Source of the DNA: Hypoxylon rubiginosum | Taxonomy: Eukaryota > Ascomycota > Sordariomycetes > Xylariales > Hypoxylaceae | Assembly (NCBI GenBank): GCA_902806565.1 | Contig: CADCXA010000042.1 | Span: forward strand, 186,001 to 250,000 | DNA length: 64,000 nucleotides | Reading direction: 5' to 3' | In this document: piece after piece, positions 1 through 64,000 of the stretch | How positions within the stretch are numbered: position 1 is the stretch's first letter | How the letters are laid out: each line of letters starts with the position of its first letter | Made by a program: the position numbers and the translations under genes | The notes under the pieces: generated by a model | Databases searched by the model: none | Told to the model about the DNA's origin: nothing | What the model saw: only the letters and a program-made list of their open reading frames with translations

Positions 1-302
1 AAATAATAAAATTTTAAATTTTTAATTAAAAAAACTTTTAATTAATAATAAACGGTTTAACTTAATTTTATTAGTAATTATTTTAATTTTAATATAATAG
101 TTTTTTTTAATATATTAAATTATAATAATTTTTTTAAATAATATTTTTTAAAAAGTTATTTATTATTTAATATTATTTAATTTTAATTTTAAATATTATA
201 TTTTTATAAGGTTTAATATTAAATATTAAAAAAGTAAAAAAATTTTAACTTTAATAAAATAAGTTTATATTTTTAGTTTTTTTTTATATATTTATTAAAT
301 AT
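1..302. other. AT-saturated, gene-free block left of the retrotransposon
   Basis: Nearly every base is A or T, with long T and A runs and only isolated G or C. No open reading frame belongs to it. It continues in character at 6110-9560, so the retrotransposon at 303-6109 is inserted into one AT-rich block. This composition is typical of DNA mutated by RIP (C to T on both strands of repeats), a process known in ascomycetes; that origin is inferred from composition alone. Confidence 0.8.
298..302. repeat. Target-site duplication, left copy (AATAT)
   Basis: AATAT directly precedes the LTR start at 303 and recurs directly after the other LTR at 6110-6114. Five bp is the usual duplication size for Copia integrases. 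Confidence 0.85.
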
Positions 303-484
303 TGTCAGATAACGTGTGTATTCAATTAGGGGGTTAATTCTGTGTATTAAGTGTGTGTCTCCTAATTGTACGTGTTCTCGCGATTCCTTAGAATAGCCTC
401 GTAATAAGGTTATTGCGGCTCCGGCCGTTGGCCTGTGCGCAGGACCTGAATAGGTCCTCCAGAATAACCTCTTATTATCTAACA
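303..484 (-). repeat. 3' LTR of the copia element
   Basis: 182 bp, TGTCAGATAA at the left end and TTATCTAACA at the right end on the plus strand, so the termini form an imperfect inverted repeat with one mismatch. It is the downstream LTR because the ORFs are on the minus strand. In the sense strand it contains a short hairpin (GGACCT, 4-nt loop, AGGTCC). Confidence 0.93.
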
Positions 485-495
485 CACCCCCCCAG
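485..495 (-). promoter_or_regulatory. Polypurine tract for plus-strand priming
   Basis: On the minus strand the bases abutting the 3' LTR read CTGGGGGGGTG and are followed at once by the LTR start TGTTAG. A purine-rich run next to the 3' LTR is the standard position of the polypurine tract. Confidence 0.75.
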
Positions 496-552
496 GCTTG
501 TCTATCCTTAATAGAGAAGCCTGAGCAATTAGGACTTATTCTCTGATGTCTC

Positions 553-3500
553 TTAATTGTCAATCATGTACGTATCGCTTTCTCCGCCAGGCAAGGAGTC
601 CTCTATCCTGTCGAAGTCCTCCTCTGTGAGCTCGCGAATCCGTCTGGATTCGATTCTCTCCTGTACATCCACTAGGTTTAATTGTCGAGTGAATGCGGCG
701 AATTCCTTTGCAGCAAGTGCCTTGGTGAGACCATCTGCCATCATATCCTTCGTAGGGACATAGGTGACTTTAATCCGATTTGCGAGTGCCTCCTGCCGTA
801 GCCAGTGGTTGTGAATATCCACGTGCCGCAGCTTGGTTTGAAGTAACGCAATGTCTGCGTGTACCAGCCTGATCGTTTGCTTATTGTCACAGTGTATTGT
901 AATCCTCGAGTCATCCAGACTCACACCGAGCTCTGTGATTAGACGCGATACGAACATGGCTTCCTTTGCAGCCTGCGCAAGAGACAACAACTCCGCTTCT
1001 GTTGTAGAAGTAGTCACTGTGTCTTGCTTGTTCGCACGCCATCCAATCACTCCTCCAAACAGCTTCATTACGTATGCTTGTGAACTCTTTCGATCGAGGG
1101 TGTTGTCGGCAAACGAGGCGTCGCTGGCTACTTCGAATGTATCGGCATGTCCGTATTGTAAGGACAGGTATTGGGTGGCAAGGAGGTATCGAATTAGTCG
1201 GTCGGCTTCAGAATGGTGCTCGTTGCTGGGATTCATATTGAATCTGGCCAGTCGGGAGGCTGCGAAAGCAATATCGGGACGTGTGATCACTGCTGCGTAC
1301 AGTATCGATCCGATCTTTTGTTGGTATCGTTGAATAGACTGTAGGGAAGCCAATTCTGACGAAGGTAACAGTTCCTTGTTTCTCATAGGAGTTGAAGGGA
1401 TAATTCCTGGTTTCTCATTTGTTAACAGTTTGCTTAACTTGTCCACGTATGAGGATTGAGAAAGCCAGATCAGTCTCTTATCTCGGTCTCTGATCACTTC
1501 GATTCCGAGAAACCACTGCAAGTCATCTCCGCCTGTAAGTTGGTACTTCTCTCGTAGCTGTGATACCACTGCGTCTACTGCTTGTTGCCTGTGGCCTTGG
1601 TATGCGAGGACGATATCGTCAACATAGAAGAAGATTAGCACTCCGTCTTTGGAGAAGCAGCAAGGCTCGTGGGGAACGGCTGAGAAGCCTAATTCCGTGA
1701 GTGTCTTGGTCAGCTCCTTTTGCCAAAGTAGGGGAGATTCTCTCAATCCGTATAACGCTTTCAGCAGACGTAGAATGGTCTGGCGTTTCCGGTACCCTGG
1801 AGGCATCCTCATATAGATTTCCTTGTCTAGATTTGCGTTCACGAATGCGTTAACTGCATCGTACTGGATTAGCTCGAGGTCGAATCTTGCTGCAATTGCA
1901 ATAAGGGTTCGGAATGATCTTCCGGCTAATGTTGAGGCGTAGGTGTTTAGGTGCTCGTCTTTGGTCTGCTGGTCTCCTCGGACCACCAGCCTTGCTTTGC
2001 ACTTTATAAACCATCCGTGTTTATCGAATTTATACACGTATACCCACATGCAGTCTAGAATCTGCTTGCCATTAGCGGTCTGTTGTTCACATTCAACCCA
2101 GGAGTTCATCTCCTTGTGGCTATCCAGGTGTGATTTCTCAGCTTCTCTGAATCCTTGCCCTAGGGCATGGTCCCGTAACTCCTTGTGAGTTTTCGGGGGA
2201 GGTGGTAGATCCCTCCTATGGATTCTCTGCTTTCTTTGCAGGAGTCTCTGCAGCCTCTCAGGTTCATATGATCCCGGGCGTGGTACTGAATTTGGATTTG
2301 CTTGGCTTGTAGGATAGCGTCGCGGATGATGTGTCATCCGTGCTACTTGTGCCTTGCTCACTGGCTTTCCGTGCATTGATCCCATCGCCGAGGTTAGGCG
2401 TCCTGCATTGAACGTGGCCTCCCAACTCGTTGCGTGGTCCGTGGCTCCGGAATAAGAGGTGGGTGAATCCCTCTTGGTCTGCTTCGGGAGCGCGCTGAGA
2501 GCTGCAGCTCGACCTACTGGGACAGCGTCTCTCATATTTTTGTTTCGGGAGGCGTGATTCACGGCGCTCAACCTTGTTTTCTCTATTTTGTTGCGGGAGG
2601 CGTGATTCACGGCGCTCAACCTTGGTTTCTTGATCATATCCGGGGAGGCGTGATTCACGGCGCTCAACCCTTCTTCTATGTCGGTATCCGGGGAGGCGTG
2701 ATTCACGGCGCTCAACCCTTCTCTTATTGTTGCAGTGAATAACGAAGCAGCCGGTGGAGGAGTAGCATCGGGAGTAGGGTATGGCATGAATACAGCTTCA
2801 GTGTAGGGGTGATCAAGCCCTTCAGCTTCTTCGTTGTCACATTCTCCGTTATCGCCATCCACTTCACGGTCTTGCTCGCCTTCATCTTCTGCTGGCATTT
2901 CTGCCTCTGTCTCGTCTTCTTCAGGAGCCGATGGCCCTGGGTCAGCCTCTCTTTCTGCGTTTTGCAGGGTGGCGACCTGGTTAACTAGGTCTCGGATATT
3001 CTCCTCTGTTGTGTGCAACAGGTCATCCTTCAAGGATGAGATATCTCCGTTGAACGTAGTGTCTTCGTCAAATGTGACGTCTCGTGTTTTGATGACTCGT
3101 CCTAACGTAGGGACCCAGATATTGTAAATATTCGTGGAGCTGTAGCCTACTAGGTAGCCTATCCATGCTTTCGGATTGAGACGTTGGCGTCGGTTCTGTT
3201 TTCGCTTTGCCTCTGCAGTGAGCGCAAACGCCTTACATCCATACACCCTTAGGTGAGCTTGATGTGGTCTCTTGTCGGTGACTACACCGTCTCTGAAAGC
3301 CAAATAAGTGTAGAAGCGCTCGTATGGAGATTGCCAGTTGAGGTTATACTTAGGAGTGCGATTGTAGAGGTAGGTAGCAGCTTTGAAAACCTCTACCCAT
3401 AGGAAACTCGGAAGCTTTGATCCTATTCTCATCGTTCGAGCTTTCTGCTTAATTACACCCCCCGAGCGTTCGGCGCCTCCATTCTGATCTTGCGTATCTG

Positions 3501-4518
3501 GTGCCGAGGGCTCGAGTTTAATATGGTGTGTCTGTTGAATGTGATCTCGTACGGCGTGCTTTCTTGTCACTAGCTCGTTGTCACACTCGATAGCTTCAAT
3601 ATTGAGTTGGTGCTGTTTCCGAATGATTCCGAATATCCAGTCTAGGACTTCGATAATTGAGTCTGAAGTACGATCTTTGAGATAGAAGTCCCAGGCCCAT
3701 CCCGTACATCTATCAGTGATCAGCATTATACACCAATATCCTTGAGAGTCTGTTTCCAAGTCGTGGAAATCAATAGCTAAACGTTCACCTGGCTTGCTTG
3801 GTCGTTCGCGACGCTTGCGATAATTGAGCTTCTTGGCCTTTCCACAGCCACACGCGTCGCACTTCACTGTAGTGATTCGATCGGTCTTCTTGGTTGGGCC
3901 AGACTCCTTAATCTTCACCCCCCGAGAGTGACCAGTCGCGTGATTAAGGGCTTCTGGTCCTGGGTGGCCGAATCGTAGGTGCCATAGTTCGCTAGTTGCC
4001 GTGCTTGGAGGTCGCTCCGTCCAGCTGTTAAACTTGACGCTTCTTGTGTGGAATGAGTAATTGGTGAAGTTCTCAGGAAGATCCTCCAAGACGTATTGGT
4101 CCTGTCTGTCAATAATGGTGCACAGGACGGAATCATCCTTTCTTCGTAGGCAGTTATTCGTGCCTTTGTGGTCCCACCAGTATCCCATTCTTCTTAGGAG
4201 CCTCAATGACACCACATTGCATGCGAATCCTTCACAGTATGCTACGTCTCGCAATCGTAGGAGCCTTGCTCCTTCTGGACTCTTTAGACGTACATCCACT
4301 TCTCCATATCCTTGTACAGGCACAACTGAGTCTCCTGCGAAGATCGCGTCTCCAGTGTGTGCTGTTCGGTATGACAGGAATCGGCTGAGTCGATTGAAGA
4401 TGTGAATAGTGGTCCCTGAGTCCAGAATTGCTGAGTTCTTCAAGGGATAGGTATTGACTCCGAATGCGGCCTGTAGAGTTGAGAACGTTCCTTTTGTTCT
4501 CCCAATTACTCGAACTAG
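553..4518 (-). CDS. pol: Copia Pol polyprotein (protease-integrase-RT-RNase H), in frame after the gag UGA
   Basis: This frame is open directly from the gag stop: both share minus-strand frame and no other stop lies between, and there is no ATG before the protease. Residue numbers below count from the TTG at 4443. Protease: ILDSGTTIHIF (6-16). GAG-pre-integrase zinc finger: LWHLRFGHPG (about 153-162) with CDAC (195-198). Integrase catalytic triad: D225, D288 and E325. Four 16-residue repeats (about 568-632). Reverse transcriptase with YVDD (about 939). RNase H near DASFADN (about 1105) and TEAEL. The length, about 1321 residues after the UGA, is normal for fungal Copia. No frameshift or other internal stop is visible. 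Translation must come by readthrough, or less likely by non-AUG or internal initiation. Confidence 0.93.
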   Translation of the reverse strand, partial: LVRVIGRTKGTFSTLQAAFGVNTYPLKNSAILDSGTTIHIFNRLSRFLSYRTAHTGDAIFAGDSVVPVQGYGEVDVRLKSPEGARLLRLRDVAYCEGFACNVVSLRLLRRMGYWWDHKGTNNCLRRKDDSVLCTIIDRQDQYVLEDLPENFTNYSFHTRSVKFNSWTERPPSTATSELWHLRFGHPGPEALNHATGHSRGVKIKESGPTKKTDRITTVKCDACGCGKAKKLNYRKRRERPSKPGERLAIDFHDLETDSQGYWCIMLITDRCTGWAWDFYLKDRTSDSIIEVLDWIFGIIRKQHQLNIEAIECDNELVTRKHAVRDHIQQTHHIKLEPSAPDTQDQNGGAERSGGVIKQKARTMRIGSKLPSFLWVEVFKAATYLYNRTPKYNLNWQSPYERFYTYLAFRDGVVTDKRPHQAHLRVYGCKAFALTAEAKRKQNRRQRLNPKAWIGYLVGYSSTNIYNIWVPTLGRVIKTRDVTFDEDTTFNGDISSLKDDLLHTTEENIRDLVNQVATLQNAEREADPGPSAPEEDETEAEMPAEDEGEQDREVDGDNGECDNEEAEGLDHPYTEAVFMPYPTPDATPPPAASLFTATIREGLSAVNHASPDTDIEEGLSAVNHASPDMIKKPRLSAVNHASRNKIEKTRLSAVNHASRNKNMRDAVPVGRAAALSALPKQTKRDSPTSYSGATDHATSWEATFNAGRLTSAMGSMHGKPVSKAQVARMTHHPRRYPTSQANPNSVPRPGSYEPERLQRLLQRKQRIHRRDLPPPPKTHKELRDHALGQGFREAEKSHLDSHKEMNSWVECEQQTANGKQILDCMWVYVYKFDKHGWFIKCKARLVVRGDQQTKDEHLNTYASTLAGRSFRTLIAIAARFDLELIQYDAVNAFVNANLDKEIYMRMPPGYRKRQTILRLLKALYGLRESPLLWQKELTKTLTELGFSAVPHEPCCFSKDGVLIFFYVDDIVLAYQGHRQQAVDAVVSQLREKYQLTGGDDLQWFLGIEVIRDRDKRLIWLSQSSYVDKLSKLLTNEKPGIIPSTPMRNKELLPSSELASLQSIQRYQQKIGSILYAAVITRPDIAFAASRLARFNMNPSNEHHSEADRLIRYLLATQYLSLQYGHADTFEVASDASFADNTLDRKSSQAYVMKLFGGVIGWRANKQDTVTTSTTEAELLSLAQAAKEAMFVSRLITELGVSLDDSRITIHCDNKQTIRLVHADIALLQTKLRHVDIHNHWLRQEALANRIKVTYVPTKDMMADGLTKALAAKEFAAFTRQLNLVDVQERIESRRIRELTEEDFDRIEDSLPGGESDTYMIDN
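2547..2738 (-). repeat. Four 48-bp tandem repeats inside pol
   Basis: A 27-bp core (GGGAGGCGTGATTCACGG followed by CGCTCAACC on the plus strand) starts at 2547, 2595, 2643 and 2691, an exact 48-bp period. Each unit encodes 16 residues containing LSAVNHAS. The repeats lie in the region between integrase and reverse transcriptase. Because 48 is a multiple of three, the frame is kept. The spacer halves have diverged while the core is identical. Confidence 0.92.
4481..4501 (-). promoter_or_regulatory. Hairpin 17 nt downstream of the gag UGA
   Basis: On the sense (minus) strand GAGAAC (4501-4496) pairs perfectly with GTTCTC (4486-4481) around a 9-nt loop. Downstream structure of this kind stimulates readthrough at UGA-CUA type sites in several RNA viruses. 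A role here is inference. Confidence 0.5.
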
Positions 4519-5778
4519 TCAATCCCCACTTTGCGCAGATGACCTCTTCTTTGTCTTCTTGACTAGCTCAGCAAACGTATTGTCTTCAGTTATCTTGTGT
4601 TCGATCATTCTCTTTGCGGTGAAGTTTGGGGTCCAGTCTTCTGGAGCCTTGTCTTCAACAATATACCAGCAGTCGAGAATCTCGTGGTAGCCGTAGCAGG
4701 CTGGGCATGGAGTGTTGGTTTCTCGTGGGCGATCGGCAGATGTGTCGGCTCGTTTTCTCTTGGTTGACTCAGCTCGTCTATCTAGACTGCTTCGGCCTCG
4801 TGATCTGCCGCGGCTCCTACCACCTCTGCCTCGTTTTGATCGATCAGAGGGTCCAGGAGTGGCGTCCTTTTCTCTTCCCGGCTCGGTATCTGAGTCTCTG
4901 TCGTGATCAGATTCCGTGTTGCCGAATTGAGCAGCGAATGCTCCCTTCGCAGGGCGGGGCCGTGCAAGAGTTAGTTGTAAGGATGTGTGTTCGCGTAAGG
5001 CAGCTGCTACATCTAAGTAGCTGAGCGTGTCGCTTCTGATCTTGTCAGTGCTCAGCAGTCTATAACTGGTCACCCAGTTGCTTAGAATGCCGCCAAGTGC
5101 AACTTCAAGATCCTTCATTAGTAGTCGGCTGTCGGTGATATCTGTAAGGCCCTTTGCCTTTGCATTTGCGATGGCTGATTCCCATTCAGTTATCCATGCC
5201 TCGAAGTTCTTAGGCATCTTTGTCAGTCGTTGCACTGCTTTCTTATATCGTTCTTGAGCCTGTGGCTTCAATTGATTGTTGTACACTTTGCCAGTGGCAG
5301 ACAGTTTCTTGTACCACTCGTACAAGGTGTCTGTTGGGCCAAAGCACGTGTCTCGGTAATTCAAGGATACAGAGTTGGTGACCCAGTTCCTCAGTTCCTT
5401 GACTGCTTGTCGATGAGTCTGATAGATCTTGTGATCGTGACTATAGAAGGTCCAATCTTCCTTGTAGATGGCTCTGCCTTCCTTCGTCATCTCTACTAGA
5501 CTTGTAGGTCTTCCACCTATTTCGACTTGTTCCTCTTGACTTTCATTTATCGCAGTTTGGGAACTGTTGTTCGATGAATTTCGCGTTATCCGTTGAGCTT
5601 TCTTTGGATAGTCGCCAACGTCTGGCTGGAATGGCTCCTCTGGCCATTCTAACGTTTCTGTAGGATTGATGTACTTCCAAAGTTCTAGGTCAATAGCCTT
5701 TGTTTGGAACTCTCTATCCCATCGTTCCCAGTCAATTGGGCCGTTGTAAAAGACCTTCTCTTCTACTGCTTTCGACAT
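4519..5778 (-). CDS. gag: Copia Gag (nucleocapsid) protein, 419 aa
   Basis: Structural protein that forms the virus-like particle and binds the element's RNA. The N-terminal third (WERWDREFQTKAIDLELWKYI, near residues 18-38) has the tryptophan-rich arrangement usual in Copia Gag proteins. The centre resembles the UBN2/retrotran_gag fold, with W residues and long helices. An Arg/Ser/Gly-rich basic stretch (about 315-350) precedes a zinc knuckle CPACYGYHEILDC (C-x2-C-x3-H-x4-C, about 364-376). The start is the first ATG after the primer site, 149 nt from the LTR. It ends in TGA at 4519-4521. The next codons stay open in the same frame into pol, so Gag-Pol could arise by readthrough of this stop. 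Confidence 0.92.
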   Translation of the reverse strand: MSKAVEEKVFYNGPIDWERWDREFQTKAIDLELWKYINPTETLEWPEEPFQPDVGDYPKKAQRITRNSSNNSSQTAINESQEEQVEIGGRPTSLVEMTKEGRAIYKEDWTFYSHDHKIYQTHRQAVKELRNWVTNSVSLNYRDTCFGPTDTLYEWYKKLSATGKVYNNQLKPQAQERYKKAVQRLTKMPKNFEAWITEWESAIANAKAKGLTDITDSRLLMKDLEVALGGILSNWVTSYRLLSTDKIRSDTLSYLDVAAALREHTSLQLTLARPRPAKGAFAAQFGNTESDHDRDSDTEPGREKDATPGPSDRSKRGRGGRSRGRSRGRSSLDRRAESTKRKRADTSADRPRETNTPCPACYGYHEILDCWYIVEDKAPEDWTPNFTAKRMIEHKITEDNTFAELVKKTKKRSSAQSGD

Positions 5779-5907
5779 GCCGTCTTCTTTGCTATTGGTC
5801 GGATTCGGGTTGTGGAAGGTTTCGTTGATGTAACCGTTTCGTAATTTTGTGGTTTTCGGCTAATTGAAGGTCACGTATCGTTATTCGTATATAGCTCTTT
5901 GATTCTT

Positions 5908-5927
5908 GAGCGAATGAGACTCTTAAT
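5908..5927 (-). promoter_or_regulatory. Primer binding site, half-tRNA type, matching tRNA-Lys(CUU)
   Basis: The 20 bases next to the 5' LTR, read on the plus strand, are GAGCGAATGAGACTCTTAAT. The stretch ATGAGA-CTCTTAA looks like the 5' strand of an anticodon stem followed by a CUU anticodon loop, as in tRNA-Lys(CUU), with GAGCG resembling the end of the D arm. Copia of Drosophila and some relatives prime from an internal cut in the anticodon loop of a tRNA rather than from the 3' CCA end. The assignment to tRNA-Lys is from memory of tRNA sequences and needs a comparison with the host tRNA. Confidence 0.6.
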
Positions 5928-6109
5928 TGTCAGATAACGTGTGTATTCAATTAGGGGGTTAATTCTGTGTATTAAGTGTGTGTCTCCTAATTGTACGTGT
6001 TCTCGCGATTCCTTAGAATAGCCTCGTAATAAGGTTATTGCGGCTCCGGCCGTTGGCCTGTGCGCAGGACCTGAATAGGTCCTCCAGAATAACCTCTTAT
6101 TATCTAACA
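5928..6109 (-). repeat. 5' LTR of the copia element
   Basis: The second copy of the 182-bp repeat. I found no difference from the copy at 303-484. It is the promoter-bearing LTR for the minus-strand transcript. Confidence 0.93.
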
Positions 6110-6114
6110 AATAT
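6110..6114. repeat. Target-site duplication, right copy (AATAT)
   Basis: Exact match to 298-302, immediately outside the 5' LTR. Confidence 0.85.
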
Positions 6115-9100
6115 ATTAAATATTAATTAAATTATAAATAACTTTATAAATATTAATAATTTTATTAATAAATTTATAATATTTATATTTAGTTTTTTAA
6201 ATATATAATATATTTAATATATATTTATATATTATTATAAATAATTTATAAGTTTTAATATATTTAAAAAGTAATTTTTTAATATAATAAATATAAAAAA
6301 AATAGTAAATTTTATAACTAATAGTTTTTTTAAAAAAAAGGTTTTTAATTAGGTTCTTTTTAAATAAATTTTTAATAAGTTTTTTTATAAAAATAATAAA
6401 AACCTTTTATATAGTTTTTTATTTAATAAAATTATTATTAATAATTATATATTAAAGTTTTTATTTATAAATTTTTTTATTAGTTTATTTAATAATTTTT
6501 TTAAGATTTAAACGAATTATTATTAAATTTTAATTTTTTAAATATATAAAAATATAAAAAATTTAAAAGTTATATATATTATAATTTATAATAATAAAAA
6601 AATATTATTTTTATTTTTATTTAATTATATTATATATAAAGTTTATTATAATAAAAATATTTTATTATATAAAAGTTTTAATAAATTGTTTTTAAGTTTA
6701 AATAAAACTAATAAATATTATATTATTTTAAATATTTTAAAATTAATTATAAAAGTAAATATTTTACTTTTTTAAAATAAATTACTTATTAATTTTCTTA
6801 AGCTTAATAACTTTATTAGAATTTTAATTATATATTTTTAAAGCTTTTAAAAACTAAATAATTTTAAGGTTTTTTTTTAGATATTATTTTAAATATTTTT
6901 AATATTTTATATTTTAATATATTTTAAACTATAATTTTAAAGTATTTTATAAATTAATATATTATTTATTTTATTAGAAAAAAGATTTTTAATTTACTTT
7001 AATATTTATTAGTTTTAAAATTAAATTTAAATTTAAAATTAAAAACTATTTAATATTTTTATATAATTTATATTTTTCTAGTTATTATAAAAATAAGTTA
7101 TATTATTTTTTTATATATTAATTATACCGTTTAATAAAAAATAAATATAAATATATATTTTATAATTTATAATTTATTAAATAATTTTTTTTTTACGTTT
7201 AAAAAAGTTATTAATTATTTTTATATTTTATAATATTTATAAATAATATTAATAATAAAAAGATTTTTTAAAAACGCCGTTTTTTTGTTTATTTATTTTA
7301 AATTAAATATAATAAAAAGGGTAGATTTAAAGTTTAATTTTTTTAAAATTTTTAATAGTTATTATAAATAAGTTTTAAATAAAAACATTTTTATTTAAAA
7401 AAAAAAACTTTTTATAAATATTTAAAAAGTTATAAAAAAGTGTAATAAAAATAAAAAAAGTTTATATATTTATAAAAAGTTAAAGATTTAAAAAATTATA
7501 ATTAAATTCGGTTTTATTTTTAAAATTAAATAAAAATATTTTAATATTATTATTATTATTATTAAAAAGTTATATATAAGTTTATAATTATAAATATAAA
7601 TAAGATTTTTTAATAATAATTTAAATATAATTAAAGATTAAAAAAAGTTTTATATTTAGTTTAACGATTTAATAATTAATATAATTATTATTAAAAATTT
7701 AAAAATTAAAGTTAAATTAGTTATAAAATTTTTAGTTAAATAAATAAAAAAAAATATTAATATAATAAAATTATTTTAAAAAATTAATAATATTTAACAC
7801 TTTTAAATTAATAAGTTTAAAATAATATATAATTTTAAAAAAGTTAATAAATTAATTTAAAATAATTTTATTTAATTTATAAAAAACTTTAAAAAAACAA
7901 TAGTTAATATTTTAAATATTTAAATTTTATTAAGAATTTATAAAAGTTAGTTAAAATATATATATTATAAAAATAATTTATAAATTTATAATATAATTAA
8001 ATTTAATTTTAAATATTATTAATAAGTTAAGTTTAATATAAAAATTTATATATAATAATTAAGTAGTTTTAAAAAATTAAAATTAAATTATTAAATAAAT
8101 AAATATATATTAAAATATATAAAAATTAAGTAAAATTTTTAATTTTAATAAATAAATATTATAAAAAAAATTATAAAAATAAAGGTTTTTAATTATAAAT
8201 ATATTATATATTTATTATATAAATTATTTATTATTATATTTAATAACTTTAAATTAGTAATTTATAATTATAATTATAATTAACTATAAAATTTTAAAGT
8301 AGATATTAAAATTTAATAAAATAATTATTTAAAATTTATAATAATTTTATTTTATAAAATAATTATTTAAAATTTATAATAGTTTTATTTTATAAATAAT
8401 AGTTATTTATTTTAATAAAATATATTATTTAAAAGAAATTTAATATATTTTATATAAAATTTAAATTAAAATAAAAGTTATAGTTTAATAAAGTAATTAT
8501 TTAAAATTTATAATAATTTTATTTTTTTAAATATAGTTATTTATTATAATTAAATAAATATAATAAAAAATATATATATTATTTTAAGTTTAATATATTT
8601 TATATAAGATTTAAATTAAAGTATATTATTAAAATATATTATTAAAAATATAATATTAAAATATATTATTAAAATAAGTTATTAAAATATATTAAATTAA
8701 ATATAAATAATTTAAAGTAAAAATAAATATTTATAATTTTTAATGGTTTTTATTTATAGTTAATAACTATTTATATAAGTATAAAAATTTTAATAAATAA
8801 ATATATTTATTGTTTTAAATAATTAATATATTTATATTTTATATAATTAAATAATAAATAACTTAATATAAGATTTTATTAAAGTATAATTTAATATAAA
8901 ATAAAATATGTTTTTATTATTAAGTATTTTAATGTAAATCTTTTAAGTTAAGGTATTTTTTTAATATTAAAATAAATTTATTTAGTTAATAGTTTATTAT
9001 TAAAATAAAAAATTAAAAAAAAAAAAAGAAAATATATTTTAATTAAATTTATAAATTAATAGTTAAATTATTATAATAATTAAATAATTAAAATATATTA

Positions 9101-9560
9101 AATTATAATTTATATATAAAATAAATTAATTAAAAATATAGTAAGAATTAAATATTAAAAAATTTATTATTAATAAATAAAATAAGTTTATATATAATAA
9201 TAAAAAAATAATATTAATAAAAAGCTTTTTTATAAATTAAAAAATAAATTAATAATATATTTAAATTAAAAGGATTTATAAAATTAAATTAGTAATATAA
9301 TTTAAGATAATTATTTAATTTATTTAATAATTTTTATTATATTTTTAAATTAATATTTTTAATTTTTTAAATAATTTTAAAATATAATTAAAATTAAAAA
9401 AAAAAAAAAAAAAATATGATTTTAATATATAATATTATAAAATATTAAATATAAGTTTATAATTAATAAATATTTATTTAAAATTGCCGTGTAAATGTGG
9501 ATTTTATTAAAAAAGTTATAAAGCTTAAAGTTAATAAGAAGCTAATAAAGTGGGGCGAAC
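6110..9560. other. AT-saturated RIP-like block, no genes
   Basis: About 3.4 kb made almost only of A and T, with both strands depleted of C. No ORF, tRNA or recognisable transposon coding remains. Some internal similarity is still visible, for example the word TAATTATTTAAAATTTATA at about 8322, 8360 and 8494, and TAATATATTTTATATAA near 8441 and 8591, suggesting decayed tandem or dispersed repeats. The change to normal composition occurs between about 9480 and 9600. Best read as transposon relics destroyed by RIP. Confidence 0.85.
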
Positions 9561-9928
9561 AAGTGGTAGGATAATAATATCGATTTGGGGTGCCATTTTT
9601 AGCGGTCCAGACGTACTATTTTTTGCAACGTTTAAAATGTAGCTTCTTAAAAACGGATGTCAGCTACGTACTGTACGTAGCAGCGTATTAAACGATCTGG
9701 TCCTTTTCGCTTGTGCTTATACTATATGCATAAGTGATGGTACATACATAACATATATGTAGAGCTAATAATAGTAATGCATTTATGCAACAGAAATGAC
9801 GTAGCCCCCCTCCCCTGCGCCGCATAGCTATGGCATAGGTAGCCTCTATAAGGATGCCTCACCCCGATGCTACTTAAGTAAACCTCGATCTCTCTCTCCT
9901 TTGCGCAGCATTTAACGCAAATGACAAG
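9561..9928. other. Intergenic region between the AT block and the first gene
   Basis: Normal composition resumes here. It contains a perfect 9-1-9 inverted repeat at 9663-9681 and the leader of the gene at 9929. I see no further gene. Confidence 0.6.
9663..9681. repeat. 19-bp inverted repeat (9 + 1 + 9)
   Basis: GCTACGTAC, one T, GTACGTAGC: arms are perfectly complementary. It lies within 200 bp of the edge of the AT-saturated block. Confidence 0.8.
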
Positions 9929-10489
9929 ATGACGTCGCACAGCAATGCGGAACAGGAGGAGTATTCCGATGTGGAAGAGCATATGGACAGCGATGTGGAT
10001 GAGGAGGAGATGAAGAGGTTCTTTTCGACGACGTACGAGCGCGGCTCGAGGGAGCCCATGAAGAAGCCTTTCACAGCACTTTGGGGTCTGCCGATCAGCG
10101 ATGCAGACGTGGAAAAGCTCAAAGTCGGGTTCAGATCTCGAAGCATGGACGATAAATGGGACATGCTGATCGAGGATCCGGACGAAAACGGCAACATATC
10201 TCTCCATATCATTCGAAGCTGGTTACAGGAGGAGTGCTATATATTTCACATTGTTCCGAAACCCAGCGACGATGGTGGCAGGAGTGCAAAGATCGAAAGC
10301 ATCACCTGGGAAGGGAACAAGTCTGGATTACAATGCGATGCAGAGCAGGCCAAGAAGGAAGCTGTGATTCTGGCCAGAGGCCACCTCCACTGCGAGTTTG
10401 AGGCGCTCCCGCACTACCCGTCCTCGGTGTTTTGGGCTTCTAGTGCTTATAAGAAGCTGGACGTGGAACAGGTTACTAACCCCTCCTGA
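9929..10489 (+). CDS. Uncharacterised acidic protein, 186 aa
   Basis: A single-exon ORF beginning MTSHSNAEQEEYSDVEE. The first 35 residues are strongly acidic (EEYSDVEEHMDSDVDEEEMK). The rest is mixed and globular looking, with WDMLIEDPDENG (about 77-88), IIRSWLQEECYIFHIVP and a C-terminal SSVFWASSAYKKLD. No signal peptide, membrane helix or catalytic motif is recognisable. The ATG follows a typical leader (CAAG-ATG, A at -3). I do not recognise the family. The reading is supported by length, amino-acid composition and start context only. It is the gene nearest the RIP block and overlaps by 14 bp the possible gene on the other strand. Confidence 0.65.
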   Translation: MTSHSNAEQEEYSDVEEHMDSDVDEEEMKRFFSTTYERGSREPMKKPFTALWGLPISDADVEKLKVGFRSRSMDDKWDMLIEDPDENGNISLHIIRSWLQEECYIFHIVPKPSDDGGRSAKIESITWEGNKSGLQCDAEQAKKEAVILARGHLHCEFEALPHYPSSVFWASSAYKKLDVEQVTNPS

Positions 10490-10788
10490 AGGCCATCCGG
10501 CCCGATGGGTTGATAAAGTAAACGTAGACGTTGCCGGGGGATTTGGCACCTACTACGGCGACTCGCTTATGGGTCGTGGTCGACACCCATGGATCATGCT
10601 CTCCCAAAAGCTCCTTGACATGGTCAATGGCGGAGCCGTCCCCGTTAGGGTCCATGGCGAGCATGCCTCCATCGGCTTCGATCTCCTCTGGCGAGCGAAA
10701 ATCCATGCAGAAGAGATTAGCAGCCAAAGCAAAGCCTAGTAGCACCAGGAAAGGAAACGAAGTACACGAGACGAGAGCGGCCGAACAT
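10476..10788 (-). pseudogene. Possible small secreted protein with frameshifted signal peptide
   Basis: On the minus strand an ATG at 10788 (context TCAAA-ATG, after a CT-rich leader at about 10800-10870 typical of fungal promoters) starts MFGRSRLVYFVSF, but that frame ends at 10717-10719. A second frame, one base away, carries LVLLGFALAANLFCMDF and continues as a plausible protein (EEIEADGG, HDPWVSTTTHKRVAVVGAK, NVYVYFINPSGR) to a stop at 10476. The second frame has no ATG before its hydrophobic stretch; its first ATG would give only 76 residues without the signal. Shifting frame between about 10720 and 10788 would give a normal signal peptide plus an approximately 78-residue mature part. 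It may be a real gene with an assembly indel, a decayed gene, or chance. Confidence 0.4.
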
Positions 10789-10943
10789 TTTGAGCTGATT
10801 TGCTTTGCTAGCTGCAAACGTCGAAGAGATGAGAGAGGCTCAGAGAAAGAAAGGGGCTTGGAGAGTTGAGAGGTTGTCAAGATGAGATAGATGGCTTGGT
10901 TTGTAGATTGTAAGCGTTCCAAGTCATAGAGTAGTAATGGCAA

Positions 10944-12091
10944 CTTCTTATATGCTCCGGTATCTCAGTTAAATGTCAAAGAGTTGACAAAGAGTCGGAA
11001 AGTTACAGAGGCATGGAGAGATTGTAATGTACCCAAACCGTAGGTACCTACCTAGGATGGTAATGTTTGATGGGAAGGATCAAGAGGAATAAGCACGTTA
11101 CTTGCCTTAGCCGGGATCAATTGTATTGAGCTATTACACTTTATTACACTTGCTTGCCGATCAACTCCTCGGCCCCTGGCACCGCCGGGGCATGAGGTCG
11201 TGATCGCATCGGTTGACGGAGGCGGGCAAGGGCGGGATGAGCCGCATTATGATTGGGTCCACTGGAGAAGCTTAACAAGACTAAAAAAAGCTTTTTTTTT
11301 TTCTAAGAAGGTTCTTTTACAGTAGATAGGGGATCGCCATTTCTGTCAGCCTAGCCGCGGCTCTTTTTTTTCATCCTTCGTGGGGCACAGCTCTGTAAAT
11401 GCGGAGGAGCATCATCAGCAGGGCAGCAGGGTCCGACCTTGACGTCAAAGCTCGCTCGGGAGGAATAACGAGCACGAGAGAAGGATCAATAGGGTCGCAA
11501 ACAAGATTCGTAAGAACTTTAATATTACCTAAGTACATTATAGAGTTGATAATTCCATGTCCATTTTCTGTCTTTGATCGTCAATTGCTATTTTTACTGC
11601 CCTATAGGCCTATTCTCTACTACTCTACACCGATATAGGATTAACGGATCGACGAATTCCTCTTCTATATTTTTTTGGGTTCCATGTTTTGTTGACTACA
11701 ATCACCATGGATGGACGCCAACGCCAGTATCGTCAGGCATCAGGAGGCCATTTCACGGGAGCTGTTATGACGACTTAAACGTCAGTGACGTGTGAGCAAG
11801 AGGCATACTCGACTGGTTTCAGAATCCTCAAGACAAGCTGCTCCATGCATGGCTCCTCGCTGTGACAAACTACCGCGAGCCTAGTCAAGTCGAGGTGCTC
11901 TGGGACTCCCTGCCCTTATTCGAATTATCAATGGGTATAAAGATCATCTCTCTCCAGCTTCCATGATCCAATTCCCACATCATTATCACCACCACTAAAG
12001 CTCCTCATCCAGCTCACCTATACCACTACAAACGTCAAAGTATTTTATTCTGCCTCACAAACCACACCATTACTCCTCTTATTACTCCACC
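10944..12091. other. Intergenic region, promoter of the secreted-protein gene
   Basis: No convincing ORF. It contains AT-, T- and A-runs (about 11281-11380) and, near its end, the TATA-like box and CA-rich leader of the gene at 12092. Confidence 0.6.
11936..11942 (+). promoter_or_regulatory. TATA-like box upstream of the 12092 gene
   Basis: TATAAAG, 150 bp before the ATG at 12092, followed by a CA- and CT-rich leader. Position and sequence fit a core promoter. Confidence 0.5.
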
Positions 12092-12490
12092 ATGAAGTTG
12101 AACGCCGGGTCTCTCTTCTTCCTAAGCATCGCCGCCTTCAGCAGCCTTGCGAGTGCCCAAGCAATCGCCTTCGGCCAGGAACTCCAGGAGGGCGACCAGA
12201 CCAACCACTGGGTCACTTGGATAGACGGGAAAAACGCATGCCCCGGCCAGCAAATCCTCGGCGTTCTCACAAAATCTCCTTGCGACCAGCCTTTCAACTT
12301 CGGTGAGGTGGAATATACCCTCTCCGGCTGCTCCGGCGAAACGAATTCTCCCCCCACCGTCATCCTCGACTCCGACGGCCTCCAGATCGGCGGATGCACC
12401 ACCGCTCACTCCGGCAACAAGATCAACTGCAAGGATGGCCTCCATGATATCGTCAAGCACGGCACGTGTGTGATAATCAATGGCGTGTAG
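12092..12490 (+). CDS. Small secreted cysteine-containing protein, 132 aa
   Basis: The N-terminus MKLNAGSLFFLSIAAFSSLASAQA is a textbook signal peptide with a likely cleavage after ASA (about residue 22). The mature part of about 110 residues has six cysteines (in ACPG, SPCD, GCSG, GGCT, NCKD and GTCV), an even number fitting three disulfides, and several glycines. There is no membrane helix after the signal. It has one exon, a TATA-like box 150 bp upstream and a canonical leader (CACC-ATG). Such proteins in plant- or insect-associated fungi are often treated as effector candidates, but no specific function can be read from the sequence. A putative AATAAA lies about 330 bp downstream. Confidence 0.8.
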   Translation: MKLNAGSLFFLSIAAFSSLASAQAIAFGQELQEGDQTNHWVTWIDGKNACPGQQILGVLTKSPCDQPFNFGEVEYTLSGCSGETNSPPTVILDSDGLQIGGCTTAHSGNKINCKDGLHDIVKHGTCVIINGV

Positions 12491-14413
12491 GCCGCATCTG
12501 GCAGCATGAGCCTACCATCGTCGGCAACTGGGCGACATTCGAACGCAGGGAGGATCTATGTTTGGGTTTAGATGACAGAAAAATAATTGATCGATGGCTT
12601 CGATTATTGGCGGAAGGAAGTCATCTCTTATCTTTTTATGGCTTCTCTACGAAGCGTTTCCTTTAATTTTCCGGTTTATGTATTTATACCATTCCTCGAG
12701 GGTGGATGTTATATAGGTCTTCTTCTTCGAAAATGAAATATTTTGTGAAGCTTGGTTACTATGTCGTCGAAAACTGTGCCGCAGATGACAGTGCCTTATT
12801 CTCTCTCTCTTAATTCAATAAATGAGCATTGTCTCACAAAAGACCGGTAGCATAGTAGCGACCCCAGGCTAGGAGTCTGCCCGACTTGGGGACTTGGAAC
12901 CTTTAACAGACACTCCAGTTGCTAGGATATCCGAGTCTATGCATGCCAATCGCTCCTGAGGCGACCCATGTACAATGCAGCGGACTATGCCCTAGATCTT
13001 GCCTGATAACTGCTCGACTATCAACCAGCTGCGATCGAACCTGGCTTCTGATGTCTTGCAGCTTTCCGGGTCAACCAGCCTCTCTAGAGGCTCGGAGCGT
13101 CGTCATCTAACGTCCTCAAAGAGAACCTGTGGAAACGAGTTTTGATGCAGTTAGAGGTACGTTGGTTCTTCATACGTTCGTGACGGTAAGATGCAGAGTC
13201 AGAAGCCAAATAGGTAGCCGACTGAATACCGATAAAACGGCATATCTTGCTGCTATCTAAGGCCAGAGGCTGCAATTTACGTGCGATAGTTGGCTGTATC
13301 AAGGCTTCTGAGGATACTATGTTTACCTAGCATCCTTTCAGGCGTGGAAAAGGGACGAAGCGAATTTGTCTTCTCGAACTTCCATCGTCATCAAACGATA
13401 GCGGGGGTCCCACTAAAAGCATGCCGGAGATGTGGGAGCCAGGGAACTAGGGGGGGATCCTCTTAGACTGTTTCTCAGCCCGAAGACCCGGAACCCACCG
13501 AACTGTCAACCTAATTCAGCTGATGTTTCTAGTCCTTAGGACCTCCAGGTTCCTCTTGAGCAACACTTTACATGTAAGAGTGGATAGCCGAGGATTTTGC
13601 TACCATTTAGACGTGTCTTGAACAAGTGTTTTAAAATTCGTAAAAAGGTGGTAAAAAGGGGATAATAGAAGATGTTTGTTGCTTTGTCTACATATGTCAC
13701 CCACATATGTCACCCACCTTGTAGGTATATTCCTCTTATCCGGATGTGTACCTAAGGTTGTGTCGGTGATACCCCGTACAAGTGTTTGTTAGCAGCTGGC
13801 ATTTCTTTATGGAATATGCAATGCACTGACTGAATGGCAGGATGGAAAGTCAATATGTGGGACCGGATTCAACGACTATCTGGGGCCGGTGTATTACCAC
13901 TTGCCAGCAGCCCACTTTACAGTTGCCAAGTGTCATGTGTCTGTGCTTTTCATATGATTTGTGGCTTATTTGTATGTATCCTTGGTGCAAATTTTACCAC
14001 GGTGGTACATTAGTCAGGGCCAGCTTGAGCCGTTTGCGCCCCGTGATTAGATCATTGGATACCTAAGGTACCTATGCGTGGCTAGACCTGACTTACGTTA
14101 GCAGCTAGCAAAGTATACGCTAGCTGGGTGCACAGGGCAGTCGGACAGTGAATGGCCCTTGATGTTCCTTGACGCCTTGACGCAGTAGCCTACGACTTGT
14201 CTCAATTCTCTTTCTACAACTGCTACATCGCCATCAACGCCAACGGCCTCTGTTCCTTTTTACATCGTCGGAATCCCATACTTTTCGCCCTCAACAAACT
14301 TACATTCATCCATCCTGCCTCAGCTCAATAAAAGGCTCCTCTTCGCTTATCAGTGTCTGCTTCTTCTGAGCCCCTTGTTGTCTTGTTAAGGCAGCGCATT
14401 CCCATCCGTCAAG
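12491..14413. other. Intergenic region, no gene seen
   Basis: Only short, unsupported ORFs. It contains a small tandem duplication, ACATATGTCACCC twice at 13690-13715. The last 250 bp, with CT-rich tracts, is the presumed promoter and leader of YPT1. Confidence 0.6.
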
Positions 14414-15521
14414 ATGAATCCCGAGTAGTCAGTTCAGCCCCGTACATCAGTCGCCCAGCGACAGCAGCATTCGCGATGATGCTAACTTTGAATCCTAGTG
14501 TTTACCCCTCGCCCTACCTCTCGAATTCTTGTTTCCTTTTCAAATCCATCACCAAAATCCACCATCACCCAAGACCCAACTCAGAGCATCGCAATAAATA
14601 TATCCAATCATGGCGCTATACAACGGCCTCCAGCCTGCGAGCCAAGCCAAGCTGGACGAGATTCTGAATCTTCCTTCAGCACCGCTAACCTATCGTCGTC
14701 GCAGATACGATTATCTCTTCAAGCTCCTCCTCATCGGAGATTCCGGTGTTGGAAAGTCTTGCCTTCTCTTGCGATTCGCCGATGATACCTACACCGAGTC
14801 GTACATCTCCACCATCGGTGTTGACTTCGTATGCTGCGACCCTTTAGAGAGATCATTTTCGCCACAGATATGCTAACCATACGCAGAAAATCCGAACCAT
14901 CGAGTTGGATGGCAAGACGGTCAAGCTGCAGATTGTATGGATGAACCCCCAAGTTCGCGGACCCCTTCTCCCGATACCTTTTACTTACTAGAGAATAGTG
15001 GGACACCGCTGGTCAAGAGCGATTCCGAACCATCACTTCATCCTACTACCGCGGTGCTCACGGTATCTGCGTCGTCTACGATGTCACCGACATGGACAGC
15101 TTCAACAACGTCAAGCAGTGGCTACAGGAAATCGACCGATATGCCACCGAGGGCGTTAACAAGCTCCTCGTAGGCAACAAGAGCGATATGTCGGACAAGA
15201 AGGTTGTCGAGTACACGGTCGCAAAGGTACGGTGTTCCATAATTGCGCCGATGCTAGAGCCTTGTGGGGCAAATGGTTATTTAGGCAGCCCACTTCAATC
15301 AGCGTTACTAACTAGATATATAGGAATTCGCTGACAGCCTCGGTATCCCGTTCCTCGAGACGTCGGCCAAGAATGCCTCTAACGTCGAGCAAGCTTTCTT
15401 GACTATGGCCCGACAAATCAAGGAGCGCATGGGAAACCAGAACACCACGAACACCAAGCCTGGTGTTCAGGTTGGCCCGGGACAGAGCGTGTCCAACTCG
15501 TCCAGCGGCGGCTGCTGCTAA
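14414..15521 (+). CDS. YPT1: Rab GTPase Ypt1/Rab1, 202 aa, five exons
   Basis: Small GTPase controlling ER-to-Golgi traffic and autophagy, membrane-anchored by prenylation of the C-terminal CC. Exons: 14414-14424, 14705-14828, 14887-14934, 14999-15226, 15324-15521 (609 nt). Exon 1 encodes only MNPE; the codon for E is split. Visible motifs: P-loop GDSGVGKS, switch I with STIGVDF, WDTAGQE (exon 4 start), NKSD, ETSAK, and C-terminus SSGGCC. The start is chosen because fungal Ypt1 proteins begin MNPEYDYLFK and the GTAGTC donor and CGCAG acceptor restore exactly that. Intron 1 is 280 nt, much longer than the others (58, 64 and 97 nt). An in-frame ATG at 14610 inside intron 1 could give an N-terminally extended form. 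Confidence 0.97.
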
Positions 15522-17151
15522 AGCGGCAAATCATGATACCCTCGTACACCGGCACCCTCACATCCATTTTGATTTCCAGAGACGGACTAGCAGTAAAGGC
15601 GTGCATATGGACAGGATGGCAAGGTTGAGGAATGTGTTTGCTTTTCGCTTTTGATCGCGGATAGGTGAAATGAACCTACCTTACTTGGATCCTACCCAAT
15701 CGCCGAAACCGTCCACCGAATCTTTCTACGGAAACGCAGCAGCAGTTATGGCATGTGAGGCCGGTTCATCTAATGGTTCGAGGAGGTTTTGCGAGCAGGC
15801 CCTCTTCATCAGGTTGTTACGTATTAATGCGATTTTCTCTCATGACTCCCTCCAGGCGTAGCCTGTTTGTATTAGATTTTTCCCGCGTGGTTTGTTGTTT
15901 CTAGAGCTTCTATTGGCATTTCTGCGAATGGACATGCCAATTTTTCTACGTTCCGTGTGTGTATTTTCCCCGCTCGTTTCAAGGGGAGGCTTTCGAGAGG
16001 AGTGACAGACGACGGACAAGACACGGGAAAAGGAAGACGGACGTTTTTCCTCGTTCATCATCTGATGTCGCCACGCTCTCGTTCCTTCGTTCTAGTGTAA
16101 CGCATTCTTTGCAAATCATGGGCTACATAATCATACAAACTTGTGCACGAAAATCCCAGTATCCATGAGTGATTCCCGTAGTGATATGTACTGAGCGATT
16201 TGCTGCCTAGAGCTATATTATATACATCATACATCCTAGGGCATACGTGATGTGTGGTAACTTTCATCCCAGTTTCATCTAGCGAACCGAGAAGGGTGAC
16301 TTCGAGGACCTAGTAGATTTGACGCTATCTTACCTGTCTACTTTTGCGACAGATAAGACATAATTACGTTGACAGTCAAGACATCTAGATGCTACGGATA
16401 TCGTATAATCAATGCATGTCTATGATAGACGGCTGACTCAATGTAGCAGTAGAAAATGATACCAGCAGATTTGCCTATCTCCCGAACAATACGCACTATC
16501 TAGACCAGAATTATAGGGGCGTTGGCAGATATGACTGCTGGCTTCAGTTACTACTGTGAGTACCTCGCGGCTCTGACTGTATATATACAATAACTCAACA
16601 CAATGTTTCTTCTAGACACTAACCACAATACCCACAATACCCACGACGAGAGAAGGTCATGATCTATATATCCAGCCCGCACAAGCTTGAAAATCATACC
16701 GGGGGAGTGATTCAAACTGACCTCGCACTTGATAAGTAGGTACATACCTAACCTACACCCATACTTGTCTCACCAATTCGATCATATATTTCATAATCTG
16801 TACAAAAGAAGAATCGAAGTACCGCACCACAAAACCATCGCCGATAATCATAGTCATAATTTCCTTTCCATTCACTCATCCCCTGAATGCCTAAGCTAGC
16901 CACACCATATTCTTCTTTTTTCTCTCGTCCGTTACAACTAAAAGGTCTCGTGCGCTCCGGGAATAAACAATACGCAATACAATACGAGATACAAGGGCCC
17001 TCATACATAAACACTTTAGGTAGGCAGTAGGAGCACCTCCCCAGGTCCTCGAATCCAAAGACTTGTAGAATAAAACCGATACACGAAGAAATATTGCACA
17101 CAGCCACATTCCGGGGGAGGTAGGCAGTAGACAGACAAAAAGTAAAGCAAC
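15522..17151. other. Intergenic region between convergent genes
   Basis: Three-prime ends of YPT1 (plus) and of the large minus-strand gene face each other. Only short, low-quality ORFs occur. No RNA gene or repeat is recognised. Confidence 0.6.
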
Positions 17152-20100
17152 TCAAGTCGCGAGACCCAGCCACTTGAGCGCCTTCCGGCTGTTGCCCTTC
17201 CTCGGGCCGCCCTCCCGCCCGTACAGGGGCATGTACTTGCGCTCCTCGGCCGAGAACCCGTAGTCGTCCTCGTAGTCCTCGTCGTCCCATAAGCCCTGGT
17301 ACGCCACCGCCGCGTCCGACGGGGCAGCAGCAGCAGAAGCAGCTGCTGCCTCCTTGCCGAGTATGTGCTTCAGCCGGTTCCGCTGGCTCCGCATCGTCCG
17401 CGCCGTCCGGCTGCTGCGGATCGTCTCCGATAGGGACCCCCGCGACGACTTTAGGGGAGACGACTCGTTTTGCTGCTGCTGCTGCTGCTGCTGCTGAAGC
17501 TGCGCCGATTCGCGCCTCCTATGGTGTCGCGAAGGCACGGGCGGTGGCGGCGGCGTGGTGCGGCTGGTGTCCACGTGCTCGGTGGATGATGTCTCAAACC
17601 CCATCATGACGGCCGCGTCGGCGAGCGGCGCGTATTGCTGCGCTGGATTAATAAGTGGCGTCTGCGCTAGCGGTCTGCTCTGGGGTGACGATTGACTGCT
17701 CTTGTTATTGTTGCTGTTATTAGAGGCTCGCTTCGGCTGCTCTCCCTGATGGTGGTCGATCTGGATCGAGGAGCGGATGGCCGCGCCTTCCGGGATGTAG
17801 AACGTCGACACGTCGATAAGGATCTTCCAGACCGTCGAGATCAGCCGGGCGATCTCAGACTCGTTCGCCGACGACGTCAGGATGTAGTTGGCCTTGGAGA
17901 AGGGCGGTGGAGACGTCTCGCCCTGCTTCGCGCCGCCCGTAGGTGAGAGGAGGGTCGCACCTGACTTAGTGCCGTTCACAGACAATATGCCTGTTTTGGA
18001 ATTGGTACGCGTGTGTGCGTGCGTTCGTGGCGAGGTTTTGGTTGCCTTGGGCTCATCTATTTCTGCATCCAGGACTCCTGCGACTCTTAGAAGGTCTACG
18101 CCTACCAGCCGCTGCAGCGACAGGACAGTCGACAAGTGTTCCGGAGGATACTCTAGCAGAAGAAACCGCGTTGCGGAGTGGGCAGCCAGGTACGTTTCCA
18201 GGTGCGGTATTATCAATGTCGCCAAAAGCAGCGGGTTGGTAAAGGGGTTGTCTTGGGTCTGGTTCGCCAAGGGCTGCGAAGTGAAAGCTTGCATAGCACT
18301 CGCGATGAGAAACCTTTGCCATACAGTTAGTAAGATACCTCAGGAGCTAGCTAGGACCACGATTTTCTTACCTCAGATCTAGTCTTCCGCTCCGAGTTAC
18401 GCCATTCGGCTTTGTGCCGAGTTTCTCCAACGAGCCGCTAATGGCACCGATGAATTCCTTGTCGACGCCTTTCTGCGCGCCAATAGCGAGAATGAGGTCG
18501 ACCTTGCTCTTTCGCTTTATGACCGTGCCGGAGTCTGACTCCCGAAACACGGGCTTCCAAAGGCTGCTCAGCTCGGGAAGCAGAGGGAAGTTGAATTGGT
18601 GATACCCTACATCCGCCGGCGGGAAATAAATGTTGAGAATGGACCGCAAGGAATTTTGCATACACACGGCTGTTCTGCAGTTTGTCGTCGTGAAATCATG
18701 AAAGCACTTCTCCGGCCTCCTTTCGGTCAGTGGCGGCGTCTGCGCCGGAGTCGGCGGTGTGGAAGGTCTACGATTATTTGCGTGGTGTTCGGACCGCCAC
18801 GCATGGGCAGGGCGGGGATATTTCTCATACGCGAAAGGATCATATTCTTCCGAATTAAGCTGATAAGTGGGAGTCACTTCCGCATGCTGTACGTCGTTCG
18901 TCGGCTCCTTAGAGTCGTGTGACGCCACCCGTCTCTCGCGTGGACTTGGTGTGTTCAGTCCATCGGGATCCTCTTTGGCTTCAGGTCTTACTGGCGGCAT
19001 AGTAATTGGATAGATACCCTCTCGAAAGTCACGGATTGTTGCTTCTAGTTGTAAATCCGGCTTTTCGCCCTTGAAGAGCAATACTAGGTTTTCAGGCATA
19101 GGTAAGACCGTTTCGAATGGATCACAAGGATTAAGTTCAAAACTGGGCTCAAAACGAAGCGACATTGACCCCCCAATACTGGCATCTCGAATTGCTTGAA
19201 TAGGCTCAGGCTCGAGCTCGGGCTCCATAGAAGTACTCTGATCCACGTAATTATTGATGGGATTCGTGCCACGGTCGACATAACTCGAAGGCCTCGGGAG
19301 TGTTTTGTTCAACTTGAGCGGAGGCGGAGGACCACGTCTCGTGGTACTCCTATTCGGTGTGCTGAAAGTCGGTCTCGGGATTTCACTGAAGAATTTGGAT
19401 CGGACCATAGGCTTGCCTCGATAGTTTATTCCGCTTTGGGGCCTCGAACGGGGAGGCTCTGGGAAACTGCACAGTAAAATATCTTGGTTGCGAATAGCGC
19501 TGGCGTAAATTCGGTCGACTGATCTAGTTTGTCTATGAGAAGCGGTTGAAGCCGTAGATCGAACATTAATCGCGAATGCTTCACGTATTGCTGGCGTATT
19601 AGGTGCCGACTCGAACCCGAAGGAACGCGAGCTTGACAAGTCGATGCTCGCAAGCGATAGTTGGCTTCTAGAAAATTCATCTCCAGAACAACTTGGAGAA
19701 CTCGGCAGATCATTGAATCTGGGTATTCGGAATCCAACCAAATCTAGCATCTGCCGATCATCTTTTCGTGAATCTCGGGTAGTATGGCTGCGGCGGGGGC
19801 TCAGTGGTAGATCTGAGTCATGGCGATTTCTCCTCTCCTCTCGACGAGCCCCGAAGACATAAAAAGGGGCTGCATTCTGAAAATCATCGGCTAGCCGATA
19901 GACCGGTACACTTGTGCTTCGGCGTCGACCCACAGCGGTAAGGTCGATCTCATTATTCGGCTGCAGAAAAGCTGTTTCAAGGTCAAGAGCCTCAGCAGCC
20001 CTCATAGCCGTGGACGCCGGGTCGCTGAAGGTCTCTTCGTCTTGTTCGGTTGGTTGATGACTGACCGTCACAGTCCGCGACGACGCTGATCCCACATCAG

Positions 20101-20512
20101 TCTTGTGCCAATTATATAATCCAGCAACGCCATTGCGAACGAGCGCCTTGAAGATACGCTCGGCCTGTGCAAAATCTTCATCCGTGAGATGCTTGCTAAT
20201 GCCGCTTACACATTCCACCTGTGCACTCGCTGTGCCCCCATTCATAAAGACCAGCCGTTTATTATTCGGCGTGGAGCCTCGTAAGAATGCGCGCGCTATC
20301 TCGTTTCTATCGCTGCATGCTCTATGCACCATTAGAATATGTGTTCGAGCATCGAACGGAACATCTGGGTACTCTCTAATGAAGTGTTGAAGCGGCGGAA
20401 TGATCAGTATATTGGGCGAGTTTGGAAGCAATCGAAGCTGGGTGGATATGGTGTCCTGGGGCCCTTCGAAGGCAACCAAACTGCCATGATAATGAGATAC
20501 TGGACCCATCAT
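17152..20512 (-). CDS. Uncharacterised large protein, 1100 aa, two exons
   Basis: Exons 20512-18372 and 18313-17152 (3303 nt). The 58-nt intron has donor GTAAGA, branch TACTAAC and an AAAG acceptor. Joining restores the frame DLR-FLIASAMQAF and gives continuous hydrophobic helices (LLLATLIIPHLETYLAAH). The N-terminal 150 residues look globular (SPNILIIPPLQHFIREY, THILMVHRACSDRNEIARAF). The middle, about 180-590, is Ser/Pro/Arg-rich and probably disordered. A second folded part runs about 600-830 (CFHDFTTTNCRTAVCMQ, KVDLILAIGAQKGVDKEFIGAISGSLEKLG). The C-terminus has a polyproline run, a polyglutamine tract and an acidic DDEDYEDDYG segment. No catalytic motif is recognised. The architecture of disordered linker plus conserved ends suggests a scaffold or regulatory protein, but that is a guess. 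Confidence 0.85.
17470..17503. repeat. Trinucleotide (TGC/CAG) tract encoding polyglutamine
   Basis: A TGC run on the plus strand (CAG on the coding strand) encodes about ten consecutive glutamines within the C-terminal disordered part of the 1100-aa protein. Such tracts vary in length between isolates. Confidence 0.8.
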
Positions 20513-23500
20513 GCCGTCCCAGACATCTGGCGAACGTTATCTTGTAGTATGTGCTCTAAACTTGGGTCGTTGAAGGACTCGAAGACTTGTATGCTCTAGA
20601 TAGTCGCATCGCTGGGACTCTTGACATATGAGACGTAGTTATGCTCTTAGGTAGGACATCGAGAATTGACGCGCTTCGGAGCGGAATTGGTGTGAGTCCA
20701 ACTCTAGCTTCCCTCTTGAAGATCTAAGAGAGACCTGTGATGAGATGTATGCTCTGAGTAGCGATTCCCGGCCGTTATGCTACGGATTTGGGGGATTGGG
20801 AGAGAGGGGGGTAGCAAAGCGAGTTGACATTAGGGGTTGAGGAATTCTAGTGAGACACGAAGATAATTAAGGCTACCTAGGTACCTGGGTGATTAAGCTG
20901 TGGGATATCTTGACATTGGTACAGGCGAGGAAAGTAGGTGATGGAAAATGAGATGAGATGCGGTAAGAAGAAAGATTCGTGACAGACGCAACCCACCTAC
21001 CTCACTTGGTAGGCGTTCCTCGAGGCCAATTACTAATTCATCGCTCCTGTTTCCCGTTTCTATCAAACCTGGGGGAGGGGAGGGCAGTCACGGGTAGTGG
21101 CATAATGAATAATATTGACACGGCATGGCCGACATGGTTGGAGCTTTAGAGATGGATGGGGTGTCTCTAGGAGCGAGAACTAAGCTACGAGCCGTTCTCG
21201 TTCGATAGGAGTATCAGCTCATAGCAGCAATATCTACCTCGTACTTCTTCAGTTGGGCGTAGAGTCAACTACTACCAGTCTTGTCCAAATTCTTGACCGT
21301 CCGAAGACTTGCCAAGGTAGGCCAAGGTAGGACGTCCAGTTGGTCCATTAGGAACTATGAGGACAAGCTAGTTGACGTATATCAAAGTGATGTATTAGTC
21401 TGTTGTAGTATTCCGGGAATGGCTACTGCAGGCTATGACACTATGGATACTAGAGCTGCATGTGGCAAATGGAGATGTCAGTTCAATAGGGTTTTTAGCT
21501 CGGATGGCGTTGAATGAAAAGCAAGTACCCACGGGATTGGTATTTTAGATCAGTTGGATCAGTTGGATCAGTTAGATCAGATACGAACGGCTTCCTTTGA
21601 GACCGAAGGTTCAAGAGGGGATAAACAAACGCAATTTTGTACTTGTGTAACTTGGAAAAGGAATCCTGGTAAAATGAATGGCTGAGTTATTAGGTAATGC
21701 GTGCATATGTGAAATGTGAAAATTGTTCCGATGTAATAAAGTATTGTGACACAAAACTCCTTCTTTTCTCCTTATTTACAACTCCATTCCACTCAAAATC
21801 TGCCCAGGTATCACCAATAAGTAGTACCCAAGTACCTACTCACGACTCGTCTGCCGACCACCCAAATATTTCAGAGATCCTCTAAAACATGAATAATTTA
21901 TTGTTCTCGTCACCAACAGGTATTAATAAGTCTACAATACCCCATGCCAGATCTTCAACAGGATGTACAAGCCAATGTCTGCGTAGCAAGGTTCAGATGA
22001 ACTGTGAAAGCTACACTTTCTGCCCCTCTTCCCTCCCGGCCTGCGGAGCAAGTTCCGTGGATAAGCTTGTGGCTGCACGGGAAAGAAAAAGCAATTCTTT
22101 TTCACAGGCAACTAAACCATCCGGAATTTGATCATAATACCTAAGGCACTTTAGAGTTAGACTTGAAGTCTTCGGCCACCGACGCTCAACTGCATATGGT
22201 TATCCAAAAGCGCGTTAGCTTTTAAAGCTTCCAGTTCCTAACATACCCGGGTGCCTAGTAGGTAAGGGGTGAGCACATAATACCTACCCACCTGGTACCT
22301 GGGTAAATAGTTTGATGTGAAGATTCCATGGCTATGGTTATGGCTATGGCTACTCTTTCGATCCAGACGCAGACGAGCGGCTCATCGCATACAATGTACT
22401 GTACCTAGATAAGTACCAACCCAATTACATTCTTCAACAATGCCCGGGGTGGATTAAATTAAATTGACGGGAAGAATTATCTCATCTTCTGTGGACCTCG
22501 AATAATACCGTGGGCCGTCCTCTGCGGCAAGGCGTTCACTAACGGCCGAGAACATATCGCGGGATGCAAAAATTAGCGAAAGGGGTATTTTAGATCGCCC
22601 GTCAGATCCTCTTTGAGCGAAGGAAGACCCTGGTTGTTGCGTTTGTCGATCGAGTGCGAATTCGTCCTGCAAGACCAACAACGCCACTCAGCATAGTACA
22701 GGTGCCACGGCTATCGAATGCAAACGGTGAAGCCACATAAAAAAGTAAACATTGTAAAAAGTATTGGCGGCCATTATCATCATTTCCATGAGTCTGACAC
22801 GGGCCCACCCTGGGACTTGTTCGTAGGTACGGGCTAGGTGCTCCGGAGAAGTTCATGCATTAAGTTCTCGTATTCTGATAGTTAGCTCAGGTGTTTGCGT
22901 TACACTCTAGAAGCAGTGAAGTTCACCTAACAGTCCTCACCGAGATGAGGCAGAGTACCATAGTACGAGGAGTGTAGTACTACACTACAACTATCGAGGT
23001 TTATACAAAGCCATAGCTCATCGAGACACATTTTCGTGCCGACGAAAATCATTGTTACAGGTCGACAGGCTATAGGCTTGGGTAACACAGAAGGATTCCA
23101 TCTCATTCTCATATCTATCGGGGGTTAAATAGGTATCTGTCTCCTAAGAGGTAGGCACGGAACTTCACCCAGCTAAGTATCGTGGTTCGCGGCTATAGAG
23201 CTAGTATACCTACCTGGTACTTTAAGTGTCTACCAGTATGTAGCCGGTTTCTGTCTCACCTATTGAAACCCCCAAGATGTTGAATTCGAGTGGGACAATC
23301 AAACTCGACCCGGTGGCACGAGATTAAGGTTTCAGACGACGACATCGGTTATTATTGATTGTCGCGTGGTTGACACCCCTCCTACACGTGTCTGCATTCC
23401 TTAGTGGTGAAACATATCATTTGGTCTTTGGCCAACAGCCTCACGTTTGACTTCATGCTTGGAGAGAGCATACACCTACCTTCACATGTCCGTACCTGAA

Positions 23501-23697
23501 TTAGATACGTTAGGAGGCACATACCCGCGACGTGGCTGGGAATGCATGTCACCCATGTTGAAACATCGCAGGAATGGCCGAGCCGAGATTCGATGTTGCG
23601 TCTGATCTACATCGTCTTATAGGTGACAAGAGCAATTCTGGATAGGCACCTGCCTAGGATTCTATTGCTCATACTATGCGCCCTAGGCAATAGCGAG
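20513..23697. other. 3.2-kb intergenic region, no gene seen
   Basis: Short ORFs only, none with coding character. It contains one TACCTAGGTA palindrome (20874-20883), a 10-bp tandem repeat of the type GATCAGTTGG (about 21548-21580) and many TACC/GGTA words. The first few hundred bases are the promoter of the minus-strand gene ending at 20512. Confidence 0.6.
21548..21580. repeat. Short tandem repeat, 10-bp unit
   Basis: Three to four copies of GATCAGTTGG, the last with one change (GTTAG). No associated gene. Confidence 0.8.
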
Positions 23698-25003
23698 CTA
23701 ATCATCGTCGCCCATTAACGCAGCAAGTTCAGCTTCTTCCTCGTCTGTCATCAGCCCTTTAGGCGGCTCTGCCGGCGTTTCTTTTTCGACGCCCTTAGCC
23801 TTATCTTCCTTTTCCTTGTTGACCTTGTCAAGTTCAATCTGGCCGAGTGGCCATGTCCGTACCGTCCCATCGATAGACACGGACACAACTCGTCTGCCTC
23901 CATCAAGGACCACCAGATCGGTGACCTCGTCATAATGACCATCAAGAATGCAATACAGTTTTCCCGACGTGCGATTCCAGACCTTGACGTCCTCATCTCT
24001 TCCAGCAGTTACTATCCACTGATCCGTAACAGCAACAGCTCGCACGTGGTCGCCGTGATGGAAAGACTCATCCGTAGCAAAATCCTTCAGGCGTGACAGG
24101 CACTTTGCAGTACCATCACCGCTCGAGGTCCACAGATCAACCTCTTCACTTTCGCTTTCGAATACCACTTTGTACACAGTAGTGTCGTGCTCTAGAATCG
24201 CGTGACGCGCCGCGCCAGGCGCATCCGGTGACGTCTCCTGAATTTGCTCAAAGCCGTCAAGTCGAATGCGCCAGCGGCGGATATGAGGATCGCTGCTCGC
24301 ACTAACAAGAATGACCTCGTCGGGTCCCGACTGTACCGGGTCGACAACGAGGTCTTGAACGGCCATCATCGATACTGTCTGGTCTTGCAGCACGTGAAGT
24401 CGGGATCCCGTCTCGGTATCCCATACTATAATCTTTTTGTCCGCACCTCCACTAATCAAGCAATCCTTCCCGCCAAGCATGGTAGTCACGACAGCCTTGA
24501 CAAAATCCGAATGGCCGCTGTACTTGCGACCTGGTACTTTAGATGCTAGGTCCCAGGACCAGATGTCCTTGTCCCAAGATCCGGCGAATAGTGTGCGGTT
24601 CCCGGATCCGCCAACGGCAACACATGTTACTGGCGCCGATGGGCCTCGGAAGACCTGTTTCGAGTCCCCTGTCTGGAGTCGCTTAGTTACGACTTTGGAG
24701 GTAGGTATGTGAACTCATTCTGCTAACTTACCTCAACGTTCACTCTGCGGACCGAGCCGGCGGACTCGGCGATGAAAACAGCAGACGGGCTTGTAGGATC
24801 TGGTATCGCAGCCAGCAGCTTTGACTTCAGCGCAATCGGGTTGCCATTCTTGTTGTTGGCTTTTAGTTCACGCCTTTCTATCTTAGCTTGCTCGGCACTG
24901 TTGCAACTTGGTTAAAAATACAAGTTCTTGATAAGCTTATTTTCAAGGTATCGTACTCAGTTTGGAAGAAGTGGCCTGCGGTTGTTCCTTTTTGAAAAGC
25001 CAT
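23698..25003 (-). CDS. WD40-repeat protein, 395 aa, three exons
   Basis: Exons 25003-24957, 24897-24732 and 24672-23698 (1188 nt); both introns are 59 nt with GT...AG ends. The protein starts MAFQKGTTAGHFFQTD. WD repeats are visible from about residue 60 to 340: LFAGSWDKDIWSWD, LISGGADKKIIVWD, LVSASSDPHIRRWR, DLWTSSGDGTAKCL, IVTAGRDEDVKVWN and VVSVSIDGTVRTWP. A charged Lys/Glu segment (EKEDKAKGVEKE) follows, and an acidic tail MTDEEEAELAALMGDDD. WD40 propellers act as interaction platforms; the partner is not evident. Exon boundaries are supported by continuity of the repeats. It is divergently transcribed from CTF4, sharing a 478-bp promoter region. Confidence 0.92.
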
Positions 25004-25346
25004 GGTTACGGGAGGGGGTATCAATTCAGGGGCTAATGAAAACGAGACGATTTGAGATGGTGATGTAGAAGTTCGAAAAGTCTCATATCGACTTGGACAT
25101 CCGCAATAAAGTAAATACCTAGGTACTATTTTGATGAAATATATATTTTTTATCCTGTTGCCTGCATAGGCAGCCGAATTTTGTATTGCTAGCGAATTTT
25201 GCCTTCCTTGCTACTCTTATTAAAATCTCCTTGTGAAGTGTAGAAATCCAAAATCGCATTATCGAATAAAATTGGAGATTTGGAGAATGGTGGGGTTATT
25301 GCCGTGAGCGAGCCACACGGAAGAGGGGCATCCCTGTCCACTCTAA

Positions 25347-25352
25347 ACGCGT
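25347..25352. promoter_or_regulatory. MluI cell-cycle box (ACGCGT), 130 bp upstream of CTF4
   Basis: ACGCGT is the binding site of the G1/S factor MBF (Mbp1/Swi6 type) in yeasts. CTF4-family genes encode replication-fork proteins and are plausible targets. Confidence 0.6.
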
Positions 25353-25375
25353 ATTAATTAATTTATCGACGCGCG

Positions 25376-25381
25376 ACGCGT
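25376..25381. promoter_or_regulatory. Second MluI cell-cycle box (ACGCGT), 101 bp upstream of CTF4
   Basis: A second ACGCGT, embedded in CGACGCGCGACGCGTT, 23 bp from the first. Paired boxes close to the start are typical of MBF-regulated replication genes. Confidence 0.6.
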
Positions 25382-25481
25382 TCTACTAAAAGATATACCA
25401 GAATTATCACCAACCTCAACCACTTCTTCCCACATTTGACCGCCAATACTCTCGAATTCAAAGTAAGGGGGAAACACCGAT

Positions 25482-28087
25482 ATGGCGTCTACAGCACCCC
25501 CTCGGCCTCGAGCTAGGCCAGCCCATACCCAGGGCTCAACACATTGTGCCTATACGCCAGATGGGTCTAAGCTGGTGACCGTGGGTTCGAATAACACGAT
25601 CCGACTATACAAGACAGGCTTTGACGGCGAGCCTATCAACATCGACGATTGCCAGGAGCAGAACGTAAGCGTGGATGCTTCCAACGAATTCTTCGTCGTC
25701 GGTTCTGAAGATGGCACCGTTAGTCTATACTCAATTCCCGACGCTACCTTCGACAAATTCCTGCTCCGATGTTCTCTACCCATTCGCGACGTTGCCCTTT
25801 CGCCCGATTCGAAATGGTGCGCCGTAGCTAGCGACGAATTGACTGTAAAGCTCGTCCGAACGGACGATAATACCCAGATCCGTCACCTCAAGGAGCACAA
25901 CAAACCTACGAAACATCTCGCTTTCGATACCAAGGGGATGACTGCTACGTTGGCTTGTAGCGACGGAATTGTATACGTCTACTCGTTGACTTCAGATGAG
26001 CCGGAGCTCATAAATAAAGTCGACGGCGTCATTGCCGCCCTAGATACCGAGTCAGAAATTAGCTCCAAGATTGCGTGGCACCCTGATGGACGCGCCTTTG
26101 CCGTCCCGACCCCTACGAGAGATATCCAGGTTGTATCGAAGAACGACTGGGAGAAGCAGCGAATATTTGCGAATGGACATAATGGGGATGTTACTGCTTT
26201 GGCCTGGTCTCCCAATGGAGCAATTTTGGCCTCCGCAGGCAAGGACAAGAAGATCTTGCTGTGGGAAACGAAGACCCAAAGTGTTATTGCTAGGCTCGAT
26301 TATGCCAACGTAATAGACATCGCGTGGCATCCTCGAGATAATCTGGTTTCTTTCACGAATTCGGATGGCGAGGTCTATATCCATCCCGACTTCGTGCCGG
26401 AGCAGTTCGCGCCCTTATTGAAACTTGGGAAACAGCCCGCACCCTTCATTCATGATCCCCTATCAGAAACATCAGCAATTGCTAGGAGGCCTTTAGAGAC
26501 CCGGCCTCCACCTATAAGGCAACGCAGAGATTCTGCCGGCAGCTATGATTCTCTTATGGACGGAGCCTTACCCGAGGACGACGATTTTGTGATTGACGAC
26601 GATGGTGCTGGCTACGTGATCAACGGAAACGGAAAACGTGTGCATGATGATCTCGACGTCTTTGGAGAACCAGTAAGCAAGCGGCCTCATCTTGAGCCGG
26701 AATACCACGAGGCTTTCCAACCCGGATCAACGCCATGGCGAGGTAATCGAAAATACTTGTGCTTAAATCTTATCGGATTCGTCTGGACAGTAGATCAAGA
26801 CGGCCATAACACAGTCACTGTGGAATTCTATGATCACGAATTCCACAGGGACTTCCATTTCACAGACACCTTTCTTTACGATAAGGCTTGCCTGACCGAA
26901 AACGGCGCTCTCTTCTCTTGCCCGCCTAAAGACGACACACCAGCTACCATCTTCTACAGACCACATGAAACTTGGACGAACCGCACCGATTGGAGGACGC
27001 AATTACCCAAGGGTGAAGCTGTCCTTGCCATGTCTCTCAGCGACTCGTTTGTGACGGTCACTACTACCGCCAACTACGTCAGAGTATATACACTTTTCGG
27101 CATCCCGTACAGAGTATATCGGCCGAAAAGCACTCCGATGGTTACTTGTGCGAGTTGGAGAGATTATGTTTGGACAATAGGCAATGGCCCCGTCGGCGCA
27201 GATGGGCATACTAGACTCCTGTACACGATCGAGAACGTGAAAAGGGACGAAATGTGCCAAAACGAGGACACAGTGGCCCTTCCAGATGGCGCAACGCTGA
27301 AGAGTATTTTCTTCTCTGACAATGGTGTAAGTGTGACAAACTCGGTCCTGTTAGACAAAGCTAACTTAGAAATTAGGATCCATGCATCTATGACTCCACG
27401 GGGACACTCTTGACCCTGCTACACTGGCGTCAACCCTCAAGAGCATCCTGGATACCCCTTTTAGATACCAAGCTGCTTCCGCGCCTGGCCTCCGGCCGGA
27501 AGACGGAGACATATTTCCCTATTGCGGTAGCCGACAGCAAATTCCACTGCATCATCCTCAAGGGCGGGGACCAGTACCCGTACTTCCCGCGGCCGCTGCT
27601 CTCCGAGTTCGACTTCTCGGTCCCGTTGACGTCGGAGCCACCGAAACCCAAGAAGACGCCGAACCCGGACGCCATGGACCAGGACGGCACTCCGGAACCT
27701 GATACCGGTGACGACGACGACGACGAGTCAGAGACGCGCAAGCTAGAGCAGCAGTACCTACTAAAAGGCATCGCGGCGGCACAACTGCAGGACCTAGTGG
27801 AGTCGTCCAGTGGTAGCAGCAGCAGCGCGCAGCGGTCGGGGCTCGCGCGGCTGGAGCTCGAGATCGACAAGACGCTGCTGCAGTTCCTAGCGGTAGAGTG
27901 CCGGGAGGGCGAGGACCGCGGGATGCGGGCGCTCGAGCTCGTGCGGCTCATGCGCGACCGCTCCGGCCGCATGGTCGAGGCCGCCGGCAAGATCGCCGAG
28001 CGCTACGGCCGGTCCGTCCTCGGCGAGAAGATCCGCGAGGTCGGCGAGCTGCGCGTGGGGGGCGGGGAGGACGATGATGACTTTTGA
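25482..28087 (+). CDS. CTF4: Replisome adaptor Ctf4 / SepB, 851 aa, two exons
   Basis: Exons 25482-27326 and 27377-28087 (2556 nt); the 50-nt intron has donor GTAAGT and acceptor TTAG, and joining gives SDNG-DPCIYDSTGTLL, typical of this family. Ctf4/AND-1/SepB couples the MCM helicase to DNA polymerase alpha-primase and acts in sister-chromatid cohesion; in Aspergillus nidulans sepB is needed for septation and chromosome metabolism. WD40 repeats cover about residues 10-310 (YTPDGSKLVTVGSNNTIRLY, WSPNGAILASAGKDKKILLW). An acidic linker (PEDDDFVIDDDGAG) follows, then the SepB domain from about 430 to 720 (FQPGSTPWRGNRKYLCLNLI). A helical segment ends in an acidic tail GGGEDDDDF. No C-terminal HMG box is present, as usual in fungi. 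Confidence 0.95.
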
Positions 28088-28624
28088 TTGTGTACTTAGG
28101 TATCTACCTAACTTATGGGCCACCTGCCTAATCCGAGCATAGCTAGGGGAAGCAGGTCTGCGCGTTGCTACATAGATAGTATCGCATAGAAACTTGGCTT
28201 AGGTACGCAGATGGCTAGGATTCCCCGTTAGATCCCACAATATGTGGTTGGAGTGGACTTGTATACATCGGCTTCGCTGGCGTCAGGGTTGGGTAGCGCG
28301 ATGGATTCCAGATGTCCGGATATGACTAGTTCACGTTATAATACCTAAACTGTGTGTTCATCCTTACGAGCTTCAAGTCGGACATATCATGTACTGGATA
28401 TAAGATTGTTTATTGACCCTAGAAGGGCTTTAAAAGTAAGAAAAGTAAAGTCTCATCAGGACGTATGTACAGAACGTAAATTCCATGGGTATCATAAGTA
28501 CGCATTCATCATTTTCCCAGTTTTCATCTTCATCCCCTTCATCCCCTTCATCCCTCTTCATCTCAACACCATCACCCCCATCTTCTGCTGCTACGTCCTC
28601 CCGGCCCTCTCCGTCTTGTTGTTA
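28088..28624. other. Intergenic region between convergent genes
   Basis: Three-prime flanks of CTF4 (plus) and the rhodopsin-domain gene (minus). No gene or repeat is seen; ORFs entering from 28352 are antisense to the next gene. Confidence 0.6.
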
Positions 28625-30250
28625 TTACCGCCGCTGGGCGCTATTATTGCTCTCCACAACCGCCAGCCGCAGCCGCTCCTGCTCGCGCTCGTACCCGCGC
28701 TGCCCGTCCGACTGCACCTGCGCCTCGACGCACGCCTCCTTGATGGACGGCACGGCGCCGCCGCCGCCGCCGCCGCCGAACCCGAAGTCGTCGTGGTAGT
28801 TGCGCCGGGCTATCGTCAGGGACGACTTGTTCGACGCCACGCGCGCGATGCTGGCGCCGCCTAGACTCGTGGTGCTATCGGCGCGGCTATGGGCGGGTTG
28901 CAGTTCGTAGCGGGTCGCCGTCGAGTCTTTGTTGTTTTCGTCGTCGTCGCTGGAGAGCCGCCGGTGCTGGTGCGTGATGTGGACCTCCTGCGTCACGAAG
29001 ATGCTGCCGGCGCCGGCGCCGCCGACCCGCAGCAGCCGCTGGCTCAGGATGGGCCAGAAGGTCGGGATCGACGCGCAGATGCTGGCGAGGTCGACCTCGA
29101 GCGCGGCGAGCGTGATGCTCTTGGGGCCGTACCAGGTCGGGTCGAGGACCGGGTACGTACCGGCCTTGTGGTCGACGATGGTTTGCAGGCACCAGATGCT
29201 GATGAGGTTGACGCTGTTGCGAGGGGGTTGTTAGTAGCCGTCTCATGCATATGCTGGTAGTAGTAGTAGGAGGCCGGAGTGGTGGAATATCGAACTTACA
29301 TGACGCCCAGAAGCAGAAGAAGCCCAATTCCCACCCGCTGCTTCCCCGCCGTGCTCTTCCTAAAGTAGAGCGGCACCGGGATAGCCAGTACCATGGCATC
29401 CAGCACCACGTTGGAGCCCGTGTGGCCGGCGAAGGTGCCGGCGATCTCGGAGGGGATCTTGGATCCGAAGCCGTAGCACCGAGCCGGCGACGTCCAGTCC
29501 CAGAAGCCGGAGACGGGGAAGCACGGGAACAGGGCGCAGAAGGAGAAGGCGACGCCCCAGAGGCCCGAGATGACCAATCCGGCCCAGCAGATCAGCCTCG
29601 CCCGGGACCCGACTTCGAAGATGCGGAGGTATTGCGATAGCAGACATAGCTTCATGAGAGTCGTCGAGATGGTGTATGTTGCTAGACATACGTAGAATTT
29701 CTTGGATAGACTGTTAGTGTTTGAGGCTAAAGGGAGGATTCGATCTTGACTTACCTTCTGAAACGCGACGATGTTGTCGATCCCAATCGTCAGGATATGT
29801 TCTCCAAACCCATTATTCAACGCTATAGTTTCTAATTAGTTCTTCGAGCTACAAGTAGGAATAAATTCGAATGCTATGCCATACCAAGACATAAGAATAT
29901 CGAGCCAATAGTAGCCGATATCTAGAAAACGGTTAGTTCGGAAAGTCTCATGTAATTTTTCAGGGGCGAGCACTCACTCTAAAAAGAACGACGAAGAGAT
30001 CATCCCATCCTAAGCATCGTAGCTTTATTCGATAGTAGAGTCTCAAGGTTACGCATATATACGAAATAACCTATGTCGACTTGGTTAGTAGGTGGCTCAG
30101 CACACTGTTCTTTGCGCTTGTATCACTTACCATAAAAGGGATAACCAGACCATAGACGGTAGACCGGTTATTGAATGCTGGTCTCGGTTCGTGCGAGTTA
30201 TCGTAAGCCGTCATAAGACGGATAAGCTCCGCCGTGCTGCCCGCCGACAT
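28625..30250 (-). CDS. PTH11-like rhodopsin-domain integral membrane protein, 435 aa, six exons
   Basis: Exons 30250-30131, 30070-29978, 29921-29885, 29822-29755, 29700-29300 and 29213-28625 (1308 nt; introns 60, 56, 62, 54 and 86 nt). The product has about seven hydrophobic helices, including STVYGLVIPFMVISYICVTL (the first, across the exon 1-2 junction), RISATIGSIFLCLAL, FYVCLATYTISTTLMKLCLL, LICWAGLVISGLWGVAFSF and IGLLLLLGVIVNLISIWCL. A loop with GWDDLF follows helix 1 and PTWYGPKSITLAALEVDLAS lies near the end; both are signatures of the fungal rhodopsin/PTH11 family, plasma-membrane proteins with roles in surface sensing in some plant pathogens. There is no CFEM domain. The C-terminal tail of about 130 residues is cytosolic, Ser/Asp/Gly-rich and likely regulatory. 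Function of this member is unknown. Confidence 0.93.
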
Positions 30251-31735
30251 GATTTCGTCGTTCGAAAGGGAGTTAGTCCAACCTGTAGACAACGTCCTCT
30301 CTCTTTATTTCAAGCCGAGCTTATGAACATCCGTGTGTTCTAATGCGCAATGAATACTAACCGTCCGGAGAGTTTACTTCTATACCCGCTGCATTATTCT
30401 TCCCCGCGTGGTCGGAAAGGTGGAGTTGTCGAGAGGAACGCCGCGTTCTGTAAGACGTTCACCTCTCTTTCTTCTTCACCGACCGCCCGGGACGAACACA
30501 CGAAGTTCTTAAATGAAGTCGGTATGGCTGTTTTGCCATGGTTGATACACACCTAATGCGGAACCCAGGTTTGCCCTATAATAGCGCCCGAACCTAGTCT
30601 ATGTCGAATCGTGGTAGATAGGGGATATTCCCACGCGCCGCACGTTTCTGGTTACAGCACTAACACCAACCCCGGCCACCGTTATATGATCCGGCAGCTA
30701 TTCGCTGATCCATGTTGGGTTTGGAACGGAGGCTAGTCGTACCCCGGTCCCATCTCAGGATCCGCGATATTAATCGGCCCAGATGAGGACCAGACAACCC
30801 GGAATACGCAATGCGGACTTCCTTGGTGGGAAAGCGGCACAGCACTTAAGATTGCAAGCTTTGCGCTTGAATTCATGGGCGATGAAGCTTGTTTTCGGAC
30901 TGAAGAACATGTCTGCCCTATCACGAAGAGCCAATATCTAACAGAGCGATCCTATATGTGCTCTGGTCACATACCTTTGAAACGGTGATGACTTATATAA
31001 AAGGTGACATGTTTGGCAATGTTTCCTGCAATATGTTACTACACCTGGTTTATGTAGTAACACGCATTTGTTGAGTTCATCCCATCTAAATGACTTCAAT
31101 TCATGCGACCCGGGTGCTAACAAGGTTGCGGTGATATGTGAAATGGCAGCACATATTTCTAATATCGCCTTCTGTTATACCCATCGGCTACACTTGCAGC
31201 TATTCCCAACGCATCGTAGACGTGAGGCTATCACGTCCTCCGAATGGATGGACAACGAGGCCAGACTCTTAATAGGGACTATATATCGGGGCATTTCTTG
31301 TGATGCGCACTGCAGCTTTGCAGTCATGGCAACGATGCTGGGCGTGCACGATACGACATAGCCCTACAATATTGCTACCAGAAGTCCGGATTCGTTCGAG
31401 TTGGTCGAGTCAAGACATTGCGAATTGCTTGATAAGGGTATACCACGGCCGCGATATCGACCATCTATTCCGCATCGAGTTTTTAAATCCTCCCGTGAAA
31501 AGGGAATCCTCCCATCACAGTGGACCATTAGCTGATACGCAACGTTATAATAAGATAAATTCCGCGCCCAGGCCCGTCAGGCTGTCAGGTTGGACACGAT
31601 AAACTTCGGGCGATGGCACGTCGCTAAAGGGGACACTGCTCAGGAAGAGGAATTCATCCGCGATGTTAGTTACGATCGTGTCTCTTTACCTCTTATTAAC
31701 ACCACCTAAAAGGGGTTATCCAATAACTGCAAGGC

Positions 31736-31756
31736 GGGGGGGGGGGGGGGGGGGGG
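31736..31756. repeat. Poly-G run, 21 bp
   Basis: Uninterrupted G21 on the plus strand in intergenic DNA. Similar runs occur at 54314 (20) and 57564 (22). Exact length in such homopolymers is prone to sequencing error. Confidence 0.85.
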
Positions 31757-33256
31757 TTGAGACGGGGCCGTCGCTATGCTTAGATCCTTGTTTTCTTAAC
31801 CCCTGACCAACGCCCACGTGGGGGAGTCCGCGTTCGCTACCGGGATGCCGTCACTTTGTCGCGATAATATTTGTACATAAGTACTATAAAGTACTTCGTG
31901 AGCCTTGGAGCTTGGCGTATTTCAGTTTCCTCTTCGAGTGCAGAAGTGGGCTGGCTGTCGGAAAGTCGTGGGTAGAAAATGTCCAAGGTCCCAATCCTCG
32001 AACAGACGAAAGAAAAAACAAGAAAAGGAAGAATCATGCGCAGGAGTCGGATATGCCGGCTTGCTACGCCTGCAGACTTCCGCCCTACCAATGGTAACAC
32101 AACCTACATAACACGCTGCAGATGAAAACATCCCGAGAGGATGTGTGGGATATATGAGGGGACGAACACGCAATGCCGCGAGATGCGCGGGAAACGGCTC
32201 GGATCTCGGAAAATAATCGTGGGATTAAGAGCGTTCTGATAAGTTTCAAAGGCTTGCGTAGCGAGGTACATAGTACGATAGGTCATTTAAACCCCTGTGA
32301 ATAGTTGAGACCTTTTAAGCCCGTGTAGCCACTTCGACCAAACTTGGGTTAGAGCGATAATATGAACATGCATTAAGGCTGTCGATTATATCAAAAGTGA
32401 CTGATGCAAATCTCGATGAGGTTATGAGACTGAGGGGGGAAATAGCATTAGAAACCTAATGATCATCTCAGTGTAGTGGAACACTCTCCTACATGTAGTT
32501 ACTAAAATGGGGTATCCAAATAATCTGCTGTTGGGAGTTTTGTAGCTACCGTAAACCTATTCATTACATACCTCCTAGTATAGAAGGGAGAAAGGAGTGA
32601 GAACAAAAAGCAGAACATCGGATTATGGCACCTCTTACCTGTCCGTAGCCTTTAATAATTTCCATCAGAAAAGATAATAAGAGTCTAAATACACATATCA
32701 CAACTGCGATAGAGCCCATCTGCATGTACCTAATAGTCCATCTGTATAATCAAGTAATGTGAGGTATGTCCTAAGTCTACAGGTGCCGTCCAAGTCCGTC
32801 TATGGCACGCCCTCGTCCCCATTCCCTTTCCCGTTTCCCCGTTCCGTTCTTTCTCGGTTGGTAAATTCTATTAACGAAAGCAACCGACCAACGCCGGCAG
32901 TGTGTGGGAGGCATCTGTCGTGACCCCGATCTAAAAAAACGCTTGATCAAGATGAATGAGCTCGTCAAAAAAGGGTTCATAAAAGAACACAAAAACTCCC
33001 AAGAGCCTGAAGCAGCAATCAGTCAATCATTAGCCGGCGCCTCCATCGCCGCCGCCACCTCCATCACCTCCTCCTCCTCCTCCACAATCACCAGAACAGT
33101 CGCCGGAGCAGCAGCTGTCGCCGCCGCAGCAGCCCAAAAGATACAAGCACTCGCCCAAGCCGCTCAAGAATTCGCCCAAGCCTTCCAGGCAATCGTTCGC
33201 ACGACGATCGCTCATACCCAAACTTGCCGTCGATCTTGAGGACGTAGCGGTAGTAG

Positions 33257-33276
33257 TAGTAGTAGTACTACTACTA
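33257..33276. repeat. 20-bp perfect palindrome in the 3' flank of the ABC transporter
   Basis: TAGTAGTAGTACTACTACTA, formed by a TAG run meeting its complement. On the transporter's strand it lies about 20 nt after the stop codon, so it would form a 3' UTR hairpin. Confidence 0.8.
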
Positions 33277-33296
33277 GTCATCCTCGACCACCACCA

Positions 33297-36200
33297 TCAG
33301 TGCTTCTTGAACCGGCGGAGCAAGCCCGTGAACGGGTTCCTGCCGCGGAAGCGCAGGTACGTGGCGAAGTAGACGACGGCGTAGTTGAAGACGATGTAGG
33401 CGCACACGATGCCGAAGTCGCGCCAGATGTTGGTGTAGTACACGCTGAACTGGTCGCCGAACTCGTCGCCCGTGCTGTACTGGCAGTACTGGCAGAAGTC
33501 GGGGAACGTGGCCTTGGGGTTGTCCACGTACCCGCCCATCGGGAGGCTGTACCTGTCCGTTATACTCTCGGAGCCGCTAACGCTGTCCGTCCCGTTCATG
33601 ATGTACGACAGGCAGGTCGAGCCGTCGTTGGGCGGCTGGAACCGCGCGAACTCGGACGGCTTGCAGTTGACGGGCTGCTCGTGGATGGCCGTCGCCAGGA
33701 AGGCCTCCAGCAGGTAGTGGAAGGGCGTGAGCCAGTACATCCACGAGCGCCAGAAGTACGGGAGCTGCCCCGCCGGCACAACTACACCGCAGAAGGAGAC
33801 GACGAAGAGGAAGAATAGGGGGACGAATAAGCTGGCTAGCAGCTCGTTGGGGCTGAAGGCCGCGATGGCCTGGCCGAAGCCGACGTAGAACAGCTCGAAC
33901 AGCATGATGCACAGGAAGATGAAGCCCGACCGGAAGCCGAGAAGGTGAGATCCGCCGATTCCCCACCACCAGCAGTTGTAGTAGATGGCACCCGCCACGA
34001 TAGCGTACGGGATTTCTACCAGCACCGCTGCCGTGGTCCACGCAAACCATGAATAGATCTTGGCGTTATTCTCGCGGGATTGGAAAATGTTTCGCGAGTT
34101 GATGAAGACAGGCTGGAGCTGTTGGATTAAAGGGGGTGAGATGGTGAGATTCATGAAGATCGTGAACAGTCGAGATTGCATGTCGATGCTGGCAAACCCT
34201 AGCTTCCAGAATGTGAAGGTATTAAACAGACCGGTAAATATGTGCAGGATCATCTTGCCCATGATGTAGTTCGGCGTTCTCCAGTAAGCGATGAAGGACC
34301 GCTTGACGACCGCTGACGTTTGGGTCCATATAGGCATAGCATACTCGCGATCGTCCTGGATATTCTTGGAGTGCTCAACGTGACGGCGGCCCTCAATCAT
34401 TTGTCCCATCTCCTTGGTTTGCTCCTGGAAGTTCTTGGACTGTTGCCAGGTATCGCCCCAGTCCTGGCCTTCGTAATCTGGATTCCCTGCTCCGATAACT
34501 TCCAGCATCCATTCCGCCGGGTTGGCATCTGAGGGACACTCAAAGCCACCGTTGGATTCAAAGTACTTGATCAGCTTTTCGCTGTCCTTTCCGAGTTCGC
34601 CGGCGTATACAACACGACCTCCTGACTTGAGCAAGATGAGCTCGTCAAAATTCTCGAATAGCACAGCGGAAGGCTGGTGAATGGTACAAAGGATAGCCTG
34701 ACCAGCATCAGCTAGCTTTCGCAAGAATCTGACGATGTTGAAAGCCGCGCCTGAGTCGAGACCGGATGTGGGCTCGTCCAAGAACATTAGCAACTCGGGC
34801 TTTGACGCAAGTTCGACACCAATGGTGAGCCTCTTCCGCTGTTCCGCGTTGAGACCCTCTCCAACGCTTCCAATGGTCGCTCCGGCTATGTCTTGCATCT
34901 CAAGAAGCTCAATAATCGTTTCGCAGTAAGCATACTTCTCACTGGTGGGAACTTCTTTCGGTTGGCGGAGCAGCGCAGAGAATTGCAGCGCCTCGCGAAC
35001 GGTTGCGGTTGGCTCGTGGATGTCAAGCTGTTCAGCAAAGCCAGTAGCTCGCTGGAACGACTTCGGAAGAGGCCTTCCATCTACGAGAAAGTCACCTGTG
35101 ACAACACCAAAATTGATTCTGCATAGGTATTAAATTAGCATGCAATACGTTGAATGGATTAGCACAATATCTCACCTCTGAGCTAGAGTATTTAGCAGCG
35201 TAGTTTTTCCAGCTCCGGAAGCTCCCATAAGAGCCGTTAACTTGCCAGGTCGAACAAAGCCCTGCACGTTCTGCAGCAGCTTCCTCTCTCCGCCCTGGTA
35301 GGGAATTGTGTAGTTGACATCTTGGAAAGTGAAGACGGTTTCGTTCTTTGCTACAGTTCTCATAGCTTCGTCGTTTCGAATTTCTTGCTCCTCGGAATCC
35401 TTATGGGTGGGCATGATCTTCTCCCCGATTTGACCGGATTCTTCATCGCTATTGCCACCCTTGCGACCACCAGTCTCGATAGACTTTTGGACATGCTTAG
35501 GTACTTGACCTCGCTGGAATACCGTCACTGCGGCGCCTCCGGCGTTGGGCTTCATCCTTTCCATACCGAACATTGCTATGGCCAGGAAGAAAAGGAAGAA
35601 AGCGCAGAGGAAACCGACGTTTCTCCAGAGGTGAGAGCGTCTGTAGCTAAAAGAGGCGTTAATATAGCTAGAGCCAAGCACAGCCGTTTCGCCGGGGATG
35701 GAGCCTGCTAATGAGCATGACTGATACTGGTGATCCGCATTTGGAAGATCAGGGACGAGATACGGCGTGTCCAGACAACTCAAGGACAGATTATAGAATT
35801 CGTTGGACATGAGACATTCGAATCCATACTGGAGCCAGTTAATCCATCTCAGCCAACTGAACCACGGATGCATCGAAGAGGGCGGTATTAGGTAGCCAGT
35901 GTAGACAATGATGATCTGAATTGCAACACCAGTGACCTTGGTAGCATCGTCCAGGGTTTTGAAAAGGGACGAGACCGCACGGAAAAAGGCATACGTCGTC
36001 ATCGTAACAAGCCAGAGGATCAGAATTGAGATGAAGAACTGAGATGGAGTGGCAGAAAGCCCTGCCATCCAGTAGATGATAACATCAAACAGCACGACCT
36101 GGATGAGAACTAACGGGACGTCCACGAGGGTTTGCGCAAGTGTAAATGCGGCAGGCCGGTAGAAAGAGAAGTTTTTGTGCTTGAGTAAGATGGGCTTGGA

Positions 36201-38126
36201 TTGGAATGCGGCAGTCTGTTCAGCAAGAGCCAACAGCGCATTGAAGAGCAGGATGAAGAACAGCACACCACCTCGGGTAAATGCGCCAGCTGCTGTTTTG
36301 GGGAGATTGTAGAATAAACTTCCAACGATGAGACCCTGGAAGACGATACCACCCCATTTACCATATAAAGAAGCCCTATCACCCATCATGATTTGCGCTT
36401 GACGTTTAGTAAGAGCCATCACTTGTTCGGGGAAGGATATCGTGTAGTTCTTCTTCTGGGTCTTTTTCGACATATGTTCAATCCGGTTCTGTCGCTGCTC
36501 TTCGAGTTGGGCTTCGTAATCCGCTATATCTTCCAGGTTGCTCTGGTACGCTTCGCTCTTCCTGTAGACGTCGGCGAAGTCTTGAGCTGACCGCGGGATG
36601 CGATCTTCCCAGCCTGGCCGAATGCTGCGCTCGTGGGGATCGGTAACGGACGTGAGGAAGTCGGCAGTGGTCCAACGTTCCGGGCAGTCGAATCCGAGAT
36701 CGAGGAAATATTGCTTAGCACGATCAGACGGGCCGTAGTACAGGCATTTGCCGTCGTCAATCAACAACACTTTATCGACAAGCTTGTACAAAGACTCTCC
36801 GGCTTGGTATAGTGAAACGGCAGTCGACACATGAGCCATGTTCGTAAGGGCTCGCAGTGACTGGACATACTCCAAGGCGGTAGAGGCATCCAAACCCTTA
36901 CTCGAGTTATCCCAGCCTTGAACGCTGGCTCGGGTAATGAGGGCTTCGGCGATACTAACACGCTTGCGCTCTCCGCCTGAAACACCTCGGATATATTCGT
37001 CGCCGACTTTGGTGTCCATGGTGTGTTCGATCCATAACAGCTTTGCAGCTACTCTGAGAAATTCCTTCACGTAGTCCTCTCTGCTCTCTCCTTCCATCCG
37101 AGACTCCTTTCCGGGAGTGCGAGTCCGAAGAGCAAAGGTCAGCGTGTTCCTAACGGTCAGTGTAGCGTAATGTAAATCATCTTCTGGATTGTAGATAATC
37201 TCGCCCCTGAAATTCTTGGCCATTTCCTTCGCATCCGCGCCACCATACGTCACATCACCAACGACGTCTACAAAACCCGCTCGCTGGTTGCAGAACGTCT
37301 TTAGGAACGTCGTGCAACCAGAACCCGGTCGACCGAGCACGAGTAGCATTTCTCCGGGTCGGACGCAGCCATCGAAGTTACTCAGGAGCTCTCTAACGGG
37401 CGGCTTCGCAGTCGCGGCTTTGGGACCTTTGGTTAATAGGTTCTTTAGGAATCTCGGTAAGCCTAGAAAGATATCGCCAACGGTAGGTTGTAAGCTCGCT
37501 CCGAGGCCAGCTCCCTTGACTGTAAGATTGCGAAAGATGACACCGGAATGCCTTGTCTGCTCCTCCTCGCTGTTCTGTTGACGAGCCTGACCAAACATGC
37601 GTGACATAAGTCGTTCGATCTCATCGTGTTCGTCCTGAGACTCGGCGTTGGAGGCCGCACTACGGCGGTTCGATAGGACCCGGAGAATCTCATCTTCACT
37701 CCTGGGGACGCTCTGCCTACGCTGAGGCTTTTGTTGATCTGTTGTCGATTTAATTGGTGCGAATCGGGGTTCCACCTCCGTTTGTTCGGACTCATCGGAA
37801 GACGAGTCTCCCGCACTAATATTCGCCGGCGGAACAGCGACAGTCTGTCTAGAGGAAGACGGGGTGGAAAATGCAGCGCTGGTGCCATCAACGTATGCAT
37901 TGTTTAGACCATCGTAGTGGCTAGAGGTGAATGTGCTACCACCGAGAGTATGCGACCTGACGGCGGACGTAGTAGAGGTTTCCCGATGGGCAGTAAGTGG
38001 AATCTCTCGACTAGCTGCAGGCGGAGCTGTGGGATGGTAAGGGACCGAATAGGTCGAAGAGGAGGGCGTCTCAGGAAACCCACCAGGCACGAATGTGTCT
38101 GCTGGAGAGGGTTTATCACCGTCCAT
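33297..38126 (-). CDS. PDR-type (ABC-G) full-size ABC transporter, 1590 aa, two exons
   Basis: Exons 38126-35176 and 35118-33297 (4773 nt); a 57-nt intron splits the Arg codon in LAQR-INFG. The order is NBD1-TMD1-NBD2-TMD2, as in yeast Pdr5/Cdr1 and filamentous-fungal drug pumps. NBD1: GRPGSGCTTFLKT (about 265, Cys replacing the Walker A Lys as is normal for this family), VSGGERKRVSIAEAL and a degenerate Walker B with WDNSSKGLD. NBD2: GASGAGKTTLLNTLAQ (about 968), LNAEQRKRLTIGVEL and LLMFLDEPTSGLDS. Each TMD shows about six hydrophobic segments, and TMD2 ends with a loop of cysteines and NGTDS glycosylation-like sites. The N-terminal 150 residues are Ser/Thr-rich and disordered. It likely exports azoles, plant defence compounds or secondary metabolites at the plasma membrane; the substrate is not deducible. 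Confidence 0.96.
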
Positions 38127-41100
38127 CTTGACTTAGATGAAACTTCAACAGGCCCGGGAGGGCGGGCAGGGCGGGATACACGGCTCGTTCACGCACACAG
38201 GTTTTGCAGGAAAATGAAGAAGAATCTATGTATACAGCATTGTAGGAGTCGAGAGTGTCTGTCTTATCTCTGAGGAGAGAATGTAAAATACATTAGGCAG
38301 GTCAACAGCAGCAAACCAGAACGGCAAAAGCAACAAAGAAATGGAATTAAGAGCCATCGGAAACCGGGCATGTCTTGGAATGCGGGTCGGACTTCGGGCT
38401 CGAACAGTAGACGACATGATGGTAGTACAAGCAGAAAATAATAGCAATGACTAGCAGCGGTTGAGAGACCGAGTCGGGACAGGCGCGAATGATGCGGCTT
38501 GCAGAGCGCAGACCTAGGATAAGCCTCGCAGGGAAGAGAAAAGAGGTGCGTTGGGAAAAAGGAGCAATCCGATAAGTCCTAATTCGACGCCATCTATCGA
38601 AGTGTCAAGCCGCAAGGTGGATCCCTGTGGAGGTTATGGAGGGTGATGATGTCAAGGATTCGCCGTCCGATTGGGGACCGAATGGGAATTATCAGACGGC
38701 AACCCTGCCTGCCCTGCCTGCCTGCCTACATCCTGCCTACACCGTCCAATCCTTAGCGAGCAAAGCTGACAAAAAGGGTCTATTTCCTTTCCCGTCAGAT
38801 CGGGTAAGAACATTTAAACAATCTACGCTAGTCGGAGGTCGGTCACTTTAACCTCCCGCTCGATCCATCTTTGATCCATCTTAACGCACGTCCTCTTAGA
38901 GGTTAGAGGTTAGAGGTTTGCCATCTCTCCCAGCACTCCCCATGTTTTCTCTCCGTCCCGGTACCTATTTTCTCACTACCGGTACAAGATGGCATCTAGT
39001 TACAGCACGTGGCTATCCGTTACATGCGTTTGTGTCTGTGTTTGTATTGGCTATTTTCTAACTTTGTTTTCGCCTCCCAAGTTATGTCTCAGTGTTATAT
39101 TAAACGACCACTTTTATAGAACACTATCCATTCTAATATTTTACACTCTATGACGCCATTACTCTCATAATGTGTTGGGACTAATAACACTACTAAGAGT
39201 GTCGATGTCATGTCTGCATGTCCTGTAGTTGTATAATTAAATCTGCATCCCTTTCTACGATGATCAGCTGTCCTCGCAGTCTCGATCCATCAGATACACC
39301 ATGGCCAAGATTTGTACATATATCTCGATTCTCGACCCAGCAGCAACCCGCAAGCTAACTACCAAAAAGGAGTCCGTAAACATGGAAGGAATTCTTACAT
39401 TCGAATTCAGAGACTCATTCCAGTAATTGCTAGTCATTAAGTAAGAGAGATTTCGGTCCCCGTACGTACCCCGGAGGATTCCCGGTCTAGACCAGGTAGA
39501 CCAAATTGCCTTATCGGGCTTGTCTTATCCGTTGGGTAGTCCGGTTACACGGCGCAGCCACACGCATCTTACACATCTTACACCGTACATAAAGGCTGAC
39601 TAGAGCAAGATTGTTCGAGACTTTCTAACTGGCTCTCGAAAATAATGCCTCGCAATGTTCTAATGGATGTGTTCGCCCGGCGCTCAAACGGAATTCCGAG
39701 AGCGGGCTGATTAGTAAAAGCTCTTGACTCTACTACCTTAGGTACCTGTCTATTACGTGCTCGCCCTAAGAGCCTGAGAGCCCACCACGGAGATAAGTAA
39801 AATTAGACCGCGTTAGACTACACGAATAGTAGGTTAGTATTGCAACAAAGGCTTGATCCAGTTGCCAAAAATTACACGTGTTCAGCGGGTTTCGTGGACA
39901 TATAACATGGCTGTATCCCTACTAGTTAGAATCGCGTCTTCTCTCTGTTGTCGTGAGCATAAAGTCTGGACCTCATTTGTAATCCCCTACGCCCATCACA
40001 ATAACACAGAAAACAACAGTATACATCGTTTCCCGTCACCACCTCGTATTCCTTTGTTCTGCCCCCTTTTCTATCCTCATTGGGCATTCTTTGTATAAAT
40101 CATACTTCGATGCCGAGAATAATCCACACAACTTAACATCAATCCAAGTTCTACGCGTAATATCATGAGACAACAACTAGGTACGTAAGTTGGAAGGCAC
40201 AAAGATAGAAGGTGTCTATAGCTGCTGCAAAGGTACATGAACTATGCCGTCCTTTTGCAACTACCGTATTCGATGCTTGATACTCGAGGCACATTACAAG
40301 GAGATAGGTATATTTCAAAAGCTACTGGAATGAGAGGTGCTCAACCTCTCTTGTTAATATGTCTAGCAAGGATTGAGTTCGACTTCTATTTCCCTGATGT
40401 TTGTACTATATCAAGGCTTAATGTCTTCTCGTCTACAAAGGGAAAATGTATTCTGTTGATACACAACGCTAGTCGCTCGATGGACGATCCTGTTATCCGA
40501 TGTAAGGATCTACATTAGCGGTTGAAATTATCTACTCTACAACGGATGTGTCTTCGGTCCTTTCCCAAGCATCAGGGTGCCATTTGGAGAGCAGCAGATA
40601 AATGAACGGATATTGTTAAGGTCACTTCGATAATCTTAAAAGATGAATTCTGCAGCGTTGTATGCTCATCGTAGGACTTACGCAGCAGTAGCTGTATGGA
40701 TAACAGAAGGTAGATAAGTACGGTATTGGATGGACGCGTATCGTTACACCTTCCTATCCCACAGGAGATGAACAGTACTCTAGACGTCTAGTCGTAGCAA
40801 GGGTATACACACCTGGTAGTTCAAACCGCGCCAGTCACCACCTCGGGGAGCTTAGGTTTCACCAGCCCTACGAGGATTTGTTGCAGTAGTACGACAGCAC
40901 GGATATGAATTCGGCGCCGTAGCAAGTTTGCATGCTACAACCTTAAATCCAATAAATTCCTACAGTACCGAATAAGGGGTGGTCTTCTGTGTAAGGTGAA
41001 GAACATCTGCCGAGAACGTCAATCGCCAGGACCGAGTCAGGGGTAAGAGCACTTATGATGACACCCACTTTGACTCGAAGAATCTCTGTGGTGTAGGCGA

Positions 41101-41634
41101 TCCATGACAACCTAAGCTGATAGGAGCGTAACCCGAATACTTGATTGCCTCACGAGGGTTACTTCGCTGGCCGATGGTGCAACTATACCGTCCTCTAAAG
41201 AGCTGAAAGCTATAGAGGACCTGCCGGGGTTCTAGCTCTTCGGTTCCTGACCCCTGGGACGGAGGTTAGCCGTGTTGGTCTAGATAAGGGGCTAGGTTTG
41301 GAAGACGATAGGCTTCAGGTGTCTTAGATGTGTATGCCTAGATACCCGTAGCCATTTTTGCTATCAGGTTGATAGCTCCTCGCCCAACAATGTCGCTGTT
41401 TATGCGCCCTGTAGTTTGCGTCGTGACACCAAGCCAGTAAGTAGCCTTTGCCACATCTACCTAAAAATACGGCCGACTGCAGCGCGGCCCCAAGACTGAA
41501 ACGAAACAATCGGCCGTTGTGCTACTTCGGAGAGGCGTACAAGCAAGACTAGGTGATGTTACAGTAGCTCACAGTTTCAGGACGGTATACGGTTCTGGAA
41601 GCGGACGGACGGGGCCGCACCCATCAAGGTGGTA

Positions 41635-41787
41635 ACATAGACGTGTACTATGTAGGACGACCTGATGAAGACCTCTCGACAACCCTCCATTCGTCGAAGG
41701 GGGAGCCGGTTCGACGGAACGAATCAGGAGAGCCGCCTCCTAATTCGTTCGACGACTTTGAGCCCGACCGGGATCTCCAGCTCCCGG
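41635..41787. repeat. Cluster of four successive hairpins
   Basis: ACATAG/CTATGT (41635-41653, 7-nt loop), CGTCGAA/TTCGACG (41692-41716, 11-nt loop), then directly adjacent GAACGAAT-C-AGGAG / CTCCT-A-ATTCGTTC (41717-41750, 13 of 14 pairs, 6-nt loop), then CCGGGA/TCCCGG (41768-41787, 8-nt loop). The GC-rich segment stands in gene-free DNA. Confidence 0.65.
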
Positions 41788-44681
41788 GCCCTTGGCTTCT
41801 TCTACACCTGATGTCGTGCATTGTCCAGATCGGGGGCACTCGAACTAGCTTAGCTCAGTTGACGTACACGAGACTTCCTACCTTGATAATCCGTTCCTAT
41901 GTATTGGCAAAATGTCACCCTGCAATAACCCAAAATCGTCGCCGCTTTTCCCTACCGGTTAGCCAGCTACGGAATAGGAGCTAGACTGCTGAGTAAGTTG
42001 GCGATAAAAGACTGCGCCGCTCCGTGCCGCCTCTCGCGCTTGGCTGGCTGCCGTGACATTTCTAAAAAGGAAAAAAACGGCGGAGTAAAACGCGCCTCGG
42101 TGTCGAATGATGAGTTGTTTAAAATCGGCGTGCATATCATCATAAAAACTTTTCGTACAACATCTGATATCTGACATATAGGGGGGCGCGCTACGAGGTA
42201 GGTATGTGCTGCAGTTACCATGCCGCGGGTGCTGCCGCGTGCATGCGCTTGCGCGTCCCCTCTTCACCACCGCGTATGCGGGACCGCAGAAGCGGGAAAC
42301 CTTAGAAAGGCGATGGGCGTTACGTCCAACCGGTTTTTTAAGCCGCGTTAAAATTTGACAGCAATCCTTCGTCATTATGTAAGGTGTATGTAACCCGTGG
42401 TAAGCCGTCCAAACCGTGGGGTTAGGTGACAGATTTGGCATAATGTCGGGACCGTAGTGTTGGAAGTTGTGGTTGAGCTTCACGGTTGGGTGACTTGAAT
42501 GGTACGCAACGAGTCATGTAAAATGTCTCTGGCGACAGTGACTGAATGAGTGGGAGGTTGGGTGCAACGCTACGACTACGACTACGAAGCTGAAACACTC
42601 AAGTCCTACGGTCTTCTGACTGATATTGTAATATCGACGTAGGTGGCGAAAGAAGTTGAGCGTGAGGTTCGTATAGGATGCCATGTAGGAGTCTACCCTA
42701 AGGTCTATAAAGGGGTAAATAGCCCATTAGTAATATCTGACTGAATACCTATACTGCATCAACCTAGATGGTTCGTATCAACATGAGGCCTTTTCTTATT
42801 TGTTTATTTAAAGACGCCATCGAATTTCTTGCCTGTGGTGATTTATCTTACTAGGTACCATAACGGTATATGTAGTCTCATGCGAAGCTCTTCCTACGCT
42901 ACTGCACAGAATGGCCGGACGTTATTAATGTAGACGATCCATCTGGGCTCGAAACGAAACACATCTGCACAAGGCGACTAGGATCTATCGCCCCACAGAG
43001 TAGGGCAGACATCCTATCTGCAGCTGTATCTTGCTTCTGTAACCCAATGCAGATAAACTCTATGAATACCTAAGCAGGACATGAAACACCAAGTACCTGC
43101 GTTGAGATCCCTCGAGCTGCAGTAAGAGACGCAAAGGGTGCATCCTGCATATCTGCTCGTATAGATCCTGATTGTACGACCTAAAACCCCATAGAACGGC
43201 TGACGATGGAACCAAAGGTCCAAGGCATACGCCGAAACTCCCCTGGTAGTATTTGGCGATACAATTATAGTAGCCCAGATGATAAGCAAAGGGTGCCGGG
43301 TGATGATAGAGCAGTATTGGCCGTTGAAAAAATCAAGATGCGTTGCTGCGGCGAGTTTCGAAAGCCCGTCAAGTCTTTCGTGGCTGCACGATCACGTTGA
43401 CAGGCGTCTAAGAGCCAATGTGAACAAGCCGAGAGGTAGAAAAGAGTACAGTATCATTGAAGGTAGGCATGCTGACGCAGGCACATGGGCTCTTACAGAT
43501 GAGAAATCTCGCTTTTTTCGTTTTTCGTTTGTAAGTCGCTTACAATTTGGCCACATGTATGCAAAGGAACGGCGACGCACGTGAAAGTTACCCAGGCAAT
43601 CCCACGCCGTTCTCTAGACGCAGTTGGGTAGCATAGGTGGGATTAAGGATTTAGGGATTTGAGCCTGCACATTTGCCCCGTGGCGGCAGGCAGGCAAGAG
43701 TCGATTCGCCGCTCGTGGAACGGCTGTAACGGGGATATCAATACCATTCATTCGGGTATCGTCCACGTCGATGCGGGTGTTATTCATTCCCCGGGTCCCC
43801 GTGTTCAGCAACACTCTGCGTGTAGAAGATGTCGTTAAAATTAAGCCAGCCAATGAGATGGGTAGCAGAGGAAAGATGAAAAAGGCACGTAATGCTATAA
43901 ATAAGTAACTCGCGTCAGTTCAGAGGTAGCGTCCCAGTACTACCTACCCAGGTAGCTAACCGAAATACCCGAACGACTCTAGAAGTCGAGAATTCTGCGT
44001 GGCGTGGCATGGTTGTAATCGTTTCCTGGGGGCGTATTGGGGTTAACCGGAGAAACTTGGAGGTCACCGCAGTGGGGGACTGCCCAGAGACGAACCCCAA
44101 ATGTTCGATGTCTCTACTTCGTACCTCGACAAACCAAGACAGGGGAAACAGAGAGGAAGACAGGAACAGAAGCATTCGAATATTCCATGCTTCTAGCTGT
44201 AAATTCTGGTACGCCGGGAAACCCGACACCGTACCAGACTTCAACGGCTTCAGCAGTTCATGATCTCCGCGTGCTAAAACTTCCGAATAGCAATCGACCG
44301 TCAGATCGACATGTCCTTGTGAACGGCACCAATGGTAATTACCTACATCGTAAGTACCTAGGTAGCTTGTATTACCTCATAAGGCGCTCCAATCAGCTAC
44401 GGTTCGCTTGCGGACCGTTCAGCTTATGCCAGGTTTGGACCTGAATAGTTAGGATAATCAGCCGTGGGCTTGCCGAAAAGGCGTCCATGAAACATGGGGT
44501 CCGGGCTTGAATACCTATGTAGGTAGCTGCGCCAAGCTGGACGTTGGCATCCAGGCATCGAGCTTAGACGCCGTTGAACCCTGGGGCCTTAGAGGGCTCG
44601 TCCTTAACCGACGACAAGGCTCATCGATGTTTTGCATCTCAGACAATCTCCGGCGAGACTACGGCAACGTCCTCACATTTT

Positions 44682-44700
44682 CGGGATGTTAAACATCCCG
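44682..44700. repeat. 19-bp inverted repeat (9 + 1 + 9)
   Basis: CGGGATGTT, one A, AACATCCCG, perfectly complementary arms in the gene desert. Same geometry as 9663-9681 but unrelated sequence. Confidence 0.75.
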
Positions 44701-46074
44701 TCGGGGCCATTCTGCTGATTGGAAGCCGTGGTTTCTTCAGTAATAAATCCTTGACGGCACCCTTTTCCTGTACGACCGAATAGGTAGCTAAAGGAATATA
44801 AGAGGCTGCCAATCAAAATGGCGAATTGACCAAACGCTGCTGATGGTGGGCTGGAGGAGCTGATGGCCCCAAGCTGTTTGGTGGTGTGGTGCCCCCAAAT
44901 TGGATCGTTTGGATCGTTTGGCTCGCGTTTGAAAAAGCGCGAGACGCCATGGTTGGCGTGTAATTGGGTGAAGGCATAATATGCCAGGTACCGAGGAAGT
45001 CTGCCGAAGGCTGAAAAAAGCGAATGATCTCTGGTTGCTTCTATGCAAAGGAGAATTCGGAGATGATAGAGAGGTCAAGTATACAACGCCGGGGAGATTT
45101 CAGGGGTCATCCGGAATGGAACGATCGATACAGGTAAGGTTATGTGATAAGTATGGATACGGTACGGTCCATTATTAGCGTTGGTTGTTTGGGTGAAACA
45201 AATGCAGTATTGGTGACGATAATCCGTTCAAGCACCTATACCTACCCGGCAGCATAGAATGGTATCTTCCGGAGTGACGAATTAACGATATGGCGTCATC
45301 TAGCGATATTCCACACTACCAGGGCCCAAGGTACTTCGTAAGATATCACTCACTTGAGGACATTGGGATTAGGGCCTGAATATCATGTTGCGGGCTATTA
45401 ATGCGAAGGAATAATTACCAAAACTCCGTGGCCTGGAATAGTCGTAGTCAATACAGTAACAGAGAGCTATTCCAGGTTCTGCTTCAGGCCATTTACCCCT
45501 GGATGAAATGCAGGCGTTGAACATGGGAGTGAACCTGGGAGATCATCACGCAGTAGTCGCAATCCTCAAAGCGTCGGCGTAACGTTGTGAGCCTGTAAGT
45601 TTTTGCGAGCCTAGATGCTAGAAGGATCAATTGGATTGATCTTATTTTGAAGACGCCCAGGGTAGCTGACGGGAATTTGCCCAGCACCCAATCCGATCTG
45701 ATCTAAGATCTGACCTCTAAGATATGAGGTAAGGTAAGGTTATAGGTACGAGACCTACCGTAGGCAGCCCAAGCCAGCAGCAAGGCAGCCAGCGGCCAAC
45801 AGCAAGGCAGCTAAGCTTGATAATAGCCTAAGATGCAGTAGGTAATAATTGCCCCTAATCTTTTCGAGTGCCGTGAATCGTGGATCGTGGACCGTGACAC
45901 CGTGGCCCCCCGATATGTCGTTATGTGAGTAATAACACCGGATGGTCCCTTTTTTAATCCTAACCTCTCATGCTGTTCGTGGAACAGATTTCCGCTAGTG
46001 TCATACTGCGAACCGGCCGCTAGCATGGGCATACATATGGCTCGTGGGTACGTAGTAATGGATCTGTTGGAGTT

Positions 46075-46108
46075 GAGAGAGTGAGAGAGAGTGAGAGAGA
46101 GTGAGAGG
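46075..46108. repeat. GA-rich microsatellite
   Basis: Repeats of GAGAGAGTGA in tandem, followed by GGTCAGAGA repeats. Simple-sequence DNA with no gene. Confidence 0.75.
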
Positions 46109-46452
46109 TCCACTCAGAGAGGTCAGAGAGGTCAGAGAGTAGCTCCATGTACCTAGGTACTTGCCCCACGTTTGAATTATCTGGAGCTAACATCTATTCC
46201 CTATCACCCTAGTGCGAATAGCGCCGGACGGCTTGAGCTTCGAGAGGGTTTTAGACCGGCAATAGTGTATCCAGTATGTTATAGGTACAAGTAGCGCTGG
46301 TAAATGATAACGTGCACTAGGTTTTATAATTATCTAAAAGCCCTTTTAATTTTTGACTGCTATTACAATGTAATAGAAAAAAATGAATTCCTATATTTTG
46401 CTATACCAATGAGAATAAAATTCGATAATTATTAATGACTCCGCCGATGAGG

Positions 46453-46479
46453 CGTTGTACCGGTACAGTACCAACAACG
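46453..46479. repeat. Nested hairpin in AT-rich patch
   Basis: CGTTGT (46453-46458) pairs with ACAACG (46474-46479) and encloses GGTAC-A-GTACC (46462-46472). The overlapping TGTACCGGTACA (46456-46467) is a perfect 12-bp palindrome. Confidence 0.65.
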
Positions 46480-48505
46480 GAGGACCTAAGTTTATCTTGG
46501 TTCAAGCACTAAGCATTGTTATAATGGGGAAGATTTCGCAAGCGCGCTACTTGATTCTACATAGTAGCCAAGAATTCAATTGAATTCTTTCGTGTTGGAA
46601 GATTCTGTTGGAACCTTTGAATATTTTAATTCGCAAACAATCTTAGGCAACTCAACTTACAACACCAACGTTCCTCTTGGTATCGAAGCTCGTAGCTTAA
46701 TGGAAAGAAGAAAATACCTCCATCTCGAAATATCATGGTACGCAGGTAGCTTCTTACCCCCTTTACTAAAGGAGGCTACACCACATATCACTTGCTAGAA
46801 TACGTGTAATATGTATTTTCTATGTACTGTATGGGGCATGTCTCGCCTTCGACGCTCGTTCTTTGGCCAACTCCCTTCCTCCCCGCCCACACACCAAAAC
46901 CCTTCTAGAAATCTAGAAGCGATGCAGGAGGGAGAAGCGCGATGATACAACTCATTGTTCAGCGTCCCACCATAATCTCTCCCTTCAACGTTCGATGGCT
47001 GGCTAGTGAGCCAGTCTCAATTGCTTTTAAAATATTCGAATTCCTCTAATAAACTAACACGCCAAAGCTATACGCCCTGAGATAATACAGTAGCAAGTAT
47101 CCTGCCACGTCCTAAGTTCCCCCCCCTATCTACTTTTTTTTTTTGTCCCTACGAGTTTGAACTACCTAGGTAGGCCAAGACTGGGAATTGAAGGATCCAT
47201 CCAGCAAACCCCCCAAGCGGAACCAGGGTACACACATGGACCGACCTCCTTTCGAGAGTAACTTGCAACTGTACATGTACGGTATGTACGAAGTAGGTAT
47301 GAGGTATGTATATGTATGGATGTATTATCTGGGGGCGAGACATGCCGTTCCCCATGGCCATCCCATGTCATCCCGCGCTGGTTCGCCTCTTGCAGACTTT
47401 TCGAATTTCTCACAGAAGCGTACCTAGGTACCTTAGGCAGATGACGATCGAAGACAGCCTATTGGTAACTGGTAACTTATAGCTAGCTACCTATACATAG
47501 GTTCGTCGGGTCTAGCAGCGCTGATTCCCTATTGGCGTGTCGCATTTGCATTGTACAACATGTCCCTTGGCAAAAGCAGGCAAAAGCAGGCAAGCTAAGG
47601 GCTCACTTAATCTCAAGTCGCCAGGCCGCTCCGTCGAAACTCCCGATATCTTCCCTGTCGGATTAGTACTATGGTACTACCTCCTAGGTAGGGTTGTCTA
47701 GTTTAGTAGCTTATTCAGGCTTGTCAGGCTAGGTTCTGCTTCTCATCCCCCCAAAGGGCCAAAGGGCCAAGGGCCAAGTGCCACACGGACCAGGGCTATC
47801 ATCGCCGGGTCTGGGCTGAACCTACATTAGACCCTGCTCCCGAGGTAGCCAAAGGACCGTAAGGGGACCACACCTACCTTCCATTTGCAACTACGTACAT
47901 GCCACCATTCTGGCTGTTATATACATACATTGTATACATTATATACACTACCTACCTACACACTATATAATGTATCGTATACATATACGTCTCTGCATTA
48001 TATACGTGTAGCTATTCAACACAAGGAGGTATATATCTATGTATATCTCTATGTACACACATTGGATACAGTACGGCTATCTCTTCCTGGCCTAGGTGCT
48101 ACATACATAGCTGCTAGGTCCAAGGTCCAAGGTCCAATGTGCTAGGTGCTTTAACCTACCTCGTCTCTACCTTACATACATCACACACACACACTCACAC
48201 ACGTTCGCACTTTGGGAATACCGAACACCCAGACACCTTGCCTAGCTCTGCCAGTTCTTTCGTGATCCACAAATATTGCCGGTCTCCTAACGAGCATACA
48301 ACAACATCTACGAACTCGGCCCCAAATACACACCCCCCCTTTCAATCTTGTCCGAACATCAAATTACCACGCTACATCCAACCTCCTTCTGTCGCCCCCC
48401 CACCATCGAAGACTTCGAGACATATAACAGCGGCGAGAAGCAGCTGGCCATAATCGCCAATCTGCAAGGCTGACTCCCGCGACAATTAGGTCGAAAAAGG
48501 ACCCC

Positions 48506-48852
48506 ATGTCAGATGTTGGGGACCCAGCAGCAGCAAGCAACGTCAACCACGAACAAAGGCCCCGAGCTAGAATCCTTAGAAACCCTCTTCGCCGTGCACA
48601 GCTACGAAATAGAAGCAATGCGGTGCGTCCTTTCGTCCTTTCTAGAAGTCTGATTCAATCCCTCCTCCGCCGCCCTGTTTTGCGCTTCTCTTTGTGTTAT
48701 CTGGAACTGTCTCGTTTTCATCCCTACTGACGTTGTCTTCTACTTTCAGACCAGATGGACGTTGCGACTGAGAGTGCGCCGCGAAACACACCCGGCAATA
48801 AGACGGATGAGAGCATGGGCATGGGCGCACGTACAATCCCAATCATAACCGC
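48506..48852 (+). promoter_or_regulatory. Possible overlapping upstream ORF in the Sfl1 leader
   Basis: A likely leader intron runs 48623-48749 (donor GTGCGT, acceptor TTTCAG). An ATG at 48506 stays open to the donor (39 codons). After splicing it continues in a frame different from the main ORF, through the main ATG at 48755, to a TAA about 95 nt beyond it. A second ATG at 48512, in another frame, reads MLGTQQQQ...ELESLETLFAVHSYEIEAM before stopping after the junction. Overlapping upstream ORFs usually reduce main-ORF translation. Confidence 0.4.
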
Positions 48853-50709
48853 GCCTACGCCAACGCCTACGATAAAGATGTCGGCACCTTCGCCGTCCGG
48901 AGAGCCCATGGAGATCACGACGCCCACCAATTCCTCGGCCCCGCATAGCGGCAACAAGAGTTCGGAGGGCGAGGGTAGCGACTCGAATGATCGTCAGAAC
49001 GTTACGCTCTCGGGAGATCAGAACCCGAACTCTGCTTCGAACACAATGCCCGCGCCTGCTGCCGCCGCCGTCCACCAACCGAAGATAGTACAAACTGCCT
49101 TCATCCATAAACTCTACAAGTGCGTATACATATATTCGCGACTTTTGGATGCTGCGTCGAGCTCGAACTAATGGCTAATTTTACGGCAGCATGTTGGAAG
49201 ATCCGAATATACAACACCTTATCAGCTGGTCTAACACCGAGGAGAGTTTCGTTATGTCGCCCTCGCACGATTTCTCCAAGGTCCTTGCGTACGTCTTTAA
49301 CTCCGTGAGATCGGCCAATGAGACTAATTGGATAACAGCCAATATTTCAAGCACACGAACATTTCCTCATTCGTCAGGCAGCTGAATATGTATGGCTTTC
49401 ACAAAGGTATGCGTGGAGATAACAGCTGTAACCCAACCCTCCGGCAACTGACCAAGCGGGAATTGCAGTGAGCGACGTTTTTCACACGGGCTCCCCAGAG
49501 ACGGCGCTCTGGGAATTCAAACATGGCAATGGGAATTTCAAAAGGGGCGACCTTGTTGGACTGCGAGAGATTAAACGACGGGCGTCCCGCCATGCGCTGG
49601 TTCATCGAGAGTACAATAATCAGAAACCGGCCCCGTCGCAACCCGGCACTCCAGCGGAACCCATGCCGCCCATACACGACAGCTCAGACCCCAGGCTTTC
49701 TGGTGTCGAGCACTCGCTGTACGAAGTCACAGCCAGGCTGCAACGCAGCGAAGAGAATGTTCACATAATGAGTGTGAAGCAGCAAGCGATGGCGGACACG
49801 ATCAAAAGTTTGCTTCAGTTAAACCAGGACTTGTCCAGAACGGTGTTAGGTCTATATCCACCTGAGAACCCTATCCATAGAGAGGGTAAGTTTCGGTTTC
49901 AGCATAGATTAAGGGATAATCGATAGTCTAACGTGATTGTAGTCCTTACGCTGCAGGGGGAGTTTCAACGACAAGCCGAATTCTTCCGATCGGTTGACGA
50001 GCCTCATGAGCCGCCTTTCCCGAACAGTCGCCAGTTCTTTGCTAATATCGACAACCCTCCCGTATCCCCTCGGCAGCTAGCTCAGGACGACCAACGAAGA
50101 TTAGGCGTGCATCAACCCCGCGGAACAAACTTCTACCGACCGACGGTCCCTTCTAATCTTTCACGTAGACCGTACGGATCCATCGGCGGGAGCACAACCC
50201 AGTCGTCGCCTTCTCCTCTTCGAACCCAAGCGCCGCCGCCAGGTGCTGGACCTCACCCACTTGCAAACGTTGAGCCGCCACCGAGCGGTCTACCCAGACG
50301 GCATACTTCAGCCGACATTCGAGCGCACGGGTGGCAGCCTAATCCTCCGCCGCCGTACGTCTCTTCTGGTCCCCCTTCGTCTCACTGGCCGTCTTCTCCC
50401 AGTCGAGCACCTCAAGAAGAGCAGCGGATCCGCGAACCTCCGCCTCACTACTCACTATCACGACCTGCTACCCCGCCAGCCCCTTTTTCCAACGGTAGCA
50501 TCGGAAATGGGTTGGAAAGTTTGAATAATTGGTCCTGGAACTCGGCCAACGGTCGCGAAAATAAGAACCTGGCAATCAAGGACATGTCTGCACCCCCGAC
50601 TAGAAGGGGAAGCATGGCACACATCCTCAACCCTACTGATACGGTAGAGCGGGACGAAGAAGATCCCCGCGGGGATGACGACCCTCGGAAGCGCAAGCGG
50701 ATGCAATAA
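48755..50709 (+). CDS. sfl1: HSF-type transcription factor, Sfl1-like, 571 aa, five exons
   Basis: Exons 48755-49119, 49190-49288, 49339-49406, 49469-49885 and 49943-50709 (1716 nt; introns 70, 50, 62 and 57 nt). Splicing reconstructs an HSF-type DNA-binding domain at about residues 110-215: FIHKLYNMLEDPNIQHLISW, SHDFSKVLAQYFKHTNISSF, VRQLNMYGFHKVSDVFHTGS, then WEFKHGNGNFKRGDLVGLRE. A heptad-like segment (about 255-300, VEHSLYEVTARLQRSEENVHIM) could oligomerise. The C-terminal half is Pro/Ser-rich with a basic end RKRKRMQ. Sfl1 represses flocculation genes in yeast, and its homologues affect stress tolerance, hyphal growth and virulence in other fungi. Assignment to Sfl1 rather than Hsf1 or Skn7 rests on the GNGNFKRGDLVGLREIKRRAS stretch, read from family memory, and on the absence of a receiver domain. 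Confidence 0.92.
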
Positions 50710-51564
50710 ATCACATTACGGGTCCTTGAGTATTCTTTTACATTTCGCGTCATGACAGCATCGTCACGGATATAATACCATATTACGGAGGCCCTTTGAT
50801 TTGAAATTTTACATAGAACGATTTGATGCGGAACATACGAGTCTCTCAGGATTCAACAAGACGATTACGCTACGGCCATTTTTATACGACATTTGATCAC
50901 GCATCTAACGAATTTCCTTTGCTTCTCTCTTCCAAGACCATTTTCTTTTCGTTGCTATATTTTCTCCCCCTTTCCCCTGGATATGCCCGTTCTTTTGTTA
51001 TTAAACCAAAAGCGTTGGCTATTTTTTTGAACAACCATTGGCGAACCATTGGCGGTCGGGGGATTCTAGCAAGCGGGCGGCGGCGGCGGCACTGAAGATT
51101 TCTAACCTCTTTGTTTCATTCTGTTGACCTACGAATTTTCAACCTTTTTGGAGGCAGCGAGAGCGAGGGGGGAATATCTAAATCAACCTTGCCACGGGTA
51201 TGTATGTACAATATGGGGGGGACATGAACACGCAGCTAAGTTCGGAAAGGGGGGGAGGCTACTACTACAACTGTAATCCGTTGGACAGGAACTAAAGGGG
51301 GAAACCATTACCTTATTACTTCACGCGCAACCCATTTGCTCGCGGAGCCGCTTAATATGTACTCTTAAGTAGTATTCAAAGTTGGGAGCGTACAGCTTTC
51401 TTCTAACTACAAATCGTAACTTGGAAATAAGCTCAATTTACCGTATTGTTCGTCCCGTATCGATGTGACCGACGGCGCGTCTTGGACGAATTGCCTTGTA
51501 GGAATGGTGCTTGTAGATAACGATCGTATCGTAAGGCAGCATAGAGACTCCTAACCACTTAATG
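50710..51564. other. Intergenic region between convergent genes
   Basis: Three-prime flanks of the Sfl1-like gene and of the minus-strand Lys-rich gene. Pyrimidine-rich and G-rich short runs; no gene seen. Confidence 0.6.
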
Positions 51565-52428
51565 TTAATTATCTTCTATTTTATCCTTAGGCTTCTTCTT
51601 CTTTTTCTTCTTGCGTTTCCTCTTCGAGTTGCCTTCAGTACTAGGCTGGCGGCTCGACTCGTCTTTTTCCGGGGGCTTAGTGGTCAGGCTTTCTGTAGCG
51701 TCCTCGCGGCTGACGACGGCAGCATCCCCCTGCTCATCGGCATCTCGCGCAGGAAGCATGCTAAGCTCGGCCTCCATACCACTACCGCCCTCCCGTCCGT
51801 CCCCGAGACCAATACCGCCGGCTCCTTCCGTTTCCGTCCGCGCCCGCTTCCCATTTCCGTTCCTCCCCCTAGCCCTCCCGAGCCCGCTCCGCCCCGCCTC
51901 CTCGTCGCTGCTTTCTTCTTTTCGCCGCCACTTCTGCTGTCCATCACCATCAGCTCCCCCCGCGCGCGCCCGTTTCCCCAGAAGCCGTCCGCGCAGCCTC
52001 GCCGTGTCCCTGTCCCTTCCGCCGGCTCCTGCACCTCCTCCGCCGGCCGTCGCTCGAACGAGCCCGATGCCCGCGTTCGGGTCGAGCCCGCGCTCCTCCG
52101 CGAACTCGGCTTCTTCTTCGGCCCGGCGACGCGCGGCGGCAGCAGCCTCGTCTCGAGACTGGACGCCGGACTGGGATTGGGATTGGGCGCCGGACGAGTG
52201 TAGGGCGGAGAACGACTTCCCGCCGCCGCCAGAGTTGGTGTTGGTGTTGGAGACGTCGGACCGCGACGGGAGGAACGCGCGGGCGGCGCGGAGGCGCGCG
52301 TCGAGCTGCATCTGGATGCGGTTCATGTTAACGGCGAAGTCGGGGGCCGGGTTGCCAGTAGTAGCGGCGGCTTTCGAGGAGGAAGAGGAAGAGCCGGGGC
52401 CCGTGGAGGACTTGCTAGTCGATGCCAT
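51565..52428 (-). CDS. Lysine-rich, probably nuclear protein, 287 aa
   Basis: Single exon starting MASTSKSSTGPG. After a Ser-rich lead there is a conserved-looking helix FAVNMNRIQMQLDARLRAARAFL (about 31-53), then an Ala/Arg/Glu-rich helix (RDEAAAAARRRAEEEAEFAEERGLD) and basic Gly/Arg stretches. The extreme C-terminus is SKRKRKKKKKKKPKDK, a strong nuclear or nucleolar localisation signal. It may belong to a fungal family of short nucleolar-type proteins (I considered DUF3245), but I cannot confirm that. GC is higher than in its neighbours. The opposite strand is also open for 285 codons, a shadow caused by this composition; the minus reading is preferred because of its clean start, the amphipathic helix and the terminal Lys run. 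Confidence 0.7.
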   Translation of the reverse strand: MASTSKSSTGPGSSSSSSKAAATTGNPAPDFAVNMNRIQMQLDARLRAARAFLPSRSDVSNTNTNSGGGGKSFSALHSSGAQSQSQSGVQSRDEAAAAARRRAEEEAEFAEERGLDPNAGIGLVRATAGGGGAGAGGRDRDTARLRGRLLGKRARAGGADGDGQQKWRRKEESSDEEAGRSGLGRARGRNGNGKRARTETEGAGGIGLGDGREGGSGMEAELSMLPARDADEQGDAAVVSREDATESLTTKPPEKDESSRQPSTEGNSKRKRKKKKKKKPKDKIEDN

Positions 52429-53732
52429 GGTGGGGATGGTAGTTAGTTTTTTCCAGCGTGTGAAATAAGAAAAGAAGGATTAGACTAGTAGCGCTATCGT
52501 AAGATCATGGCGCCTGCGGTATGTGCTGCCATATTGCGGTTTGGCGACGGACAATTGACTTGCTCGTGCAGAATGTCGAGAAGTGCTATGGGCAAAAAAA
52601 GGGTCGGAGATCAACCCGAGATCAGCGATAAGATAGTGTACAGTGTTAATCACGGTATATGCGCATTTTAACACGGGGGGCATCTAGTTCCAGATTGCAT
52701 CACCTCAGTACCTCAGTAAGCTTCATTCAACTTCTAGTTGTACTAACTCATATACCGCCTAACCCTACCGATAGCACTTGAAGTTTTATCATGTCATTGT
52801 GTTGTACAGCCTACAAGAAATATTCGCCTCAGAACTAAAACCTTGTAGCACGAGTAGTGTCACAGTAACAAGCAGGCTGAGTGAAAACGAGCAAGATACC
52901 TAGGTACAGTAGGTAGGTAAACTTATATTGCAATCCTAGGTATATACGGTGTATGAGCGTGTTGAGGCTGTTTTTTTTTTTTTTTATCAATGATGTTTGC
53001 CTACATCTAGCTCCCAGTCATCTTGTTAGGTGTACCAATTACAGAGCAATCAGTATATGAGATGTTACTTATTACTTAACAGGTCTTAGGAATTGAATGC
53101 ATCGTATGGAAACCGTAAAATGTCGAGCTAAATCTCTCATTATTCTAGTAGTCATGACAAACACAAGATGCATATATTACTTCATGAGCAAATATTCGCG
53201 AGTATTGTTGTTCTACTACCTAATTCACTGACACATCGATCAGTGCGGCCGTATGTACCGGTAGAGTATGATTCGATAGCTCAGCCGATATCAAAAGCTC
53301 TTCAAGGATTGAATACCCAACTTCCATTACCAGCGTTGAGATTGGGATATGCTAACGTCCAAATGAGGCGATGACTACCTGCTTTCGGGTCTCCTGGTCT
53401 TTAGAGAGTTTGCGGTTCTCGCGAAACATGTCTCTTTTAGTCGTTCGGCATCCACTCAAGCCTCCAGGTCTCATCACTATGTGCAACACAAATCGTAGAG
53501 GCATAAACAAGATCAAGGATTTAATCTTTTCGAGTTAGCCATGCCTACTAGCTCTACGGATATATAAAGAAGCCAAGATCCTGTCTTCTTGAGCTTTTCG
53601 AAAGGAACATCCAAGAGCACACGTTTTGACCTCTAAGACTCTATCCCAGAATCAAGAAACAGTAAGTATTCCCACTCTCTTGTACTTTCTACGAAGCTAA
53701 CATGTGCTATCCCCAAGATATACACCAGCACG
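52429..53732. other. Intergenic region, promoter of the ten-cysteine protein
   Basis: No gene seen. It contains a TACCTAGGTA palindrome (52897-52906), a T15 run at about 52970-52985, a TATATAAA box at 53561-53568 and a possible leader intron (donor GTAAGT at 53662, acceptor CAG at 53728). Confidence 0.6.
53561..53568 (+). promoter_or_regulatory. TATA box of the ten-cysteine secreted protein gene
   Basis: TATATAAA, 172 bp before the ATG at 53733, or about 105 bp if the predicted leader intron is removed. Confidence 0.55.
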
Positions 53733-54038
53733 ATGACAGTCACCATGAAAAAGATCCTTTTCCTAGTTACTCTTCTCTCTACCTCGATGGCTCTCGACCC
53801 CCACAAGCCACGACAACCCGTTCCCGACGAACTCCGAGGCCGTCAAGATGGGGGTGACGCCAACGGGTGCCCCGGTGGTAGGGACTACAACTATTGCATC
53901 TCATACCTTAACGAGCAATGCCCTCTTCCACTGAACCAGCAGTGCCCAGCTCGTAACAGCGAGCTCTGTGCTTGCCAGTGCGCTTGTGCCAAAGACCAGT
54001 GCGATGCTGCGCTCGCACCGTTTCCAGACTATTGCTAG
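53733..54038 (+). CDS. Small secreted cysteine-rich protein, 101 aa, ten cysteines
   Basis: MTVTMKKILFLVTLLSTSMA forms a signal peptide, with a second ATG four codons in that would serve equally. The mature part begins near LDPHKPRQPVPDELRGRQ, a Pro/Arg-rich stretch that may be a propeptide (no clear KR or RR site). It then has ten cysteines in about 60 residues, five of them in the tight cluster ELCACQCACAKDQC, and ends in Cys (FPDYC). Single exon, TATA box and probable 5' UTR intron upstream. Size, signal and cysteine density make it an effector or antimicrobial-type candidate; spacing does not match the hydrophobin or CFEM patterns I know. It sits in gene-poor DNA next to an AT-rich patch and a poly-G run. 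Confidence 0.82.
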   Translation: MTVTMKKILFLVTLLSTSMALDPHKPRQPVPDELRGRQDGGDANGCPGGRDYNYCISYLNEQCPLPLNQQCPARNSELCACQCACAKDQCDAALAPFPDYC

Positions 54039-54966
54039 GGCTGAGGATGTGCCTATAATGTTTGCTTGAACATGGCGAGGAGGGTTTGGCATACACTTGA
54101 TACCTAAGGGTAGTCAAGGTTAAATGTAGACTTAGACAATATTGGAATCGACCATAAGCTGACTGAATATGTTGAATGTCTCGTTTCCGCCATTAATGTG
54201 AATTTTATATGTGTTTAGAAGTAACTATCGTAAAAATCGTACAAGATTTGGCTAATATTCAATGGCTAACATAGGGGTAACTAGCTGCGTGACCCGTCCT
54301 TCGGCCGGGAAAAGGGGGGGGGGGGGGGGGGGGATTTCACCGAGCTTCCTTTACGTTATAGATGAGTCTGAGCTTTGGAAGGCTCTGATTGGCTAGCTAT
54401 ACCTTAATACACATCTTTTAAATTCTTTATAAAATCAATTAATCTTTTCCACCATCTCTTAAAAAGATTAATAATTAGTATGGTTTGATAGAGCTTATTT
54501 TGCGTGACCTTTTTATTTTATTTGTATTATTCCCAGATCTGGAGTGATAGTATTGTAAAGGAAAAGGTTGAAAAGTGCAGGGCGATTTTAAGTGTCTGAT
54601 TGGCCAGTGAAATTGTGGCAGTACTAATGAAATAAAGAGAAGTTGATAGAAAGGGGGGTTACAAAAGCTATAGCTAAGTACACATGTACATGTAGATTGA
54701 GGTCATGCATCGGCATCAGCTGCAGTTCACCGACTAAAAAGTGGAGAGTGTCACAGGGAGGGCAATCAATGACCGGGATTTCCCGTTTCTACCGGAAAAG
54801 AGCTCTCCCAAGCGGCCGGGGCCAACCTAAAGTTGTTTTCTTATTTGGCGATAGCATCACAAAACACCTCGTCTTTCATCACTACTTAGGACCTAAGTAA
54901 CATAGTGGCGCTCTACCTCCCCTGAGCCACATCCTGCCAATTGACGCTCAGATCCCTTCCGTCACC
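54039..54966. other. Intergenic region with poly-G and AT-rich patch
   Basis: G20 at 54314-54333, followed by an AT-rich patch at about 54400-54540 that may be a mildly RIP-affected repeat. GCGTGACC occurs on both sides (about 54287 and 54500). The last 100 bp is the LSC2 promoter. No gene seen. Confidence 0.55.
54314..54333. repeat. Poly-G run, 20 bp
   Basis: Uninterrupted G20 on the plus strand following CGGCCGGGAAAA, with a small GC-rich hairpin (CCCG/CGGG) just before it. Confidence 0.85.
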
Positions 54967-56528
54967 ATGTTTAACTTCGCTCGCAGCCGTGCTGCGGCTA
55001 CCGCCCTACGGTCGTCCAAGGTAAGTCATCCAGTATTAATATTATAATTTGTGCCATGTGGCTTTCTAGCAACATATGCTAACGTATCCCGCCTCCGTCG
55101 CAGACTGCTTTTACCCCCGCCACCAGATTCCCCGGCGTCGCTCAACAACAGCGAAGAAACCTGAGCATCCACGAATATCTCTCAGCCGACCTTCTGCGAC
55201 AGGTACACTTTATCTCTCAACCCCTAAAAAACGAATATAAATATATCCTAACCCGTTCTTATAGTATGGCATCGGTGCCCCCAAGGGCTACAACGCCAAG
55301 TCGTCCGCCGAGGCTGAGAAGGTCGCGAAGGAGATCGGCGGTGAGGATATGGTTATCAAGGCCCAGGTCCTGGCTGGTGGCCGAGGAAAGGGTACATTCG
55401 ACAACGGCCTGAAGGGAGGTGTCCGTGTCATCTACTCGCCTACCGAGGCCAAGATGTTCGCCGAGCAGATGATCGGCCACAAACTCATTACCAAGCAGAC
55501 TGGTGCGGCTGGCCGCCTCTGCAACTCCGTCTATATCTGCGAGCGCAAGTTCGCCCGCCGAGAGTTCTACCTCGCCATCCTCATGGACCGAGCTTCCCAA
55601 GGCCCCGTCATCGTCTCTTCTTCCCAAGGTGGCATGGACATTGAGTCCGTTGCCAAGGAGCACCCTGACGCTATCAACACCAACTACATCGACATCAAGA
55701 CCGGTGTCACCGACGAGATCGCACGGGATATTGCGACCAAGTTGGGTTTCAGCGAGCAATGCATCGAGGAAGCCAAGGACACTATCCAGAAGCTGTACAA
55801 GATCTTCCTTGAGAAGGATGCTACCCAGATCGAGATTAACCCTCTGTCCGAGACGTCAGACCACCAGGTCATGTGCATGGACGCCAAGTTCGGTTTCGAC
55901 GACAATGCTGACTACCGACAGAAGGAGGTCTTCTCCTGGCGTGATACCACTCAGGAAGACCCTGAGGAAGTTCGTGCTGCCGAGTCCGGCCTCAACTTCA
56001 TCAAGCTCGACGGTGACATTGGCTGCCTCGTCAACGGTGCTGGTCTGGCTATGGCCACCATGGACATCATCAAGTTGAACGGTGGCCAGCCCGCTAACTT
56101 CCTTGACGTCGGTGGTGGTGCTACCCCTGCTGCCATCAAGGAGGCTTTCGAGCTGATCACTAGCGACCCCAAGGTTACTGCCATCTTCGTCAACATCTTC
56201 GGTGGTATCGTGCGATGCGACGCCATCGCTCACGGTCTCGTTAACACCGTCAAGGCCCTGAACCTCAAGGTCCCCATCATTGCCCGTCTGCAAGGAACGA
56301 ACATGGAGCAAGCTCACCAACTCATCAACGACTCGGGAATGAAGATCTTCTCCATTGACGACCTGCAGAGCGCGGCAGAGAAATCGGTACAACTTTCCAA
56401 GGTTGTAAAAATGGGTACGTGATTCATACATAAGACTATAGGTCTCTTCTTCTTTTCGAAAAAGGTAACTAACATCTCATCTAGCTCGGGACATTGACGT
56501 CGGTGTCGAATTCAGTTTGGGTATTTAA
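54967..56528 (+). CDS. LSC2: Succinyl-CoA ligase beta subunit, mitochondrial, 448 aa, four exons
   Basis: TCA-cycle enzyme subunit: succinyl-CoA + ADP (or GDP) + Pi to succinate + CoA + ATP (or GTP), working with the alpha subunit in the matrix. Exons 54967-55020, 55104-55202, 55265-56414 and 56485-56528 (1347 nt; introns 83, 62 and 70 nt). Residues 1-35 ([18 protein letters not shown] onward) form a mitochondrial presequence rich in Arg, Ala and Ser. The mature protein begins near [23 protein letters not shown]-grasp fold: [17 protein letters not shown] (about 80-96), EINPL (about 237), then the ligase/CoA domain with [24 protein letters not shown] and [10 protein letters not shown]. The last exon codes for only 14 residues. 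Codon use is strongly biased to C-ending codons, as in highly expressed genes. Confidence 0.97.
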
Positions 56529-56990
56529 GGACGATATGTATAGACACCGGTCCGCTAAACTGTACTAACTTTTCCAGGGTTGGATCCCCGGGGTATGTGA
56601 TAATGGGACGGTTGTGAACTACTACTACTAGAGCAAAGGGGGGCGGGTTTGTCACTATTGCATGCATCTTGATGTTGTTCCCTCACGCGCTCTTATTTCT
56701 TCCAATGGAAACTGATTTATAGACACGTAACGTTCGAATCGCATTACTTGTGATACTCTGATTTGCACATACCATTTGCCATTTGCTATTTTGCAGTTTA
56801 GAGATCATGCTAACAACATATGCCCAGCACTCTTCTCTCTTTTATCCGCCTCCTAAAGTAACGACCTCTTTTTAATTCTAGGACAGAGGTACCCAACCGC
56901 AAACGACGAATAAGCCCCCTTAATCCGTACTCGAGAAAAACCAGCCTGGTCGTAAAAAGGGCCCCCTTAACAATATGCCATCACTTGAAC
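56529..56990. other. Intergenic region between convergent genes
   Basis: Three-prime flanks of LSC2 and of the following minus-strand gene. No gene or repeat of note. Confidence 0.6.
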
Positions 56991-57765
56991 TCAGCTCAAC
57001 TCAACTCCATCCGCATCACAATCGCAACGGGGCTTCGACACGGACCAGACCTGGTACTGCGGCACCTGCTCGTACACGAAGAGGCCCCCCTCCCCCTCCC
57101 CTTCCTCTCTTCCCCCGCCCCGCCACCACGCGCCGACGAGCAAGGCCGCCAGCGCCACGGCCACGGCGACTTTTAGGAAGTACCGCAGCACGTAGAAGAG
57201 CTCGGGGAAGACGCTGCGCTCGCGGTACCAGCGCCCGGCCCAGTACAGGCGGGCGTCGAGGGCGAAGGCCGCGCGCGCGTACCGCACTCGGACGTGATCC
57301 CGCGTCTCCTGGAGCTGGGCGGTCGTCGAGCGCAGGAACACGGCGAGGTTGGACTCCTGGCGCGTCTTCTTGGCGGCAGAGGCGTCTTTGGCGGCGTCGG
57401 ATTCTTCTTCTTTGGGGGGAGGGGCGATGCGGGCGGTCAGGAATTCTTGGATTCCGCGTTCCCCTGTTGTGATGATGGCGTGTTAGCAACTGGATAAGTG
57501 CTTTGGCTGCTTCTTAGTTCTTAGGGTGGGAGATATAAGGAAGAGGAAGGATTTTGAGGAAAAGGGGGGGGGGGGGGGGGGGGGGTGGGATGGACTCACT
57601 TCGTTCCTGGTCGTCCTTCTTCGCTTGCTCTTCGTCGTTCAGCTCGCGAGGCAGATCCATCGACTTGCAGCGGGCGAATGCGGCTAAGGGACGGTAGCGC
57701 GGGTTGTTCTCCGAGCGCATCTGCCACGGGACCATGCCGCTGTAGACGGACTCGCTGTACGACAT
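56991..57765 (-). CDS. Single-pass membrane protein of unknown function, 212 aa, two exons
   Basis: Exons 57765-57600 and 57463-56991 (639 nt). The 136-nt intron (donor GTGAGT, branch GCTAAC, acceptor ACAG) contains a run of 22 C on the sense strand. The protein starts MSYSESVYSGMVPWQMRSEN. The first half is charged and helical (RELNDEEQAKKDDQER, GIQEFLTARIAPPPKEEESD). A segment TTAQLQETRDHVRVRYARAAFAL precedes one strong membrane helix FYVLRYFLKVAVAVALAALL (about 150-170). The tail is Gly/Glu-rich and ends with two cysteines. No known domain is recognised. The arrangement suggests a small organelle-membrane protein with both ends soluble. The start is chosen because residues upstream of MSYSES lack coding character. 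Confidence 0.8.
57564..57585. repeat. Poly-G run, 22 bp, inside an intron
   Basis: G22 on the plus strand, C22 in the sense of the minus-strand gene, starting 14 nt after the splice donor. Confidence 0.85.
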
Positions 57766-60431
57766 GGTGGGCAGCTTGCACTTGGTTCGCTCGGGTGGCG
57801 GGAAGGAAGCAACGTGGTTATATTTATATTGCTGTGTTCTTGAGGTTTTGGGGGGACGATGTCGTGGGCGCGAGGCTTTGGTATCGCGGTTGTTGGAAAG
57901 TATAGGGACTTGTTCTGTTACGAAGTGCTCATAACAGACGATGATGGTTCGGATTTTGCGATAACAGCCAGGTCGGATTAGAAACACAAGTCTTCTTCCA
58001 TAGAGATCGGAATTGCGACGAGTGCTCAGACAAGCGGTGGTTGTTTTCTGAGGTTTTTTTTTTTAATAGACCGTCTAGCAGAGAGGTGTTGTAGGATACC
58101 TACGTCGGAAAGCACCAATTTAACAGAACCGCGAATTGCTTGGGCGACAGCCTTGGTTTGTGCACGCGACTGCAATTGAGAGGTGGTGATTATGAGATTG
58201 TCGAGGCAATGACAGCACGAAACACGTGTTGATTGTCGACGACGGGGCAACCAGCTCGAAATTTGTGACTTTTTACTGATTCACTCACTACAGCGAGGAT
58301 TACAGGGCCTTCTCACCAGCAACGCCCAACTGTTGCTGTCCAAAGGAGGACCTCACGCAGCGTCTAGCCCCATGCCCATTGTGCGGTTGACTGGGTGCTG
58401 TCATTATGCCATATTCACGATCCTGAAAAGCAACCCCTTTTTATCCGCCCAACTCCTTTATGAATCACGATGTCTCTTACCTACCATTCTAGGATAAGGA
58501 GAGTCGTTTCTTCTTCATCGTATGAACTACATCGCAAATAAGATAGCTCAGGAATCTTCCAGCTCAGATGTGGTCCAGTCACCTCCAAGCTCCCTGTTCA
58601 TGTCGAACAGACCGTATATTCCTTACGTTCAATGTTGGATAGTAGCCTGGGAATGTATTAGATAATCTTCAGTCTTTAAATTGATATCTATGTACATACC
58701 TACCTACGTGTAGGTAGTATACACGGTGAAAGAGAAATGAATACGGGTATTCATAACCATTAGTCATCGTGAGACAAAGGCTTCACTTACAAAGATCTTC
58801 ACACTCATACAGATCAGATACGTCAGTGTGCTACTTGAGGAAAAGCGATCAGTGGAAGCTTCAAGTAGATAGGATGGAAACTTCCGAAGACACTATTTTT
58901 AGTCATTGTCTCTATCTCAGTTTGTACCTAGGCGCCCTTGACTAGGCGCCCTTGATTTGAGAATGGCCTACACGTAAGAAAGTATTCCGGCAGTACAACT
59001 GTAATCAAAGACAAATGAGTAAGAATTACCACGGCAAGAAGTGACTATGTACCTAGGTAGTTCGGCTTTCTTTTAAATAGTACCTACTATGCGGTGTGTC
59101 TCCTTTTAATTTACTCCAATTGTCATCAATACATACAAAGCCTCACCGTTGCCTACCTTAGGGTATCTACGGAATCGTTCGTGATAATCCGGCTCGCAAT
59201 TCGCAATGTAGATCGAAAAGGAGTCGACCCAAAATTATTCCCACGTAAAACCCAGAAAACCCACGTATCTGGGAAGCTTTTCTCTCTGGTCTGGTTTGGG
59301 ATCCGATTGCAGCAAAGTACTGTAGATCACACCGCACATTCCGGAGTCGTCCATCTGGGTTAGGGGGGTTACGGGACACCGAATTAAACCCGCCATCTCA
59401 CCGGAAAGCTGCAGCAAACGCGGGAAGCTCCAAATTTACTATGTACAAAAAAAAAAAAAAACATGTCGCAAGGATCACCCATCAAATCTGCAATGCAAGC
59501 AATGTCCGCGGATCTTCAACATGCGGCCCCGATACGTACAAGGTGACAGTTACGACGAGGCACATTGGATGCCGCCGCATCGGTACCTACGCATATCCAT
59601 GGGTATATACTACATGGAGGCAATTTGTGTAGCAAGCAACGTCCATCGCATTCGACGGTAGACTTGTGCGACGGTAGTAATATTGCGACGCCCCTGAGGC
59701 AGAGCAGGCTTTTTTCGTAGAATCCTTCCCAGGCTCTTATAGATAAACTTACATGAATATCCTTCCTAGTCCTACGTAGGTATGCAAACGTGAGGCGACA
59801 GCTCATATTACAACCCCATCCATCTTACTCACATCGCCAAGTACGTTAGCGGTTCTCATAGGAGTATTTCCCTTTTGGAGGATTTCTCCCTTCGGAGTTT
59901 CATCGTACGCTCTTCGCGGAACGAGGGGAGCAATCGTCTTATAAATCGCGTGCTGTAAATACCAAGTTTTAGTTGAGCAGGTGCGTCAGTCAGCCCTACA
60001 TACAATGGTTGCAATGGTGACGGTGGTACCGAACTTCGATATTCGGGGTTATGGAGGGCTTGGCAAAAGCTTTTGGTGGCGGGACCCCGGAATGAATCGG
60101 TTATAGTAGCAAGACGGAGCCTCAGGTGACAGGGTGAGCAAACATATATAATAACAGACTCGTCCGGTCCCTGATTCATAGAATTTTTTATTGGCATGAG
60201 TCTATATTTCGAGACGTTTAGCCCTTTTTCCCATTTAAAAAATCTTTCTTTGAAGTTTACTGGAGCTTCTTTGAACCCCTATTCCAGCCGCCTACGACAC
60301 ACTACAACATACTACATACTACGCCATACAAGAGCCACAACATCATTTATAAGACAACACACACCATAAAAACACTGAAACTTGGCTCCAATTTACCTAC
60401 CTACCTCCTCACAACCTCCCACATCTACATC
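57766..60431. other. 2.7-kb intergenic region, no gene seen
   Basis: ORFs are short and unsupported. It has one TACCTAGGTA palindrome (59050-59059), a small duplication TAGGCGCCCTTGA (about 58929-58955) and an A14 run near 59448. The final 100 bp, rich in CA and ACTACA, is the leader of the gene at 60432. Confidence 0.6.
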
Positions 60432-60818
60432 ATGGTGAAAGCTGAGCTGAAGAACTGGTGGCGGGAGCAGACCGTCCACCCATCGCGCATGTACCCCTCG
60501 ATGCCCGTCTGCCGCTGCGCTGCATGCTTCAACGGCACGGCGCCCGGCCAGGAGGTATTCCGGGACCCCATAGACCCCAGAGAGCTGCCGTTCAAGCAAG
60601 ACAAGAGGGCCAACAAGACCACCACCTTCTTCGCGAACGCAGAGAAGCCCAAGGAGGTGCGGGCCAAGCTCGTTAAGAAGTCGTGGTACAGACAGCAGCA
60701 GCAGACTCTGGCCCGGAAACCGAGCAGGGAGAGCGTGGCTTCGGAGACGAGCCCGCTATACGCGGTGTCGAAGGCCCAGCGCGATAGCGCCGAGACTCTG
60801 GTCCCGACTCAAGACTGA
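60432..60818 (+). CDS. Small uncharacterised basic protein, 128 aa
   Basis: Single exon, MVKAELKNWWREQTVHPS at the start. It is rich in Lys, Arg and Gln. A short motif CRCAACF (about 28-34) could bind metal or pair disulfides, followed by NGTAPGQEVFRDPIDPRELPF and a basic helix (KPKEVRAKLVKKSWYRQQQQ). There is no signal peptide or membrane helix. The leader is typical of fungi (CA-rich, CATC-ATG). The ordered composition and the strong start context support a real gene. The family is not recognised. Confidence 0.65.
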   Translation: MVKAELKNWWREQTVHPSRMYPSMPVCRCAACFNGTAPGQEVFRDPIDPRELPFKQDKRANKTTTFFANAEKPKEVRAKLVKKSWYRQQQQTLARKPSRESVASETSPLYAVSKAQRDSAETLVPTQD

Positions 60819-61754
60819 TTCTGGGAATACATACATACATGTATGTACGTGACGGCATTGTCCCAGCGATCACGAGAACTTGGGCGGCTGGAGTCTGGGT
60901 CAGGGGATCGGGGGAGGAGGCAACTTTTTTTGTATACTTGCTTGCATACCTAATACATCATGGGAAGGGAAAGGGAAGGATCGGCGCAAAGGAAGTTCTG
61001 GCGTTATTATCCCGGTTGCTGGTATCGGAGCGATGGGTTAAATTACACCCTACCAAGGCCGAGTTTTGTCATCTCGACGAAATTGTCATTGTGGCATACG
61101 GATGGATGAGAAAAAATCTTGCTCGACGTTCTAGCCAAAGTCTAATGAATGGCGTTGCTTGTTGGGGGTCAGGGGCATACCCCTGGGAAAGGGGGAGACG
61201 GGCTAAGGAAGCCACTGGAAAAAAAAGTTGCCGAGTTTCGTGCGGACGGGTGTTCCCGTCCTTTCCGGATTTTGCCTAGAGAGCGTTCTTAGCGTACGAA
61301 GGTGGCTTATAATGGCTGAACGGTTGGCTTATCGATAGGCGATTTTAATCCCCTTGTTTAATGCATTCACATGCGATCGTCGTGATTATGTCGCTCAGAG
61401 GCCTTTTTGTTTGCGACAGGTACCAAGAGCTTACGATACTCCTAATCTAGCGCTGAATTATATATCGAAATTAAGAATTTAGTTTTGTACCATCTACACA
61501 CTTGAGATTACAATACATGAATACCCAGGTATCTCGCACATGCCCTTAGTCACAGCTCTATCTGATTCAGAGAGCAACTGGTCACTTGAGTAGTGACGTC
61601 ACATATTTATTTACCTACTAGATCAGTTGACAGGTACCCCCAAAGCTCCAATACCTGTGTGAAGGGCGAGAAAGTGGATATATGTTGCAACGGGACTCAG
61701 GCACGCTTTAGTCAACCCTATCTAGAACAACCGCCCGTCAGGCACGCGACCATC
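60819..61754. other. Intergenic region, no gene seen
   Basis: A 146-codon opening at 60839 lies just downstream of the 60432 gene and lacks coding character; it is probably 3' UTR and spacer. The rest is promoter of the ketosamine-kinase gene. Confidence 0.55.
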
Positions 61755-62910
61755 ATGGCCGCCAAGGTCGTCGACCTAGCCATCATCGAAGCCCTGGGGC
61801 TCGACCCCAAAAACACCAAGATCACGTCACACGGCGGCTCTGGATTCGCCTCCACCTTCAAGCTGAGCTCGACCGTAGGCGGAAGGGAGAAGAACTTCTT
61901 CGTCAAGACAGGCACGGGGTCGGAATCCCAGCTGATGTTCAAAGGTTAGCAAGCCTTCTGGATGCTTCCCCTAGCAAAAGCAAAGCAAACGAAAACGAAC
62001 ACATACGCGCGCGTGCCGCAGAAGCTGATTTTCGTCCTTCTGCCAGGGGAACATGCGTCACTCAACGCCATACACTCGGTCGTGCCGAACCTGTGCCCCA
62101 AGTCGCACGCCAACGGCGTCTTCGCCGAGGACCCAAACCGGTTCTTCCTCGTAACCGACTTCCTAGAGCTGGGGTCGTCGCACCCGGGGGGTTCGGGCCA
62201 GTCGTTCGCGCAGAAGCTAGCGAAGCTGCACACGACACCCGCGCCGGTCCCCTCCGGCTTCGGCGAACCCGTGTTCGGGTTCCCGGCGACGACGTGCTGC
62301 GGGTCGTCGCCGCAGGACAACTCTTACAAAACGTCGTGGGCCGACTTCTACGCCGACAACCGGCTGCGCGCGATCCTGCGGCAAGGGGTCGCGTCCAACG
62401 GCTCGGACCCGGAGCTGGCGCGCGCCGTGGAGAGGACGGCGGGGGTCGTGGTGCCCCGGCTCATAGGGGACGATCATATCAAGGGCGTGTACCCCGTGGT
62501 CGTGCACGGGGACCTGTGGAGCGGCAACCACGGGCGCGGCCGGATCGCCGGCGAGGGGGGCGTCGAGGAGGTCGTGTTCGACCCGTCCGCCGTCTACGGC
62601 CACTCGGAATATGAGCTAGGTATTATGCGCATGTTTGGCGGGTTCGGGTCCAGCTTCTGGAAGGAGTATCAGAGTTTGGTGCCGAAGGCGGAGCCCAAGG
62701 AGGAATGGGAGGATCGGGTGGCGCTTTACGAATTGTAAGCCTCGCCAGTTTCTAAGATCTCCCCCCTATTCCACCTTTTGATGTATATAGACGTTATCGA
62801 GCTAACGAGCGAACAGATATCACCACCTAAATCACTGGGCGATATTCGGGGGCGGGTATAGAAGCGGAGCGATGTCAATTATGAAGAAGCTCAACACGAA
62901 GTACGGGTGA
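61755..62910 (+). CDS. Ketosamine-3-kinase (fructosamine-kinase family), 323 aa, three exons
   Basis: Exons 61755-61944, 62047-62734 and 62817-62910 (972 nt; introns 102 and 82 nt). The enzyme phosphorylates the 3-OH of sugar adducts on lysines, destabilising them, and so repairs glycated proteins. N-lobe: HGGSGFASTFKL and FFVKTG (the ATP-binding Lys). Then EHASLNAIHSV, LVTDFLEL, and the catalytic loop VVHGDLWSGN (about 248-257) with FDPSAVYGHSEYELGIMRMF, all characteristic of the FN3K/PF03881 family. C-terminus LYHHLNHWAIFGGGYRSGAM, typical of the family. Codons in exon 2 are very GC-rich at third position. Length is normal for the family. Regulation is not evident. Confidence 0.95.
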
Positions 62911-63359
62911 AATCGCCATCTACCGCATCGCCCGTCTTTTCTGTATCGGTTTACTTTGGCGGCTATAGTGAATTTGTTTTCTGTACGTATAAGCGAAATC
63001 GCATTCAGAGATTGAGTATGTGTAGCTTAGACGGCCCATTGCTTTGACCTCTCAAAGACGAGATAATCGAAAATTGATGATTTAATGAAATAAACTATCT
63101 ACTATTCCATATTACGTGTATTACACCTAAGAATTACGTCGTAGATCCCCGGCGTGATGATGATCTTCCCGGGCTGAGTCATCCCGGGCGGTTCCGTCCT
63201 TTTCACCACTAGTCCTCCGCCCTCCGCTCGCTAACTTGGTAAATCACACCATCGATTCTCCATCTTATCTGTCAACCTATAACCACCGTACGCCAAAGCA
63301 TATTTATTCGCATTTGAAGTTCTGTCAAGGCTGTCAAGGCCAACCAGGCCGAAAAGGAC
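62911..63359. other. Intergenic region, promoter of the kinase gene
   Basis: Between two genes on the same strand. No further gene seen. Confidence 0.6.
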
Positions 63360-64000
63360 ATGGAGGACAGAAAGGCAGTCATCGTCGGCATCAGCGGGGC
63401 TTCGTCGAGCGGTAAGACGACCCTGGCCCGGCTGCTGCGCGACGTGTTCCCCGGCACCTTCGTCCTGCACGAGGACGATTTTTATAGGCCCGAGACGGAG
63501 TGAGCAATAATACACCATGTCTACCTCCTAGCATACCCATCACCCATAAAATTAAAGGGGTAGAATATAATAGCTTACGTTTTACGTACTACCCTAGGCT
63601 ACCCACCAAAGAAGGCCTCCTGGACTGGGACTGCGCCGAAGCCATCGACATCCCGGAGATGACGCGGGCGCTGTCACACATCCGGACCCACGGCACTTTT
63701 CCGGTAAGTACGGCAATGGACCGGCTGTTCTCTTCTATTTTCAGGTGCTCTTATTCTACATCTCATCTCATCTTCAACGACGGAACACGTAAATTGGCGC
63801 GAGTCGGTGCACGCCTACAGGCTTCGGTCCTACATATCGTAGTACACCGCAAACTCAGAACTAACCTGCCCACCAACCCACCCAGCCCTTCGTAGACTCC
63901 AAAGAAGACCAAAACTCCATCGGCGCGTGTCCGGTCCCCGACTCCGCCATCGCCCTCGCCAAGTCCAGGGTCGCCGCGTGGCAGCTCCCCGGCGCCCCCG
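63360..64000 (+). CDS. NRK1: Nicotinamide riboside kinase, 5' part, cut by window end
   Basis: Exons 63360-63499, 63598-63703 and 63886 to beyond the window end; introns 98 and 182 nt. The enzyme phosphorylates nicotinamide riboside to NMN in NAD salvage. Visible: P-loop VGISGASSSGKTTLARLL (about 9-26), VLHEDDFYRPETE with the substrate-binding acidic residues, then LPTKEGLLDWDCAEAIDIPEM. Exon 3 continues PFVDSKEDQNSIGACPVPD. The ATG is chosen because MEDRKAVIVGISGAS matches the family's short N-terminus. The rest of the nucleoside-kinase fold lies outside the window. A uridine-kinase relative is an alternative, but the LDWDCAEAID stretch argues for NRK. Confidence 0.9.

What the first reader, a model, noticed from the sequence alone, without database searches (positions are those of the whole stretch)
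4514..4521. Gag-Pol of a fungal copia element appears to be made by UGA-CUA-G stop readthrough
gag ends in TGA and the very next codons, CTA GTT, continue in the same frame through the protease with no other stop and no ATG before the active site. UGA CUA G is the strongest natural readthrough context known in eukaryotes; UGA-CUA operates in tobravirus- and alphavirus-type readthrough and in fungal peroxisomal isoforms of glycolytic enzymes (Ustilago, Aspergillus), and UGACUAG in several vertebrate genes. Copia elements usually use one fused ORF, Ty1 uses a +1 frameshift; a readthrough architecture in a fungal copia with intact LTRs could be a distinct lineage solving the Gag:Pol ratio problem.
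Basis: partly seen in the sequence, partly recalled or inferred. Interest (0 to 1): 0.75.

Follow-up and report, generated by a model that had tools for sequence, protein, structure and literature searches.

The report
Leaky stop codon in fungal jumping gene
A fungal retrotransposon separates its capsid gene from its enzyme gene with a stop codon in a sequence setting known to be leaky, and sequence comparisons suggest that related fungal elements do the same, most likely to make few enzymes per capsid protein; a leaky stop has been reported before in a few fungal elements.

Summary
An intact Ty1/copia element (303-6109, minus strand, identical LTRs, 5-bp target duplication) has a 419-codon gag ending in UGA, then in frame CUA-GUU and an open 1,321-codon pol whose first AUG lies past the protease active site. 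It is not a one-copy mutation: 13 copies identical at the junction carry UGA-CUA-G, and so does a 77%-identical lineage whose gag and pol diverged under purifying selection (dN/dS 0.11, 0.18). Among the 120 best protein relatives, gag is joined to pol only in 7 NCBI gene models, two of which lack the protease site. Of 45 other relatives that reach upstream of the protease, none enters gag, and 13 start at the codon right after CUA with [V/M]-[R/H]-x-[V/I]-G. No convincing intron and no stable RNA structure were found. Best explanation: UGA readthrough makes Gag-Pol; inferred, not measured. The principle is known: UGA between gag and pol in copia elements VdLTRE5 and Tca2, and UGA-CU(A/G) in fission-yeast gypsy elements, where Tj1 needs its stop. 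New here: the UGA-CUA-G context in a copia lineage and signs that a broad fungal clade shares it.

The parts
5928..6109 (-). 5' LTR of the element (182 bp, TG...CA)
   Evidence: Identical to 303-484
303..484 (-). 3' LTR of the element
   Evidence: Identical to 5928-6109
298..302 (.). Target-site duplication AATAT, one copy
   Evidence: matches 6110-6114
6110..6114 (.). Target-site duplication AATAT, other copy
4519..5778 (-). gag ORF, 419 aa, with a CX2CX3HX4C zinc-knuckle-like motif near its end, stop TGA
   Evidence: No Pfam match at E 0.01. 24-35% identical to the Gag parts of seven fungal gene models. The knuckle label is my reading
4514..4521 (-). UGA-CUA-G(U): gag stop and proposed readthrough context
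553..4518 (-). pol open frame, 1,321 codons and stop: Pol_BBD (protease), gag_pre-integrs (below cut-off), SH3_retrovirus, RVT_2; RNase H expected after RVT_2
   Evidence: RNase H is recalled from copia anatomy, no Pfam hit
4420..4422 (-). Protease active-site Asp codon (D33 of DSG)
4186..4188 (-). First in-frame ATG of pol (residue 111), after the protease active site
485..497 (-). G-rich tract next to the 3' LTR (GCCTGGGGGGGTG), probable polypurine tract
   Evidence: function recalled from LTR elements in general

Best explanation
The element is an intact, recently amplified Ty1/copia retrotransposon of what is probably a filamentous ascomycete. Its genomic RNA is translated into Gag. At the gag UGA, set in the leaky context UGA-CUA-G, a minority of ribosomes insert an amino acid and continue in the same frame, giving a Gag-Pol fusion and so a low Pol:Gag ratio. 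Shown: ORF layout, sequence context, conservation among copies and one diverged lineage, purifying selection on both ORFs, and the same pol start in some outside relatives. Inferred: that readthrough is the means, its efficiency, and its role in the Gag:Pol ratio.
For: Layout. 13 copies identical over 701 bp at the junction have TGACTAG; all 13 have an identical gag in an open frame and 12 of 13 the full 1,321-codon pol frame, so an element bearing this stop has multiplied. A 77%-identical lineage (L027, contig C10) keeps TGACTAGTTCG although gag and pol diverged with pairwise dN/dS 0.11 (277 codons, dS 1.43) and 0.18 (207 codons, dS 0.65). Identity is 28/30 in the 30 nt from TGA against 15/30 in the 30 columns before it. 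Outside: 2,010 relatives, best 120 listed. Gag matches 7 of the 120 at E 0.001, all NCBI gene models. Of the 97 without NCBI label, 45 reach upstream of the protease, at most 40 residues before its YPL motif, and 13 of these 45 begin with [MV][RH]x[VI]G like window pol residues 2-6; BLAST places 11 of the 13 at residue 2, P0081 and P0104 are placed by the motif. A clade Gag (P0101, residues 90-290) sought among proteins of 816-2,597 aa gave 2 hits from 304 candidates: the query itself and a chimeric model. No AUG lies between stop and protease site. Literature (passages): UGA CU(A)(G) as a fungal and animal readthrough motif (PMC4207609); TGA CT(A/G) strictly conserved at the gag stop of five fission-yeast elements (PMC10085805); Tj1 virtually inactive without its stop (PMC4600332).
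Against: No protein or translation measurement. No stimulatory RNA structure: 151 nt from 9 nt before the stop fold no better than shuffles, z 0.39. For Tca2 a 300-nt UGA junction gave no readthrough in S. cerevisiae (PMC2194720), so a UGA between gag and pol does not prove simple readthrough. The CUA codon is seen in DNA only within this genome. The 30-nt identity block is not unique: other windows of the same alignment are as alike. The first 29 comparable codons after the stop are less constrained (dN/dS 0.33 on 8.5 and 8.5 changes) than the 207-codon stretch they begin. 51 RIP-mutated copies read TAA, which does not exclude a sense ancestor. Fusarium model P0106 reads across the site and could have a sense codon there. 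Host GAPDH ends TAA-TTC and PGK TGA-GGG, so no independent host UGA-CUA case was found.
Confidence: 0.83

Rival explanations
1. A short intron spanning the gag stop is removed from some transcripts, fusing gag to pol (regulated splicing).
For: Seven of 23 NCBI gene models join gag to pol (P0037, P0058, P0079, P0080, P0100, P0101, P0106), and Drosophila copia uses splicing (PMC2194720, Background section). A CTCTACAG acceptor-like site lies at +51 in the window.
Against: The joins are not all at one place, and P0058 and P0079 lack the protease active site, as expected of gene predictors avoiding a stop (inference). In the window, donors within 300 nt before the stop scored against GT[AG][AT]GT and acceptors within 250 nt after it with a YTRAY branch motif within 45 nt gave one in-frame pair, GTATAT with ATTGGGAG, a weak donor and a non-YAG acceptor; the +51 site has no such branch motif. 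In 13 relatives the frame is open from the codon after CUA. The scan was a simple consensus scan, so an unusual intron is not excluded.
Confidence: 0.06
2. The UGA is bypassed by a non-canonical, Tca2-like mechanism that needs distant sequences or host factors rather than the local context.
For: Tca2 junction sequence (300 nt) was insufficient in S. cerevisiae although Pol is made from gag-pol RNA (PMC2194720: abstract, Background and Discussion). No local structure was found here.
Against: Tca2 as described there has a purine-rich spacer and a possible pseudoknot; this site has the CUA-G context, retained in a diverged lineage.
Confidence: 0.05
3. Pol is made by re-initiation or internal initiation downstream of the gag stop.
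For: Some relatives are listed with starts shortly after the site of the stop. A second copia family in this genome has a well-placed ATG just after its UAG.
Against: In this element there is no ATG in any frame before the protease active site, and the first in-frame one is at residue 111. Separate Pol would lack a Gag part for packaging (general knowledge).
Confidence: 0.04
4. The UGA is a chance or RIP mutation of a sense codon; the copies are non-autonomous and were mobilised by an intact fused element.
For: The genome shows heavy RIP. 51 of 51 alignable RIP-mutated junctions read TAA, which cannot exclude a CGA, CAA or CAG ancestor.
Against: 13 identical copies and the 77% lineage have TGA, and both ORFs are conserved. 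None of the junctions that I read (13, L027 and 51 RIP copies) has a sense codon. No fused clade ORF outside NCBI gene models was seen among the 120 listed.
Confidence: 0.02

Closest known systems
VdLTRE5, Ty1/Copia of Verticillium dahliae (PMC3441728: Copia section and passages; GenBank HM852749 according to its table)
   Same: Filamentous-fungal copia, short LTRs (159 bp), gag and pol separated by UGA, read by the authors as a leaky stop
   Different: Two copies there
Tj1, Tosmo1-3, Tcry1 (Ty3/gypsy, fission yeasts; PMC10085805 and PMC4600332, passages)
   Same: In-frame TGA followed by CTA or CTG between gag and pol, strictly conserved; Tj1 loses integration when the stop is removed
   Different: Gypsy, not copia; that paper reports GAA before the stop, here GAU (GAG in L027)
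Tca2 / pCal (Ty1/copia, Candida albicans; PMC2194720)
   Same: Copia superfamily, UGA between gag and pol in the same frame
   Different: Purine-rich spacer and possible pseudoknot after the stop; local sequence did not direct readthrough in S. cerevisiae
Peroxisomal isoforms of metabolic enzymes made by UGA CU(A) readthrough in fungi and animals (PMC4207609, passages)
   Same: Same core motif
   Different: Cellular genes with C-terminal extensions that carry a peroxisomal signal, not a capsid-polymerase switch

Membership tests
Ty1/copia LTR retrotransposon | Integrase upstream of reverse transcriptase in pol, RVT_2-type RT | tested here: met
   Pfam order Pol_BBD 31-113, gag_pre-integrs 172-227 (below cut-off), SH3_retrovirus 415-489, RVT_2 818-1041; the integrase core itself was not hit
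Ty1/copia LTR retrotransposon | Paired LTRs with TG...CA ends and a short target duplication | tested here: met
   182-bp LTRs identical, AATAT on both sides
Ty1/copia LTR retrotransposon | tRNA primer-binding site after the 5' LTR | not tested
   Sequence printed, not compared with tRNAs
Gag-Pol stop-readthrough retroelements | Single in-frame stop between gag and pol, pol open without its own early AUG | tested here: met
Gag-Pol stop-readthrough retroelements | Stop and its context conserved in independent lineages | tested here: met
   Met for two lineages within this genome; outside it only indirect evidence from protein starts
Gag-Pol stop-readthrough retroelements | Measured Gag-Pol readthrough product | not testable with these tools
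   Needs reporter, ribosome profiling or mass spectrometry
Same clade as VdLTRE5 | Pol sequence similarity and UGA-CUA-G at the junction | not tested
   VdLTRE5 sequence was not fetched
Type C retrovirus-like (MuLV) readthrough with downstream pseudoknot | Stable structure after the stop | tested here: inconclusive
   z 0.39 against shuffles, but pseudoknots were not modelled

The most novel reading that the evidence does not exclude
A large, widespread clade of filamentous-ascomycete copia elements (relatives named in Xylaria, Monosporascus, Fusarium, Metarhizium, Colletotrichum and Pyrenophora, among others) sets its Gag:Pol ratio by a conserved UGA-CUA-GUN-CGN-NNN-(G/A)UN-GG signature. Readthrough would then be the usual solution in this clade, arrived at independently of the UGA-CU gypsy elements of fission yeasts, and largely hidden because gene models invent introns around the stop.
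Probability: 0.55. Interest if true: 0.55.

Novelty: new member of a known kind. Interest (0 to 1): 0.4.

Why it matters
It suggests a local signal for 'leaky stop' copia elements whose means of readthrough was left open (VdLTRE5, PMC3441728). It suggests that two superfamilies of fungal LTR elements, copia here and gypsy in fission yeasts, share the same UGA-CU(A) context. It warns that gene models may mask such sites with false introns. The site is short and can be tested at once in a reporter.

Tried and rejected
Gag as a query against the protein collection gave nothing among 7,998 scored candidates, probably because its arginine-rich low-complexity words filled the candidate list (my reading). 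DNA of outside relatives was sought in viral contigs and genome contigs and none was confirmed, so CUA conservation outside this genome rests on protein starts. RNA structure after the stop: no better than shuffles. Host GAPDH and PGK as evidence of host UGA-CUA readthrough: GAPDH ends TAA-TTC, PGK TGA-GGG, uninformative. RIP-mutated copies as a fossil record of the stop: of 52 junctions fetched, 51 were used; L091 was dropped because its junction is disrupted. All 51 read TAA, but calibration over 110 nt, the site included, shows C kept in 34 of 255 CpG and 11 of 357 CpA positions, so TGA cannot be told from CGA or CAA ancestors. 45 of 51 differ from the window by RIP-type changes only over 110 nt, so they add little independent evolution. 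Of 17 proteins caught by the N-terminal pattern, I dropped P0003, P0004, P0015 and P0090, which BLAST does not place at residue 2 and which lack the [RH]x[VI]G motif; 13 remain, of which P0081 and P0104 are placed by the motif only. The other 52 of the 97 proteins without NCBI label lack the YPL motif and are uninformative. Paper searches: in the listings and passages that I saw, none names UGA-CUA-G in a copia element; two searches showed 20 of 70 and 20 of 57 papers, and most papers were seen as listings only. PMC4427930 and PMC3562529 (passages) describe fungal copia elements; the passages that I saw mention no gag-pol stop readthrough.
Full report
What is there. The window lies in a 48.3-Mb, 70-contig genome with strong signs of repeat-induced point mutation (RIP). 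The closest pol relatives with names are from filamentous ascomycetes such as Monosporascus and Xylaria, so the host is taken to be one; its name is not known. The element lies on the minus strand between identical 182-bp LTRs at 5928-6109 and 303-484, flanked by AATAT on both sides. gag runs from 5778 to the TGA at 4521-4519 (419 aa). The same frame goes on as CTA GTT CGA for 1,321 codons, its stop ending at 553. Pfam finds Pol_BBD, SH3_retrovirus and RVT_2 in copia order, with gag_pre-integrs below its cut-off. The protease motif DSG is at pol residue 33 and the first in-frame ATG at residue 111; no ATG in any frame lies between stop and active site.

It is not a single mutation. A 701-bp junction query finds 13 copies at 100% identity. 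All 13 have TGACTAG, all 13 have an identical gag in a 446-aa open frame, and 12 of 13 have the full 1,321-codon pol frame; the copy on C62 has a shorter one. Outside these stretches the copies were not compared base by base. A further copy on contig C10 (L022/L027) is 77% identical and broken by frameshifts, yet keeps TGACTAGTTCG. Between it and the window, gag shows pairwise dN/dS 0.11 over 277 codons (dS 1.43) and the start of pol 0.18 over 207 codons (dS 0.65); the first 29 comparable codons after the stop are looser, 0.33 on few changes. Both ORFs were thus held by selection while the stop stayed. The 30 nt from TGA are 28/30 identical, the 30 columns before it 15/30; other windows of the 1,484-column alignment are as alike, so this block alone is suggestive only. 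The pattern TGACTAGTNCGNNNNRTNGG has 14 hits in the genome, these 13 copies and the C10 copy, and its reversed control none.

RIP-mutated copies. 94 pol and 99 gag matches were listed, most with many stops. I fetched 52 junctions and used 51; the junction of L091 is disrupted. All 51 read TAA at the stop; the next codon is TTA in 38, CTA in 12, ATA in 1; the base after it is G in 26 and A in 25. TAA is what RIP makes of TGA (G after T kept in 2 of 255 calibration positions, the site itself included), but CpG and CpA cytosines were kept in only 34 of 255 and 11 of 357, so a CGA or CAA ancestor cannot be excluded from these copies.

Relatives elsewhere. The RT half of pol finds 2,010 proteins at E 0.001 or better among 7,992 scored candidates, of which 120 are listed; only these were examined. 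By source label 23 are NCBI entries and 97 are not. The window Gag matches 7 of the 120 at E 0.001, all of them NCBI gene models (P0037, P0058, P0079, P0080, P0100, P0101, P0106). Of the 97 others, 45 contain the YPL motif before the protease, so their starts are informative; none has more than 40 residues before it. 13 of 45 (P0031, P0043, P0048, P0066, P0081, P0082, P0086, P0094, P0102, P0104, P0110, P0113, P0117) begin with [MV][RH]x[VI]G, matching window pol residues 2-6 (VRVIG): their frame opens at the codon right after the position of CUA. BLAST places 11 of them at residue 2; P0081 and P0104 are placed by the motif. P0066 and P0113 are written with V, that is GTG (inference). That these starts are where they are because a stop lies just upstream is likewise inference, since gene finders choose starts. 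A clade Gag (P0101, residues 90-290) sought among proteins of 816-2,597 aa gave 2 hits from 304 candidates, the query itself and a chimeric model. The seven fused models do not all join at one place, and P0058 and P0079 lack the protease active site. I read them as invented introns, except that P0106 might have a sense codon; only DNA can tell.

Mechanism. No convincing intron was found: of the donors in 300 nt before the stop and the acceptors in 250 nt after it, one in-frame pair passed a loose filter, with donor GTATAT and acceptor ATTGGGAG; a better-looking acceptor at +51 has no branch motif of the kind sought. RNA folding of the junction gives z 0.39. That leaves local-context readthrough as the simplest account. 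UGA CU(A)(G) is described as a readthrough motif in fungi and animals (PMC4207609, passages), and UGA_CUAG as readthrough-prone in mammals, with more than 10-fold variation among genes (PMC9841425, passages).

What is already known. Tca2 of Candida albicans, a copia element, has UGA between gag and pol; Pol follows the LTR promoter but 300 nt of junction gave no readthrough in S. cerevisiae (PMC2194720: abstract, Background, Discussion read). VdLTRE5 of Verticillium dahliae is a copia element with UGA between gag and pol; the authors call the layout rare and found no CARYYA (PMC3441728: the Copia section and passages read). In fission-yeast gypsy elements Tosmo1-3, Tcry1 and Tj1 the stop with GAA before and CT after it is strictly conserved (PMC10085805, passages), and Tj1 without its stop shows virtually no activity (PMC4600332, passages). 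The present element is therefore a new member of a known kind; the added points are the UGA-CUA-G context in copia and the signs that a broad clade shares it.

A second family. Three copies of another copia element (L026, L039, L040) share an identical inner 6.1-kb stretch that includes both ORFs, and a fourth is 87% identical over 6,025 alignment columns (L028). All four have an in-frame UAG-GGA-CAC between a gag-protease ORF (921 aa; 868 aa open in L028) and an integrase-RT ORF (1,048 codons; 111 open in L028). An ATG with G at minus 3 and G at plus 4 follows at codon 6, so re-initiation is as likely as readthrough; the structure after the stop is no better than shuffles (z -0.29).

Noticed in passing
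L026 4872-4874 (contig C1), also L039, L040, L028: A second copia family has an in-frame UAG-GGA-CAC between a gag-protease ORF (921 aa) and an integrase-RT ORF (1,048 codons), kept in a copy 87% identical; an ATG lies at codon 6 after it. The stop sits after, not before, the protease.
   Followed up: partly
Proteins P0050, P0052, P0077, P0080, P0084, P0100, P0106 (DPG), P0023, P0029, P0037, P0102, P0110 (DSA), P0059 (DTA), P0109 (DPA): 14 of 56 clade proteins in which a simple pattern found the protease motif have DPG, DSA, DTA or DPA where the aspartic protease normally has DSG or DTG.
   Followed up: no
window 2538-2729: Four 48-nt tandem repeats within pol, in frame (16 residues, LSAVNHAS...), between integrase and reverse transcriptase.
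   Followed up: no
contig C56, about 719479-727394: One of the 13 copies lies between the gag and pol parts of an older RIP-mutated copy of the same family in the opposite direction, as if inserted into it.
   Followed up: partly
contig C62 571374-575756: One of the 13 copies has a shortened pol frame (451 and 869 aa open frames instead of 1,321).
   Followed up: no
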